Shown in pieces: positions 1 to 42,379 of a stretch of DNA of 42,379 nt (positions are counted from its first letter, which is position 1; every line of letters begins with the position of its first letter). The notes beneath the pieces were generated by a model. That model saw only the letters and a list, made by a program, of their open reading frames with translations, searched no databases and had not been told where the DNA came from. Source of the DNA: a virus. Position numbers and translations under genes: made by a program. The DNA lies in the IMG/VR virus record IMGVR_UViG_3300050821_011366, positions 1-42,379 of that record; one strand, written 5' to 3'.

Positions 1-2
1 CT

Positions 3-227
3 CGTTACTTCGCTTCGACGGGTATCTGCCGAGACTGTTACGAAGCCATGCAAGAGTTGCCACACGGCCAGTCTTGCTTCGGAAAGAAAAGTGTCAAGCG
101 CAACGGTCTGGTGCTGTACGGATACAATCCTACCGTTTTAGCGTGCTCAAAAGTTTGTCCAGACCGTAAAATCTGCGCCGAGTTTACCTTGAACGGTGGA
201 GAGTTGAATGTCGCGTCAGCCGGTTGA
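3..227 (+). CDS. Cys-rich protein, C-terminal part only
   Basis: An open frame enters from the left edge and stops at 227, overlapping the next start by 20 bases. The visible 74 residues hold paired cysteines (GICRDCYEAM, then SCFGKK, then ACSKVCPDRKIC), which suggests metal binding, either a zinc ribbon or an Fe-S site. Its place upstream of a DpdA-like gene makes a link to 7-deazaguanine chemistry possible, but the fragment is too short to assign a family. The function is unknown and the N-terminus lies outside the window. Confidence 0.6.
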   Translation, partial: RYFASTGICRDCYEAMQELPHGQSCFGKKSVKRNGLVLYGYNPTVLACSKVCPDRKICAEFTLNGGELNVASAG

Positions 228-1257
228 GCTAATCGAGAAAAAGTTCCTTCCAAAAAACGTTACGCCTCAAACTGATGCGCTTCCACATGTTTACTTGGCG
301 CTTCCGATTACAAACGTAGCCGAGGTTGACGACCAGTGGTTGGAAGCAACGGGTTGTAGGTATCGTTGCGTCAATTTCGCCTACGTGTATCCGGGAGCGT
401 TTTATTATGCCGAGCGTGCCAAGGAAGCGTACGTAAATTCGCTAAGGCGAAAAGTAAATTTGATGATGGACTCGTCAGCGTTTTCCTTCCACAACTATGC
501 TACCAAGCAGCAAGCCAAGGTCGGCGGCACGACGGGGATGTTCAAAGGTCAAACGCTGGAGCAAATGCGGGAAATTGTCGTCCAGCAGTACGTAACGTTC
601 TGTAAGAAGCACGCCAAGTATTGGGACTTCTATGCTACGTTCGACTACGTGAAAAACTGTGAGAAAATCTACGCCATGACCAAGCGGCTGGAATCTTATG
701 GGCTTAAGCCTGCGCCGCTATATCATGGAGACTCTTCGCTAGAGTGGTTGCACCGGTACTGTAAAGAGGGCTACAAGTATATCGGAATCGGAACTATTCC
801 TGTAAACAACACGTCGTGGCGTTCATTGAAAGACTACTACTCGCGGGTGTTCGACGTGGTGTCCAAGTACAAAGACGTAAAAACGCACGGGTTCGGTCTC
901 ACAAAATTGAGTTTTGCGTTTATGTTCGATTGGACATCAATAGACTCTAGCAGCTGGTCCAGAGCGTCGGCTTATGGCTGTGTTTACTTTCCTGACTTTG
1001 AGCGCGGTAAGATGAATGCTGTGCAGGTGTCTAGTGCTGCTGGTCATAGGAAAAATCCGCAAAATGCTTATCAAGCGCTGTCGCCGTCAGTTCAGAAGGA
1101 AGTTCGTCGTAAGGTAGAAGAGCGTGGGTATAATTTCGAGTTGTTACAGATTTCCCCGTCGTACAGGTTCATGTGGAATGGGTACATTTTTTCACACTTG
1201 CACGATTTCAAAGAAGTAATGCAGGCAAAAGTGCGGAAGTGGGGGAGGCTGTTTTGA
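208..1257 (+). CDS. dpdA: DpdA-like DNA 7-deazaguanine transglycosylase (TGT fold)
   Basis: This 349-aa protein resembles the phage/bacterial DpdA branch of the tRNA-guanine transglycosylase superfamily, which swaps guanine in DNA for a 7-deazaguanine base. What I see: an MDSSAFSF segment with Asp88 in the position of the TGT DSGGF motif, FDYVKN at about 145, a HGFGLTK loop, and SIDSSSW with Asp246 as candidate nucleophile. I do not see the C-terminal Cys3-His zinc site of tRNA TGTs. A GTP cyclohydrolase I gene, the first enzyme of preQ0 synthesis, lies two genes downstream, which fits base modification that shields phage DNA from restriction. QueC, QueD and QueE are not in the window and may lie to the left. 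The family call is fairly firm; the exact base made is unknown. Confidence 0.72.
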   Translation: MSRQPVELIEKKFLPKNVTPQTDALPHVYLALPITNVAEVDDQWLEATGCRYRCVNFAYVYPGAFYYAERAKEAYVNSLRRKVNLMMDSSAFSFHNYATKQQAKVGGTTGMFKGQTLEQMREIVVQQYVTFCKKHAKYWDFYATFDYVKNCEKIYAMTKRLESYGLKPAPLYHGDSSLEWLHRYCKEGYKYIGIGTIPVNNTSWRSLKDYYSRVFDVVSKYKDVKTHGFGLTKLSFAFMFDWTSIDSSSWSRASAYGCVYFPDFERGKMNAVQVSSAAGHRKNPQNAYQALSPSVQKEVRRKVEERGYNFELLQISPSYRFMWNGYIFSHLHDFKEVMQAKVRKWGRLF

Positions 1258-1766
1258 AAGAAACTTGGAAGGTGATACCAGGTACGTCCGGTTGCTACTC
1301 TGTTTCGTGTTTTGGGCGTATAAGAAGAGAGAAATCAGGTCCAAAAACATACATCGGAAAAATTCTAAAGCCTTCTGTTGACAAAGATTTGTATCATGAT
1401 TACAAAGTATCTGTTAAGTCTAGAACTTTTCATTTGAAAGGTCACCAAGTTGTAGCAGAAGCGTTCATCGGCCCGTGCCCTCGTGGTAAGGAAGTGAATC
1501 ATAAAGATGGCGTAAAGTCGAACAACTACTTTCGTAATTTAGAGTATAAAACGCATGTTGAGAACTGTCGGCATGCAGCTAGTACTGGTCTTTTACCAAG
1601 AGGTTCTCTGAAGGCACACTCCAAGCTTTTTGAACGGGACGTGTTAAGAATAAGAAGACTAGTTGCAAACGGTTCTGCACAGCAAAAGGATTTGGCGGAG
1701 TTGTATGGAGTGACAAGAGCTGCAATAAGCAGTATATGTTTGAGGAAGTCGTGGAGGCACATTTGA
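1254..1766 (+). CDS. Free-standing HNH homing endonuclease (NUMOD4-HNH-HTH)
   Basis: This selfish endonuclease gene sits between dpdA and folE. The order is a NUMOD4-type segment (ETWKVIPGTSGCYSVS, FGRIRR), an HNH core with VNHKDGVKSNN and NLEY, and a C-terminal helix-turn-helix (KDLAELYGVTRAAIS) ending in RKSWRHI, as many phage HNH enzymes do. I chose TTG at 1254 because it follows a GGGAGG ribosome site at 1242-1247 and overlaps the dpdA stop; the frame is open back to an ATG at 1173, but that stretch lies inside dpdA. The product is about 170 aa. The ribosome site and stop region before it resemble those at its own end (1237-1260 versus 1746-1769), which may mark how it was inserted. Confidence 0.8.
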   Translation: MKETWKVIPGTSGCYSVSCFGRIRREKSGPKTYIGKILKPSVDKDLYHDYKVSVKSRTFHLKGHQVVAEAFIGPCPRGKEVNHKDGVKSNNYFRNLEYKTHVENCRHAASTGLLPRGSLKAHSKLFERDVLRIRRLVANGSAQQKDLAELYGVTRAAISSICLRKSWRHI

Positions 1767-2446
1767 AACGCCAAAAAGATTTGACGCCGGAAGTTGACAA
1801 GGTCCTGTTTGGAAGTAAAGTTAACGTAAAGATGCTGTCTCGTTTAGTTGACCCAAACGATATGATGCAAGCGTTTGAAAAATCAGTCGAGTTATCTTTT
1901 CAGGACATAATTGTTGCGATGGGCGCGTGCTTTCGTATCGACGTAAAAAACAAAAATTTTGAGGAAACGCCAAAGCGTATCGCAAGAGCGTACGCTGAAA
2001 TCTTAGGCGGTTTGGTTTATCCAGAACTGCGAATAGAAGAAATTCTGTCGAAGACTTTTCCGGGAAAATCTGACGAGATGGTTGTCGTCGGCCCAGTGCA
2101 CGTGTGGTCGATGTGTCCGCACCATTTTCTGCCAGTAGAAATGAATGTGTGGGTGTCATACATTCCGTACGGCAAGATTCTGGGAATCTCGAAGCTAGCC
2201 AGACTAGCTGAATTGATTGCCAAAAAGCCAGCGTTGCAGGAAACGACGACGGTAGAGATTGCTGAAACACTGCAAAAGTATCTAGAGCCAAAAGGGTCGG
2301 CTTGTATCATACGGGGCCGGCACCTGTGCATGGAAATGCGCGGTGCAAAGCAAGCTTCTGTAACGACGACCACGTCTCTGTTCGGAGCGTTCCGGCGCCA
2401 AGCGACGAGAGAAGAGTTTCTGTCTGCAGTCAATGCTCGGAGGTAG
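1763..2446 (+). CDS. folE: GTP cyclohydrolase I (FolE)
   Basis: FolE turns GTP into 7,8-dihydroneopterin triphosphate, the entry point to folate and to preQ0/7-deazaguanine. The zinc ligands are all present: Cys118 and His121 in CPHHF and Cys189 in HLCMEMRG, followed by the VTTTTSLFGAF signature. The length (227 aa) is normal. An ATG exists at 1736, but TTG 1763 has a GGAGG site at 1753-1757 and overlaps the HNH stop, and the extra nine residues show no family match, so I prefer TTG. With the DpdA-like gene beside it, making the modified base is the likeliest role; feeding folate for thymidylate synthesis is the alternative. Confidence 0.88.
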   Translation: MKRQKDLTPEVDKVLFGSKVNVKMLSRLVDPNDMMQAFEKSVELSFQDIIVAMGACFRIDVKNKNFEETPKRIARAYAEILGGLVYPELRIEEILSKTFPGKSDEMVVVGPVHVWSMCPHHFLPVEMNVWVSYIPYGKILGISKLARLAELIAKKPALQETTTVEIAETLQKYLEPKGSACIIRGRHLCMEMRGAKQASVTTTTSLFGAFRRQATREEFLSAVNARR

Positions 2447-2447
2447 T

Positions 2448-2744
2448 GTGGCTGTATACGTAGACGATATGAATGCTCCGTTTGGTCAGATGGTGATGTG
2501 CCATTTGATAGCTGATACGACCAAAGAGTTATTGGCTATGGTCGACAAGATTGGCGTACGGAGAAAGTGGATTCAGGACCAAGGTACGCATAGAGAGCAC
2601 TTTGATATTGCTCTCAGTAAAAAGAAGCTTGCGTTGGAGAATGGTGCAATAGAAATCGAGTACGGAATAGTACTGGCGGAGATGCTGGAGCAGAAGAAGA
2701 ACAGGCAGAGAATGCGTCCAAGGCGTGTAAAAGGAAGCGCGTGA
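2448..2744 (+). CDS. DUF4031 family protein
   Basis: A 98-aa protein starting VAVYVDDMNAPFGQMVMCHL, the hallmark opening of DUF4031 proteins, followed by IADTTKELLAMVDKIGV and ALSKKKLALENGAIEI. The family is frequent in phages and some bacteria and has no established function. I chose GTG 2448 because it lies just after a CGGAGGT site and gives the usual family start; the frame also has an ATG at 2433 inside folE. It is coupled to folE upstream and to the clamp gene downstream. Confidence 0.78.
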   Translation: MAVYVDDMNAPFGQMVMCHLIADTTKELLAMVDKIGVRRKWIQDQGTHREHFDIALSKKKLALENGAIEIEYGIVLAEMLEQKKNRQRMRPRRVKGSA

Positions 2745-3880
2745 TGGAAAATCGTCTGATTGAAGTAAAAGCGTTGCACGACGCATTCAAGGTTCTGGAT
2801 TTGGTTCCGTCGAAAGCGGGAATCCCGTCGTCTGATTTCATACAGCTTGATTTGCGCCATCCGGGCGTAGTTGTTTTCAGGTTAAACGCAGACATGCTGG
2901 GAATGGCCACAGCAAAAGCTTCTGGTGATTGGCAGCCAAAGAAGCTGTTTTACGTTGACCGTCGTCTGTTGTCCCCGTTTGTGTCGTCTTTGCCTGAGAA
3001 CGAGTTCAAGGACGATAACAGAAAAAAGAGTGACTTGTTTTGTATCTACGAGGATGAGAAAAAGTTGTGCATGACGTGGCGCAATCGTAAGTTGGAGTTA
3101 ACCCAGTCTCTGGAGCAGAAAGGGTACGGAGACTTTACCAAGCTGGAAACGTTGAAGAAGCTGCCGATGGACAAGATGTTAAGCGCCGCGTTAGCAGCCG
3201 CCGCGACGTGTGCGACAAACGATCCGTCTGTTCCGCATTTGAATTGCGTGTATCTGCACGATGGTCGTGTGTATGCGACTGATAACATCGCTTTGTTCAC
3301 AGCCAAGCATAATGGTCTGAAGGGTTTGCACATTCCGTTTCCAGCATCGATTGTAAGTACGCTAGCCAGCGATCTAGCGACGGCGGTCTACTATGGAAAA
3401 GACCGCGTAGTGGTGGCCTGTAAAAACGGTCGTCTGGAACAGACTGTCCAGATAAAGGCCAAAGAAGAGTTCCCATTCGATTCTGCCAACAAGCAGTTGG
3501 AGTGGGCCAAGAGGTTTAAGCATGTATTTACGTTCAAGCCCAAGGAGTTCGGTGAGGTCGCAAATCGCCTGGGTACCTATCTTTCCGGCGTGCGTAGGGA
3601 AGAATGGGTCTTGCAGATGCGGGGTGTGGAAAAAAGCGCCGTCGTCAAGTTCATTTGTAAAATAGAACATGGCCAGTTTCTCGAAGTACTGAAGTCAGCC
3701 GGAATGCTAGAGAGTGCCGCCATCTTGGAGTGGCCATTGGATAGACTGTTGTTGGCGTTTCAGTACTTCGGAAAGCTGGACACGGATTTGACTGTGCGTG
3801 TGGAGCTTCCAGGTAATCGTATGTACACAATTGAGTCCGGTGACCATCAGTTACTGGTCGCTGTGAAGGCAAAGAAATGA
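2744..3880 (+). CDS. Sliding clamp, DNA polymerase III beta-like
   Basis: A 378-aa protein whose length and layout fit a bacterial beta clamp (three similar domains). The clearest piece is the middle segment LNCVYLHDGRVYATDNIALF, matching the beta-clamp pattern of a hairpin followed by 'YATDG..LA'. The end (TIESGDHQLLVAVKAKK) matches the clamp C-terminus, where a short strand precedes the chain end. It would encircle DNA and hold the polymerase encoded two genes downstream; the DnaX-like loader at 12.1 kb would open it. The start overlaps the previous stop (TGATG). Similarity is spread thinly, so the call rests on fold pattern plus replisome context. Confidence 0.7.
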   Translation: MENRLIEVKALHDAFKVLDLVPSKAGIPSSDFIQLDLRHPGVVVFRLNADMLGMATAKASGDWQPKKLFYVDRRLLSPFVSSLPENEFKDDNRKKSDLFCIYEDEKKLCMTWRNRKLELTQSLEQKGYGDFTKLETLKKLPMDKMLSAALAAAATCATNDPSVPHLNCVYLHDGRVYATDNIALFTAKHNGLKGLHIPFPASIVSTLASDLATAVYYGKDRVVVACKNGRLEQTVQIKAKEEFPFDSANKQLEWAKRFKHVFTFKPKEFGEVANRLGTYLSGVRREEWVLQMRGVEKSAVVKFICKIEHGQFLEVLKSAGMLESAAILEWPLDRLLLAFQYFGKLDTDLTVRVELPGNRMYTIESGDHQLLVAVKAKK

Positions 3881-4317
3881 GTTCCAGAATCGGTTTTGTT
3901 ATTTCCCCAGAAGTATTCATGATGACGCAAAAGCCACCGGAGTATATACCCGTTAGCTACGGCCCGGTTCGGATGGTCGAGAAGGTTTGGGGCGTCGAGT
4001 ATTGGTTAGAAAACAACGACGAGTATTGCGGAAAGATTCTTGCCGTGAACGCTGGGTTCACCAGTTCCCTGCACTATCACAAAAAGAAAAACGAAACGTT
4101 CCTAGTTTTGAGTGGTTTGTGCCGTCTTGTTTTTGATGATGTAACTTTTGGTTTGAACGCTGGAGCGCGTATAACGATTCCAGCTGGAGTGCGGCATCGT
4201 TTCTACGTAAAGAAAAGTGATGCAAGAGGTTGCAAGATTCTGGAATTGTCCACGCATCACGATGACAAGGACGTTGTACGGTTGGAAGAAAGTAGAGCTT
4301 TGAATTATGGCGAATAG
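3877..4317 (+). CDS. Cupin-domain protein
   Basis: A 146-aa single-domain cupin. Motif 1 is complete: Gly, five residues, His-x-His, four residues, Glu, six residues, Gly (GFTSSLHYHKKKNETFLVLSG read without a break in the protein). Motif 2 follows (GARITIPAGVRHRF) with the third metal His. The WGVEYWLENN lead and ILELSTHHDDKDVVRLEE tail resemble the cupin half of mannose-6-phosphate isomerase/ManC-like proteins. A metal-bound small-molecule isomerase or binding role is likely; the substrate cannot be read. It starts by ATGA overlap with the clamp gene, though ATGATG at 3919 is an alternative start nearer the domain, and it overlaps the polymerase start by 11 bases. Confidence 0.75.
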   Translation: MSSRIGFVISPEVFMMTQKPPEYIPVSYGPVRMVEKVWGVEYWLENNDEYCGKILAVNAGFTSSLHYHKKKNETFLVLSGLCRLVFDDVTFGLNAGARITIPAGVRHRFYVKKSDARGCKILELSTHHDDKDVVRLEESRALNYGE

Positions 4318-7300
4318 TGGTACGTTGTTTGACATCGACCCAGACGACATAGCACCAGCTAAGTCCAACGTAGCCAAAAAGGCTTTGGTCAAGCGCGTCG
4401 CCAAAACACCTAAAGCCAGTGCGCAGCGCGGCTGCGCTTTCTGCCCAATGAACCAAGCTCCGGGTATCAGGAAGGTAAAGGGGCTGGTACGTCTAACGGG
4501 TCAGAAAATAATGATCTGGGGTATGAACCCGGGAGTGGAAGAGAACGAAAAAGGATTAGAGCTGATTGGTAAATCAGGACAATTTCTCTGGAAAGAGTTG
4601 GCCGCCGTTGGTATCACACGTCAGATGTGCGACGTCCAGAACGTAGTACGGTGTCGGACGCCAAAGCTGGTTACGGACGAGTACGGCGACGAGAGAATGG
4701 TCGACGGTGAGCCGCCGAAAGACGTATTGCATTGCTGTTCTATCTACACCGAAGAAGCGCTGAGAATAAATTCTGGGCGCGCAAAGGTTCATCTGGTGTT
4801 GGGCGCTGTTGCCGCGAAAGCATTTCTGGGCCGCGATTACAGAAAAACTGAAAAGGTTCGATGGATAGAGCGTCTAAATGCTTGGGTCATTTGCACGTTT
4901 CACCCAGCCTTTTTTCTGCGGGGTGGTACGCGCTCCAAGATGGGTGAGTTCCGAGCCGCGTTGCAGTCGGTAAAGGAAATATCCGAAGGCGCCGGTTCGC
5001 GGTTTTCCTACATCGAAAAGCAGGATTACAAAGAGGCCGAGCCAGCGGGTTTGAAGGAATTGTTTCTTGAGTTACTAAGAGTGGCAGACGCTGGGGTACG
5101 CATAGTTGTTGACGTTGAGCATGGCCATGATAAGACTGGAAAGCCGGTAATGGTCTGCGTCGGGTTTTGTTACAAGCCAGGTGTATCTCGTACGGTTTAC
5201 TATGACCACCCAGAAGCACCAGCAAAAAATAAGCCCATTGTGTTGAGGTTTTTCAAAGCGGTAATGGAAAATCCGAAGATACGAAAAGCGATGCACTACG
5301 GGTGCACAGACGCAAAAGAGTTCTGGCGGTTGCTGGGTATCAGGGTAAAAGGGTTCGACTACGATACGAACTACGCCGAGTATTTAGCCTACTCCAATCG
5401 CTGGGCCTATGGGCTAGCGGCTATTGCCGAGGCGCGGTTTCCGAACTTTGCTGGTTACAAGGCCATCGTTGAGCCGTTCTACACCGACCCAGAAAGAAAA
5501 TTGTGGAACCCGTACACCGTTCCCAAGAAGTCGTTGACTGTATACAACGGTGCTGACTGTGACCTAACGAAACGCATAGAATTGACCACTAAGAAAAAAG
5601 TAAATCCGTCGTTGCAAACCGTGTTTCTGCACGCAGGCGCTGTACTGGAAGAAATGCAGCCGCGTGGGCCTTTGTTCGACGCCAAGCACCATCAGTTCCT
5701 CGAGACTTGGATTCCAAAACGCTTGAACAAGATACACGCCAAGCTAGAGAAGTTGTCTGGTAATCCGAATTTCAACGTAAACTCGCCAAAGCAAGTAACA
5801 GAGTTCTTGTTTGCGCGATTGAAAGTACAAAAGCATCTGCCGCCGGAGTGGCATGAGAAAAACAAAAAGCTAAACACGAGAAAAGAAACGATGGAGATCC
5901 TCGAAAGCTTCCATCCTGCCCCGGGTCTAGTTGCAGAGGGTCGGCGGTTGGGTAAAAAAGAATCTACCTACATGACTGGGTTTCATCGTTCGGCTGAACT
6001 GTATGGTGGTCGGGTTAGAACGAAGTGGTGGTTGACTGGGACAGCGACGGGTAGGTTGTCTAGTGGCGGTTCGAAAAAAGGCGACGAGCACGAAACCGGT
6101 CTTGTAAACCTACAAAATATAGATGGTGACCCGGCCATTGAGTGCATGCTAGTTTCTGACCTACGATGGCGTGCTATTTACGCCATGTGGCTGGCTGGGC
6201 ATTCTTGCGAAGAGATACTTAAAAAGTTTGGCGACACCGATGTGTTCCTTGGGTTAGATCACTCTCAGTTGGAAATGAGAATTCTAGCCCAGATGTCTGG
6301 TGACCCGTTATTGATTCAAGCTTCGTTGTCACAATTCGATTTGCATTCCTCAGTCGGAAACTTGTTGACGGGTATTCCAGTAGAGAAGATAAAAAAGGAT
6401 CGAGAGATACGAACGGTAATCAAGGGGCTGCATTTCGGTATCGTTTACGGGTTGACACCAGACAATCTGTACTTACACATACTTGCTGAGGCAAAGAAAC
6501 TGGGAATCACGCCGCCAGATAGAAACAAAATCCTAGCGTGGTACAACAAATATTTCCAGCGATTCACGAAAGTGAAGCCGTTCATGGATAGTCAGATTGC
6601 CATGGCCGAGCAGCACGGTTACGTAGAATCACTGTTCGGTTTCAAGCGAGAAATATCGCCGTACGACAACGAGCGATCTTCTTTTTGGAAAAACCAATCA
6701 ATGAATTGTGTAGATTTTGAGACAGAGGCATTAACACAGCGTGGCTGGGTTTCCGGTTGGCAATTGAAATCCGGTGACGTTTTGCTGACTATGAATCAGA
6801 AGACCGGTAAGTTGGAGTGGCAGGCTGCTACGAAGGTGGTTCGTTATCCAAACTATGCCGGTCCTGTTTGCACATTGTCTTCTAAAAGTTTCAGTGCAGT
6901 TACTACACCGCATCATAGGTGGTTGGTTGAGGACCACGGCCGGTTCTACGAGCGTCAATCTAGTACGTTGCCGAGTGGATGGGGTAGTATACCGCGTGTG
7001 GGCCCGTATAATGGTCCAGCTGGTAAAAATTTGTCGGATGACTGGATTCGTTTAATTGGTTGGGTACTAACCGACGGTCATTACGGAAAAGGTCGAGGAT
7101 ACGCTAGTAATTCGGTAAAGGTTTGCCAAGTTAAAAAGAGAACAGTCGTTGTGATTGACGAATTGTTTGCGCGTTTAGCCATTCCTTATAGGACAAAAGC
7201 AAAGAAAGATAGAAAGCCGAACGAGGAAATTTTTTGGTCCTTTAGTGGCTTGAATGGGGGTTGGTTTAGAGCGACGTTCCCAAAAAGAATATTAACTCCT

Positions 7301-8089
7301 GAATTTGTAAGTCAGTTGTCTGGACATCAATGCCAAGTTCTGTACGAAACAATGCTGTTAGGCGACGGATATGTTGGGTCGGATAAGTCTGGGTTTTGCT
7401 GCAAGAGCAAAGAAGGTATAGACGCGTTTCAGATGCTGGCTTTGCTGTCCGGTAGCGCAACAACCGTTCGTTATAGAGACATGTCCAAGTATAAGCCGCG
7501 TTCGAAAAAGCTCGGAAACGTTCCAAAGATGACTGGTATTTGGACAAGTAATACCCTGCGTAGAGAGAAGGTAAGTTTGGGTTGGGTTAAGCGTAGGATT
7601 TGTAACGCTGCTGTTGGCATGTGGTGCCCAATGGTTCCAAACACTTTCTTTGTTGCTAGGCGAAAAGGTCACGTGTATGTAACGGGGAACACGCCAATTC
7701 AGGGTACAGCCCACCAGTTGATGGTCATAGCGTTGGCTGCCTTCCGGTTGAACCAGAAAAAGTTTGAGCACATTCGGCGGTTGAGTATGGAGGTACACGA
7801 CTCTTTGTACGCTTTCGTAAAGTTGAGCACGTTGAGAGAAGCGTACAAGCAAGGTGTGGAGTTGCTTACAACGGAAGCGTTGAAGCGGGTGAAGTTCTGG
7901 TTCCCGGAGATAAAGTGGCGCATCGGGTTGCAGGTTGAAGCGAAGGCCGGCTACAGGTTGGGCGTAATGCAAGACTACGTTGGTGAACCTGTAGCTGAAT
8001 TCTTGCAGAAGTGGTGTGAGAAGAACAAGAAGTTCCAAATTGAGTTGGCCGAGAAGGTCAAAAAAGACTTAGCGCCTGTTGCGGCGTAG
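4307..8089 (+). CDS. Family A DNA polymerase with N-terminal UDG-like domain, intein-interrupted
   Basis: Replicative polymerase, 1260 aa before and about 932 aa after splicing. Residues 40-225 are like family 4 uracil-DNA glycosylase: CAFC (43, 46), IWGMNPG at 70-76, VVRCRTP, HCC and FHPAFFLR with His199, so a four-Cys Fe-S site is plausible. Residues 265-440 are a DnaQ-like 3'-5' exonuclease with Asp269, Glu271, an Asp in YGCTDAKEF and YNGAD. The polymerase part has motif A (LDHSQLEMR, Asp651), motif B (RTVIKGLHFGIVYG, Phe at the dideoxy-discrimination site) and motif C (VHDSL, Asp1165). Motif C has Ser where PolA has Glu. SPO1-type phage polymerases share the UDG-like head. An intein occupies residues 801-1128, just before the PIQGTA segment. 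Confidence 0.93.
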   Translation: MANSGTLFDIDPDDIAPAKSNVAKKALVKRVAKTPKASAQRGCAFCPMNQAPGIRKVKGLVRLTGQKIMIWGMNPGVEENEKGLELIGKSGQFLWKELAAVGITRQMCDVQNVVRCRTPKLVTDEYGDERMVDGEPPKDVLHCCSIYTEEALRINSGRAKVHLVLGAVAAKAFLGRDYRKTEKVRWIERLNAWVICTFHPAFFLRGGTRSKMGEFRAALQSVKEISEGAGSRFSYIEKQDYKEAEPAGLKELFLELLRVADAGVRIVVDVEHGHDKTGKPVMVCVGFCYKPGVSRTVYYDHPEAPAKNKPIVLRFFKAVMENPKIRKAMHYGCTDAKEFWRLLGIRVKGFDYDTNYAEYLAYSNRWAYGLAAIAEARFPNFAGYKAIVEPFYTDPERKLWNPYTVPKKSLTVYNGADCDLTKRIELTTKKKVNPSLQTVFLHAGAVLEEMQPRGPLFDAKHHQFLETWIPKRLNKIHAKLEKLSGNPNFNVNSPKQVTEFLFARLKVQKHLPPEWHEKNKKLNTRKETMEILESFHPAPGLVAEGRRLGKKESTYMTGFHRSAELYGGRVRTKWWLTGTATGRLSSGGSKKGDEHETGLVNLQNIDGDPAIECMLVSDLRWRAIYAMWLAGHSCEEILKKFGDTDVFLGLDHSQLEMRILAQMSGDPLLIQASLSQFDLHSSVGNLLTGIPVEKIKKDREIRTVIKGLHFGIVYGLTPDNLYLHILAEAKKLGITPPDRNKILAWYNKYFQRFTKVKPFMDSQIAMAEQHGYVESLFGFKREISPYDNERSSFWKNQSMNCVDFETEALTQRGWVSGWQLKSGDVLLTMNQKTGKLEWQAATKVVRYPNYAGPVCTLSSKSFSAVTTPHHRWLVEDHGRFYERQSSTLPSGWGSIPRVGPYNGPAGKNLSDDWIRLIGWVLTDGHYGKGRGYASNSVKVCQVKKRTVVVIDELFARLAIPYRTKAKKDRKPNEEIFWSFSGLNGGWFRATFPKRILTPEFVSQLSGHQCQVLYETMLLGDGYVGSDKSGFCCKSKEGIDAFQMLALLSGSATTVRYRDMSKYKPRSKKLGNVPKMTGIWTSNTLRREKVSLGWVKRRICNAAVGMWCPMVPNTFFVARRKGHVYVTGNTPIQGTAHQLMVIALAAFRLNQKKFEHIRRLSMEVHDSLYAFVKLSTLREAYKQGVELLTTEALKRVKFWFPEIKWRIGLQVEAKAGYRLGVMQDYVGEPVAEFLQKWCEKNKKFQIELAEKVKKDLAPVAA
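6707..7690 (+). mobile_element. Intein with LAGLIDADG homing endonuclease inside the DNA polymerase
   Basis: A 328-aa in-frame insert begins at Cys801 (CVDFETEALTQRGW, block A) and ends VYVTGN before Thr1129. Block B is seen as SAVTTPHHRW (TxxH). Two LAGLIDADG helices are present, LIGWVLTDGH with Asp923 and LLGDGYVG with Asp1020, so the homing endonuclease looks intact. The exteins join as SMN plus TPIQGTAH, a highly conserved polymerase site near the active centre. The penultimate residue is Gly instead of the usual His, a known but uncommon variant. Splicing would be needed for an active polymerase. Confidence 0.92.
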
Positions 8090-8105
8090 AATTGTAGAAT
8101 AGGAT

Positions 8106-8612
8106 ATGACTAGTAAGCCACAGTCAGCGCAGGAGCAGTTGAACGACATACTCAACCGTTTAGATTTTACGGAAGAGACGCTGCCGACTGCTGTGCTCGA
8201 GCAGGCCAGTTTGTATATGGATGCGGCACGGTACCGTATCCAGAAAATGCGTAAGAAAAACGCTGCTGAACTTGCTTACGACACGGCAAGAGCTAAAAGA
8301 GCTTTGAACTATCGCAGGAACGCTGCTTCTGTCGCTCCGGGTAAGAAGTCAATGACGGAAACGCATTTGAATCAGTTGTTGGACGCAGACCAAGCACTAG
8401 CGTCGTTAAAAAAAGCATTGCAAGATGCCGAGCTAGCTGAAGAGTGGTCAAGGAATTTGCAAGAGGCGATGCGGATGCGTCGGGATATGATAGAGGTGTA
8501 TGCCAGAATGATGGGTCCAGATTCGTCTGAGATGCGGGTAAAAGGTTCGGACGCACTGTCCCGTGCGAAGCGTAGCTTGGGCGATAGAATGCCAAAGGGT
8601 GAGCAGCTATGA
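8106..8612 (+). CDS. Helical protein, candidate UvsY-like recombination mediator
   Basis: A 168-aa, mostly helical protein with charged heptad-like stretches. The middle (YRIQKMRKKNAAELAYDTAR, then SMTETHLNQLLDADQALASL) and the last third (LAEEWSRNLQEAMRMRRDMI) recall T4 UvsY: a helical N-terminal part, a 'MT/KSE..L..AD' segment and a C-terminal helix ending in R..I. Its position fits, just ahead of a gp32-like SSB and a RecA/UvsX recombinase, the two partners of UvsY. This is my inference from layout and a weak pattern. It could instead be an unrelated coiled-coil protein. Confidence 0.4.
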   Translation: MTSKPQSAQEQLNDILNRLDFTEETLPTAVLEQASLYMDAARYRIQKMRKKNAAELAYDTARAKRALNYRRNAASVAPGKKSMTETHLNQLLDADQALASLKKALQDAELAEEWSRNLQEAMRMRRDMIEVYARMMGPDSSEMRVKGSDALSRAKRSLGDRMPKGEQL

Positions 8613-8815
8613 TAATGAATTTTCTTTTTTGGGCCATTGTTGGAATCGGTTGTTGGCTATTTTTTCTTTTTACAGTTAGTTGCATTTGCCACATTGCCAT
8701 GTACGTGGCGAAAAAGTTTTCGCCGGATTTTATTGATTTGTATTTGGAGAGGAAACGGGCCATGATTGAAAGATTGGGTGGTGTTGTGAACCGCCCAAGT
8801 TCGGGTTTGCACTAA
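8609..8815 (+). CDS. Small single-pass membrane protein
   Basis: A 68-aa protein coupled by ATGA overlap to the preceding gene. Residues 4-34 form one long hydrophobic segment (FLFWAIVGIGCWLFFLFTVS and on to MYVA), followed by a short basic soluble tail (ERKRAMIERLGG). No family is recognised. It lies within the replication genes, so it might anchor replication at the membrane or simply be a passenger; nothing in the sequence decides. Confidence 0.65.
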   Translation: MIMNFLFWAIVGIGCWLFFLFTVSCICHIAMYVAKKFSPDFIDLYLERKRAMIERLGGVVNRPSSGLH

Positions 8816-8834
8816 AAATCTAAGGAGATGAACG

Positions 8835-10004
8835 ATGGGAACGAAGGCACAAGCAGCACAAGAAGCTCTGAAACGTAAGCAAGCGAAAGGACGTTTCAAG
8901 CTTCCGGTTGGGGATACAACGTTTCGTGTGTTGCCAAACGCACGGGGTAGTCAGTATCCAGATTTCGTTGAGTACATGGTTCACTACGATGTAGGACCAA
9001 AGCACCAAGGCGCCCGTTGTGGAAAGAACGCAAAGGGAGAGGGTCGGTGCTGGTTGTGCGATGTTGTGATTCCAAAGTTGTCCGAAAGCAAAGATCCAAG
9101 GAAAAAGAAGCTTGGCGAGTACATGCAATCCCAAGTCAAGGAAGTGACAGCGGTCCAGATCATCTACAAAGATGCTTCTGAAACGTGGCGGGGTCCTGTA
9201 TTGTTCGAAGCACCGGGGTCGGTCGCAGCCGGCTTATTGGGGTTCTTCGCCAGAGGCAACCGTCCGTATACCGACCCAGTCCGGGGTTACAATTTTACCA
9301 TCACAAGGACAGGTACGGACAAGCAAACACGCTACCGCGCTCTGGAGCCGGACGCGGACCCGTCTAAGATTCCGTCTGCTGTGATTCCAAAGATCAAGCC
9401 GTTTGGTTTGTTGGTGTACAAGTACGATGAGGCTCGTCAGAAGGCCGCGTACTACGGTCAAGAAGTTGAAGAGGCTGCACCGCCGATCGAAGAAGACACA
9501 GAAAACGTCGAGGCAGCAGAAGAGGAAGCAGCTTTGGAGGGCGCAGAAGAAGTGGAAGAAGCTGCCGAAGAAGTTGCTGAAGAGCCTGTTGAAGAAGAAC
9601 AAGTTGCCGACGAGTTTGAAGAAGTCATTGAGGAGGAGTTGGAAACTGCGCCGCCGCCAAAGAAAAAGCCAGTAAAGCCTGCCGGCAAGCCGGTAAAGAA
9701 ACAAGCTGCGGATATCGAGTTCGACGAGTTCGCAGAAGAAGCTACGGAAGAAGCGGCCGAAGAAGAAGTTGTTGAAGAGACCGCCGAAGAAGAAGTTCTC
9801 GACGAGACAACCGATGAGCCGGCGGCTGAGATTGAAGATGAATTCGATTTCAGCGCTGAAGACGAACCGGCTCCGCCGCCCAAGAAAAAGCCAGTCGCAC
9901 AGCCGGCAAAAAAGCCTGTTGCGCCACCTGTACGACGGCCAGCGCCGCCCACAGGTAAGAAGCCTGGCTCTGGCGCTCCTGCCAAAAAACCGGTACGGAG
10001 GTAG
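8835..10004 (+). CDS. gp32-like single-stranded DNA-binding protein with long charged tail
   Basis: The N-terminal 215 residues look like T4 gp32: a basic start (ALKRKQAKGRFKLP), then a zinc site His-x11-Cys-x9-Cys-x2-Cys (HYDVGPKHQGARC, GRCWLCD), close to His-x12-Cys-x9-Cys-x2-Cys in gp32. Residues 215-389 are low complexity: long Glu/Ala runs broken by two PPPKKKPV blocks, with a final Lys/Arg/Pro end (KKPVRR). gp32 instead ends in a short acidic tail that recruits partners. A good ribosome site (AAGGAGATG) precedes the ATG. The recA-like gene follows after 64 bases with a hairpin between them. Confidence 0.85.
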   Translation: MGTKAQAAQEALKRKQAKGRFKLPVGDTTFRVLPNARGSQYPDFVEYMVHYDVGPKHQGARCGKNAKGEGRCWLCDVVIPKLSESKDPRKKKLGEYMQSQVKEVTAVQIIYKDASETWRGPVLFEAPGSVAAGLLGFFARGNRPYTDPVRGYNFTITRTGTDKQTRYRALEPDADPSKIPSAVIPKIKPFGLLVYKYDEARQKAAYYGQEVEEAAPPIEEDTENVEAAEEEAALEGAEEVEEAAEEVAEEPVEEEQVADEFEEVIEEELETAPPPKKKPVKPAGKPVKKQAADIEFDEFAEEATEEAAEEEVVEETAEEEVLDETTDEPAAEIEDEFDFSAEDEPAPPPKKKPVAQPAKKPVAPPVRRPAPPTGKKPGSGAPAKKPVRR

Positions 10005-10011
10005 TTGGGTA

Positions 10012-10044
10012 AGGGGCGGGGAAAACTCGCCCCTCAATCTTTTT
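10012..10044 (+). terminator. Hairpin with T-tract between ssb and recA-like genes
   Basis: A 7-bp G+C-rich inverted repeat (AGGGGCG at 10012-10018 with CGCCCCT at 10028-10034, 9-base loop) is followed by TCTTTTT at 10038-10044. This has the shape of an intrinsic terminator or a partial attenuator after the abundant SSB message. There is a three-base gap before the T-run, so it may leak into recA. Confidence 0.5.
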
Positions 10045-10068
10045 GAACGACGCCCGGAGGCAGACGCG

Positions 10069-11004
10069 ATGGTTGTACAAAAGAAAGAACTTACTCCGCA
10101 AGAAGAAATCGCCTTAATCCAGAAAAAGTTAGGACACGCGGTCTCGAAAGAGAAAGCAGTCAAGTATTGGCTCGACATGGGTGAGCCGCTTCTGCACACC
10201 GCACTGGGTTCCCCTACGCATGGTCTTCCATACGGAAAGGTAATCAGTTTGACCGGGTTTGAGTCTCACGGTAAAACTGCCGTGGCCTTGGAGATCGCCG
10301 CCGCCGCTCAAAAAGACGGTGCAGATGTTGCTTGGGTTGACCCAGAAGACAGTTTCGATGAAAAGTGGGTAGGGAAGCGGGGTTTAGATCCAGCCAAAGT
10401 CGCTTTGTTCAAAACAGAGTTGATTGAAATCAAAAACAAAAAAGGCGAAGTGACTGACATGCGTCTCAAGACCGCACAAGAGCTGTGCGCAGAAGCAGAA
10501 GAGTGGGTCAAGTTGAAGCACCGTCAGAGGCCGGACGGGAGAATATTTGTGGGTGTGGATTCTGTTACAGCATTTCTGGTGGAAGACGAAGAAGTGGCAG
10601 GTATCGAAAATCAGAACATGCGAACAAAAACGTCTCTGGCTCAGTTCATGGGCCAGTTGTTGAGACGGTGGACGGGAATTGCCGCTGCGTCCAACGCCAT
10701 GTTCCTGCTTATCAATCAAGTCAGAATCGCTCCGGGTGTGCGATTCGGCGACCCGGAATACAGTCCGGGTGGTCATGCGCTGTTGTTCTACGCCAGTTCT
10801 ATTGCCAGAGTGCGGAGAGCGGGTGGGGGTCGGATATTAGAGGGTGACGCGAGGGTCGGTATGCAAGGCGTAATCACGAACCGGAAGAACAAAGTCGGTG
10901 AGGGTAGCCAAGAGGGTCACAAAGTCGGGTTCAAGGTGTGGTGGAATAAGCCGGGAATGCAATTTCTGGACGCTAAGAAAATCCAAAAAGAGGAAGCGGT
11001 ATGA
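10069..11004 (+). CDS. RecA/UvsX-type recombinase
   Basis: A 311-aa strand-exchange ATPase. Walker A is GFESHGKT (63-70), Walker B is IFVGVDSVTAF, and INQVRIAPGVRFGDPEYSPG plus LLFYASSIARVRR match the RecA L2 region and the strand that follows. The end lacks the long RecA C-terminal domain, as in phage versions. I chose ATG 10069 because GGAGG lies 8 bases upstream; the frame is open back into ssb (to 9769), but that part is out-of-frame ssb sequence. It would work with the SSB, the possible mediator and the Mre11-Rad50 protein in recombination-dependent replication and repair. Confidence 0.92.
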   Translation: MVVQKKELTPQEEIALIQKKLGHAVSKEKAVKYWLDMGEPLLHTALGSPTHGLPYGKVISLTGFESHGKTAVALEIAAAAQKDGADVAWVDPEDSFDEKWVGKRGLDPAKVALFKTELIEIKNKKGEVTDMRLKTAQELCAEAEEWVKLKHRQRPDGRIFVGVDSVTAFLVEDEEVAGIENQNMRTKTSLAQFMGQLLRRWTGIAAASNAMFLLINQVRIAPGVRFGDPEYSPGGHALLFYASSIARVRRAGGGRILEGDARVGMQGVITNRKNKVGEGSQEGHKVGFKVWWNKPGMQFLDAKKIQKEEAV

Positions 11005-11675
11005 TACAGAGGTTGGTGTGTAAGAATTGTGGTACAGTTATGGAAGATTTCGTTGACGATGATTCTCGTTTGCAGGGTACTTTGCAAAACGGAGATACCG
11101 GAGGATTCGAGTTCTTCGGACGAGACACTGTTTGTATGAAGTGTGGATTAAAAACGTTCTACATAGATACGTTCGAAAAGAAATCGAAGAAGAAAGAAGT
11201 AAGTATGACGAATAGGTTGCAAGTTGTACCGGGTTGGTTTTGCTCAAATGGCCATCCTCTTGTTTACCAAGAAGTTGTGGAGGCTCAAGATAAGGAGGCG
11301 GAGCTGTGGATGTTAAAAACGCCTTGTGATTGTGGCTCTACTTTGTTCTGCTTTAAGCCGGGGGTAATGAAAAGTGTAGGTATACACAGCGAACAAGAGT
11401 CTGGTGAGCCTAGAGTGCATCCATCTGTCGGCGCATATGTTCGACGGTCAGAAGCAATTGATCATCCTAGTCACTACGGTGGTGACACGACCTATGAGGC
11501 GATAAAGGTAATCGAGGCGTGGGGGTTGGGTTTTTGCTTGGGAAACGCCGTCAAGTACATCTGTCGTTTTGGTAAGAAAGACGACCGTCGTGCACCGATT
11601 GAAGACTTGAAAAAAGCTAGCTGGTATTTGCAACGGGAGATTCAGAACCTGGAAAATGAGCCACTCAATAAATGA
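11001..11675 (+). CDS. Zinc-ribbon plus DUF3310 protein
   Basis: A 224-aa protein with two parts. Residues 1-110 hold paired cysteines (CKNC, CMKC, CSNGH, CDCG) suggesting two zinc ribbons. Residues 150-220 are DUF3310: DHPSHYGGDTTYEAIKVIEAW, then GNAVKYICRFGKKD and LKKASWYLQREI. DUF3310 is common in phages, is often labelled nucleotide kinase-like, and has no proven role. It starts by ATGA overlap with recA. A second in-frame ATG at 11206, between the two ribbons, could give a shorter form. Confidence 0.78.
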   Translation: MIQRLVCKNCGTVMEDFVDDDSRLQGTLQNGDTGGFEFFGRDTVCMKCGLKTFYIDTFEKKSKKKEVSMTNRLQVVPGWFCSNGHPLVYQEVVEAQDKEAELWMLKTPCDCGSTLFCFKPGVMKSVGIHSEQESGEPRVHPSVGAYVRRSEAIDHPSHYGGDTTYEAIKVIEAWGLGFCLGNAVKYICRFGKKDDRRAPIEDLKKASWYLQREIQNLENEPLNK

Positions 11676-11838
11676 AGATCGCTGGGTCGTAGAGATGCAC
11701 AAGCGTGGTTGGGTACTACACGCTAGTGGGTATTGGGTTCGTGACGGCGTCGCTACGCAGAAGCAGATGGAAAAAGAATGGCGAGAAGCTTTACTAGCTT
11801 CTGTTTACTGTCCACACGAAGAAGCTGGAGTTGAGTAA
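11656..11838 (+). CDS. Small uncharacterised protein
   Basis: A 60-aa protein overlapping the end of the DUF3310 gene by 20 bases. It has a tryptophan-rich first half (RWVVEMHKRGWVLHASGYWV) and a helical second half. No family is recognised. Expression by coupling in the recA-clamp loader operon is likely. Confidence 0.5.
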   Translation: MSHSINEDRWVVEMHKRGWVLHASGYWVRDGVATQKQMEKEWREALLASVYCPHEEAGVE

Positions 11839-11849
11839 AGGAGGGCCTA

Positions 11850-12122
11850 ATGGCCACAGAAAAAGAAAAAGTAACAGAGCGTGAGAGAATCAAGCCGATG
11901 GAAACGAGGTTGCCGACTAGCGTGTTTACTTTGCTGGGCGATGTATCTTCGGGGCGGAAAACTATGGCCGATGCCAAGCAGGAGTTGCGGAGGTGGGTAG
12001 CCGGCTTGACTGAAGAAGAGAAGGAGCAGTTGAAAGTCGACGTCAACAGAATTTGTCAGGTAATGGTTCTGGCGGCTGAAGGCCTGAGCCAAGAATTGCA
12101 GACGTTGACCGTCAGCTTGTAG
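11850..12122 (+). CDS. Small acidic helical protein of unknown function
   Basis: A 90-aa protein with a strong ribosome site (AAAGGAGGGCCTAATG). It has a charged N-terminus followed by mostly helical sequence (AGLTEEEKEQLKVDVNRICQ). It sits directly before the clamp-loader gene. No domain is recognised; it may be a small replisome accessory, but nothing in the sequence proves that. Confidence 0.6.
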   Translation: MATEKEKVTERERIKPMETRLPTSVFTLLGDVSSGRKTMADAKQELRRWVAGLTEEEKEQLKVDVNRICQVMVLAAEGLSQELQTLTVSL

Positions 12123-12130
12123 AACAAAGC

Positions 12131-13144
12131 ATGAGCCGCCAACTAAATCTAGCTCTCCGGCCCAAGCGGTTTAGTCAACTGTTTGGGCAAGGAGAGTTGG
12201 TTAAGCTCATTCGCGGTCTAGTTAAGAGTGGTCGGAAGCAGTCTGCCTGGATGCTAGTCGGAGAAACAGGAACAGGAAAAACGACTACGGCAAGAATCTT
12301 GGCCATGGCTTTGAACTGTACGCATCAAACTGAGTTTGGTGAGCCGTGCGACGCTTGTTACGCCAGAAAAAGTTCATTTGCAATACACGAAATAAACGCC
12401 TCTGACGCGACGGGTATAGACGAGATTCGTTCTATCGCATCGGGAGCAGATTACACGCCGCCGTCTGGTAGTAAAATGAAGGTTTACATACTGGACGAGG
12501 CCCAGTTTGTTTCCAAGCAGGCCCAGAATCTTCTGTTGAAGTATTTTGAAGAAGCGCCAATCAGTACAACGTGGATAATTTGTACAACAGATCCATCGAA
12601 AATAGTTCGAACTCTGAGCGCTCGTTGTAAGGTCATAGAGCTGAGACCTTTGTCCATGAAAGAGATGGAGCGGTTGGTGGCTTTGGGTATGCGTGCTTTG
12701 AAGTCGAACAAGCCGACGCCACCGTTGGTCGAGGCGTTGTGGCAAGAAGAAGTCCGGAGCCCGAGAAACATTTTAGCTGCTGTAGAGAGCTATGTTGCGG
12801 GAGCCTCAGCTAGAGTAGCGGCGGAGCCGTTCAGTGCCGACATATCGTCCAAAGCAGTCGGGCAGTCTATCCTGCATGGGGACTGGGCCACGGTTAAAAA
12901 AGAGATTGCGAAAGCGACTCCAGAAGACTTGCGCGCTTTACGGGCAAAAATATCCGGGTACCTGCGGGGCTGCTTGCTGAATGAGCTTCCGGGACCGCGT
13001 GGTGATTGGATGGCGGCGTCTATTGATAAATTGGCGTGGGTGGATTCTTGTACGGACATGACGCAGGGTCCGGCAACTGTTTCGGCTATGTACTATCTGT
13101 GCAAAAAGTTTCGTGGTGAGATGGTGGACGAGAAAGAACTATGA
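12131..13144 (+). CDS. Clamp loader ATPase, DnaX (gamma/tau)-like
   Basis: A 337-aa AAA+ protein that would load the sliding clamp encoded at 2.7 kb. The opening LALRPKRFSQLFGQ is the standard DnaX start. Walker A is GETGTGKT (44-51), a Cys-rich insert (CTHQTEFGEPCDAC) matches the DnaX zinc module, Walker B is YILDEAQF, and the sensor/arginine-finger stretch is TLSARCKVIEL. The final domain is a helical collar-type region. There is no separate delta or delta' gene in the window, so it may form a homo-oligomeric loader or use host subunits. It overlaps the next gene by ATGA. Confidence 0.9.
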   Translation: MSRQLNLALRPKRFSQLFGQGELVKLIRGLVKSGRKQSAWMLVGETGTGKTTTARILAMALNCTHQTEFGEPCDACYARKSSFAIHEINASDATGIDEIRSIASGADYTPPSGSKMKVYILDEAQFVSKQAQNLLLKYFEEAPISTTWIICTTDPSKIVRTLSARCKVIELRPLSMKEMERLVALGMRALKSNKPTPPLVEALWQEEVRSPRNILAAVESYVAGASARVAAEPFSADISSKAVGQSILHGDWATVKKEIAKATPEDLRALRAKISGYLRGCLLNELPGPRGDWMAASIDKLAWVDSCTDMTQGPATVSAMYYLCKKFRGEMVDEKEL

Positions 13145-15966
13145 GAGCGATTTTTACATCTGATTGGCAAGCGGAGTTGGAAAATCTGGACATACTCCGT
13201 TCTGTCAACAAAGAAATTCTAGCGTACTGTGAAAAGTACGATGTGCGGACTGTTGTTCACTGTGGTGACTTGAAACGTCCGTACAATCCGCTCGACGGTC
13301 GGATGGTCAATGCTGTGATGACCATGATTAGTGAGTATTGGAATAATCGTATTCAGTTTCTAATGGTTCTTGGAAACCACGACCGTTTTGGTTTGCATAC
13401 CGACGGAGATAACTGGCTACACGTTCTTCGCAAAGCCGGTGCTCTTGCCTATGACCAGCCGAGTATTGTCAGACCTATGTCAGGTATAAACGGTGGGTTG
13501 CTCGCGTTTCTTCCGTTCCGCCAAAGCCCTGTGTTGATGCGTCGTGAGGCCCATGATTTGGCTAAGAAGGTGTACAATAGAAAGGATAAAAAAGAAGGTG
13601 TAGTGCTTGTTTTTCACAGTGACTTGAATCTGGCTCGTTACAACGTGCGTACTAGCTCAGAGGCGGATATTTCTACTTCCGACTTGTGCCCGAACAAGTA
13701 TTTGGTTTGCATCGGTGGCCACATTCATTTGCAGCAGCAGGTGAAAGACAACGTTTACTATGTCGGGTCACCATTTGCCACTGATTGGGGAGAAGCCAAT
13801 CAGCGCAAAGGCTATCTGATGTACGATTGGGAAGAAAAAAAGCTGTCCAAGTTGCCGTCTGCTATTCCGGGAATGTTCGACCCGACGTGGCCTGAGTTTC
13901 CAAAAGACAAAAAGAACTGGCAAGGTGCAAAGGTTCGGATTCATGTGTCTGTTGACTGCGCGTCTGATATTTTTACCATTGTTCAGAAAGCGAAAAGTGA
14001 CGCAGAGAAACAGTATCCGGGCGCCGAGATAGTCGCCGTACCAGAGCTGACCCAAGCGCAAGAGGCAAGGATAAAGTTGAGCGCACAAGACTCTGACGAG
14101 CAGAAGGTTCGTGCCTACGTCGAGCAGACCATCGACGAGTCTTTAGGAGCACAGAAGGAAAAGGTAATCAAGTATCTTGTGAGTAGGTTACATGGGGTCG
14201 GGTCTGTTGGTAGGCGTACAGGCAAGTTGACGTTCTTAGACTCGTATTGCGAAAATTTCTTGAGCTTCGAGAAGTTAAAAATACAGTATGAACCGGGGCT
14301 GACGGTTGTTTCAGGAGTCAACGAAGACCGTAAGAAAAAATCGAACGGCTCCGGTAAAACATCATTTCTGTCACCGCCGCCTGTGGCGTTGTTTGGCTCG
14401 ACGTTCAAAGGTCAGAAGCATGACCATTGGATGTTTCGATGGACAGATAAAAAGAGTCGGTCTTTTGCCGGTGTGCGGTTCAAGAACCAAGCAGGTCATT
14501 TGTGCAAAGTTGTACGTGGACGCCAGCCAAAGTTTCTGCGTTTGTGGGTCGACGGTAAAGAGCAGGCAGCCGGTAATCGTCCAGAGGAAGCGCAAGAAGC
14601 TGTAGTAGCGTTGACAGGTTTCACGTGGGAGACTTTGTCGGGCGCCTTGTTCGTTGACCAGAGAAAAACGAACTTGATGCTGACGGGAACTGAATCAGAA
14701 CGAAAGCAGTTCCTGTCCAGATTGCAGGGTCTAGACCGGTTTGAAAAGGCGCTTGTGGACGTAAAAGAGGACCTAGCGTCTGTTGAACGAAAAGTAGCTG
14801 AGCTAACTTACAAGTTGGATTTGGCAAACAACACCTATGTAAGTGCAGCGCTGGCTGTAAAAGAACTCGAAGCCGAATCTCCAGACATAGCTGGAACTAA
14901 AAAACGGCTCGCGGAAAAGCTACTCGTGGTAAGTAAGCAAAAAGAAAGGTTGCTTTCCGTGCGTAAAGCTGGCATGAGCCAGAGAAAAGAACTTGAGAAA
15001 CGTAGGGACCAGATTCTGAACGAGTTGCGTTTACTTGATACGAAGACGGGTGGGTTAAGCGAGCGCATACGTTCGTTCGGCAGCAAAGTCGACAAGCTGT
15101 CCGGAATAACTTCTGCTGAATGTCCTTTGTGTGAGCAAAGTATAGACCACGAGCATAAAGACTCTGTGGTGGAAAACGTAAAGGCAGCCAAGGCCGAAAA
15201 TGAAAAGATGCTAAGTACGTTATTGGCCAAGAGTCAGAAATTAAGCGTACAGTTTCTTGTCGCCAAGAAAAAAGTTGTGGAGTGGGAGAGTGGTAACGAA
15301 GAACTCGAAGGCATGATTAGAACACATGTCGCTGAGGTTGCTTCTTTGCAAGAGCAGGTTCGCTCAGCGGTTGAAAGTCAGAATAGATTGGTTGCCAGCA
15401 CACGAGCTAGAGAATCAGCCAAAGCAGTTTTGCTTGCTGCTCAAGCCACTTTGGAAAAATCTAGAAGCGCCGTTCCAGTGCTACAGTATTGCGTGTCGGC
15501 GTTCTCGAGAAAAGGAATGCCAGCGTTTCTAAACGCGCAGCTGTGTCCTATTTTGAATAAAGCCGCTGCGTACTACTCCCAGTTGTTCTCCGAAAAAGAA
15601 ATACAAGTGGTGTTCAACGTAAACGAGAACGGCGAGTCGGACGTTCAAGTGGTGAACGCCAACGGTGGCTCAGAAGTGGCTGACCAGTCACAAGGCGAAA
15701 TGAGAATCGCTTCTCTGATAACCAGTTTCGCCCTGCGTCATGTAGCACCGCAAACGAATTTGTTGATTCTAGATGAGCCGGGTGAGGGACTGGACCCGTT
15801 GGCCGCCAGAACGTTTGCCAGAGGTCTAAAGCAGGTCGTACCGAAGTTCGGGTCTGTGTTTGTGGTGACCCACAATCCGGCCATTCTTTCTGAGTTGTCC
15901 GATGCGCGTCATCTGGTCGTCAGGAAAAAAGACCGAGTCAGCAGCGTGGAGGTAGAAAATGAATAA
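13141..15966 (+). CDS. Single-chain Mre11-Rad50 (SbcD-SbcC) fusion
   Basis: A 941-aa protein joining nuclease and ATPase. Residues 1-340 are calcineurin-like SbcD/Mre11: SDWQ (Asp8), HCGDLKR, LGNHDRFG, VFHSD and GGHIHL. The usual first-motif His (DWH) is Gln10 here. Residues 360-941 are SbcC/Rad50: NGSGKTS Walker A (Lys406), coiled coils around a zinc hook CPLC (Cys661, Cys664), signature SQGEM (850-854) and Walker B LLILDEPGEG (Asp878, Glu879), then VVTHN. T4 gp47 and gp46 are about 339 and 560 aa, so both halves are full length. It would process DNA ends for recombination. The reading frame runs through without a stop; ATGA coupling follows the clamp loader. Confidence 0.93.
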   Translation: MRAIFTSDWQAELENLDILRSVNKEILAYCEKYDVRTVVHCGDLKRPYNPLDGRMVNAVMTMISEYWNNRIQFLMVLGNHDRFGLHTDGDNWLHVLRKAGALAYDQPSIVRPMSGINGGLLAFLPFRQSPVLMRREAHDLAKKVYNRKDKKEGVVLVFHSDLNLARYNVRTSSEADISTSDLCPNKYLVCIGGHIHLQQQVKDNVYYVGSPFATDWGEANQRKGYLMYDWEEKKLSKLPSAIPGMFDPTWPEFPKDKKNWQGAKVRIHVSVDCASDIFTIVQKAKSDAEKQYPGAEIVAVPELTQAQEARIKLSAQDSDEQKVRAYVEQTIDESLGAQKEKVIKYLVSRLHGVGSVGRRTGKLTFLDSYCENFLSFEKLKIQYEPGLTVVSGVNEDRKKKSNGSGKTSFLSPPPVALFGSTFKGQKHDHWMFRWTDKKSRSFAGVRFKNQAGHLCKVVRGRQPKFLRLWVDGKEQAAGNRPEEAQEAVVALTGFTWETLSGALFVDQRKTNLMLTGTESERKQFLSRLQGLDRFEKALVDVKEDLASVERKVAELTYKLDLANNTYVSAALAVKELEAESPDIAGTKKRLAEKLLVVSKQKERLLSVRKAGMSQRKELEKRRDQILNELRLLDTKTGGLSERIRSFGSKVDKLSGITSAECPLCEQSIDHEHKDSVVENVKAAKAENEKMLSTLLAKSQKLSVQFLVAKKKVVEWESGNEELEGMIRTHVAEVASLQEQVRSAVESQNRLVASTRARESAKAVLLAAQATLEKSRSAVPVLQYCVSAFSRKGMPAFLNAQLCPILNKAAAYYSQLFSEKEIQVVFNVNENGESDVQVVNANGGSEVADQSQGEMRIASLITSFALRHVAPQTNLLILDEPGEGLDPLAARTFARGLKQVVPKFGSVFVVTHNPAILSELSDARHLVVRKKDRVSSVEVENE

Positions 15967-16339
15967 AATGCAGAAGCAGGTGCAAGAATTCCATGAGAAG
16001 TTTCAGGTTAATATAGGCGCAACGCCGCAATTTCCGTCTAAAGAGCGCGTCGACCTTCGATTCAAGTTGATAGAAGAAGAGTTCAAAGAGTTGAGGGATG
16101 CTTATGCTCTAGGTGATTTTGTGCTAGCTGCCGACGCTTTAGGAGACATTCTGTACGTGGTGTTTGGCACTGGTGTCGAGTTTGGTGTTGACCTAGAACA
16201 AGTTGTGGATGAGATACACAGGTCTAATCTAACAAAATTGCTGCCAAACGGAGAGCCGCTCTTAGCTGAGAATGGCAAAGTGTTGAAAGGGCCAAACTAC
16301 GAACTGCCAGACGTTCGACGTGTTCTATTTGGTAAGTAA
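15959..16339 (+). CDS. MazG/HisE-like NTP pyrophosphohydrolase
   Basis: A 126-aa all-alpha NTP-PPase. The metal-binding helices are visible: LIEEEFKELRDAY (E-x-x-E) and ALGDFVLAADALGDILYVVF (with E/D-x-x-D), then EIHRSNLTKLLPNGEPL, the typical 'SN.TK' loop. These enzymes split nucleoside triphosphates to monophosphate and pyrophosphate, cleaning or rebalancing pools; some phage ones lower ppGpp. It overlaps the Mre11-Rad50 gene by 8 bases. The family is sure, the substrate is not. Confidence 0.85.
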   Translation: MNKMQKQVQEFHEKFQVNIGATPQFPSKERVDLRFKLIEEEFKELRDAYALGDFVLAADALGDILYVVFGTGVEFGVDLEQVVDEIHRSNLTKLLPNGEPLLAENGKVLKGPNYELPDVRRVLFGK

Positions 16340-16360
16340 CTTTTTGAGGGAGGCTGAGGG

Positions 16361-16759
16361 ATGAACGTTGCTATCGTGGGGGAACGAGAACGGATGGATG
16401 ATAGTGACCGTCTTGTTGTGACTGACATAATCCATGAGTTGTTCAAAGAACACGACCAGCGCTTAGTTGTTATTTCCGTGGGGTGCGACCGGGGGGTCGG
16501 GTACCATGTCATGCAGCTTTGTAAAAAGGAGGAAATAAAATTTGCCGAGATGCGTGTCAAGTTTGAAGGGAAGATGTTTCCGCGGCAGACTTTTGGCCAG
16601 TTGTTCAAAGCTCGGAATCTGTCGTTGTTGAACGTGTGCGACTTCTTTTATGTTTTCCTCGGGCCGAATCCGCGTGGGTTGATTCAAGAGCTGGTCGAGC
16701 CTGCGAAAGAGAAGGTGGGTCCAGAGAGGGTACGCGTATACCCTTATATGGGTGCGTAA
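16361..16759 (+). CDS. Rossmann-like, possible SLOG-family protein
   Basis: A 132-aa protein with alternating strands and helices: MNVAIVGERERM, LVVISVGCDRGVGYHVMQLC, IKFAEMRVKFEG, then ARNLSLLNVCDFFYVFLGP and GLIQELVEPAKE. The glycine-rich 'SVGCDRGVG' followed by a 'CDF..VFLG.NPRG' stretch resembles SLOG/DprA-like nucleotide-binding proteins. A role in sensing or binding a nucleotide is plausible. It is preceded by GGGAGG and is the last gene of the replication block; a promoter region follows. Confidence 0.5.
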   Translation: MNVAIVGERERMDDSDRLVVTDIIHELFKEHDQRLVVISVGCDRGVGYHVMQLCKKEEIKFAEMRVKFEGKMFPRQTFGQLFKARNLSLLNVCDFFYVFLGPNPRGLIQELVEPAKEKVGPERVRVYPYMGA

Positions 16760-16811
16760 CGCGTGGGTTGGACTTTCGCGTTTCCTTCGCTCCTATCCTA
16801 TAAAACAGGGA

Positions 16812-16840
16812 TTGACTAGAAACTAGGGATTTCATATAAT
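16812..16840 (+). promoter_or_regulatory. Strong sigma70-type promoter
   Basis: TTGACT at 16812-16817 and a perfect TATAAT at 16835-16840 are 17 bases apart, close to the ideal host sigma70 promoter. It lies in the 190-base gap after the replication block and points into the small-gene region. Transcription should begin near 16847. It is the clearest promoter I see in the window. Confidence 0.82.
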
Positions 16841-16865
16841 TTCATTGGGTAGAAAGACTGTACGA

Positions 16866-16902
16866 AAGGGGTCGGCTAACACAGCGACCCCTTATCCTTT
16901 TT
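16866..16902 (+). terminator. Intrinsic terminator just after the promoter (attenuator or small-RNA end)
   Basis: A perfect 9-bp stem (AAGGGGTCG at 16866-16874 with CGACCCCTT at 16885-16893) with a 10-base loop is followed by ATCCTTTTT. Starting from the promoter at 16812, an RNA of about 50-60 bases would end here. It therefore acts as a leader attenuator for the genes at 16950 onward or makes a small RNA. It could also stop read-through from the replication block. Confidence 0.75.
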
Positions 16903-16949
16903 ACGGCGCTGTAGCGGCGTCGAGAACAGAGAAAAACAGGAGAACGAAA

Positions 16950-17159
16950 ATGGCAACGACAGCAACAGTCACAGTGAACGGAATGTCAGTCAAGCAGTAT
17001 CTGGGCCAAGAGAAGTCGAATGAGATTCAGAATTTTCTTCGCGACGAATTGCGTAGCATGCGTCATTCCACCGGCCGTCATATTACATCTGGTGGACCAA
17101 AGAACGTGTCCAAGCCCAAAGACGTGGGTAACGGTTCGCTGCGCATCGAGGTGAGGTAG
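16950..17159 (+). CDS. Small basic protein of unknown function
   Basis: A 69-aa protein after a clear ribosome site (AGGAGAACGAAAATG). A Thr/Val-rich start is followed by a helical middle (SNEIQNFLRDELRSMRHSTG) and a basic end. It is the first gene after the promoter-terminator pair. The frame is open to a TTG at 16845, but that stretch overlaps the promoter start region and terminator, so I reject it. No family is recognised. Confidence 0.6.
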   Translation: MATTATVTVNGMSVKQYLGQEKSNEIQNFLRDELRSMRHSTGRHITSGGPKNVSKPKDVGNGSLRIEVR

Positions 17160-17161
17160 CC

Positions 17162-17449
17162 ATGAACGCTTACAATTGGAAACGCACAGACCGCATTGGT
17201 CGTGACTCAATTGCTGCTGGCTACAAGTTCACCGTCATATGCCACGGTGATGGTCTGTGGCATGTACACGCAGCCAATTGCCGAGACATTCGGCGTACAC
17301 TTTCTACTGAACCAGTTAGCAACGTCTTTGACGCTGCTGAGATGACGCTCGAAGGCGTGGTCAAAGAAATCCTCGATGAAGAAATTCGGGACATGGGTTA
17401 TACGGAAGATGACGTAAAGATTCAGAATTGCGCACGGAGCGTAAAATGA
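17162..17449 (+). CDS. Small protein of unknown function
   Basis: A 95-aa protein with a segment GDGLWHVHAANCRDIRRTL that recalls small 'WHVH..C.DI.R' proteins found in other phages, and an acidic helical end (VVKEILDEEIRDMGYTEDD). The function is unknown. It overlaps the following gene by ATGA. Codons ending in C are more frequent than in the replication block. Confidence 0.6.
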   Translation: MNAYNWKRTDRIGRDSIAAGYKFTVICHGDGLWHVHAANCRDIRRTLSTEPVSNVFDAAEMTLEGVVKEILDEEIRDMGYTEDDVKIQNCARSVK

Positions 17450-17706
17450 ACGTCAACGCCAAGATTGGCCAAGAGAAAGCCGAGCATCCTGAGCGCTTCT
17501 GCCCAGAGCGCGGCTGCCTGTGGCGAACCGCAAAACTGAATCACGCCACCCAGCAATACATAGGTGGTGGTCGGTGCCCTAGGCACGGTGGTGAAACGTG
17601 CACTGAGTGCCACAAAACAAAGTACCAGCCCGGGAGAGTCAATCCTACGGGTCGTCGTGGTGGTTGGGCCCATTGTCAGAACCAGTTCCACGTTGTAGCG
17701 GCGTGA
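17446..17706 (+). CDS. Small Cys-rich, probably zinc-binding protein
   Basis: An 86-aa protein with CPERGCLW, GGRCPRHGG and TCTECHKTKY, about seven Cys and several His that could form two zinc sites. The ATG overlaps the previous stop. No family is recognised; proteins of this style are common in the accessory regions of large phages. Confidence 0.6.
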   Translation: MNVNAKIGQEKAEHPERFCPERGCLWRTAKLNHATQQYIGGGRCPRHGGETCTECHKTKYQPGRVNPTGRRGGWAHCQNQFHVVAA

Positions 17707-17737
17707 GTAGTAAAATTAAAAATTGAGGAGAACGAAA

Positions 17738-17968
17738 ATGACTTATCAAGCATGGTTCAAAGTTGAATGCAATGGAAAAACGTCGATGGCTGGGCTTACA
17801 GTTGATAGTAAGAAAATCGATGGTGAAGCTCACGCTAAGTTTTTGGAAAAAGATTTTACAGCTCGTGGACGTGTAATGACTGTGACGTTTGTTTGCGTTG
17901 CCGACCATTTAACCTATCAGCACAATGATTTCCCGTCGGTGGTTCGAGCAGTTGACTATCTACAGTAA
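17738..17968 (+). CDS. Small protein of unknown function
   Basis: A 76-aa protein with the same ribosome-site string as the gene at 16950 (GAGGAGAACGAAAATG). It begins MTYQAWFKVECNGKTSMAGL and may form a small beta-rich fold. There is no recognised family. The shared leader suggests these genes arrived or are regulated together. Confidence 0.55.
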   Translation: MTYQAWFKVECNGKTSMAGLTVDSKKIDGEAHAKFLEKDFTARGRVMTVTFVCVADHLTYQHNDFPSVVRAVDYLQ

Positions 17969-18005
17969 TCGGCTGCAAAAATTGTTCTAAGAGAGGAGCA
18001 CGAAG

Positions 18006-18377
18006 GTGAAAAGAGAACAGACTGTAACGCGCGATGGTTGGGGAGTAAGCACAACGTCTCCTGTTGAAAAAGACGGTGTGTCGGGCGTTGAGCTTCACGT
18101 TTACAAGTTCCCGTATCAGGACCGGGTTCTGCTGCAAAAAGGGGATGGGTACGGGAAGTGGTTCAAGAACTCCGAGCAAGCCTGGAAGTGGGCACTCGAA
18201 CACGGTTACTTACAGCCGTTCGTGCACAGCTGGTGCCCAGAGCATCGCACCATGCACACGTTCATGGGACAGCGCACAGGCTTCTGTCCTTTGCGCGTTG
18301 AGTCAGAACAGCTCCAAGCACAGTACGTGCCTATCTGGAAGGTCCGCGAGCACCAGAAAAAGCAGAAAGCGGCGTGA
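18006..18377 (+). CDS. Uncharacterised protein with His/Cys cluster
   Basis: A 123-aa protein starting at GTG after GAGGAGCACGAAG. It has WCPEHRTMHTFMGQ and GFCPLRVES, possibly one zinc site, and a Trp-rich middle (KWFKNSEQAWKWALEHGYL). No family is recognised. It is followed directly by a 28-aa membrane peptide gene. Confidence 0.55.
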   Translation: MKREQTVTRDGWGVSTTSPVEKDGVSGVELHVYKFPYQDRVLLQKGDGYGKWFKNSEQAWKWALEHGYLQPFVHSWCPEHRTMHTFMGQRTGFCPLRVESEQLQAQYVPIWKVREHQKKQKAA

Positions 18378-18378
18378 C

Positions 18379-18465
18379 ATGGATACAATTATCCTGTTGG
18401 CTGAAATCGTTGGTGTGGCAACTGTTCTGGCCTTTCTAGTGCGGCCGAGAAGGAGAATGAGATGA
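18379..18465 (+). CDS. 28-aa membrane peptide
   Basis: A micro-ORF begins one base after the previous stop and overlaps the next start by ATGA. It encodes MDTIILLAEIVGVATVLAFL followed by VRPRRRMR, one transmembrane helix with a basic inner end. The tight coupling on both sides is the main reason to call it real. Short peptides of this kind in phages can alter host membranes or inhibit an enzyme; the role is unknown. Confidence 0.5.
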   Translation: MDTIILLAEIVGVATVLAFLVRPRRRMR

Positions 18466-18935
18466 GCTTCTGGTCCAAAACCGAAGTGGTTCAGTACGTG
18501 AAGGATGAAAAGACGCCCATTCGCCATCTGGGTCTTTTGCTGTTTTGCTTGTACCAGCGTCAAACAAGCGACGAGCAACGCTCCGAAAACACGCACTATT
18601 TGAACGGCGTCGGATTCAGCGGTACCGACGCCGCGTTTCTTTCCAGCGTAGCGAAAAGTTGCCAGCGATACGGGTACAGCCTCACGCCGAAAATGGTTCC
18701 CCATGTCCGTAAAGCCCTCGTTAAATACGCCGGCCAGCTGGCAGAAGCCCTCACAGCCGGGGAGGTAACCCTAGATAACCCGCTCCAGCACGCAACCCAG
18801 CAGCATTCTCGCCAGCCCCAAGCTAGCCCCGCAGCTAGTACGGTAAAACCACACTTAGCCCCTGCTGCTCCTGAGCCGGAGCCGTTTAGCGAAGAGGAGT
18901 GGGTGGCTGTTCTACACGGAGACGAGCCGCTATGA
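18462..18935 (+). CDS. Uncharacterised protein with Pro/Ala-rich linker
   Basis: A 157-aa protein, coupled by ATGA. Residues 1-100 look globular and helical (VRKALVKYAGQLAEALTAGE); residues 105-145 are Gln/Pro/Ala-rich linker, ending in an acidic helix (FSEEEWVAVLHGDEPL) that may be a docking peptide. G+C and C-ending codons are clearly higher than in the replication genes. No family is recognised. Confidence 0.6.
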   Translation: MSFWSKTEVVQYVKDEKTPIRHLGLLLFCLYQRQTSDEQRSENTHYLNGVGFSGTDAAFLSSVAKSCQRYGYSLTPKMVPHVRKALVKYAGQLAEALTAGEVTLDNPLQHATQQHSRQPQASPAASTVKPHLAPAAPEPEPFSEEEWVAVLHGDEPL

Positions 18936-19015
18936 CCATTGAAAAATTCTACGATGAGCAAGCAAAAAAGGCTGGTGTTGAGCCTTACAGACTGCCACCG
19001 TGGTTGGAGGAGTGA
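18932..19015 (+). CDS. 27-aa micro-ORF
   Basis: It encodes MTIEKFYDEQAKKAGVEPYR and seven more residues. The start overlaps the previous stop (ATGA), and its stop overlaps the next start (TGATG) with GGAGG just before, so it is probably translated. A very short amphipathic helix is all that can be seen. Confidence 0.45.
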   Translation: MTIEKFYDEQAKKAGVEPYRLPPWLEE

Positions 19016-19326
19016 TGTCCAAGCAGAATCCGCTGCACGACTTCTATTACTGCTTGTTGACAGATGGTAACAAAGAAGAGTTTGCCGAGCTTGAAGCGGA
19101 AATGGTTCGGCGAAAGGTTGATGTTCAGTATAGACTGTTTCCGGGTGGGCGTGTGTATCGGTTCCCGGGAACTAATTTGAAAAAGATGCCGTATGACAGA
19201 AGCGCCAAAGAGCGTTACTTCGGTGATGCCAATTCTGGCCATGCTATCTATCCAATGAAAGATGTTGAAGAGTATTTGACCTGTGTCAATGCTGAAAAAG
19301 TATGGAGGACGATAGTAAAATTGTAG
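19015..19326 (+). CDS. Uncharacterised protein
   Basis: A 103-aa protein after GGAGG. It has a mixed alpha/beta pattern (GNKEEFAELEAEMVRRKVDV) and a YRLFPGGRVYRFPG strand pair. No family is recognised. It ends 18 bases before the YspA-type gene. Confidence 0.55.
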   Translation: MSKQNPLHDFYYCLLTDGNKEEFAELEAEMVRRKVDVQYRLFPGGRVYRFPGTNLKKMPYDRSAKERYFGDANSGHAIYPMKDVEEYLTCVNAEKVWRTIVKL

Positions 19327-19344
19327 AATAGGAGCGAGGTTGAT

Positions 19345-20013
19345 ATGAAGCACGGAATGCGCATACTGGTCTGTGGCGACCGGCACTGGAAAAATTACCG
19401 GGTCATTTTGCATGTCCTCAGTGAAGTCACTCGACCGTACGTCCTACCGCTTGTGATTGATGGGGCTGCTCCCGGAGCGGATTCGTTGGGCCACAAAGCA
19501 GCCCGGTTTCTAGGTTGTCCAACAAAGAGATTTCCTGCCGACTGGTCCACGTACGGAAAAGCCGCCGGTCCAATTAGGAATAGCCAGATGTTGAGAGAAG
19601 GAAAGCCGCATCTGGTACTGGCGTTCCACAACGACTTGAAAAATTCCAAAGGCACGAAGGACATGGTCACCAAAGCCAAAAAAGCCGGCGTGCCTGTCCG
19701 TATCTTCCGGGAAAAGAAAACTCGCCAGAATCTGCCGCTGTCTGAGTTCCTCAATAATCCGCCGAAGGGTCTGTTTGCCATGATCGTCAGCAAAGCCACG
19801 TTCTATTTTCTGGTGACGGCTTTGCAAGCAGCGGGTATACAGAAAAAGATTGCAGATCTAGCCAAGAAAGAAAACTGGCCCAAAGGCGCTATCAGAGTCT
19901 GTGAGTCGCATGAGATACCAATTGGGTTGATGGCTGCTGTTGCCAAGAATGGCCAGATTCTGGGTACCTACAACGTTCCGTTGACTACCGAAGGCGAAGA
20001 AAAGATTCATTGA
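19345..20013 (+). CDS. YspA/DUF2493-type SLOG-family protein with C-terminal extension
   Basis: A 222-aa protein. The N-terminal 122 residues match the YspA (YAcAr, DUF2493) pattern: RILVCGDRHW, VIDGAAPGADSLGHKAA, FPADWSTYGKAAGPIRN, LVLAFHNDL and SKGTKDMVTKAKKAGVP. The family is a Rossmann-type SLOG branch thought to bind nucleotides. Residues 123-222 are an extra part with no match I can name (KATFYFLVTALQAAGIQKKI, IRVCESHEIPIGL). It could sense a nucleotide signal; the function is not known. Confidence 0.82.
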   Translation: MKHGMRILVCGDRHWKNYRVILHVLSEVTRPYVLPLVIDGAAPGADSLGHKAARFLGCPTKRFPADWSTYGKAAGPIRNSQMLREGKPHLVLAFHNDLKNSKGTKDMVTKAKKAGVPVRIFREKKTRQNLPLSEFLNNPPKGLFAMIVSKATFYFLVTALQAAGIQKKIADLAKKENWPKGAIRVCESHEIPIGLMAAVAKNGQILGTYNVPLTTEGEEKIH

Positions 20014-20228
20014 TGGTCAAGAAAGAAAAGTCAAAGTTGTTTGAATGTCCTGCTTGTAAGAAATCGTTTCCCTTGCAGGACATGTACCCGCATTGGCAAG
20101 ATCGAGAGGATGATGCGCATCGAAAGTTAGAGCATGAAATAGAAACAGCAGCTAACGACGCTTATTTTGAAGCTGAACAAGATTTTGTTCTTGAGTTTTG
20201 CGCAGAGGTAAAAGATGCCAAAAGATGA
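20013..20228 (+). CDS. Small single zinc-finger protein
   Basis: A 71-aa protein coupled by TGATG. It has FECPACKKSFPLQDMYPHW, a C2H2/C2HC-like finger, followed by an acidic helix. No named family is assigned. It may bind nucleic acid or a protein partner. Confidence 0.55.
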   Translation: MVKKEKSKLFECPACKKSFPLQDMYPHWQDREDDAHRKLEHEIETAANDAYFEAEQDFVLEFCAEVKDAKR

Positions 20229-20478
20229 AGGAAAAATATGGATAGAGTTTAAGATGGTAGGTCAGAGTGAGTCCGGCAAGACCTACGTCTGGGAAGTGAT
20301 GACAAACGACGGTAGGCACAGACTCGGAAAGGTTTCTTGGTTTGGCCGGTGGCGAAAATACGCTTTCAATCCTGAAGATAATACTTGCTGGTTTGAAGAA
20401 GATTGTTTGAGAACCATTGCAAGTTTTTGCGAGGACAAAACGCATGAGCACAGAATCAAAAACAGCAACGTGTCCTAG
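20215..20478 (+). CDS. Small beta-rich protein of unknown function
   Basis: An 87-aa protein overlapping its neighbours on both sides. It has a strand-rich middle (KTYVWEVMTNDGRHRLGKVS, WFGRWRKYAFNP) and a Cys/Glu end (CWFEEDC). No family is recognised. Translation is supported by the overlaps and a ribosome site in the preceding gene (GAGGTAAAAGATG). Confidence 0.55.
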   Translation: MPKDEGKIWIEFKMVGQSESGKTYVWEVMTNDGRHRLGKVSWFGRWRKYAFNPEDNTCWFEEDCLRTIASFCEDKTHEHRIKNSNVS

Positions 20479-20632
20479 GTGCGGGATACCATTGCACTGC
20501 GTGGTTGAAGAAAATCAGCCATGTTATTGTCCTGTGTGCAAAGAAAACATTGTCAGGCAAGGCAATGATTTTTATTCTATCGGTAGTGGGGTTTACGATT
20601 GGTGTGGTCGTCATGGTTTCATGGTGGGATGA
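20444..20632 (+). CDS. Small zinc-ribbon protein
   Basis: A 62-aa protein starting at ATG 20444, with CPRCGIPLHC, CYCPVCKENI and WCGRHGF; the first four Cys make a rubredoxin-like ribbon. It is nested in the end of the preceding gene and coupled to the next one by ATGA. The function is unknown. Confidence 0.55.
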   Translation: MSTESKTATCPRCGIPLHCVVEENQPCYCPVCKENIVRQGNDFYSIGSGVYDWCGRHGFMVG

Positions 20633-20892
20633 AAATGCTGGTCATAGACGATTTGATTTTGTTGCTGCACGAGCAGCGTTGTCAAGACTGTGGCGCTGCC
20701 AACGTACCAGTCGAAGAAAAAACGTTGTTGTGTCTGCGTTGTCTGCGCAAGTGGATAAAAATAGTTGAGCTACGCAAAGAAACGTATCCTGAGCGGGTTC
20801 ACTATGATGGATTGGAAGTGTTGCGAAGTAAGTATCTGGGCCCGTTGTCTGACGCCGTAAAAGCTGCACGAGAAAGTGGGTTGTTACCATGA
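20629..20892 (+). CDS. Small CxxC protein
   Basis: An 87-aa protein, ATGA-coupled. It carries RCQDCGAANVP and LLCLRCLRKW, two CxxC pairs that would build one zinc ribbon, then a helical end (SDAVKAARESGLL). An internal ATG at 20635 is an alternative start. It overlaps the deoxyhypusine-synthase-like gene by 4 bases. Confidence 0.6.
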   Translation: MKMLVIDDLILLLHEQRCQDCGAANVPVEEKTLLCLRCLRKWIKIVELRKETYPERVHYDGLEVLRSKYLGPLSDAVKAARESGLLP

Positions 20893-21845
20893 GTGTTTAC
20901 GATATAAAGCCGCTGAGCTTCGAAAAAGTTACGACGTATCCGTTGAAGAGTCGTAAGAGTAAAGTGACTGTTGCCGATTTTGCCAAGCCGCTTGATAGTG
21001 CATTCGCTGAGGCGATGTTTGTTCCGTTTAAGGACTCTTTACCGCGGTTTTTAGCGGCAAATGATTTTCGTAATTTGGTTGGTGACGTTCGTCATGCCAA
21101 AGCTATTGGTAAGAAAATTTTGTGGGGGATTGGTGGCCATATAATCAAAGTTGGTCTGGGACCAATTTTGATTGATCTAATGGAGCGGGGTTTTGTTTCG
21201 GGAATTGCCATGAATGGTTCAGCTGCAATTCACGACCTTGAAATTGCTCTTGTGGGGTCCACGTCTGAGGATGTTGAAGAGAGCTTAGGGTTGGGTAAGT
21301 TTGGCATGGCAGAAGAAACCGGTCGTTGGTTGAACTACGCCGCAAACTATTCTTTCGGAAATGGTTATGGGGAGGTACTGGGGTCCACTATTTTCGCCCA
21401 CGGTGAGTTTGAGTATAAGGGCAAGAGCGTTCTTGCTTGTGCCTACCATAAACGTATTCCAGTTACTGTGCATTTAGCCATTGGAACAGACATAGTCCAC
21501 ATGCACAAAGACGCGTTTGGAACAGCGTTGGGTTCCGCCACGCATCATGATTTTCGTTTGTTTTGCGCCTTAGTGAAAGAGCTGGAAGGTGGTGTGTACA
21601 TGAACTGGGGGTCCGCTGTTCTGCTGCCAGAAATCTTTATGAAAGCTGTCTCTGTGGCTCGTAATTTGGGTGCAGAACTGACTCAGTTTACGACAGCGAA
21701 TTTTGACATGATTCAGCACTACAGACCGATGCAGAACGTCGTCAGACGCCCCCATTTGGACAAGGAGTTTTCTAAAGGGTACTCTATAATAGGGCACCAT
21801 GAGTTGATGTTGCCTTTGTTCGCTGCATGTTTGAAGTCTGTGTAA
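20889..21845 (+). CDS. Deoxyhypusine-synthase-like (DS family) protein
   Basis: A 318-aa protein matching the bacterial branch of deoxyhypusine-synthase-like enzymes: GGHIIKVGLGPILIDLMERG, then IAMNGSAAIHDLEIALVGST, SEDV, GKFGMAEETGRW, YMNWGSAVLLPEIFMKAVSV and FTTANFDMIQHYRPMQNVV. True synthases use NAD and spermidine to modify eIF5A, and the NGSAAIHD region lies where they bind NAD. I see no equivalent of the catalytic-lysine EAVSWGKI segment near the end, so the chemistry may differ. Bacteria lack eIF5A; these paralogues have unknown substrates (polyamine chemistry is a guess). Finding one among phage small genes is unusual. Confidence 0.75.
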   Translation: MSVYDIKPLSFEKVTTYPLKSRKSKVTVADFAKPLDSAFAEAMFVPFKDSLPRFLAANDFRNLVGDVRHAKAIGKKILWGIGGHIIKVGLGPILIDLMERGFVSGIAMNGSAAIHDLEIALVGSTSEDVEESLGLGKFGMAEETGRWLNYAANYSFGNGYGEVLGSTIFAHGEFEYKGKSVLACAYHKRIPVTVHLAIGTDIVHMHKDAFGTALGSATHHDFRLFCALVKELEGGVYMNWGSAVLLPEIFMKAVSVARNLGAELTQFTTANFDMIQHYRPMQNVVRRPHLDKEFSKGYSIIGHHELMLPLFAACLKSV

Positions 21846-21856
21846 GGAGCGTTTTT

Positions 21857-21907
21857 ATGGACGCTAGAAACTGCCCAGATTGTGGCCAGCCAATTCGTGG
21901 AACATGA
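21857..21907 (+). CDS. 16-aa zinc-knuckle-like micro-ORF
   Basis: TAAGGAGCGTTTTTATG gives a good ribosome site for a 16-residue peptide, MDARNCPDCGQPIRGT, with one CPDC pair. It is coupled by ATGA to the fragment that follows. It looks like the first half of a zinc ribbon and may be a remnant rather than a working gene. Confidence 0.35.
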   Translation: MDARNCPDCGQPIRGT

Positions 21908-21951
21908 AGTACATAATGTTCGAGCTATCGGGTATGAAATCTGGCGTATGA
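21904..21951 (+). pseudogene. Truncated copy of the gene at 24368
   Basis: It encodes MKYIMFELSGMKSGV and stops. Its first 22 bases match the start of the gene at 24368 (MKYVMFEHTVAG) with a single change, after which the two differ. This is best read as the leftover 5' end of a duplicated gene. It may still be translated through coupling. Confidence 0.45.
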
Positions 21952-21964
21952 AGGAGGGGTGTAA

Positions 21965-22156
21965 ATGAAAGCAACACAAATAGTTCACTGGCCGGGAAAG
22001 GATACTTTCGCTTGTGACAAGCACACAGCGCAGTTAAAGAGCTTGGGCGACTATATGGGATTTGCAGTTAGTTCGACACCCTGCTTAACAGACGCGGCTT
22101 GTGCGAATTGTGAGAATGAAGAGAAGAAAGAACTTGAACGATTAGCGAGGTTGTGA
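21965..22156 (+). CDS. Small Cys/His protein
   Basis: A 63-aa protein after AAGGAGGGGTGTAAATG. It has FACDKHTAQLKSLG, STPCLTDAACANCENEE, four Cys and two His that probably bind zinc, and an acidic helical end. Similar short proteins occur in phage accessory regions; the function is unknown. Confidence 0.6.
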   Translation: MKATQIVHWPGKDTFACDKHTAQLKSLGDYMGFAVSSTPCLTDAACANCENEEKKELERLARL

Positions 22157-22386
22157 TGGCGACTCCCAAGCAGAAGAGACGCGCGGTGTGGGTGAAGCCG
22201 AAGTTCAAGGTAGGGCAGCGGGTGACCTATCTAGGGAATAGGAGATTGCGCCACTTGGTCACAGGCCGATATTGGGACCAAAACTATCCCGGCTGGCGCT
22301 ACCGCCTGAACGTGAAAGGATTGCCCTCGGACCTAGCGGCGTGCTGGGCTGTGATTGAAAGTGAATTGTTGCCGGTGCGCCGATGA
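22156..22386 (+). CDS. Small basic beta-rich (SH3/KOW-like) protein
   Basis: A 76-aa protein coupled by TGATG. The sequence WVKPKFKVGQRVTYLGNRRL and YWDQNYPGWRYRLNV has the alternating pattern of a small beta-barrel such as an SH3/KOW fold, with a basic N-terminus. This is a guess from pattern; no specific family is recognised. Confidence 0.5.
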   Translation: MATPKQKRRAVWVKPKFKVGQRVTYLGNRRLRHLVTGRYWDQNYPGWRYRLNVKGLPSDLAACWAVIESELLPVRR

Positions 22387-23825
22387 AGCAGAAAGAGACG
22401 CGCGAAGTGAGTCAAACTTTAGAAACCTTGGTTAAGAAATTCAAAGCGGGCAAAATTGCTCCTCATGTTTACAGTACGGACGGAGCCTCTCGTGACCCGG
22501 AATGCTCAATCAAAGGATGCACGTGGTACTGGAGTGAGCATTTAGAGGAAAAGCTGCTACGTATTGTGAAAGAGGCAGCACGTACAGCAGCTGCGCCTTT
22601 CCCGCCAACCCCACCACGAAGGGAGAGAAACATGATTGAGCAAAAAGAGCATATCGGCAAAGATGGACGCTCACACTTCCGCGTCACTGGCGGCAACTGC
22701 GCTTGCGGCTGGACGGTCATCAACGAAGCAGAATGGATTTTCCATTTAACGCGCGAACGAGCCATTCCAAAAGAACCGCGCATCGACCAAGACGCAGGCG
22801 AGCAGGACGGATTGCGACCGATTCCACTTCGGGCCCCTATACCGCAGAGCGGTGGGGAGCCTGTTGTACAAATCAACGCATTTTGGCGCGAAGGTGTGTG
22901 GCAAATAGAAATCGACTACCACAAGAAAGACAGCGCGTTTGTCGTTAAAGACGACCTAGAAACCGCGCTCAGAGCGGCAGCGGAATCAGCCGTTGAGAAT
23001 TATATTTTCCGCAGAGATAAAGCTGGGGAAAAACTGGAAGGTCCTGAACGTTCTTGTGCGGCTGCAAATCAACGGTCCTTGGAGCCGGATAACGAAGTGA
23101 AGCCGCAAGGTGCAGTCCAAGCTGGCGCACAAGTGGAAGGGGCCTTGAACCCCGCTTTGGCGGCTGAGCGTAATCAACCGCCAGACTTAGCCGAGCGGGA
23201 GCGCGTGGACGAGCAGGGAGCGTTGCGGGCTGGCGAGTCGTTTCAGCAACGTGTGCGTGAATGGACGATAGCATGTTTTGGGCAGCAAATAGCTGACGAC
23301 AAAGTAGAACGCAACCACCGATTCCTAGAAGAATCACTTGAGTTGGTACAGACACTTGGTTGCACGCAGAGTGAAGCGCACCAACTTGTCGATTATGTTT
23401 TCTATCGACCGCAAGGCATACCGCCGCAGGAATGCGGAGGAGTCCTTGTTACGTTGATGGCACTGTGTAACGCGAATGGCCTAACAGCAGATTTGTGCGG
23501 AGAAATTGAACTTGAGCGCGTTTACAAAAAGATTGAGCAGATTCGAGCCAAGCAAGCGGCCAAGCCTAAGCATTCTCCGTTATCAGAGCCCCTCGCCATT
23601 CCCCCGGCAGGCAAGGGAGACGCGCTGTCTAAGGGTGCTTTGGACAGGCTATCTCAGGACATCACCGGCGATGAATGCGAAATCGAACAGCTTACAAAGG
23701 CGCTGGAGAAAATCGCTGCGTTACCGCTAGGGCATCACGACGCCAAGCGAATTGCTCTAGATGCGCTCGAAGAAGCGTCACTCGCACGCAAGGCACCCGA
23801 AGGCGGGAAGGGCGGTGAGAAGTGA
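22383..23825 (+). CDS. Large protein with a C-terminal MazG-like domain
   Basis: A 480-aa protein. Residues 290-395 look like the MazG-like domain of phages and alpha-proteobacteria: FQQRVREWTIACFGQQIADD, ERNHRFLEESLELVQTLGC, EAHQLVDYVFYRPQG, ECGGVLVTLMALCNANGL, with E-x-x-E and later Asp residues for metal. Residues 80-190 include a CACGW zinc-like piece and a beta-rich stretch (VVQINAFWREGVWQIEIDYH). Long Pro/Ala/Glu linkers join the parts. The layout suggests fused phage genes. It starts with ATGA overlap. Codon use is richer in G+C than in the replication block, a sign of separate origin. Confidence 0.65.
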   Translation: MKQKETREVSQTLETLVKKFKAGKIAPHVYSTDGASRDPECSIKGCTWYWSEHLEEKLLRIVKEAARTAAAPFPPTPPRRERNMIEQKEHIGKDGRSHFRVTGGNCACGWTVINEAEWIFHLTRERAIPKEPRIDQDAGEQDGLRPIPLRAPIPQSGGEPVVQINAFWREGVWQIEIDYHKKDSAFVVKDDLETALRAAAESAVENYIFRRDKAGEKLEGPERSCAAANQRSLEPDNEVKPQGAVQAGAQVEGALNPALAAERNQPPDLAERERVDEQGALRAGESFQQRVREWTIACFGQQIADDKVERNHRFLEESLELVQTLGCTQSEAHQLVDYVFYRPQGIPPQECGGVLVTLMALCNANGLTADLCGEIELERVYKKIEQIRAKQAAKPKHSPLSEPLAIPPAGKGDALSKGALDRLSQDITGDECEIEQLTKALEKIAALPLGHHDAKRIALDALEEASLARKAPEGGKGGEK

Positions 23826-24013
23826 GTGAGCGCAAAGTGGTGCGAATTGAGATTGAGTACGAGGATGGCGAGATACGCGGCGCAAGCGGTGAAGTGGCGA
23901 CGCAGATATGGAAGTGGATTTCTGGCTTAGAAATAATGAATTACATTCATGGCGCAGAGTACAGGGGACCAAAAATGGAGCAATTGCGCGCGCCCCAGCC
24001 AAAGACGGACTGA
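23822..24013 (+). CDS. Small protein of unknown function
   Basis: A 63-aa protein starting at GTG, overlapping the previous stop (GTGA). It has a beta-strand opening (KVVRIEIEYEDGEIRGASGE) and a helical middle. No family is recognised. Its base composition goes with the preceding gene. Confidence 0.5.
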   Translation: MSERKVVRIEIEYEDGEIRGASGEVATQIWKWISGLEIMNYIHGAEYRGPKMEQLRAPQPKTD

Positions 24014-24023
24014 TGGAGGGAAA

Positions 24024-24371
24024 ATGAACGAGACAAAAGAACGTTTGACGTTGCTAAGTCACGACGCGCTTGTCGAGCAGTACTTAAAGATGCAAGAAAT
24101 TTACGAGCGGCGAATAAACCAGTTGAAGCAAGCGTTGAGTTTGACTGGTTCTTTGAGTGACGACGCACGAAGAAAGGAATTGATGATCCAGTTGATACTT
24201 CGAGACATGAATTGGGCCGAAGCTTTGCATAGAGCATCGGGTGGGCAGATAGTCGTAGAACTTGGCAAGGGTTTGAACGACACGAGGAGTTTGATGAGGG
24301 CCGCAAAAAAGTTCTTGGACGATTTTTCCGGCGTAAGGCAGCTGCCGTCAGGAGAAGAGGCTTCGAAATGA
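24024..24371 (+). CDS. Helical protein of unknown function
   Basis: A 115-aa protein; ATG 24024 follows TGGAGGGAAA. It is almost all helix (ALVEQYLKMQEIYERRINQL, ELMIQLILRDMNWAEALH). No family is recognised. It is coupled to the next gene by ATGA. Confidence 0.6.
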   Translation: MNETKERLTLLSHDALVEQYLKMQEIYERRINQLKQALSLTGSLSDDARRKELMIQLILRDMNWAEALHRASGGQIVVELGKGLNDTRSLMRAAKKFLDDFSGVRQLPSGEEASK

Positions 24372-24634
24372 AGTACGTAATGTTCGAGCACACCGTAGCG
24401 GGACTGACCAGAAAAGTTCCGATAATCTTTCCTGACGAACTGGTTCACAAGTTTGTAGCCGAAGCGATTGCCAATCATAGAGAGTATCGTGAGTTCGGTT
24501 TGAAAGTTGTTTCAGCAGGACAGTGCGCCATAGAATGTTCGGGCATATTCGGCGAATCAGAAACGCTGAAGCTCAAATCGAATCAGACCGACGGTTTGGT
24601 TATCAACAGCTACGATTACCTGCACGGATTGTAG
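24368..24634 (+). CDS. Uncharacterised protein, parent of the fragment at 21904
   Basis: An 88-aa protein starting MKYVMFEHTVAGLTRKVPII and containing FPDELVHKFVAEAIANH and SAGQCAIECSG. It looks like a small alpha/beta protein that may recur in phages. A truncated copy of its start lies 2.4 kb upstream. The function is unknown. Confidence 0.6.
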   Translation: MKYVMFEHTVAGLTRKVPIIFPDELVHKFVAEAIANHREYREFGLKVVSAGQCAIECSGIFGESETLKLKSNQTDGLVINSYDYLHGL

Positions 24635-24817
24635 ATGAGTATTGGTTTTTGTTTTTATGACCGTTGCGCAAAGCCGTTCGAGCGTCACGTACGTTCGCGT
24701 AATCCGAAACGATTTTGCTCACATAAGTGTCAGCAACGTCATTGGGTTGAAGAGAATCGTATGCACCATAATCGTAAAAGCAGGTTGTCGATGCGGAAGT
24801 TCAGGATGAAAAAATGA
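24635..24817 (+). CDS. Small zinc-finger protein
   Basis: A 60-aa basic protein with CFYDRCAKPF and RFCSHKCQQRHW, a Cx4C...Cx3C finger seen in several small DNA-binding phage and bacterial proteins, and a Lys/Arg tail. Nucleic-acid binding is likely. It starts directly after the previous stop and is coupled to the next gene by ATGA. Confidence 0.65.
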   Translation: MSIGFCFYDRCAKPFERHVRSRNPKRFCSHKCQQRHWVEENRMHHNRKSRLSMRKFRMKK

Positions 24818-25170
24818 GAGTTTACTATTTCGGTTGTTGGGAAGACGTGGGTCACTACATGCGTAGTTCAAGTAGCGACCGCTCGTTAGAAAGTTGCAGA
24901 GCGGAACACGATTTCATGTATACGAATCCGTGGGGTACGAACATCGACGGAGGCCTGTGTCCGAAAGGTCCGCAAAACGAAGGCGCCGCCTTGGTCCACC
25001 AGAAAGACGGTTGGACCGCCTTGTCGTTCTGGGATAGAAGCGTAGACAGTAGACTGGGTTCGAATAGCAATTTTCTGGCCGAAGGAACGTTTGACTTGGC
25101 GCAGATGATTGCCATCGCCAAAGAGCATTTTCCAACCGTCATGGAGAGAATCAAGTTCAAGATTTACTGA
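24814..25170 (+). CDS. Uncharacterised conserved-looking protein
   Basis: A 118-aa protein: MRVYYFGCWEDVGHYMRS, GGLCPKGPQNEGAALVHQKD, GWTALSFWDRSVDSRLGSNS. Small proteins of the 'YYFGC....GHY' and 'W.ALSFWD.SVD.R.GS.S.F' style are seen in other phages and mobile DNA. The function is unknown. Confidence 0.6.
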   Translation: MRVYYFGCWEDVGHYMRSSSSDRSLESCRAEHDFMYTNPWGTNIDGGLCPKGPQNEGAALVHQKDGWTALSFWDRSVDSRLGSNSNFLAEGTFDLAQMIAIAKEHFPTVMERIKFKIY

Positions 25171-25182
25171 AGGCAGGGGAAA

Positions 25183-25362
25183 ATGAGCGTTACGCCAGAA
25201 TTGAATAGACGGGAAGAGCTAGAAGCTCGTGTAGGAAAAGACGCTGTAGAAGTTTGGAATATAGCGCATGGTCGTTACAAAGAAGAGTCGCCATGCCCAT
25301 GTTTTATTTGTGCGGAGCGATTAGAAGCAGTGGCCAAGTGGTTGAAAGAGAGAAAGCCATGA
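25183..25362 (+). CDS. Small CxCxxC protein
   Basis: A 59-aa protein with start ATG 25183 after CAGGGGAAA, coupled by ATGA to the next gene. It has a helical charged body, CPCFICAERL (three Cys) and a helical end. It is real by coupling and codon pattern; the function is unknown. Confidence 0.55.
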   Translation: MSVTPELNRREELEARVGKDAVEVWNIAHGRYKEESPCPCFICAERLEAVAKWLKERKP

Positions 25363-25661
25363 GCAACTGGTGGGAAGATTCCGTCATACGTCTTAGAAGA
25401 AGGCATTATTTGCCGTTCACGTTTGAGGGACAGCACCAAGTTACATTTGTGACTTTTACGAAAGTTATTTGGTCAGTGACAATCTGGGACGAGTATTCTG
25501 TTGATGCTCCGCTGAAGCAGAGGTACGTTAGAGGAGTTCCGGGAACAGTTCGGCACGCAACGAACTATATGTTTCCTGCGTGGCGTTGTAGCAAATGCCG
25601 AGCAGTATTCATTGTCGGAGATCAAGAAAGTTTGCATCACGAATGCACGGAGGTAAAATGA
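25359..25661 (+). CDS. Small CxxC-CxxxC protein
   Basis: A 100-aa protein starting MSNWWEDSVIRLRRRHYLPF, with a strand-rich middle and a C-terminal zinc knuckle (WRCSKCRAVFIVG, HHECTE). It is coupled by ATGA on both sides. No family is recognised. Confidence 0.58.
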   Translation: MSNWWEDSVIRLRRRHYLPFTFEGQHQVTFVTFTKVIWSVTIWDEYSVDAPLKQRYVRGVPGTVRHATNYMFPAWRCSKCRAVFIVGDQESLHHECTEVK

Positions 25662-25981
25662 AGCGACCTATGATACAAATGACCACGTGTTCGTGGATGG
25701 ATGTAACGTTGGTACCGTTAGACCAGTATGATAGGCTAATGAAACTGACGCAGAGTCCGTTGTTCCTCAGAGAGCCGTTGTGGTTCAATTCGAATCCAAA
25801 CGTATTGAAATTAGAGGTAGCTGCTGATCGGTGTTCTGCAAAAGTCTACGCACAGATGCCAGGGGTCGCCAGCATTCTTGTTACATACAAATTGAAGTTA
25901 GACGGTGAGCGGACAAAAATGACTAGGATGTATCAAAGAATAAAAGTAACTCCAGTCAAAGCAAACGTTTCTGTCCTATAA
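25658..25981 (+). CDS. Uncharacterised protein
   Basis: A 107-aa protein starting MKRPMIQMTTCSWMDVTLVP, beta-rich (LKLEVAADRCSAKVYAQM, SILVTYKLKLDG). It is the last gene of the small-gene run. An open stretch follows in the same frame after its TAA stop (see next entry). Confidence 0.55.
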   Translation: MKRPMIQMTTCSWMDVTLVPLDQYDRLMKLTQSPLFLREPLWFNSNPNVLKLEVAADRCSAKVYAQMPGVASILVTYKLKLDGERTKMTRMYQRIKVTPVKANVSVL

Positions 25982-26101
25982 CTGTTTAACAGTTCGTACG
26001 TAGCTTTGGGATTCAGAAAGGAAAAAGAAGCCGTTATACTAGAGCAGTTCCAGAAAACAATTGAGTTGGACGGGCTTTTTCAGAACGATGGTTGCGTTTA
26101 G
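25982..26101 (+). other. In-frame open stretch after a stop; possible decayed or readthrough ORF
   Basis: Directly after the TAA of the previous gene the same frame runs on for 39 codons to TAG at 26099, reading like protein (LGFRKEKEAVILEQFQKT, then IELDGLFQNDGCV). There is no ATG and no clear ribosome site; GTG 26000 or TTG 26006 are possible starts. It may be a degraded gene end, a readthrough tail or chance. The remaining bases to 26131 hold only the ribosome site of the next gene. Confidence 0.25.
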
Positions 26102-26131
26102 GCGTTGTAGAAGTTCTGAGGAGGTAGTCCG

Positions 26132-26314
26132 ATGGGCTATACCAAAGATAATCCGCCTTGCAGTCAGCCGGGTCCGGCCAGTACTTTCGCCACAGTAGTC
26201 GATTCAAAAAAGAATACAACCGAGCAGTGGCGTCAAGGCGGCGCAAAGTCGCCAGCAGAAGCCATCAGCAGTAATCCCAACAAACAGCCAGTCAATCCGA
26301 ACGACGTAAAGTAA
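26132..26314 (+). CDS. Small disordered protein
   Basis: A 60-aa protein with a strong ribosome site (GAGGAGGTAGTCCGATG). It is rich in Asn, Pro, Gln and Lys (QWRQGGAKSPAEAISSNPNK) and probably unstructured. No family is recognised; the neighbouring KGG-type gene is similarly basic and flexible. Confidence 0.5.
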   Translation: MGYTKDNPPCSQPGPASTFATVVDSKKNTTEQWRQGGAKSPAEAISSNPNKQPVNPNDVK

Positions 26315-26340
26315 ATTTCAGAGCGGAGAGAACTGTTCAG

Positions 26341-26508
26341 ATGCGTCAGAAGATGACACCGAGGCAGAAAGCTGGTCAGAAGGGCGGGAAGGCCACCGCT
26401 CGTAAACATGATTCTGCCCACTACGAAAATATCGGGCGTCGTGGTGGACTGATGTGCCGTACGTTGTACAGTTCGGCATTTTATAGCAGTATCAGGAAAC
26501 CGAAATGA
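26341..26508 (+). CDS. KGG-motif small protein
   Basis: A 55-aa protein. GQKGGKATARKHDSAHYENI followed by GRRGG is the KGG repeat pattern of the small 'stress-induced KGG' proteins (Con-10/GsiB type), which are flexible and linked to desiccation or stress survival in bacteria and fungi. In a phage the role is unknown; DNA or virion packing is possible. It is coupled by ATGA to the next gene. Confidence 0.6.
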   Translation: MRQKMTPRQKAGQKGGKATARKHDSAHYENIGRRGGLMCRTLYSSAFYSSIRKPK

Positions 26509-27395
26509 AGGCCGCACTGAGAAGAATGAACTCGGTTTCCAACGCGCCACCAGCAAAATGTCCGACTGTCGTGGAAGAGGTTCCGTATACAGACGAGCGT
26601 TACGCTCGTTTGAAGCTGCTCGCAAGTACATACGATGAGCGGAATCTAATCGACAGAACCACTGTAGCGTACAAGTTCTGGCAAAAAACGGACTGGGATG
26701 CTTTGAAGGACGAGTTCTACGTTTCTGTGGACGCTCGTGGCGGGTACAAATACAGGTCAGTAGCAGAGTTCGCCGCAGAGAAGTTCAAAAAAGCGCATGA
26801 GCGTGAGTGGGTGCTTTTGGCTATTGGTCCGTATCCGTCAAAAAGAGTTCCGTGGAAAGGTAGCTGGACGCTGGAGCGCCACAACGAACATTGGCGCGCC
26901 GACAAACGCACAAATGTTCTAGCCAAAGCGTTAGAGAAGCAAGCAGACGCTGCAACGATTTCGTATTCGCTAGCGTCGTATTACATCGACGAGATGTCCA
27001 AGTTGAAAACGTGGCTTGACGAGTTGATGGAATATTCGGGCCACGAATTGTTCAAGCGAGTGAAGCCGGGTGCATCGAAAGGCGTCAGAGAAGAAGCCAA
27101 AAAAGAAATGCGCTTCATTCTGGCGGCGCAGCAGAAGTTGTTGAATTTGATGGACCAGGTACGCACTAGCGTACAGACTTCTGTGGGTGGCCCAAACGCA
27201 GTTGTCGCAACGCTAGCGGCTCAGGTGTTTAGAGATCAATTGAAGTCTCCGTTGAACGCTGGCAGACCGGATAATGTACGGCATCTAATCACCCAGATGA
27301 CCGAAGTTGCGATTGCTCGTTCGGAGTTGTATAAAACGTCATTGCCGAATCTAGAAGCAATAGACGTTGAGCCTGTGCATAAAAAGCCGATGTAG
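26505..27395 (+). CDS. Uncharacterised 296-aa helical protein, possible small-terminase-type role
   Basis: Start ATG 26505, coupled. The front has YTDERYARLKLLASTYDERN and KFWQKTDWDALKDEF, the middle WVLLAIGPYPSKRVPWKG, and the rest is long helices (KKEMRFILAAQQKLLNLMDQ, VATLAAQVFRDQL). I do not recognise a family. Its place at the border between accessory and structural genes, and its helical oligomer-like nature, would suit a small terminase or a scaffold-like protein, but no decisive motif is seen. Confidence 0.55.
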   Translation: MKAALRRMNSVSNAPPAKCPTVVEEVPYTDERYARLKLLASTYDERNLIDRTTVAYKFWQKTDWDALKDEFYVSVDARGGYKYRSVAEFAAEKFKKAHEREWVLLAIGPYPSKRVPWKGSWTLERHNEHWRADKRTNVLAKALEKQADAATISYSLASYYIDEMSKLKTWLDELMEYSGHELFKRVKPGASKGVREEAKKEMRFILAAQQKLLNLMDQVRTSVQTSVGGPNAVVATLAAQVFRDQLKSPLNAGRPDNVRHLITQMTEVAIARSELYKTSLPNLEAIDVEPVHKKPM

Positions 27396-27424
27396 GGAAG
27401 TGGTTGCGAAAAGGAAATCAGCCC

Positions 27425-27763
27425 ATGATGCAGACATCGTTTCCAATTTCGACCACGCAAGCGTTGACCGCGATTCAGTTTATTTTTAATTTGGGCATGG
27501 CGTATGCGATATATATCATGCAGAGAGACAAGACGGACAAGAAAAACGGTAACGGAAACGGAAAGAACCAGCTAGACAAGTTCCAGTCCATGTTGCAAGA
27601 AGCAAATATGAAAGCCGAACATGAAAATGCCATGAGAGCTGTAGCAGAGATGAACAGTAATGTACGGTCGTTAACGTCTACTGTGCAAGGAGTTGATCGG
27701 AGAATGGACGACCTTACAGACCGTGTTTTGCTGCTAGAAAGAGACCGCCGGCCAAGAGGGTAA
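27425..27763 (+). CDS. Membrane-anchored coiled-coil protein
   Basis: A 112-aa protein. Residues 5-32 include one transmembrane helix (ALTAIQFIFNLGMAYAIYIM), then a charged NGNGNGK linker, then a coiled coil (LQEANMKAEHENAMRAVAEM, VQGVDRRMDDLTDRVLLLER). Start ATG 27425 is preferred to TTG 27404. This shape is seen in small phage membrane proteins, including holin- or spanin-like ones, but no lysis motif is present. Confidence 0.6.
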   Translation: MMQTSFPISTTQALTAIQFIFNLGMAYAIYIMQRDKTDKKNGNGNGKNQLDKFQSMLQEANMKAEHENAMRAVAEMNSNVRSLTSTVQGVDRRMDDLTDRVLLLERDRRPRG

Positions 27764-27786
27764 AATCTACTGTAGGATTGAGACGA

Positions 27787-28173
27787 ATGAATTATTTATT
27801 GACTGTAAGCGACCTCTTGATTTGGTTTTCGTACTTTGTAGCCCCCTTGTTGTTGTTTCATGTGTGGTATAGAAAAGGGCATGTGCGGCCGTGCTGGGCT
27901 ACAAAGAAAATGCTCATTTGGTTTTCTGTGTTCGCCACCTGCTGTGGTTTGGTGCATTTGTTCGAATTGTTTACCATAGGGTCATGGACTTGGGAGTTGA
28001 CCTTGCTCAAAGCAGTGGCTGCTGTAGCGAGTATAGGTTTAGTTTTGGAACTGGGAAAAAACGTAGCCGCGTTGGCCACTACTCCCACGAAAATGGAAAA
28101 GGTATTGGCTGAGCAGGTGCAGTTGCGGGGCACGATCGCTGTCATGAATCGTAAGATGGGGGTTCAGATTTGA
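27787..28173 (+). CDS. Ethylene-receptor-type sensor domain, stand-alone membrane protein
   Basis: A 128-aa protein with three transmembrane helices. Helix 1, VSDLLIWFSYFVAPLLLF, holds Asp9, Tyr16 and Pro20 with the spacing of Asp25, Tyr32 and Pro36 of plant ETR1. Helix 2 holds CCGLVHLFEL, Cys53 and His57 matching the copper ligands Cys65 and His69. Helix 3, LTLLKAVAAVASIGLVLEL, matches the bacterial pattern with the Lys corresponding to ETR1 Lys91. No GAF or kinase part follows, only a short helical tail. Bacterial proteins with this domain are usually kinase or cyclase sensors. A gas- or copper-linked decoy or sensor is possible. The domain call is strong; ethylene binding is inference. Confidence 0.78.
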   Translation: MNYLLTVSDLLIWFSYFVAPLLLFHVWYRKGHVRPCWATKKMLIWFSVFATCCGLVHLFELFTIGSWTWELTLLKAVAAVASIGLVLELGKNVAALATTPTKMEKVLAEQVQLRGTIAVMNRKMGVQI

Positions 28174-28343
28174 AATTGTGCAACAGCATTGCATTGATGC
28201 AGATTGCCTGCATGTTGGGTAGTGCCGTGTTCGTTGCGCTGTATGTTTGCTATCGTGTCAAGAAAGACAAGTTGGTGAAAGAAGAAAAAGAAGGTCCGAG
28301 CAGCAAGGTCATAGTTTTCACGAAGAAGCAGGAGGGTGTATGA
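28170..28343 (+). CDS. Small single-pass membrane protein
   Basis: A 57-aa protein beginning at TTG 28170, overlapping the TGA of the ethylene-receptor-like gene. It has one hydrophobic helix (IACMLGSAVFVALYVCY) followed by a basic/acidic tail (RVKKDKLVKEEKEGPSSK). It is coupled on both sides by overlaps. It may be an assembly partner of the neighbouring membrane proteins. Confidence 0.55.
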   Translation: MKLCNSIALMQIACMLGSAVFVALYVCYRVKKDKLVKEEKEGPSSKVIVFTKKQEGV

Positions 28344-28594
28344 GCACCGGAGGAAAGCCAGGAGCTGCTTACAGGTTTCGCGTAGTGGGAAAAAACGTGT
28401 CCATTGCCGACCCAGAGAAAATCGTCGTGTCGTGGGCCACTGTGGATTCTGTTGACAACAAGTATGCAGCAACGGGAACGATTACCGTTCCAAAGGAAGA
28501 GGCGTCGTATTATGAATTCGGAATTGATTACGTGGACACGATTTTGCCTGACGTTGGCGGCAGGTCTATGGGCGGGTCAAAGCGTAAAAGCTAA
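28340..28594 (+). CDS. Small soluble beta-rich protein
   Basis: An 84-aa protein: AAYRFRVVGKNVSIADPEKI, VVSWATVDSVDNKYAATGTI, then a short acidic and Gly/Ser end. It overlaps the next gene by 83 bases. No signal peptide or membrane helix. The pattern is that of a small Ig-like beta-sandwich; no family is named. Confidence 0.55.
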   Translation: MSTGGKPGAAYRFRVVGKNVSIADPEKIVVSWATVDSVDNKYAATGTITVPKEEASYYEFGIDYVDTILPDVGGRSMGGSKRKS

Positions 28595-29120
28595 AGCGTT
28601 GCAGCTGTATTTTGACACGTTCGTTGTGGCGACTGCGGTAATAGAGTCGTCGAGATTGTTGGTAGATCGAGAGTCAGACGTGTACAGAATCGTCTACAGC
28701 GCAGGAACGATAGCTATTCTGGTAGCGTCGTTTTTCGTGGGCTGGAAAGAAAAGCCCAAAGCGTTGTCGGTGTTGGCATCGATGGCGCCTAGTTTGTTGT
28801 TTGGGTGGTTGGCGTACAAAGAAATGGTCGTAGAGAAAGACACAATCATTTGTCTGGTAGAGGGTATGCTGCTCACGTTCGTGGGTCTGCTGTTGTTGAC
28901 TCGCGTACCGTTTTCCAAGGACCGACTAGTGTACGGAACGCTAGCTGTATTCTGGTTGGTGCTGGCATTTTTCGACTACGTGTTCGTAGTCAATTTCTCT
29001 GACTGGTGGTTGTTGACTAGCGACTGGGTTCCGACGTTGTGTGGTCTAGCGGCGTTCGGTTGGATAATCCGAAATCGTTACAAGCGTCAAGACAATTTTG
29101 CTGCGGCAGACAGCTGGTAA
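28512..29120 (+). CDS. Polytopic membrane protein of unknown function
   Basis: A 202-aa protein; start ATG 28512 after AAGGAAGAGG. It has about six hydrophobic helices (FCLTLAAGLWAGQ, IVYSAGTIAILVASFFVGW, MAPSLLFGWLAY, MLLTFVGLLLLT, LAVFWLVLAFFDYVFVV, LCGLAAFGWII). Loops are short. It starts inside the preceding gene. It may be a holin or antiholin-like protein, or part of the sensor-like cluster. No family is recognised. Confidence 0.6.
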   Translation: MNSELITWTRFCLTLAAGLWAGQSVKAKALQLYFDTFVVATAVIESSRLLVDRESDVYRIVYSAGTIAILVASFFVGWKEKPKALSVLASMAPSLLFGWLAYKEMVVEKDTIICLVEGMLLTFVGLLLLTRVPFSKDRLVYGTLAVFWLVLAFFDYVFVVNFSDWWLLTSDWVPTLCGLAAFGWIIRNRYKRQDNFAAADSW

Positions 29121-29134
29121 AAAAGGAGTGAGCG

Positions 29135-29866
29135 ATGTCGATTCTTACAGGGGATTTGATTGCATACGGTGCACTGAATCGTCCGTTGGACGATGTGTCT
29201 TTGAGTGGTAACTCAATCGACATTCAGAATCGTCCAGTGTTCACGCAGCTGCTTGCCAATTCAACGCTCGTGTACACGTCCAACGCGGCAGACGCGAGAG
29301 TCATTACCGTCTCGGGTAGAAATGCGGCGGGTGTGATTGTCGCCGAGTCGCTTGCGCTGAACGGTGCGACACCGGTGTCGGGCGCACAAGTATTCGAACG
29401 TATTCTTGTTGTCTCTTTGTCTGCGTCAGGTACCCAGTTGGTCACAGTGGGTGGTTCGGGCGTGGGTAACTTGGGACAAGTGTTTCCGAACGAGCGCGGG
29501 TTCTACTGCATGTTTATCAACGCAGCGAGCCAAGCGTCGCCGACCAACCGCTTCGAAAAGATCTACTGGAAGAATACCAATGCGTCGTTGACGTTGAATT
29601 CCGCACAGGTCACATTGACGGCTGACCCAAGTAGTAAAATAACAATTGGGTTGGAGACGGTACTAAACGACGCCACAAGCGTCGCCAACAGACTGGCTGT
29701 TCCTGCAGGCGTCGCCTTTGTCGGTGTCGGCGTAGCACAAAACGTTCCGACTAACGCTGTTCCTGCGGGTTCGGAAATCGCCACATGGATTGAGCAGTCC
29801 CTGTTGGCGAACGACGCGCCGTTAAAGTCGACATTTACCACGCAGTTGGCAGGAACATCTGTATAA
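29135..29866 (+). CDS. Probable virion structural protein
   Basis: A 243-aa protein with beta-rich, Ala/Val/Thr/Ser-rich composition typical of phage head decoration or tail proteins (NRPLDDVSLSGNSIDIQNRP, VITVSGRNAAGVIVAESLAL). GGSGVGNLGQVFPNERGFYC is a notable loop. A strong ribosome site (AAAAGGAGTGAGCGATG) points to high expression. No signal peptide. It is the first gene of the surface-protein region. Confidence 0.6.
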   Translation: MSILTGDLIAYGALNRPLDDVSLSGNSIDIQNRPVFTQLLANSTLVYTSNAADARVITVSGRNAAGVIVAESLALNGATPVSGAQVFERILVVSLSASGTQLVTVGGSGVGNLGQVFPNERGFYCMFINAASQASPTNRFEKIYWKNTNASLTLNSAQVTLTADPSSKITIGLETVLNDATSVANRLAVPAGVAFVGVGVAQNVPTNAVPAGSEIATWIEQSLLANDAPLKSTFTTQLAGTSV

Positions 29867-29916
29867 TAGAAGTGATCGTGGCGTCCGATTGTTTCGGTGT
29901 GAATGAGTGAATCGTC

Positions 29917-30117
29917 GTGCTAAAGTTGAGGAATGAGCCGCCCGGTGCAAGAGTACCGATATATAGGTGCGAGTCGGATGACGAGTGGGTGCCGGAACAA
30001 CTGTACGAGTCGATGAGGTTCGAGAGTATCGTTACGTGGGAACGAATCGAAAACGAAGTGAGTACCGTGTCGCAAGAATGTGGGGAAAAAGATGAACAGA
30101 GAAGAAGCGAACGCTGA
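29917..30117 (+). CDS. Small charged protein
   Basis: A 66-aa protein starting at GTG 29917, acidic and with several Arg. It overlaps the following gene by 26 bases. It is supported mainly by frame openness and position; the function is unknown. Confidence 0.35.
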   Translation: MLKLRNEPPGARVPIYRCESDDEWVPEQLYESMRFESIVTWERIENEVSTVSQECGEKDEQRRSER

Positions 30118-30484
30118 GGTAAGAAAAATCCAGCGCATCTGTCGGGGTCTTCCACTGCTAACAGAAGAGAAGCGCGTGGAGCTGCATACAGCTTGGCACG
30201 CAGCACATGCCAATCTGGATATCGCCGCAGCGACCGACGTTGTGCGCAGAGCAGAAGAGGCAATCAACAAGCCGTATCGCCCCGACTTTGTCCACGAAGA
30301 CTGGCAGACTTTGTCAGCGCGAGCTTCTGATGCCATCTTCGCTCACAGCATGGATTGTGGCGTGGATTTCAACGACATAATCGTAGCCGGTCCGTACGAC
30401 GGTCAGCATCACGATTACAAATGTCCCAAGTGTGGTCAAACGGGAACGTATCGGGCGCCGTATTTCGAGTTACAAGAAGCGTGA
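30092..30484 (+). CDS. Uncharacterised protein with one CxxC pair
   Basis: A 130-aa protein from ATG 30092 after GGGGAAAAAG. It is helical (REEANAEVRKIQRICRG, ELHTAWHAAHANLDIAAAT) with a C-terminal CPKCGQTGTY pair. A small soluble helper is likely. It precedes a run of exported proteins. Confidence 0.6.
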   Translation: MNREEANAEVRKIQRICRGLPLLTEEKRVELHTAWHAAHANLDIAAATDVVRRAEEAINKPYRPDFVHEDWQTLSARASDAIFAHSMDCGVDFNDIIVAGPYDGQHHDYKCPKCGQTGTYRAPYFELQEA

Positions 30485-30485
30485 G

Positions 30486-30857
30486 ATGAAAAGAATCGTT
30501 CTAGCGGCTATTACTCTGCTGTTGTTCTTTGCTGGCGCTGCTTTGTGTCAGCAGTTTCCGGGCGTGCGATATTTTTCGAACGTTCCTACGGGTAGTTGTG
30601 TTGACCAAATGGTGGTCATAGCTATCAGTGACGGAAATTTCTATAGGTGTGAAGGGGAAACGTTGTCCATGCCGGACGCAGGTCATTGGGTAGCGATAGG
30701 TCCAACAGGAGCCACATTTGACCAGTCGTTGCCAAGCAATTTTTACGGGCCGATAGTCCCAAGTAACTGTTCGAAGAATGTTGAAACTGGATTGCTCACG
30801 TGCAGCGCAGCTGCACCAGTACAGCGCGTCTCGACGTTGCAAGGAGTACTGCAATGA
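30486..30857 (+). CDS. Exported small protein (Sec signal)
   Basis: A 123-aa protein with a clear signal peptide (MKRIVLAAITLLLFFAGAAL then C/Q) and a mature part with two Cys pairs (GSCVDQ, FYRCEG, SNCSKN, LLTCSA). The phrase 'P.G.CVDQ..V.....FYRC' recalls short repeats in phage and bacterial surface proteins. It would be cell-surface or virion located. It starts one base after the previous stop. Confidence 0.6.
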   Translation: MKRIVLAAITLLLFFAGAALCQQFPGVRYFSNVPTGSCVDQMVVIAISDGNFYRCEGETLSMPDAGHWVAIGPTGATFDQSLPSNFYGPIVPSNCSKNVETGLLTCSAAAPVQRVSTLQGVLQ

Positions 30858-31261
30858 AATTTTTCATCCGTACATTTGTAGTTGGATTGATGCTGTCTTT
30901 GTTTGTCGGCGCTGTTGGCGCTATAAATTTGCCTGCGTTACACGTAACGCCAGCTGCTGCACAGACTCCGCCCATAGTGCACGGCATTCGTTTGAGCTGG
31001 GTTCCTGTTTCAGGAATAACAGGGTACACAATTTTTCGTTCAACGATTGCTGGTGGACCATATGTCATTGTCTCGCCGCCAAATTTCAACGCTACGATTT
31101 TTGTCGATCCAATTTCTGGTCTCACGCGAGGGACGACGTACTTTTACATTGTGAGAGTGATCGACCTTTTTGGTGTGGAGGGTCCTAATTCCAATGAAGT
31201 GTCGGTGACTGTGCCGGTAGCGCCAGGAATGGTAACGGGCTTGACGGCCACGATTCAGTAA
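30854..31261 (+). CDS. Exported FnIII-like protein
   Basis: A 135-aa protein from ATG 30854 (ATGA overlap). It has a signal peptide (MKFFIRTFVVGLMLSLFVGA) and one fibronectin type III domain at 38-130: IRLSWVPVSGITGYTIFRST, TYFYIVRVIDLFGVEG, SNEVSVTVP. It is probably a surface adhesion or carbohydrate-contact module. It precedes the LuxR-type gene. Confidence 0.7.
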   Translation: MKFFIRTFVVGLMLSLFVGAVGAINLPALHVTPAAAQTPPIVHGIRLSWVPVSGITGYTIFRSTIAGGPYVIVSPPNFNATIFVDPISGLTRGTTYFYIVRVIDLFGVEGPNSNEVSVTVPVAPGMVTGLTATIQ

Positions 31262-31271
31262 GAGAGCGTGT

Positions 31272-31832
31272 ATGGACAAGAATAAAGTTTTGAAGCTCAC
31301 GTTGCGCGATGAGTTGTTGGGCCAGCCGCTAAGCAAGCGTGAGCAGGTTGTCGCGGCAGAAATGATGTCTAATCTGTCGTGGAAAGAAATAGCTGCAAAG
31401 CTCAACGTCAGTCCATCTGCGGTCAAGCATCATGCTGGTGCTATCTATTCGAAACTAGGTGTTTACGATAGACTACACGCGCAGGAACTTATTAGGCGCT
31501 CTGAGATGGGTGTTGCTTACGTTACAGATCAAGAAGCAATGAATGATTGGAGCAGATTGACGCCTTTGCAAAGGAACGTTGCCAGGTTGTTCGCACCGAC
31601 AGGGAGTTGGGCTACGGTGTTACACAAAATACGAATGAGCGAATCGTCTTTGAGGCAGACTTTGTATATCATCTATCAGATTCTTCGGGTGGGAAATAAG
31701 TACAGGCTGGCCGAATTTGTTTTGAAGCGCAAGTTGCATGAACAGCCATTGGAGTTGGATGGACTAGAGATAAAGGTTTTCCGGGCCAGAAAAAACGTCA
31801 TCGAACTCAAAACTTCTGCCAGGAGAGGATGA
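31272..31832 (+). CDS. LuxR/GerE-type helix-turn-helix protein with two HTH segments
   Basis: A 186-aa protein. Residues 20-70 are a typical LuxR HTH: LSKREQVVAAEMMSNLSWKE, IAAKLNVSPSAVKHHAGAIY, SKLGV. Residues 95-150 show a second, weaker copy (LTPLQRNVARLFAPTGSW, IYQILRVGNKYRLAEFV). There is no receiver or ligand domain, so it probably binds DNA by itself. It sits among exported structural genes, which suggests it controls this region or host genes. Direct evidence for targets is absent. Confidence 0.75.
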   Translation: MDKNKVLKLTLRDELLGQPLSKREQVVAAEMMSNLSWKEIAAKLNVSPSAVKHHAGAIYSKLGVYDRLHAQELIRRSEMGVAYVTDQEAMNDWSRLTPLQRNVARLFAPTGSWATVLHKIRMSESSLRQTLYIIYQILRVGNKYRLAEFVLKRKLHEQPLELDGLEIKVFRARKNVIELKTSARRG

Positions 31833-31833
31833 A

Positions 31834-32259
31834 ATGATTAGCAAGAATCGTAGCGCGTTGTTGTTGATGGTGGCTCTGGTCTTGAGTGTGTGCTCCTATG
31901 CGCAAGCAAAGTTGAGCGTACATTGGTCAGAGTCTGTTGTTGACTTTGGTGCGGTGCATTTGAATGGTTCTGCATCGCATAAAGTCGCAGTCAAAAACAA
32001 CGGCACAAGTCCGGTGGTTCTTACGTCTGCCGGATTTGTAAGGACGCTGAGTAAGGACTCGTCTATTGTGACTGAGTTTGGCGCTGTGGCGCCGGCAAAA
32101 GAAAAAGTATTGTGGCCGGGAGAGACCGCGGAGTTCATACTTATGTTTTTCCCGAAGGTCGTGGGGGCCAGAGAAGCAAAGTTGCTTATCGAGTTTGGTG
32201 TGGAGAAAGACAGAAAGATAGTGCAAGCTATTACCTGCCGTGGCGAGGGCGTGAATTGA
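31834..32259 (+). CDS. Exported ASH/Ig-like domain protein
   Basis: A 141-aa protein with a signal peptide (LLLMVALVLSVCSYAQA) and one ASPM-SPD-2-Hydin/choice-of-anchor-D type domain: VVDFGAVHLNGSASHKVAVK, NNGTSPVVLTSAGF, WPGETAEFILMFFPK. Such domains abound in Acidobacteriota surface proteins. It is coupled to the next gene's region. Confidence 0.68.
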   Translation: MISKNRSALLLMVALVLSVCSYAQAKLSVHWSESVVDFGAVHLNGSASHKVAVKNNGTSPVVLTSAGFVRTLSKDSSIVTEFGAVAPAKEKVLWPGETAEFILMFFPKVVGAREAKLLIEFGVEKDRKIVQAITCRGEGVN

Positions 32260-32276
32260 AGAAAGGAAAAGACGTG

Positions 32277-33749
32277 ATGCGGATGAGACTGTTGCTTGTG
32301 TTGATTGGTTTGTTGGGGCTGGGCAACGTTGCTGTTGCCGACACAGTCGCAAAAGATTGTGGAGCCACTATTAGTTGTTCGGTGTCCGTTCCAAACGTCG
32401 CCGTAGGCGATTTGGTTGTAATTGTTGTGCGTGCTGGGCAGTTGCCTACAATTTCTCTTGTCGGGTTTAAAGAAGCGGGTCAAGTAGACTCCTCAGACCC
32501 GCATAGACTGGCTTTGTTTTATCAATATGCCGGTAGCGCAGGTTCTGTACCTGTTACTGTAGCCGCTCCGGGAGCGAGCACGTTGAGGGTGACAGGTGCA
32601 TCGTTTGCAGGTCCGTGGGACACTACAAAGGTGCCTGTTTTTGTTTCAGCTGCCGGGTCGTCGAGAACTGCTGTGAGTGGTCTTTGTCCTACCAGTTTCT
32701 GCATAGGGGCTGTTTCAACCGCCAATGGAAACTCAGTCACTGTCGTGCCCAACGAAACGTTGATTGCATCAGCGGGTAGCAAAGTTTTTATGTTGTCGGG
32801 AACGGCCGCTGCAAACGTTACGTTGTCCGGTTCTGATTTGTGGGCCGCTGCTGTTGTCGGGTTTTCAGCTCCTGCGGTTGTTCCACCGCCAGTTCCGAGT
32901 GTTACATTGTCGGCGTTACCGACAAGTGTCAATCAGGGCACAGCGTCTGTATTGTCTTGGACTAGTTCAAACGCCACGTCTGTCACAATTGACAACGGCG
33001 TGGGTTCCGTCACACCAGTTGCGGGTGGTTCGGTTTCGGTTACGCCACAAGTGGCAACTACGTATACAGCAACGGGAGTTGGTGCGGGAGGAAGCGCAGC
33101 AGCTTCTGCAAATGTTGCGGTTACCATTGCAGATACGACACCGCCAGTTGTATCTGTCGTTACGTTGGTTAGTGGGCAGAACGTAACGGGCGTGCAAATC
33201 GTCACAATAAGTGCGACAGACGACGTAGCTGTTGCCAGTGTGCAACCAAAAATAGACGGCGTCAATTTCGGTCCTGCGTTGACCGTTTCGCCGTATTTTT
33301 TCACGTTAGACACGTCCACGTTATCAACAGGAGTGCATACAGTTGGCGCACAAGCAGTCGACACGTCCGGCAATTCAGCCAGCGCTTCTGTTTCTGTAAA
33401 CGTTACGGGTCAGTTGTTTGATATCGTGCTGGTCTACGACGATGGTTCTGCTTACACGCCGGGTGGCTCTGTAAGCATTTCAGAATTAACAGGCACTAAT
33501 CTAACGCAGACCGATGTCGTCACGAAAGTTACGCCCACCGGAGGCGTAAAATTTCGTTGGACTGCTACGGTAGGCGTTGTCTATCTTGTTGTTGTAAGCG
33601 ATGCGTCTGGAACAGTTCTTTGGAACACGGGAACGCAGTTAACGCCAAGTCAGTTACCGTCGGCGTTCAGCGGTGTGTCAGCAAAAATAGTTTTCTCCAA
33701 AGCAACGGGAGCTTGGGCTGGGATGTCGAATTTCACAATCAGCTATTAA
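32277..33749 (+). CDS. Exported Ig-like adhesin or fiber protein
   Basis: A 490-aa protein; ATG 32277 follows AAAGGAAAAGACGTG. Signal peptide (LLLVLIGLLGLGNVAVA). The N-terminal beta domain (VAVGDLVVIVVRAG, ADLWAAAVVGFS-like) resembles those of the later exported proteins. Then come Ig-like modules (VTLSALPTSVNQGTASVLSW, TTYTATGVGAGG; TTPPVVSVVTLVSGQNVTGV, VHTVGAQAVDTSGN) and a C-terminal beta domain. It is likely a surface or tail-associated binding protein. Confidence 0.68.
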   Translation: MRMRLLLVLIGLLGLGNVAVADTVAKDCGATISCSVSVPNVAVGDLVVIVVRAGQLPTISLVGFKEAGQVDSSDPHRLALFYQYAGSAGSVPVTVAAPGASTLRVTGASFAGPWDTTKVPVFVSAAGSSRTAVSGLCPTSFCIGAVSTANGNSVTVVPNETLIASAGSKVFMLSGTAAANVTLSGSDLWAAAVVGFSAPAVVPPPVPSVTLSALPTSVNQGTASVLSWTSSNATSVTIDNGVGSVTPVAGGSVSVTPQVATTYTATGVGAGGSAAASANVAVTIADTTPPVVSVVTLVSGQNVTGVQIVTISATDDVAVASVQPKIDGVNFGPALTVSPYFFTLDTSTLSTGVHTVGAQAVDTSGNSASASVSVNVTGQLFDIVLVYDDGSAYTPGGSVSISELTGTNLTQTDVVTKVTPTGGVKFRWTATVGVVYLVVVSDASGTVLWNTGTQLTPSQLPSAFSGVSAKIVFSKATGAWAGMSNFTISY

Positions 33750-33765
33750 GACGGGGTAAACTGTC

Positions 33766-34257
33766 TTGCCCATCAAGCACAAGTTCATAACAGGTCTTGC
33801 AGACGGTGCAAATTCTACACTCGTAAAACCGTCGAATTGGAACGATGGGCACGTAGGTACAGCTGACGTTACTTCTTGTTCTGTGTACAGTGTGTCGGGC
33901 GGTTTCACATGCTTTTCCGGTCCAACAGGTAGCTGTGTTCTATTTGTAACAGCTACGGGAACAGCAAGTGGAGCAAATGCAAACGCCATTTCTGTTTATC
34001 TGCCAGCGATTTCCGGCGCATTCATTCCTGCATCGCAGACGGGTTTGCCATTCTCGAATGGGACGAGTTTCGTGTACTCGTTCTTTAGAAAGGACGGAAA
34101 CCCGGGTTTTGTAAACATATATCCGAATCCTGCCGACATGCGACAGGTGCCGTCTGTCACGATTAACGGGCAGCCGTACTACGTTCTTGCCAATCAGTAC
34201 CAGTATGCCGAGATGATTTGTGACGGACAGAATTGGTTCGTCATAGACAACAATTGA
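33766..34257 (+). CDS. Probable tail-fiber-type structural protein
   Basis: A 163-aa protein starting at TTG with PIKHKFITGLADGANSTLVK followed by PSNWNDGH, the typical opening of many phage tail-fiber or baseplate-adjacent proteins ('KH.F..G..DG....V.PS.WN..H'). It has a beta-rich rest ending in ICDGQNWFVIDNN. No signal peptide, so it probably assembles inside the cell. Confidence 0.68.
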   Translation: MPIKHKFITGLADGANSTLVKPSNWNDGHVGTADVTSCSVYSVSGGFTCFSGPTGSCVLFVTATGTASGANANAISVYLPAISGAFIPASQTGLPFSNGTSFVYSFFRKDGNPGFVNIYPNPADMRQVPSVTINGQPYYVLANQYQYAEMICDGQNWFVIDNN

Positions 34258-34266
34258 GGTACGCTT

Positions 34267-35643
34267 GTGTTTGAAAAACTGTTCAGAAAACTAGCTCTGA
34301 GCGCTTTGCTGCTTCTGACGGGCGCAGGAGTTGCTGCACCGCAAGGTGGACAAGTAACAACTGTCAGAGGCGGTCCTGTTCTGCCGACATGTAGTTCGGT
34401 CACGGCTGGTTTGTTCATTTTGACGCCACAGCCAGCCGAACTCTATTTCTGTAACAATGAGACGGGTACGTTTCAGTGGTCGTTGATACCGTCTTCTAGT
34501 AATATTCCGACTAGTCCAAACGGTGTACCGCTTACGCTTACGTCAACGCCTTCGGGTGGTGGTTACGGTCATGCGCAGTTTGGATTGAGTGGCGTTCCAA
34601 CGAATCCGCAGACGGGGACGACCTATACGTTTGCTGCTACGGACCGAGCCACTTATGTTAGTTTCAGCAACGCCGGTGCGATTGCTGTAACGTTGCCACA
34701 AGCTAACTCGGCGGGCTTTGGTTCTAATTTCGTTACGTTGGCGTGCAACATAGGAGTAGGGACGGCGACGATCACGCCAACGACGTCGAACATTAGTTTT
34801 ACTAACGGGTCGGCGTACACAAGTGCTGCTGCGTCTCTGGCGCTTTTGACGGGGCAGTGCGCCTGGATTTATTCTGACAATATAAACTATTTTGCAGTCG
34901 TACGGACTGGGGGTATTTCGGGTCTGACGACTGGGTTCATTCCCAAGGCCGGTAGTGCGACGTCCATCGTAAATTCCTTATGTGACGAGGGAATTACGAC
35001 AGCGAACGTTTTGACTTGTACAGACACAGCAGGCGTAAAAGTTGTCAGTGTTCAAACGGGAACATCGCCACCAGCTTGCACTGTAGGTACAGCGGGTTTC
35101 TGGTGTGCGTCAGAAGGAACAGCGCCAACAAACGTAGCCAGCACGTCGGCGTTATATCCAGATTCGACAACGCATGAATTCATGGGTACTACGAACGGCG
35201 CAAGTACAGCTACGCCGGGAATGATGGTTCGTAGTCAACCGTCTCCGATTTCCCTTACAGGAAAAACAGCTGCTATTGCAAATGGAACAGTGCTCTGCGC
35301 CGCAGCTGCAGGCGCTTGTAACGTGGCGGGTCAGTATAGAATTACAGCCTATTTTGATTCCACAGTAACCTGTGCGACGCCGGGACCGGCAGCGATTGGT
35401 TTCAACTTGACGTGGGTAGATGAGATTGGAACGAAAACGGCCCAGTCTGTTCCGTTGGACGTAAATGGTGCAACGGCACTGACTGCGACAATGATTATTG
35501 GAGATACCACGCACAATGCAACGGGTACAGCATCTATTTGGTCCACAGGCGCCAGCCAGATAGGTTACGGTGTAACGTATACAGCGTGCACGAGTGGTAC
35601 GGGAACGTACGCAGTGAGAATCGTCGTGGAGAGACTGCAATGA
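34267..35643 (+). CDS. Exported fiber-like protein
   Basis: A 458-aa protein starting at GTG. The N-terminus has a signal-like stretch (LALSALLLLTGAGVAAP), then TVRGGPVLPTCSSVTAGLFI, LTPQPAELYFCNNETG, a two-Cys module frequent in tail fibers and soil-bacterial surface proteins. A long Thr/Ala/Ser/Gly beta-rich region follows, with a C-terminal jelly-roll-like domain. Presence of a signal on a fiber is odd (see findings). Confidence 0.62.
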   Translation: MFEKLFRKLALSALLLLTGAGVAAPQGGQVTTVRGGPVLPTCSSVTAGLFILTPQPAELYFCNNETGTFQWSLIPSSSNIPTSPNGVPLTLTSTPSGGGYGHAQFGLSGVPTNPQTGTTYTFAATDRATYVSFSNAGAIAVTLPQANSAGFGSNFVTLACNIGVGTATITPTTSNISFTNGSAYTSAAASLALLTGQCAWIYSDNINYFAVVRTGGISGLTTGFIPKAGSATSIVNSLCDEGITTANVLTCTDTAGVKVVSVQTGTSPPACTVGTAGFWCASEGTAPTNVASTSALYPDSTTHEFMGTTNGASTATPGMMVRSQPSPISLTGKTAAIANGTVLCAAAAGACNVAGQYRITAYFDSTVTCATPGPAAIGFNLTWVDEIGTKTAQSVPLDVNGATALTATMIIGDTTHNATGTASIWSTGASQIGYGVTYTACTSGTGTYAVRIVVERLQ

Positions 35644-36446
35644 AGCATATGCTAAAAGCAGTAATTTTTGCTCTGGGGCTATTGCTTTGTTCAGCTACCG
35701 TTCGCGGAACTGCACCGTCTATCGCCAACAGTGGCGCGCAGCATGCACAAAATAAGACCGCTGCTACCAATACAGTTTTGGTGGGTTTGCCAGGTAACGT
35801 CACGGCTGGAAATATGATTTTGGTATTTGTGGGTGCACAAGATTCGGGGCGTTCCACGATAAATACGCCGACAATGACGGGCGAGACGTTTGTGCATCTT
35901 ACTAATGCATCTAACAATGGAGTTTCAAATGCAGGCCAAATTCAGTGCTATTACGTAGCCAGTGCCGTGGGCGGTCAAAACACAGTAACAGCAACTGATA
36001 CAGGCACGGCCAACGATATGCATATTTTGGTTATAGAGATTACTGGACAGAGTACTAGTAGCCCAATCGATGCTTCCGGTAATGCACACGCACTTGCCAA
36101 CAGTAGTGGTCAGGGTACTGCGTCGACGTCCGGTGCCACTACGAACGCCACAGATTTGGTTATTGGCGCTGTTCTAGATTTTTTTAATGGCGGTTTTACG
36201 TTAACAGCGGCTGGGTACACTTTGGTTGATAGCAGCGACTTAGGCGCATTAAATTCCCAAGCTGCGGATTTTCAAAAAACCGTGTCTAGCACAGGTACGC
36301 AGTCCGCCACGTTTGGCGGTTTTACTCTCAACGATGATTTGGTTATGGGTATTGTCGCTGTACAGAATCCTGCTGCTGCAGGGACTGTGGGTTCTAAAGT
36401 TGCCGGACCGGCAAAACTAGGTGGACCAGCAAAGGTGCAAAGATGA
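35640..36446 (+). CDS. Exported beta-domain protein
   Basis: A 268-aa protein, ATGA-coupled, with a signal peptide (MLKAVIFALGLLLCSATVRG). The mature part (LPGNVTAGNMILVFVGAQDS, DMHILVIEITGQST, DLVIGAVLDFFNGG) has a beta-sandwich pattern, here called the 'NxILV' type, also seen in its two exported neighbours. It is probably a paralogue of the next gene and of the N-terminal part of the 32277 gene. Confidence 0.62.
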   Translation: MKHMLKAVIFALGLLLCSATVRGTAPSIANSGAQHAQNKTAATNTVLVGLPGNVTAGNMILVFVGAQDSGRSTINTPTMTGETFVHLTNASNNGVSNAGQIQCYYVASAVGGQNTVTATDTGTANDMHILVIEITGQSTSSPIDASGNAHALANSSGQGTASTSGATTNATDLVIGAVLDFFNGGFTLTAAGYTLVDSSDLGALNSQAADFQKTVSSTGTQSATFGGFTLNDDLVMGIVAVQNPAAAGTVGSKVAGPAKLGGPAKVQR

Positions 36447-37957
36447 AAGTTTTTGCCATTCTGTTGGCAATTTTGTTGGTTTTGTCTTTGCCGTTTAGAG
36501 CACAGGCACAGGCGCCAACAGTTATCTATAGGACTGCAGCTCCGTTGGCTATTGCGTCGGGTAGTTCTTGGAGCTTTGACGGAACGTGTACGACAGCGTC
36601 TTGGTGCTATCGTGTGCCAGTCGATTCCACTGCAGTGACCAGTGGTAGCACAATTCTTGTTTCGTTTTCATATGACAGCACGGGAGCGAATCAAACATTC
36701 ACAGTAACGGATGACCAAGGGAATAGCTACGTCAACGACGTGACTTCGGCGGTGCTCAACACCAAAACGATGAAGATGTACCGTGCAACAAATGTCACGG
36801 CGGGCGCTTCTTACGTAAACGTACGTCAGACCGGGGGAACTCAGAACGCTCTTTGGCAGATTTCCATTGCGGTTGTCAAAGACGCCAATACGCTAGACGT
36901 TTCTTCTTGTAACACGGCCACGTCCGCAACGATTACTGCTGGTAGTATGACTCCGACTGTGAGCGGCGACTTTATCTTCCAAGCGAAGTACTCTACTACG
37001 CAGACGTCGCAAACAGCTTCGTTCACAGCGGGGTCGCAAGCAAATATCACTTGGGGTTTGCTTTCTGAGCTACTAGGCGATGGTGTGGCTACGCAGTCAG
37101 GCGTTTACAATTCTACGTCAGCGATAAATCCAACGTTCACGCAAGCAGCGTCGGATGCCTACATCAGTTGTGCTGTAGCACTAAAGCCCAATGTAGCGGG
37201 TAGTGTTCCAATAGTTCTACCGCGTGTCATAAATCAAGAGCATGATGCAACGCCGAAAGTAGCTGCCAATCCGTGGAAATTGGGCGTCGTGGTCGACACG
37301 CCAAACACAGCCGTTTATATACACTACGTTGGAAATGACGCACTCAGTAGTCCTTTCATCACGTCAACGCCTTCGCCTGATATTGGATGGACGGCGAGTG
37401 GTGCTGATTTTGCGGGTTCAAACGGGCACAACCACGATAATATTTATTGTGCAAAATGGACTACGCCGCCAGGTACGGTACTGATTAGCATACAGCGCAC
37501 AGCAAACACAAATGATACGATTAACATGGTGTACGTTGTTCTGGGTGCGACTTGTAATCTGGATGTAGACGATGGAGGATTGACCGCCAATCAAGCGTCT
37601 CAAGTTTCCACTTTAGTTATATGTACGTCGACATGTTTGACGCCAACAAAGCAAAACGATTTCATACTCGGGGGTGGTGGGCAATTCTTTTGTACAGGTA
37701 CTTCGTTAGTTTTGCCGAGTGGGGGGCATTTTGCAACAGCTTGGTTCAATGGTAATACCATAGACGGTCCAACGCAGACCGACGAGAACAATTTCTGGTG
37801 GTATGCGTTCAATTCCAGTCTTAGCCAGTTGAATATATCAATTGGCGAATCATGTGGTCAGGCCGAAGGAGTTTGGGCGCATCGTACTGCTGCGTATCAA
37901 GCGGCAACTATACCAATCGTAGCACCTGCTCCTGTACTATTTGCGGGGAGAGAATAG
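36443..37957 (+). CDS. Exported beta-domain protein, two-domain paralogue
   Basis: A 504-aa protein, ATGA-coupled. Signal peptide (MKVFAILLAILLVLSLPFRA). Residues 50-250 repeat the same domain type (TILVSFSYDSTGANQTFTVT, DDQGNSYVNDVTS; ISIAVVKDANTLDVSS); residues 290-490 look like a second, related domain (HNHDNIYCAKW, ILGGGGQFFCTG). It is likely surface or virion located; sugar binding is possible but unproven. Confidence 0.62.
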   Translation: MKVFAILLAILLVLSLPFRAQAQAPTVIYRTAAPLAIASGSSWSFDGTCTTASWCYRVPVDSTAVTSGSTILVSFSYDSTGANQTFTVTDDQGNSYVNDVTSAVLNTKTMKMYRATNVTAGASYVNVRQTGGTQNALWQISIAVVKDANTLDVSSCNTATSATITAGSMTPTVSGDFIFQAKYSTTQTSQTASFTAGSQANITWGLLSELLGDGVATQSGVYNSTSAINPTFTQAASDAYISCAVALKPNVAGSVPIVLPRVINQEHDATPKVAANPWKLGVVVDTPNTAVYIHYVGNDALSSPFITSTPSPDIGWTASGADFAGSNGHNHDNIYCAKWTTPPGTVLISIQRTANTNDTINMVYVVLGATCNLDVDDGGLTANQASQVSTLVICTSTCLTPTKQNDFILGGGGQFFCTGTSLVLPSGGHFATAWFNGNTIDGPTQTDENNFWWYAFNSSLSQLNISIGESCGQAEGVWAHRTAAYQAATIPIVAPAPVLFAGRE

Positions 37958-37959
37958 CT

Positions 37960-39222
37960 GTGGCTTTTCAGACCGACACATTTCAAAATGATTTGACGCA
38001 GCCGGGGTTCCCCGCGTTTCAGGTTATTGGTGTGCCTGTGTCGAACTCTTTAGGTACGAATCAGGAAGCTCTAGGGAGGATTGTTGGTAGTAAAGTAAAA
38101 AACTACGAAGCGGTGGGTCGTATAGTAGGGAGCCGCGTAAAGAATTATGAAGCGTTGGGAATAGTAAAGTCACTCAAGCCCAGCGACTACGAAATTCTTT
38201 CTGGACTAAGATTGGTTCGAGGTCACAATGAAGAGGCGTTGGGTACGATAAAAACGGGGCGCATAACGAACGAAGAAATTTTAGCTCAGCTCAGAGGTGT
38301 GCGAGGAGAAAATCAAGAAGCGCAAGGACTGGTCACGCGGGGGCGGACGTCCAATTATGAAGTACTCGCCAGTATTCTGCGGCAGCGAACTGCGAACTAC
38401 GAAGTGTTGTCCAGTGCAATAGCTGTCAGTCGAGCGCTGAGAACGAACTATGAAGCGTTGGGTAGAATTGTTTCTATGGGAAAAACGAATGAAGAGGCAC
38501 TAGGTTTAGTATCGTCGGGGAGGGGGGGAAATCAGGAAGCGCTCAAGTCTTTGAATCAGTTGCGCTTGTCGAACTACGAAGCGTTGAAAAGTCTTGCCCA
38601 GTTACGTGTAGAAACTTATGAAGTGCTGGGTCTGATTAAAACGCTGAGGAGAATAAACTACGAATCGTTGGCAACCGCCATTGGCGTGTCGAGAGCGTTG
38701 ACCAGTAATCAAGAAGCGCGTGGTCTAGTCGCACGTGGGCTGACCAGTAATCAGGAAGCTCTGGGTAGAATCCTTCGCGGGTTGTCGTCAAATTATGAAT
38801 CTTTGAAGAGTTTGGCACAGCAAAAAACGTCCAACGAAGAGGCGCTAAAGTCGATTTTGCCGCCGCGCTTGTCGAACTATGAAGCCAAAGGAACAGTGCT
38901 CAAGCAGCTGCTGTCAAATTACGAAGCAAGCGGGAAAGTATTTAGACAGTTGATTCACGACGAAGAAGCGCTCAAGGGAATTTTGCTGCGACAGAATGTA
39001 ACGAACGAAGAAGTTTTGTTAGGCGTTGCCAGGTTCTTGCGGTCGTTTGAAGAAGCTGCAGGCAAAGTAAGGCCGTTGGGTTTGTCGAATTATGAAGCCA
39101 GAGCGCTTACTTCTGCGTTGGTTCTTGTAGTACAGACTGTGCTTTCTTTGCAGGGTATCGTAGTTCAGAACGCATTGGTAACGCCGGGGTTGGTTGTGCA
39201 GAACGTTATTGTGGGTGAGTAA
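37960..39222 (+). CDS. Fiber-like protein built from 25 copies of a 14-residue repeat
   Basis: A 420-aa protein starting at GTG 37960 after GGGGAGAG. A short head (VAFQTDTFQNDLTQPGFPAF) of the FQ-rich type found in phage and host surface proteins is followed, from residue 33, by 25 tandem units of mostly 14 residues with core (N)(Y/Q/E)E(A)L, and a hydrophobic tail (LVVQTVLSLQGIVVQN). Glu is invariant in all units. The units are very helix-prone, so a long rod, perhaps a multimeric coiled assembly, is the best guess. No known repeat family is recognised and no signal peptide is present. It lies between exported proteins and a small structural protein. Confidence 0.72.
   Translation: MAFQTDTFQNDLTQPGFPAFQVIGVPVSNSLGTNQEALGRIVGSKVKNYEAVGRIVGSRVKNYEALGIVKSLKPSDYEILSGLRLVRGHNEEALGTIKTGRITNEEILAQLRGVRGENQEAQGLVTRGRTSNYEVLASILRQRTANYEVLSSAIAVSRALRTNYEALGRIVSMGKTNEEALGLVSSGRGGNQEALKSLNQLRLSNYEALKSLAQLRVETYEVLGLIKTLRRINYESLATAIGVSRALTSNQEARGLVARGLTSNQEALGRILRGLSSNYESLKSLAQQKTSNEEALKSILPPRLSNYEAKGTVLKQLLSNYEASGKVFRQLIHDEEALKGILLRQNVTNEEVLLGVARFLRSFEEAAGKVRPLGLSNYEARALTSALVLVVQTVLSLQGIVVQNALVTPGLVVQNVIVGE
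38056..39126 (+). repeat. 25 tandem 42-base units (14-residue protein repeat)
   Basis: The DNA repeats with a period of 42 bases: 22 units of 42, two of 51 and one of 45 (1071 bases). At protein level each unit reads x-N-(Y/Q/E)-E-A-L-x-x-(I/L)-x-x-x-x-x. Glu is present at position 4 in every unit; position 3 is Tyr 13 times, Glu 7 times and Gln 5 times. The two 17-residue units (numbers 9 and 15) share AI-x-VSRAL and stand six units apart, which suggests an older six-unit duplication. DNA identity between units is modest, so the array is old or under selection. Confidence 0.85.
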
Positions 39223-39567
39223 ATGGGCGTTCCGCAACGAATGGTGTTCACGAGAAAGAACGACCAGTTCATCGAAATCGATGGATTGCAAGATCCTACT
39301 ACGTTAACGTTCATAAACAACGCAATAGTCCTTGCGACGTTGGTGGACCAGTTTAATCAACCTGTAGCGGGTTGCATGGCCATTCCGTTGAATTTTCTGG
39401 CCGGTACGAGTGGAAACTATCGAGGACTTGTTGAGCAGACGTTCAATCCAACGTTGGGTACGGGGTATACTTTGCAGATTACAGCGTCGGCTCCGGGTCA
39501 AGGAAGTGACAGCACTGTCGACCTTTTTCTAGAAATTCCAGCGGTCGTTGTGGCGAGGGTCAGCTGA
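39223..39567 (+). CDS. Small beta-rich structural protein
   Basis: A 114-aa protein starting directly after the repeat-protein stop. VFTRKNDQFIEIDGLQDPTT, LATLVDQFNQPVAGC, GYTLQITASAPGQ: an Ig-like or tail-assembly beta-sandwich, typical of proteins next to tail genes. There is no exported signal. Confidence 0.55.
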   Translation: MGVPQRMVFTRKNDQFIEIDGLQDPTTLTFINNAIVLATLVDQFNQPVAGCMAIPLNFLAGTSGNYRGLVEQTFNPTLGTGYTLQITASAPGQGSDSTVDLFLEIPAVVVARVS

Positions 39568-40193
39568 TGAGCACCAGATGCTTTTTGATCGAGGACACGC
39601 ACAAGACCAAGCGGTGGTTGCGTCGCTACACCGATTCGTCGGCAGGAGAAAATCCGTGTCCGTTGGTTCCGGGTAAGTACTCTTATCACAATTCCATGGT
39701 CGAATTGGACGTGTTGGATCACGATGCAACTCACGATGACATTCACCCGTTGCCACACGACGACCCACGGTGGGTTAAAGTATGCGCCTGTGGCTACGAG
39801 TTCCAAGAAAAAGACCAGTGGCAGGTGTTTACTGACTCTATTTACAAGAGAGCTGACACAGGCGATGAGTTTCCGCTAAGAAACGCTCCTGTAGGTTCCA
39901 TGTGGTGGGCTCTTTGGCTGCCGAAAAATATGTATTGGGACAACAAAGAGGACGACAGCTTGTGCGTGAAGCTGCCTGACGGAACGGACTGGAACATCGA
40001 CAGTCGGTGTAACAATTGCGCGTTGCCGAACGACCGGACGCACAGGTGCTGGGGTAGAATGGGAACGCCGCCGAATGTCACAGCAGGAAAAATAGGAGCA
40101 ACATGCCCAGCTGGTGGTGGTTCAATTCAGTCGCCGAATTGGCATGGGCATTTGGTAAACGGCGAGTTGATACCAGTTGCGCCGTATCAGTGA
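39567..40193 (+). CDS. DUF6527-like zinc protein
   Basis: A 208-aa protein, coupled by TGATG. It matches the pattern of phage DUF6527-type proteins: CACGYEFQEKDQWQ, YKRADTGDEFPLRNAPVGSM, WWALWLPKN, CVKLPDGTDWNIDSRCNNC, HRCWGRMGTPP, ICATCPAGGGSIQSP-like end and HGHLVNGELIPV. Conserved Cys and His suggest a zinc site. These genes often sit in phage structural clusters; the role is unknown. Confidence 0.6.
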   Translation: MSTRCFLIEDTHKTKRWLRRYTDSSAGENPCPLVPGKYSYHNSMVELDVLDHDATHDDIHPLPHDDPRWVKVCACGYEFQEKDQWQVFTDSIYKRADTGDEFPLRNAPVGSMWWALWLPKNMYWDNKEDDSLCVKLPDGTDWNIDSRCNNCALPNDRTHRCWGRMGTPPNVTAGKIGATCPAGGGSIQSPNWHGHLVNGELIPVAPYQ

Positions 40194-40204
40194 AGGAGAT
40201 TGAA

Positions 40205-40669
40205 ATGAAAGTCCTAGCCCTGTTTTTGTTGTTGTCACCAAGCTTGGTTCTCTGCCAGGAGAAGCCGGACATGCCCACGCCCAAGGTTGCTCAGTCACCA
40301 GCAACTGTCGAGCATGTCCGGCTACAAAATACGTTGAACCAGCAATTGTCCCTGAAGCCGCACGCAGCGAACAGAGAGTTTTGGATAACGGTAGCTGCGA
40401 TGGAAGGGTCGGCAGTCTATGCCACAGTTGAAGCCCGTGGCTGTAGAAATCGCTTGGGTCCAGCACCGTGCGAAGAGCATTACGGTAGTCTGGTGGGATT
40501 CGAAATCGCCAGACATGTAGCGACGGTTGCCTTTGTCGCCTTGTACTATATGTGCAGAGACGATTTCGACAACAGTCGTTGGTGCAACGCATTGTCGTAT
40601 CCTGTAATAGTTCTAAACACGGGGTGGGCCATCAGACAGGAAACGGCGCATGCTGTTCGGAAAGATTAA
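40205..40669 (+). CDS. Exported small membrane-associated protein
   Basis: A 154-aa protein; ATG 40205 follows GAAGGAGATTGAA. Signal peptide (MKVLALFLLLSPSLVLCQ). The mature part has FWITVAAMEGSAVYATVEAR and IARHVATVAFVALYYMC, one or two further hydrophobic stretches, and several Cys (CRNRLG, PCEEHY, MCRDD, WCNAL). Similar proteins seem common in soil bacteria. It overlaps the next small gene. Confidence 0.6.
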   Translation: MKVLALFLLLSPSLVLCQEKPDMPTPKVAQSPATVEHVRLQNTLNQQLSLKPHAANREFWITVAAMEGSAVYATVEARGCRNRLGPAPCEEHYGSLVGFEIARHVATVAFVALYYMCRDDFDNSRWCNALSYPVIVLNTGWAIRQETAHAVRKD

Positions 40670-40796
40670 GCGGTGGTCTCAGGAGAACTACAGAGAGATT
40701 ATGCTGGTGGCCATGTTCGTTGAGATTTCGTTGATGGCCGTGTTGGTAGGGCTCGAGTTTGTTATGCTGCTCATCATGCTGGGAAGAATGAAATGA
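40650..40796 (+). CDS. 48-aa membrane peptide
   Basis: A short gene (ATG 40650) overlapping the previous gene by 20 bases and coupled to the next by ATGA. A basic start (MLFGKIKRWSQENYREI) is followed by a long hydrophobic helix (LVAMFVEISLMAVLVGLEFV). A holin-like or membrane-anchored peptide is possible. Confidence 0.5.
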   Translation: MLFGKIKRWSQENYREIMLVAMFVEISLMAVLVGLEFVMLLIMLGRMK

Positions 40797-41848
40797 ATCT
40801 GAGAAACTATATCGACGTGCAGAGCAAGAGAAACGTTCTAGCGCCAGTAGTACTGGACGACACGCCAGCGCCGTCTATAAAAGGTCCAGCCAGAGAGCCG
40901 CGTAACTGGTGGCGTCTGGGCGACACGTCCATTGCTGTTGCGCTTGCCACGCAAGGAAGATTGCATCCTGTCGAGCCAAAAGACTGGATGCACGCCGGTG
41001 GCCCGGGTAGCGGTCGTCACAAGGAGTTTGACGGTGTGTTGAAACCTGAAGACGGCTGGAAGCGAGAGTCAAGAAGACGCCAAAATTTTTGGGACAATCG
41101 TGGCGGTTTGAAGACAGTGTATAGTAAACCAGACCCTAGACCGGGCTACAGAAAAGGAGAGCAGCAAGTTCGTGTAGCTGATAACGGTCATTGGGAGCAT
41201 GTCTCGCACACGAGCCATGTAATTAGAGAGGGGGATGGAGCAAAAGCATTATCAGAGCATCTGACGTCGATTCATGCTGGCGGTCCCGGTTCCGGTTGCC
41301 GTGGCGACAATTGTGGTCGTCCGAAAAATCCGGGTGGACAGTTGTCGTGGGACAGAAAAGTAGTACAAAGGGAAGGTTTGAAGGTCGAGCGTAAAACAGG
41401 TCGCGTTACTATTCCTTTGCAAGCGCCGCCAAGGTCACAAGTCAAAACAGTTTCCCATGCTCCTGCGGGTTTCATTATCACGCAGTTGAAGACGCCGACT
41501 AGAGGTCGTCCGACGGGTTCGGGAGGTGGAACATGGAATCTGTTAAACCGAGAGAGCCCGCAAAAAGGTTCGTTCAAGCTAGAGCAAGAAAACGTCAAAG
41601 GCATGGGTTGGAAAGGCACAGCAACTATCTGGACCGCGAACAAAGTCGGGGGAGCGGAAGGTGCTGCGACGTCCGTCATAGCACTACGCGACGTCGGGAA
41701 GATGTCTGCGAGAGTAATGGAGATTCGGACTGAACAGTACAAAGAGATTGGCAACACGAACGTTTTTAAGTTTTCGAACATTGGGCAGGCGGCGGGGTTC
41801 TTGAAGTCACGTTACGGAGTAAGCTGGTCACTTCCGAGGAACAAATGA
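40793..41848 (+). CDS. AGGPGSG-motif protein, virion- or head-associated candidate
   Basis: A 351-aa basic protein. MHAGGPGSGRHKEF near residue 68 and IHAGGPGSGCRGDN near residue 162 divide it into three parts. The last part (KGMGWKGTATIWTANKVGGA, YKEIGNTNVFKFSNIGQAAG) looks globular. The same AGGPGSG motif is known as a linker in phage portal-adjacent or head-morphogenesis proteins, so a head-side role is likely. Coupled by ATGA on both ends. Confidence 0.55.
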   Translation: MNLRNYIDVQSKRNVLAPVVLDDTPAPSIKGPAREPRNWWRLGDTSIAVALATQGRLHPVEPKDWMHAGGPGSGRHKEFDGVLKPEDGWKRESRRRQNFWDNRGGLKTVYSKPDPRPGYRKGEQQVRVADNGHWEHVSHTSHVIREGDGAKALSEHLTSIHAGGPGSGCRGDNCGRPKNPGGQLSWDRKVVQREGLKVERKTGRVTIPLQAPPRSQVKTVSHAPAGFIITQLKTPTRGRPTGSGGGTWNLLNRESPQKGSFKLEQENVKGMGWKGTATIWTANKVGGAEGAATSVIALRDVGKMSARVMEIRTEQYKEIGNTNVFKFSNIGQAAGFLKSRYGVSWSLPRNK

Positions 41849-42042
41849 GCCTAGCCACAGCCGAAATCGTCCAGCAGTTGCATCCTGCCGAACTCGAGTA
41901 CGTGATGGAGCGGGCACTATCTGATGGTCCGTTTACTGTAGAGTCTATACAATGGAACGGACAAGAGAAAGATGTCGTCGTGAAATACAGAACGGGTCGA
42001 ACGAGAACGATTGCAGTTCCTTTGTGGAAGTTACGGAGCTAG
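41845..42042 (+). CDS. Small protein of unknown function
   Basis: A 65-aa protein: IVQQLHPAELEYVMERALSD, VESIQWNGQEKDVVVKYRTG. It starts by ATGA overlap and ends 2 bases before the next start. A small alpha-beta fold is likely. No family recognised. Confidence 0.55.
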   Translation: MSLATAEIVQQLHPAELEYVMERALSDGPFTVESIQWNGQEKDVVVKYRTGRTRTIAVPLWKLRS

Positions 42043-42044
42043 TT

Positions 42045-42314
42045 ATGAACATCCGTGAGCACATAGCTGTTGAACAGCTCAGAGCTGGCGGTCCCGGTAG
42101 CGGTCGCCACAAAGAACTGATTGAGAAGCAGCTCACCGGTACTCATATAGTTGATGGAAATAAAACAGTGAAAGGCGCCACTGTTCGTGAGCTTAAGAAT
42201 AATTTGAGAGGCGTTGTTCCACAGGACCAAAAGAAATTTATGAGTATGATGGACCAGCATGGTTTCAAGACGAGTTGGTCTACGCCATCGAACGCTTGGG
42301 TAGTTCATCATTAG
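42045..42314 (+). CDS. Second AGGPGSG-motif protein
   Basis: An 89-aa protein; ATG 42045 follows GGAGCTAGTT. After a short leader (MNIREHIAVEQLR) comes AGGPGSGRHKE, identical to the first copy in the 40793 gene, then a small alpha-beta part (TVRELKNNLRGVVPQDQKKF, HGFKTSWSTPSNAWVVHH). The shared motif suggests that both proteins are tethered or cut in the same way. Confidence 0.6.
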   Translation: MNIREHIAVEQLRAGGPGSGRHKELIEKQLTGTHIVDGNKTVKGATVRELKNNLRGVVPQDQKKFMSMMDQHGFKTSWSTPSNAWVVHH

Positions 42315-42324
42315 GAGCTAGTCA

Positions 42325-42379
42325 ATGTTGACCGACGTAGAAAAGCAGTGGTTGAACGACACGGCAATCGCAGCGACAA
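42325..42379 (+). CDS. Start of a gene running out of the window
   Basis: ATG 42325 after TTAGGAGCTAGTCA opens a frame (MLTDVEKQWLNDTAIAAT) to the window edge. Too short to identify. Confidence 0.5.
   Translation, partial: MLTDVEKQWLNDTAIAAT

Follow-up and report, generated by a model that had tools for sequence, protein, structure and literature searches.

A stand-alone ETR1_N sensor-domain gene in a probable tailed-phage type genome fragment, with metal-site residues retained and two ethylene-pocket isoleucines replaced

The virus record IMGVR_UViG_3300050821_011366 of IMG/VR, whose whole 42,379-nucleotide stretch is called the window here, encodes a 128-aa protein that is an ETR1_N domain standing alone. 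The metal-site residues of the family are retained, two isoleucines of the ethylene pocket are lost, and no output domain follows. In plants, cyanobacteria and other bacteria, ETR1_N is known to serve kinases as their input domain. The family itself is known, but its use as a single phage gene appears to be undescribed. No phage-encoded ethylene-receptor domain was found in the literature searched, which covers few of the subscription journals, and the paper on the phages Molly and Colly does not mention ethylene. The original prediction held that no described phage example was known. This stands for the literature searched, but other phages also encode ETR1_N.

The reading frame begins with an ATG at 27787 and ends with a stop codon at 28171–28173, giving the 128-aa product and the coordinates originally proposed. 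A search of Pfam-A gave ETR1_N (PF25487) as the single significant family, with 55.6 bits (E 6.5e-15; curated cut-off 27 bits) over residues 4–93 of the protein and positions 5–91 of the 97 in the profile. We also built an independent profile from 58 other ETR1_N domains, leaving the 128-aa protein out. The protein reached 43.4 bits against this profile; the best of 4000 shuffled sequences reached 11.5 bits (in 2000 of them residues were exchanged only within helices and loops, so that each helix retained its composition). The scores therefore reflect homology and not a chance order of residues, and the membership in ETR1_N that had been proposed is near certain. A fold search of the PDB gave no significant match, and neither it nor a sequence search turned up a solved ETR1_N structure. 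No close relatives were detected in the viral contigs, the phage collection (tblastn) or the PHROGs. The PHROG search gave nothing up to E 1, and Pfam matched no holin.

The AF2 model, calculated from an alignment of 59 rows, has a mean pLDDT of 88.4 and predicts four helices, comprising residues 2–29, 40–62, 69–98 and 102–124. The sequence has three hydrophobic stretches, and the three helices of ETR1_N are present in the same order as in the PF25487 receptors (plant ETR1, SynEtr1 and AzoEtr1). Common to these receptors and the window protein are Asp, Tyr and Pro in helix 1, Phe, Cys, Gly and His in helix 2, and Lys and Ser in helix 3. The window protein differs from them in having neither a kinase nor a GAF or PAS domain, in a shorter N-terminus that does not carry the CxxW motif, in a loop between helices 1 and 2 that is four residues longer, and in Ala in place of Ile35 and Ile62. 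ETR1_N alone was matched and the stop comes after residue 128; the stand-alone form is thus as predicted, with only a 23-residue helix after the sensor domain. The features of the gene and its surroundings are collected in Table 1.

Table 1. Coordinates in the window of the ETR1_N gene, its pocket codons and the neighboring genes.
Feature	Position	Strand	Basis
Protein of 112 aa, one TM followed by a helical/coiled-coil-like stretch	27425..27763	+	Upstream neighbor
AGGA, likely ribosome-binding site, 9 nt 5' of the ATG	27774..27777	+	Sequence
Stand-alone ETR1_N protein gene, 128 aa	27787..28173	+	Pfam PF25487, AF2 helices
Asp9 codon (ETR1 Asp25)	27811..27813	+	Alignments
Tyr16 codon (ETR1 Tyr32)	27832..27834	+	Alignments
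Ala19 codon, place of ETR1 Ile35; Ile in 57/58 relatives	27841..27843	+	Alignments
Pro20 codon (ETR1 Pro36)	27844..27846	+	Alignments
Ala50 codon, place of ETR1 Ile62; Ile in 58/58 relatives	27934..27936	+	Alignments
Cys53 codon (ETR1 Cys65, Cu ligand)	27943..27945	+	Alignments
His57 codon (ETR1 His69, Cu ligand)	27955..27957	+	Alignments
Lys75 codon (ETR1 Lys91)	28009..28011	+	Alignments
C-terminal helix, residues 102–124, sole sequence beyond the sensor domain	28090..28158	+	AF2 model
One-TM protein of 57 aa, TTG start, 4-nt overlap with the ETR1_N stop	28170..28343	+	Sequence
Small protein of 84 aa, no TM, 4-nt overlap with the 57-aa gene	28340..28594	+	Sequence
Multi-TM protein of 202 aa (about six TM)	28512..29120	+	G003 homologue

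The residues were assigned by alignment to ETR1. The numbering of the ETR1 reference sequence agrees with that of the papers cited here. The Cu site of ETR1 is made of Asp25, Cys65 and His69 (PMC12643061), and in a model it is located at the dimer interface of TM1 and TM2 (PMC6586836). Residues I35, P36, I62, C65 and H69 are essential for ethylene binding (PMC6586836). The mutants Y32A, F61A, C65Y and H69A lost ethylene binding, and in I62A it was diminished (PMC8879215). The order of Asp9, Tyr16, Pro20, Cys53, His57 and a helix-3 lysine on which the domain had first been recognized is in place throughout, the lysine being Lys75, the first residue of KAVAAVASI. Beyond these, Ile28, Phe58, Phe61, Gly66 and Ser98 of ETR1 correspond to I12, F46, F49, G54 and S82 in the window protein. 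The register of the helices, judged by the AF2 helix bounds alone, is compatible with a position of Cys and His near Asp and Tyr. The places of Ile35 and Ile62 are both taken by Ala, which had gone unmentioned in the original prediction, and Ala78 stands for Thr94 of ETR1, a place where 57 of the 58 relatives have Thr. The search pattern itself required D, I28, Y, P, C, G and H in most of these relatives, so that their invariance is no evidence; the other places were free. As far as the residues tell, the metal site of the window copy looks kept, but the ethylene pocket looks lost and ethylene binding is probably gone. With two residues that are essential in ETR1 replaced, ethylene sensing is doubtful, and the gas sensor that was among the roles first suggested is unlikely for this copy.

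Domain searches identified a phage replication module in the window. Its genes include a DNA polymerase A with a UDG domain, a UvsX-like recombinase, a clamp loader, an SbcC/SbcD-like protein, an ssDNA-binding protein and a GTP cyclohydrolase, and we infer a fragment of the tailed-phage type. The ETR1_N gene itself is in a group of small and membrane genes. No family in the Pfam and PHROG searches named any of the neighbors on either side; the 112-aa protein upstream has weak matches to phrog_736 (1.2e-3) and phrog_1625 (4.1e-3, bacteriocin production/immunity). Three membrane or small genes had been described as coupled around the ETR1_N gene, and on the downstream side this is borne out by successive overlaps of 4, 4 and 83 nt, the last between the 202-aa multi-TM gene and the gene preceding it. 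The 202-aa protein has a homologue in phage contig G003, a multi-TM gene that is likewise downstream of ETR1_N (L031:14754-15518; BLASTP E 1e-10, 27% identity). The structure model of the 202-aa protein (pLDDT 47) was unusable. Promoter and terminator scans gave chance level only, and no endolysin was recognized among the window ORFs scanned.

The search for phage homologues that had been suggested found ETR1_N in phage contigs G001–G004, in the Maribacter phages Molly and Colly, and in jumbo contigs including G005 and G007. The viral contigs came from a DNA search for conserved codons at set spacings; all scored above the Pfam cut-off, and phage assignment was by gene content. Degenerate-peptide searches with mixed alignments gave nothing that could be confirmed, and the two matches to a DNA pattern set to the loop length of the window protein were both spurious.

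G001 (jumbo), G002, G003 and G004 carry ETR1_N as a stand-alone gene, as the window does. Their proteins score 104–121 bits in Pfam, much nearer to the bacterial versions than the window copy, and differ from it in retaining the PHGxC N-terminal segment and all listed pocket residues. G001 measures 350 kb and encodes an RNA ligase/tail-fibre-attachment protein; 22 of its tRNAs lie within 20 kb, and the ETR1_N gene adjoins the tRNA array and not a lysin. Portal and primase genes mark G002 as a phage, and portal, protease and major head protein genes mark G004. In G003 the ETR1_N gene is near tail-type genes. Complete kinases with an ETR1_N input are encoded in three contigs of jumbo-phage size: G005 (L010:2860-3975, HWE), G006 (L017:946-2079, HisKA and HATPase) and G007 (L168:9937-11070, HisKA and HATPase). 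A terminase and a head protease are also encoded in G007, and the phage nature of G005 rests on fewer genes, an RNase H and a DNA transfer protein. The kinase genes in G005 and G007 indicate that phages use the ETR1_N input for signaling.

Searching the phage collection with a bacterial ETR1_N sequence gave weak matches (E 0.6) in the cultured Maribacter phages Colly_1 and Molly. The protein, gp63 (QQO97348.1, annotated as hypothetical), matches PF25487 at 3e-16. It is likely the top viral match of the fold search, A0A8E4UZR7, on the sole ground that both are 289 aa long. Like the window protein, gp63 is a phage ETR1_N protein with no kinase; in Colly_1 its gene has tail genes on one side and an amidase directly after it. 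Unlike the window protein, it has Asn for Asp25, Ser for Pro36 and Asp for Lys91 and has not lost the isoleucines; the metal site is therefore no fixed requirement in phages. A further difference is an additional C-terminal domain of approximately 155 aa in Colly_1 gp63 (L007:2893-3762; residues ~135–289) with no Pfam match. Between Colly and Molly, dN of gp63 is 0.006 and dS is 0.19, which indicates strong purifying selection and a protein that is kept.

The window and G003 have 13 proteins in common, in nearly the same order and 21–44% identical, with about 35–44% identity for the replication genes; G+C is 0.49 in both. In both, the ETR1_N gene is located between homologues of the window genes 26505-27395 and 28512-29120, and it is thus co-located with the membrane-gene group in two related phages. 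We read the two copies as one inherited gene, although the 23% identity between the proteins leaves replacement possible. Two further relatives by PolA, G008 and G009, gave no ETR1_N match, but as their contigs likely end before the expected place of the gene, they are uninformative. Among otherwise unrelated phages, either ETR1_N was the sole common protein detected or its match far exceeded any other, G001 and Colly being compared by regions of 20–30 kb only. The identities are 67% for G002/G003, 44% for G003/G004, 40% for G003/G001 and about 27% to Colly. This sharing points to transfer. The proteins of G001–G004 form one group in the tree (SH-aLRT 82), and together these two results suggest that phages pass ETR1_N on. 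The window and Maribacter proteins are on very long branches (4.63 for the window end branch) and have no certain place in the tree. Phages appear to have taken up the sensor repeatedly.

Ethylene binding has been demonstrated for the bacterial AzoEtr1 (PMC11819568). Bacterial ETR1_N histidine kinases (SynEtr1, AzoEtr1, L034–L148) have the same input domain as the window protein, with a kinase following in nearly all. Among approximately 114 pattern-found genomic copies, nearly all run into long C-terminal parts, in agreement with the premise that the domain normally feeds a kinase in bacteria. Three copies are short (L077, L074 and L059). The Polaromonas copy L077 was rejected as stand-alone, as a kinase ORF follows after the stop. 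L074:1496-2131, on a Planctomycetota chromosome, encodes a 211-aa ETR1_N protein with a helical tail; it looks truly stand-alone and is a rare case outside phages. In the small, pattern-selected sets at hand, the stand-alone form is common in the small number of phages and rare in bacteria. On the Acaryochloris plasmid pMB01 (L002, 2456-4938), an ETR1_N kinase is spread over three adjacent annotated ORFs, apparently through decay or frameshift of the sensor kinase.

Our leading interpretation, which we hold tentatively and at somewhat less than even confidence, is that the window protein is an output-less membrane sensor subunit whose partners are either kinases of the ETR1_N type in the host or membrane proteins encoded alongside it. 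The domain would stem from a bacterial kinase of the ethylene-receptor type, of which the input end would have been retained and the kinase and receiver left behind. During infection the protein would sit in the host inner membrane, where it may retain an Asp/Cys/His site of the Cu(I) type together with the helix-3 Lys, and it would act through contact and not catalysis. ETR1_N domains form homodimers, and in the same way the protein may pair with sensor kinases of this type in the host; the alternative partner would be the multi-TM protein whose gene lies just downstream. Pairing could then alter the signaling state of the host membrane. For membrane insertion, dimerization, metal binding, the partner and the effect on the host, we argue from the family. 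An ETR1_N protein was found in only 9 of 148 Bacteroidota genomes; a host may thus lack any such kinase to pair with.

A role in lysis or as a membrane accessory would suit the position among small membrane genes equally well. In a lysis module, the ETR1_N fold would have been recruited as a mere three-helix membrane unit, such as a holin-like, antiholin or lysis-timing protein. A small three-TM protein beside one-TM coiled-coil-like genes, one of them with the weak PHROG matches given above, would suit this role, as would the amidase directly after the Colly_1 homologue and the tail-type genes near the G003 copy. However, no endolysin was recognized in the window ORFs scanned, the G001 copy adjoins tRNAs, and nothing would lead a holin to conserve the Lys and the residues of the metal site, as G001–G004 and the window do. 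We regard a lysis role as unlikely, though it is the most serious of the alternatives. Less probable again is a moron, for example a superinfection-exclusion or entry-blocking factor whose fold binds another membrane protein. The passage between unrelated phages as a single gene and the group of small membrane genes would agree with it, but the same place in two relatives as long diverged as the window phage and G003 is more like that of a core gene, and the PHROG search matched no exclusion family.

A working copper-bearing receptor for ethylene or another alkene gas, reporting to a partner, is very improbable for the window copy. Asp9, Tyr16, Pro20, Phe49, Cys53, His57 and Lys75 are present and G001–G004 keep every listed pocket residue, but the two places that are Ile in nearly all relatives, and whose Ile is listed as essential for ethylene binding in ETR1, are Ala here. 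We give negligible weight to the possibility that the protein is an unrelated three-helix membrane protein whose few matches arose by chance: its overall identity to bacterial ETR1_N domains is low, only 18–35%, but the Pfam and shuffle scores and the same genome place as the unquestionable ETR1_N gene of G003 contradict it.

The occurrence of ETR1_N in several types of phage, stand-alone and, in jumbo phages, also as full kinases, points to interference with host sensing of this type. A wider proposal would be that many kinds of phage captured the domain repeatedly, both as kinases and as output-less single genes, the latter supplying decoys or subunits in the membrane that, paired with ETR1_N-type kinases of the host, would change its signaling in the course of infection; we hold this to be rather doubtful, more so than the sensor-subunit interpretation of the window protein. 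Molly and Colly with Maribacter forsetii offer a cultured system for testing the question, and the phage copies provide naturally occurring versions of the domain in which pocket residues have changed.

Several other genes of the window were noted. The UDG/DNA polymerase A protein (4307-8089) contains an intein-like insertion at 6707-7690 (residues ~801–1128), which begins with CVDFETEALTQRGW, ends with VYVTGN ahead of TPIQG and is missing in the G003 homologue; no intein family matched it at E 0.01. A queuine tRNA-ribosyltransferase-like gene and the GTP cyclohydrolase gene (208-2446) suggest 7-deazaguanine modification of DNA or tRNA. A cysteine-dioxygenase-like phage gene is located at 3877-4317 (phrog_7851, E 1.6e-21). 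At 31272-31832 there is a LuxR-type HTH protein (GerE 8.5e-12), and directly after it, at 31834-32259, a secreted HYDIN/ASH-like Ig-domain protein.
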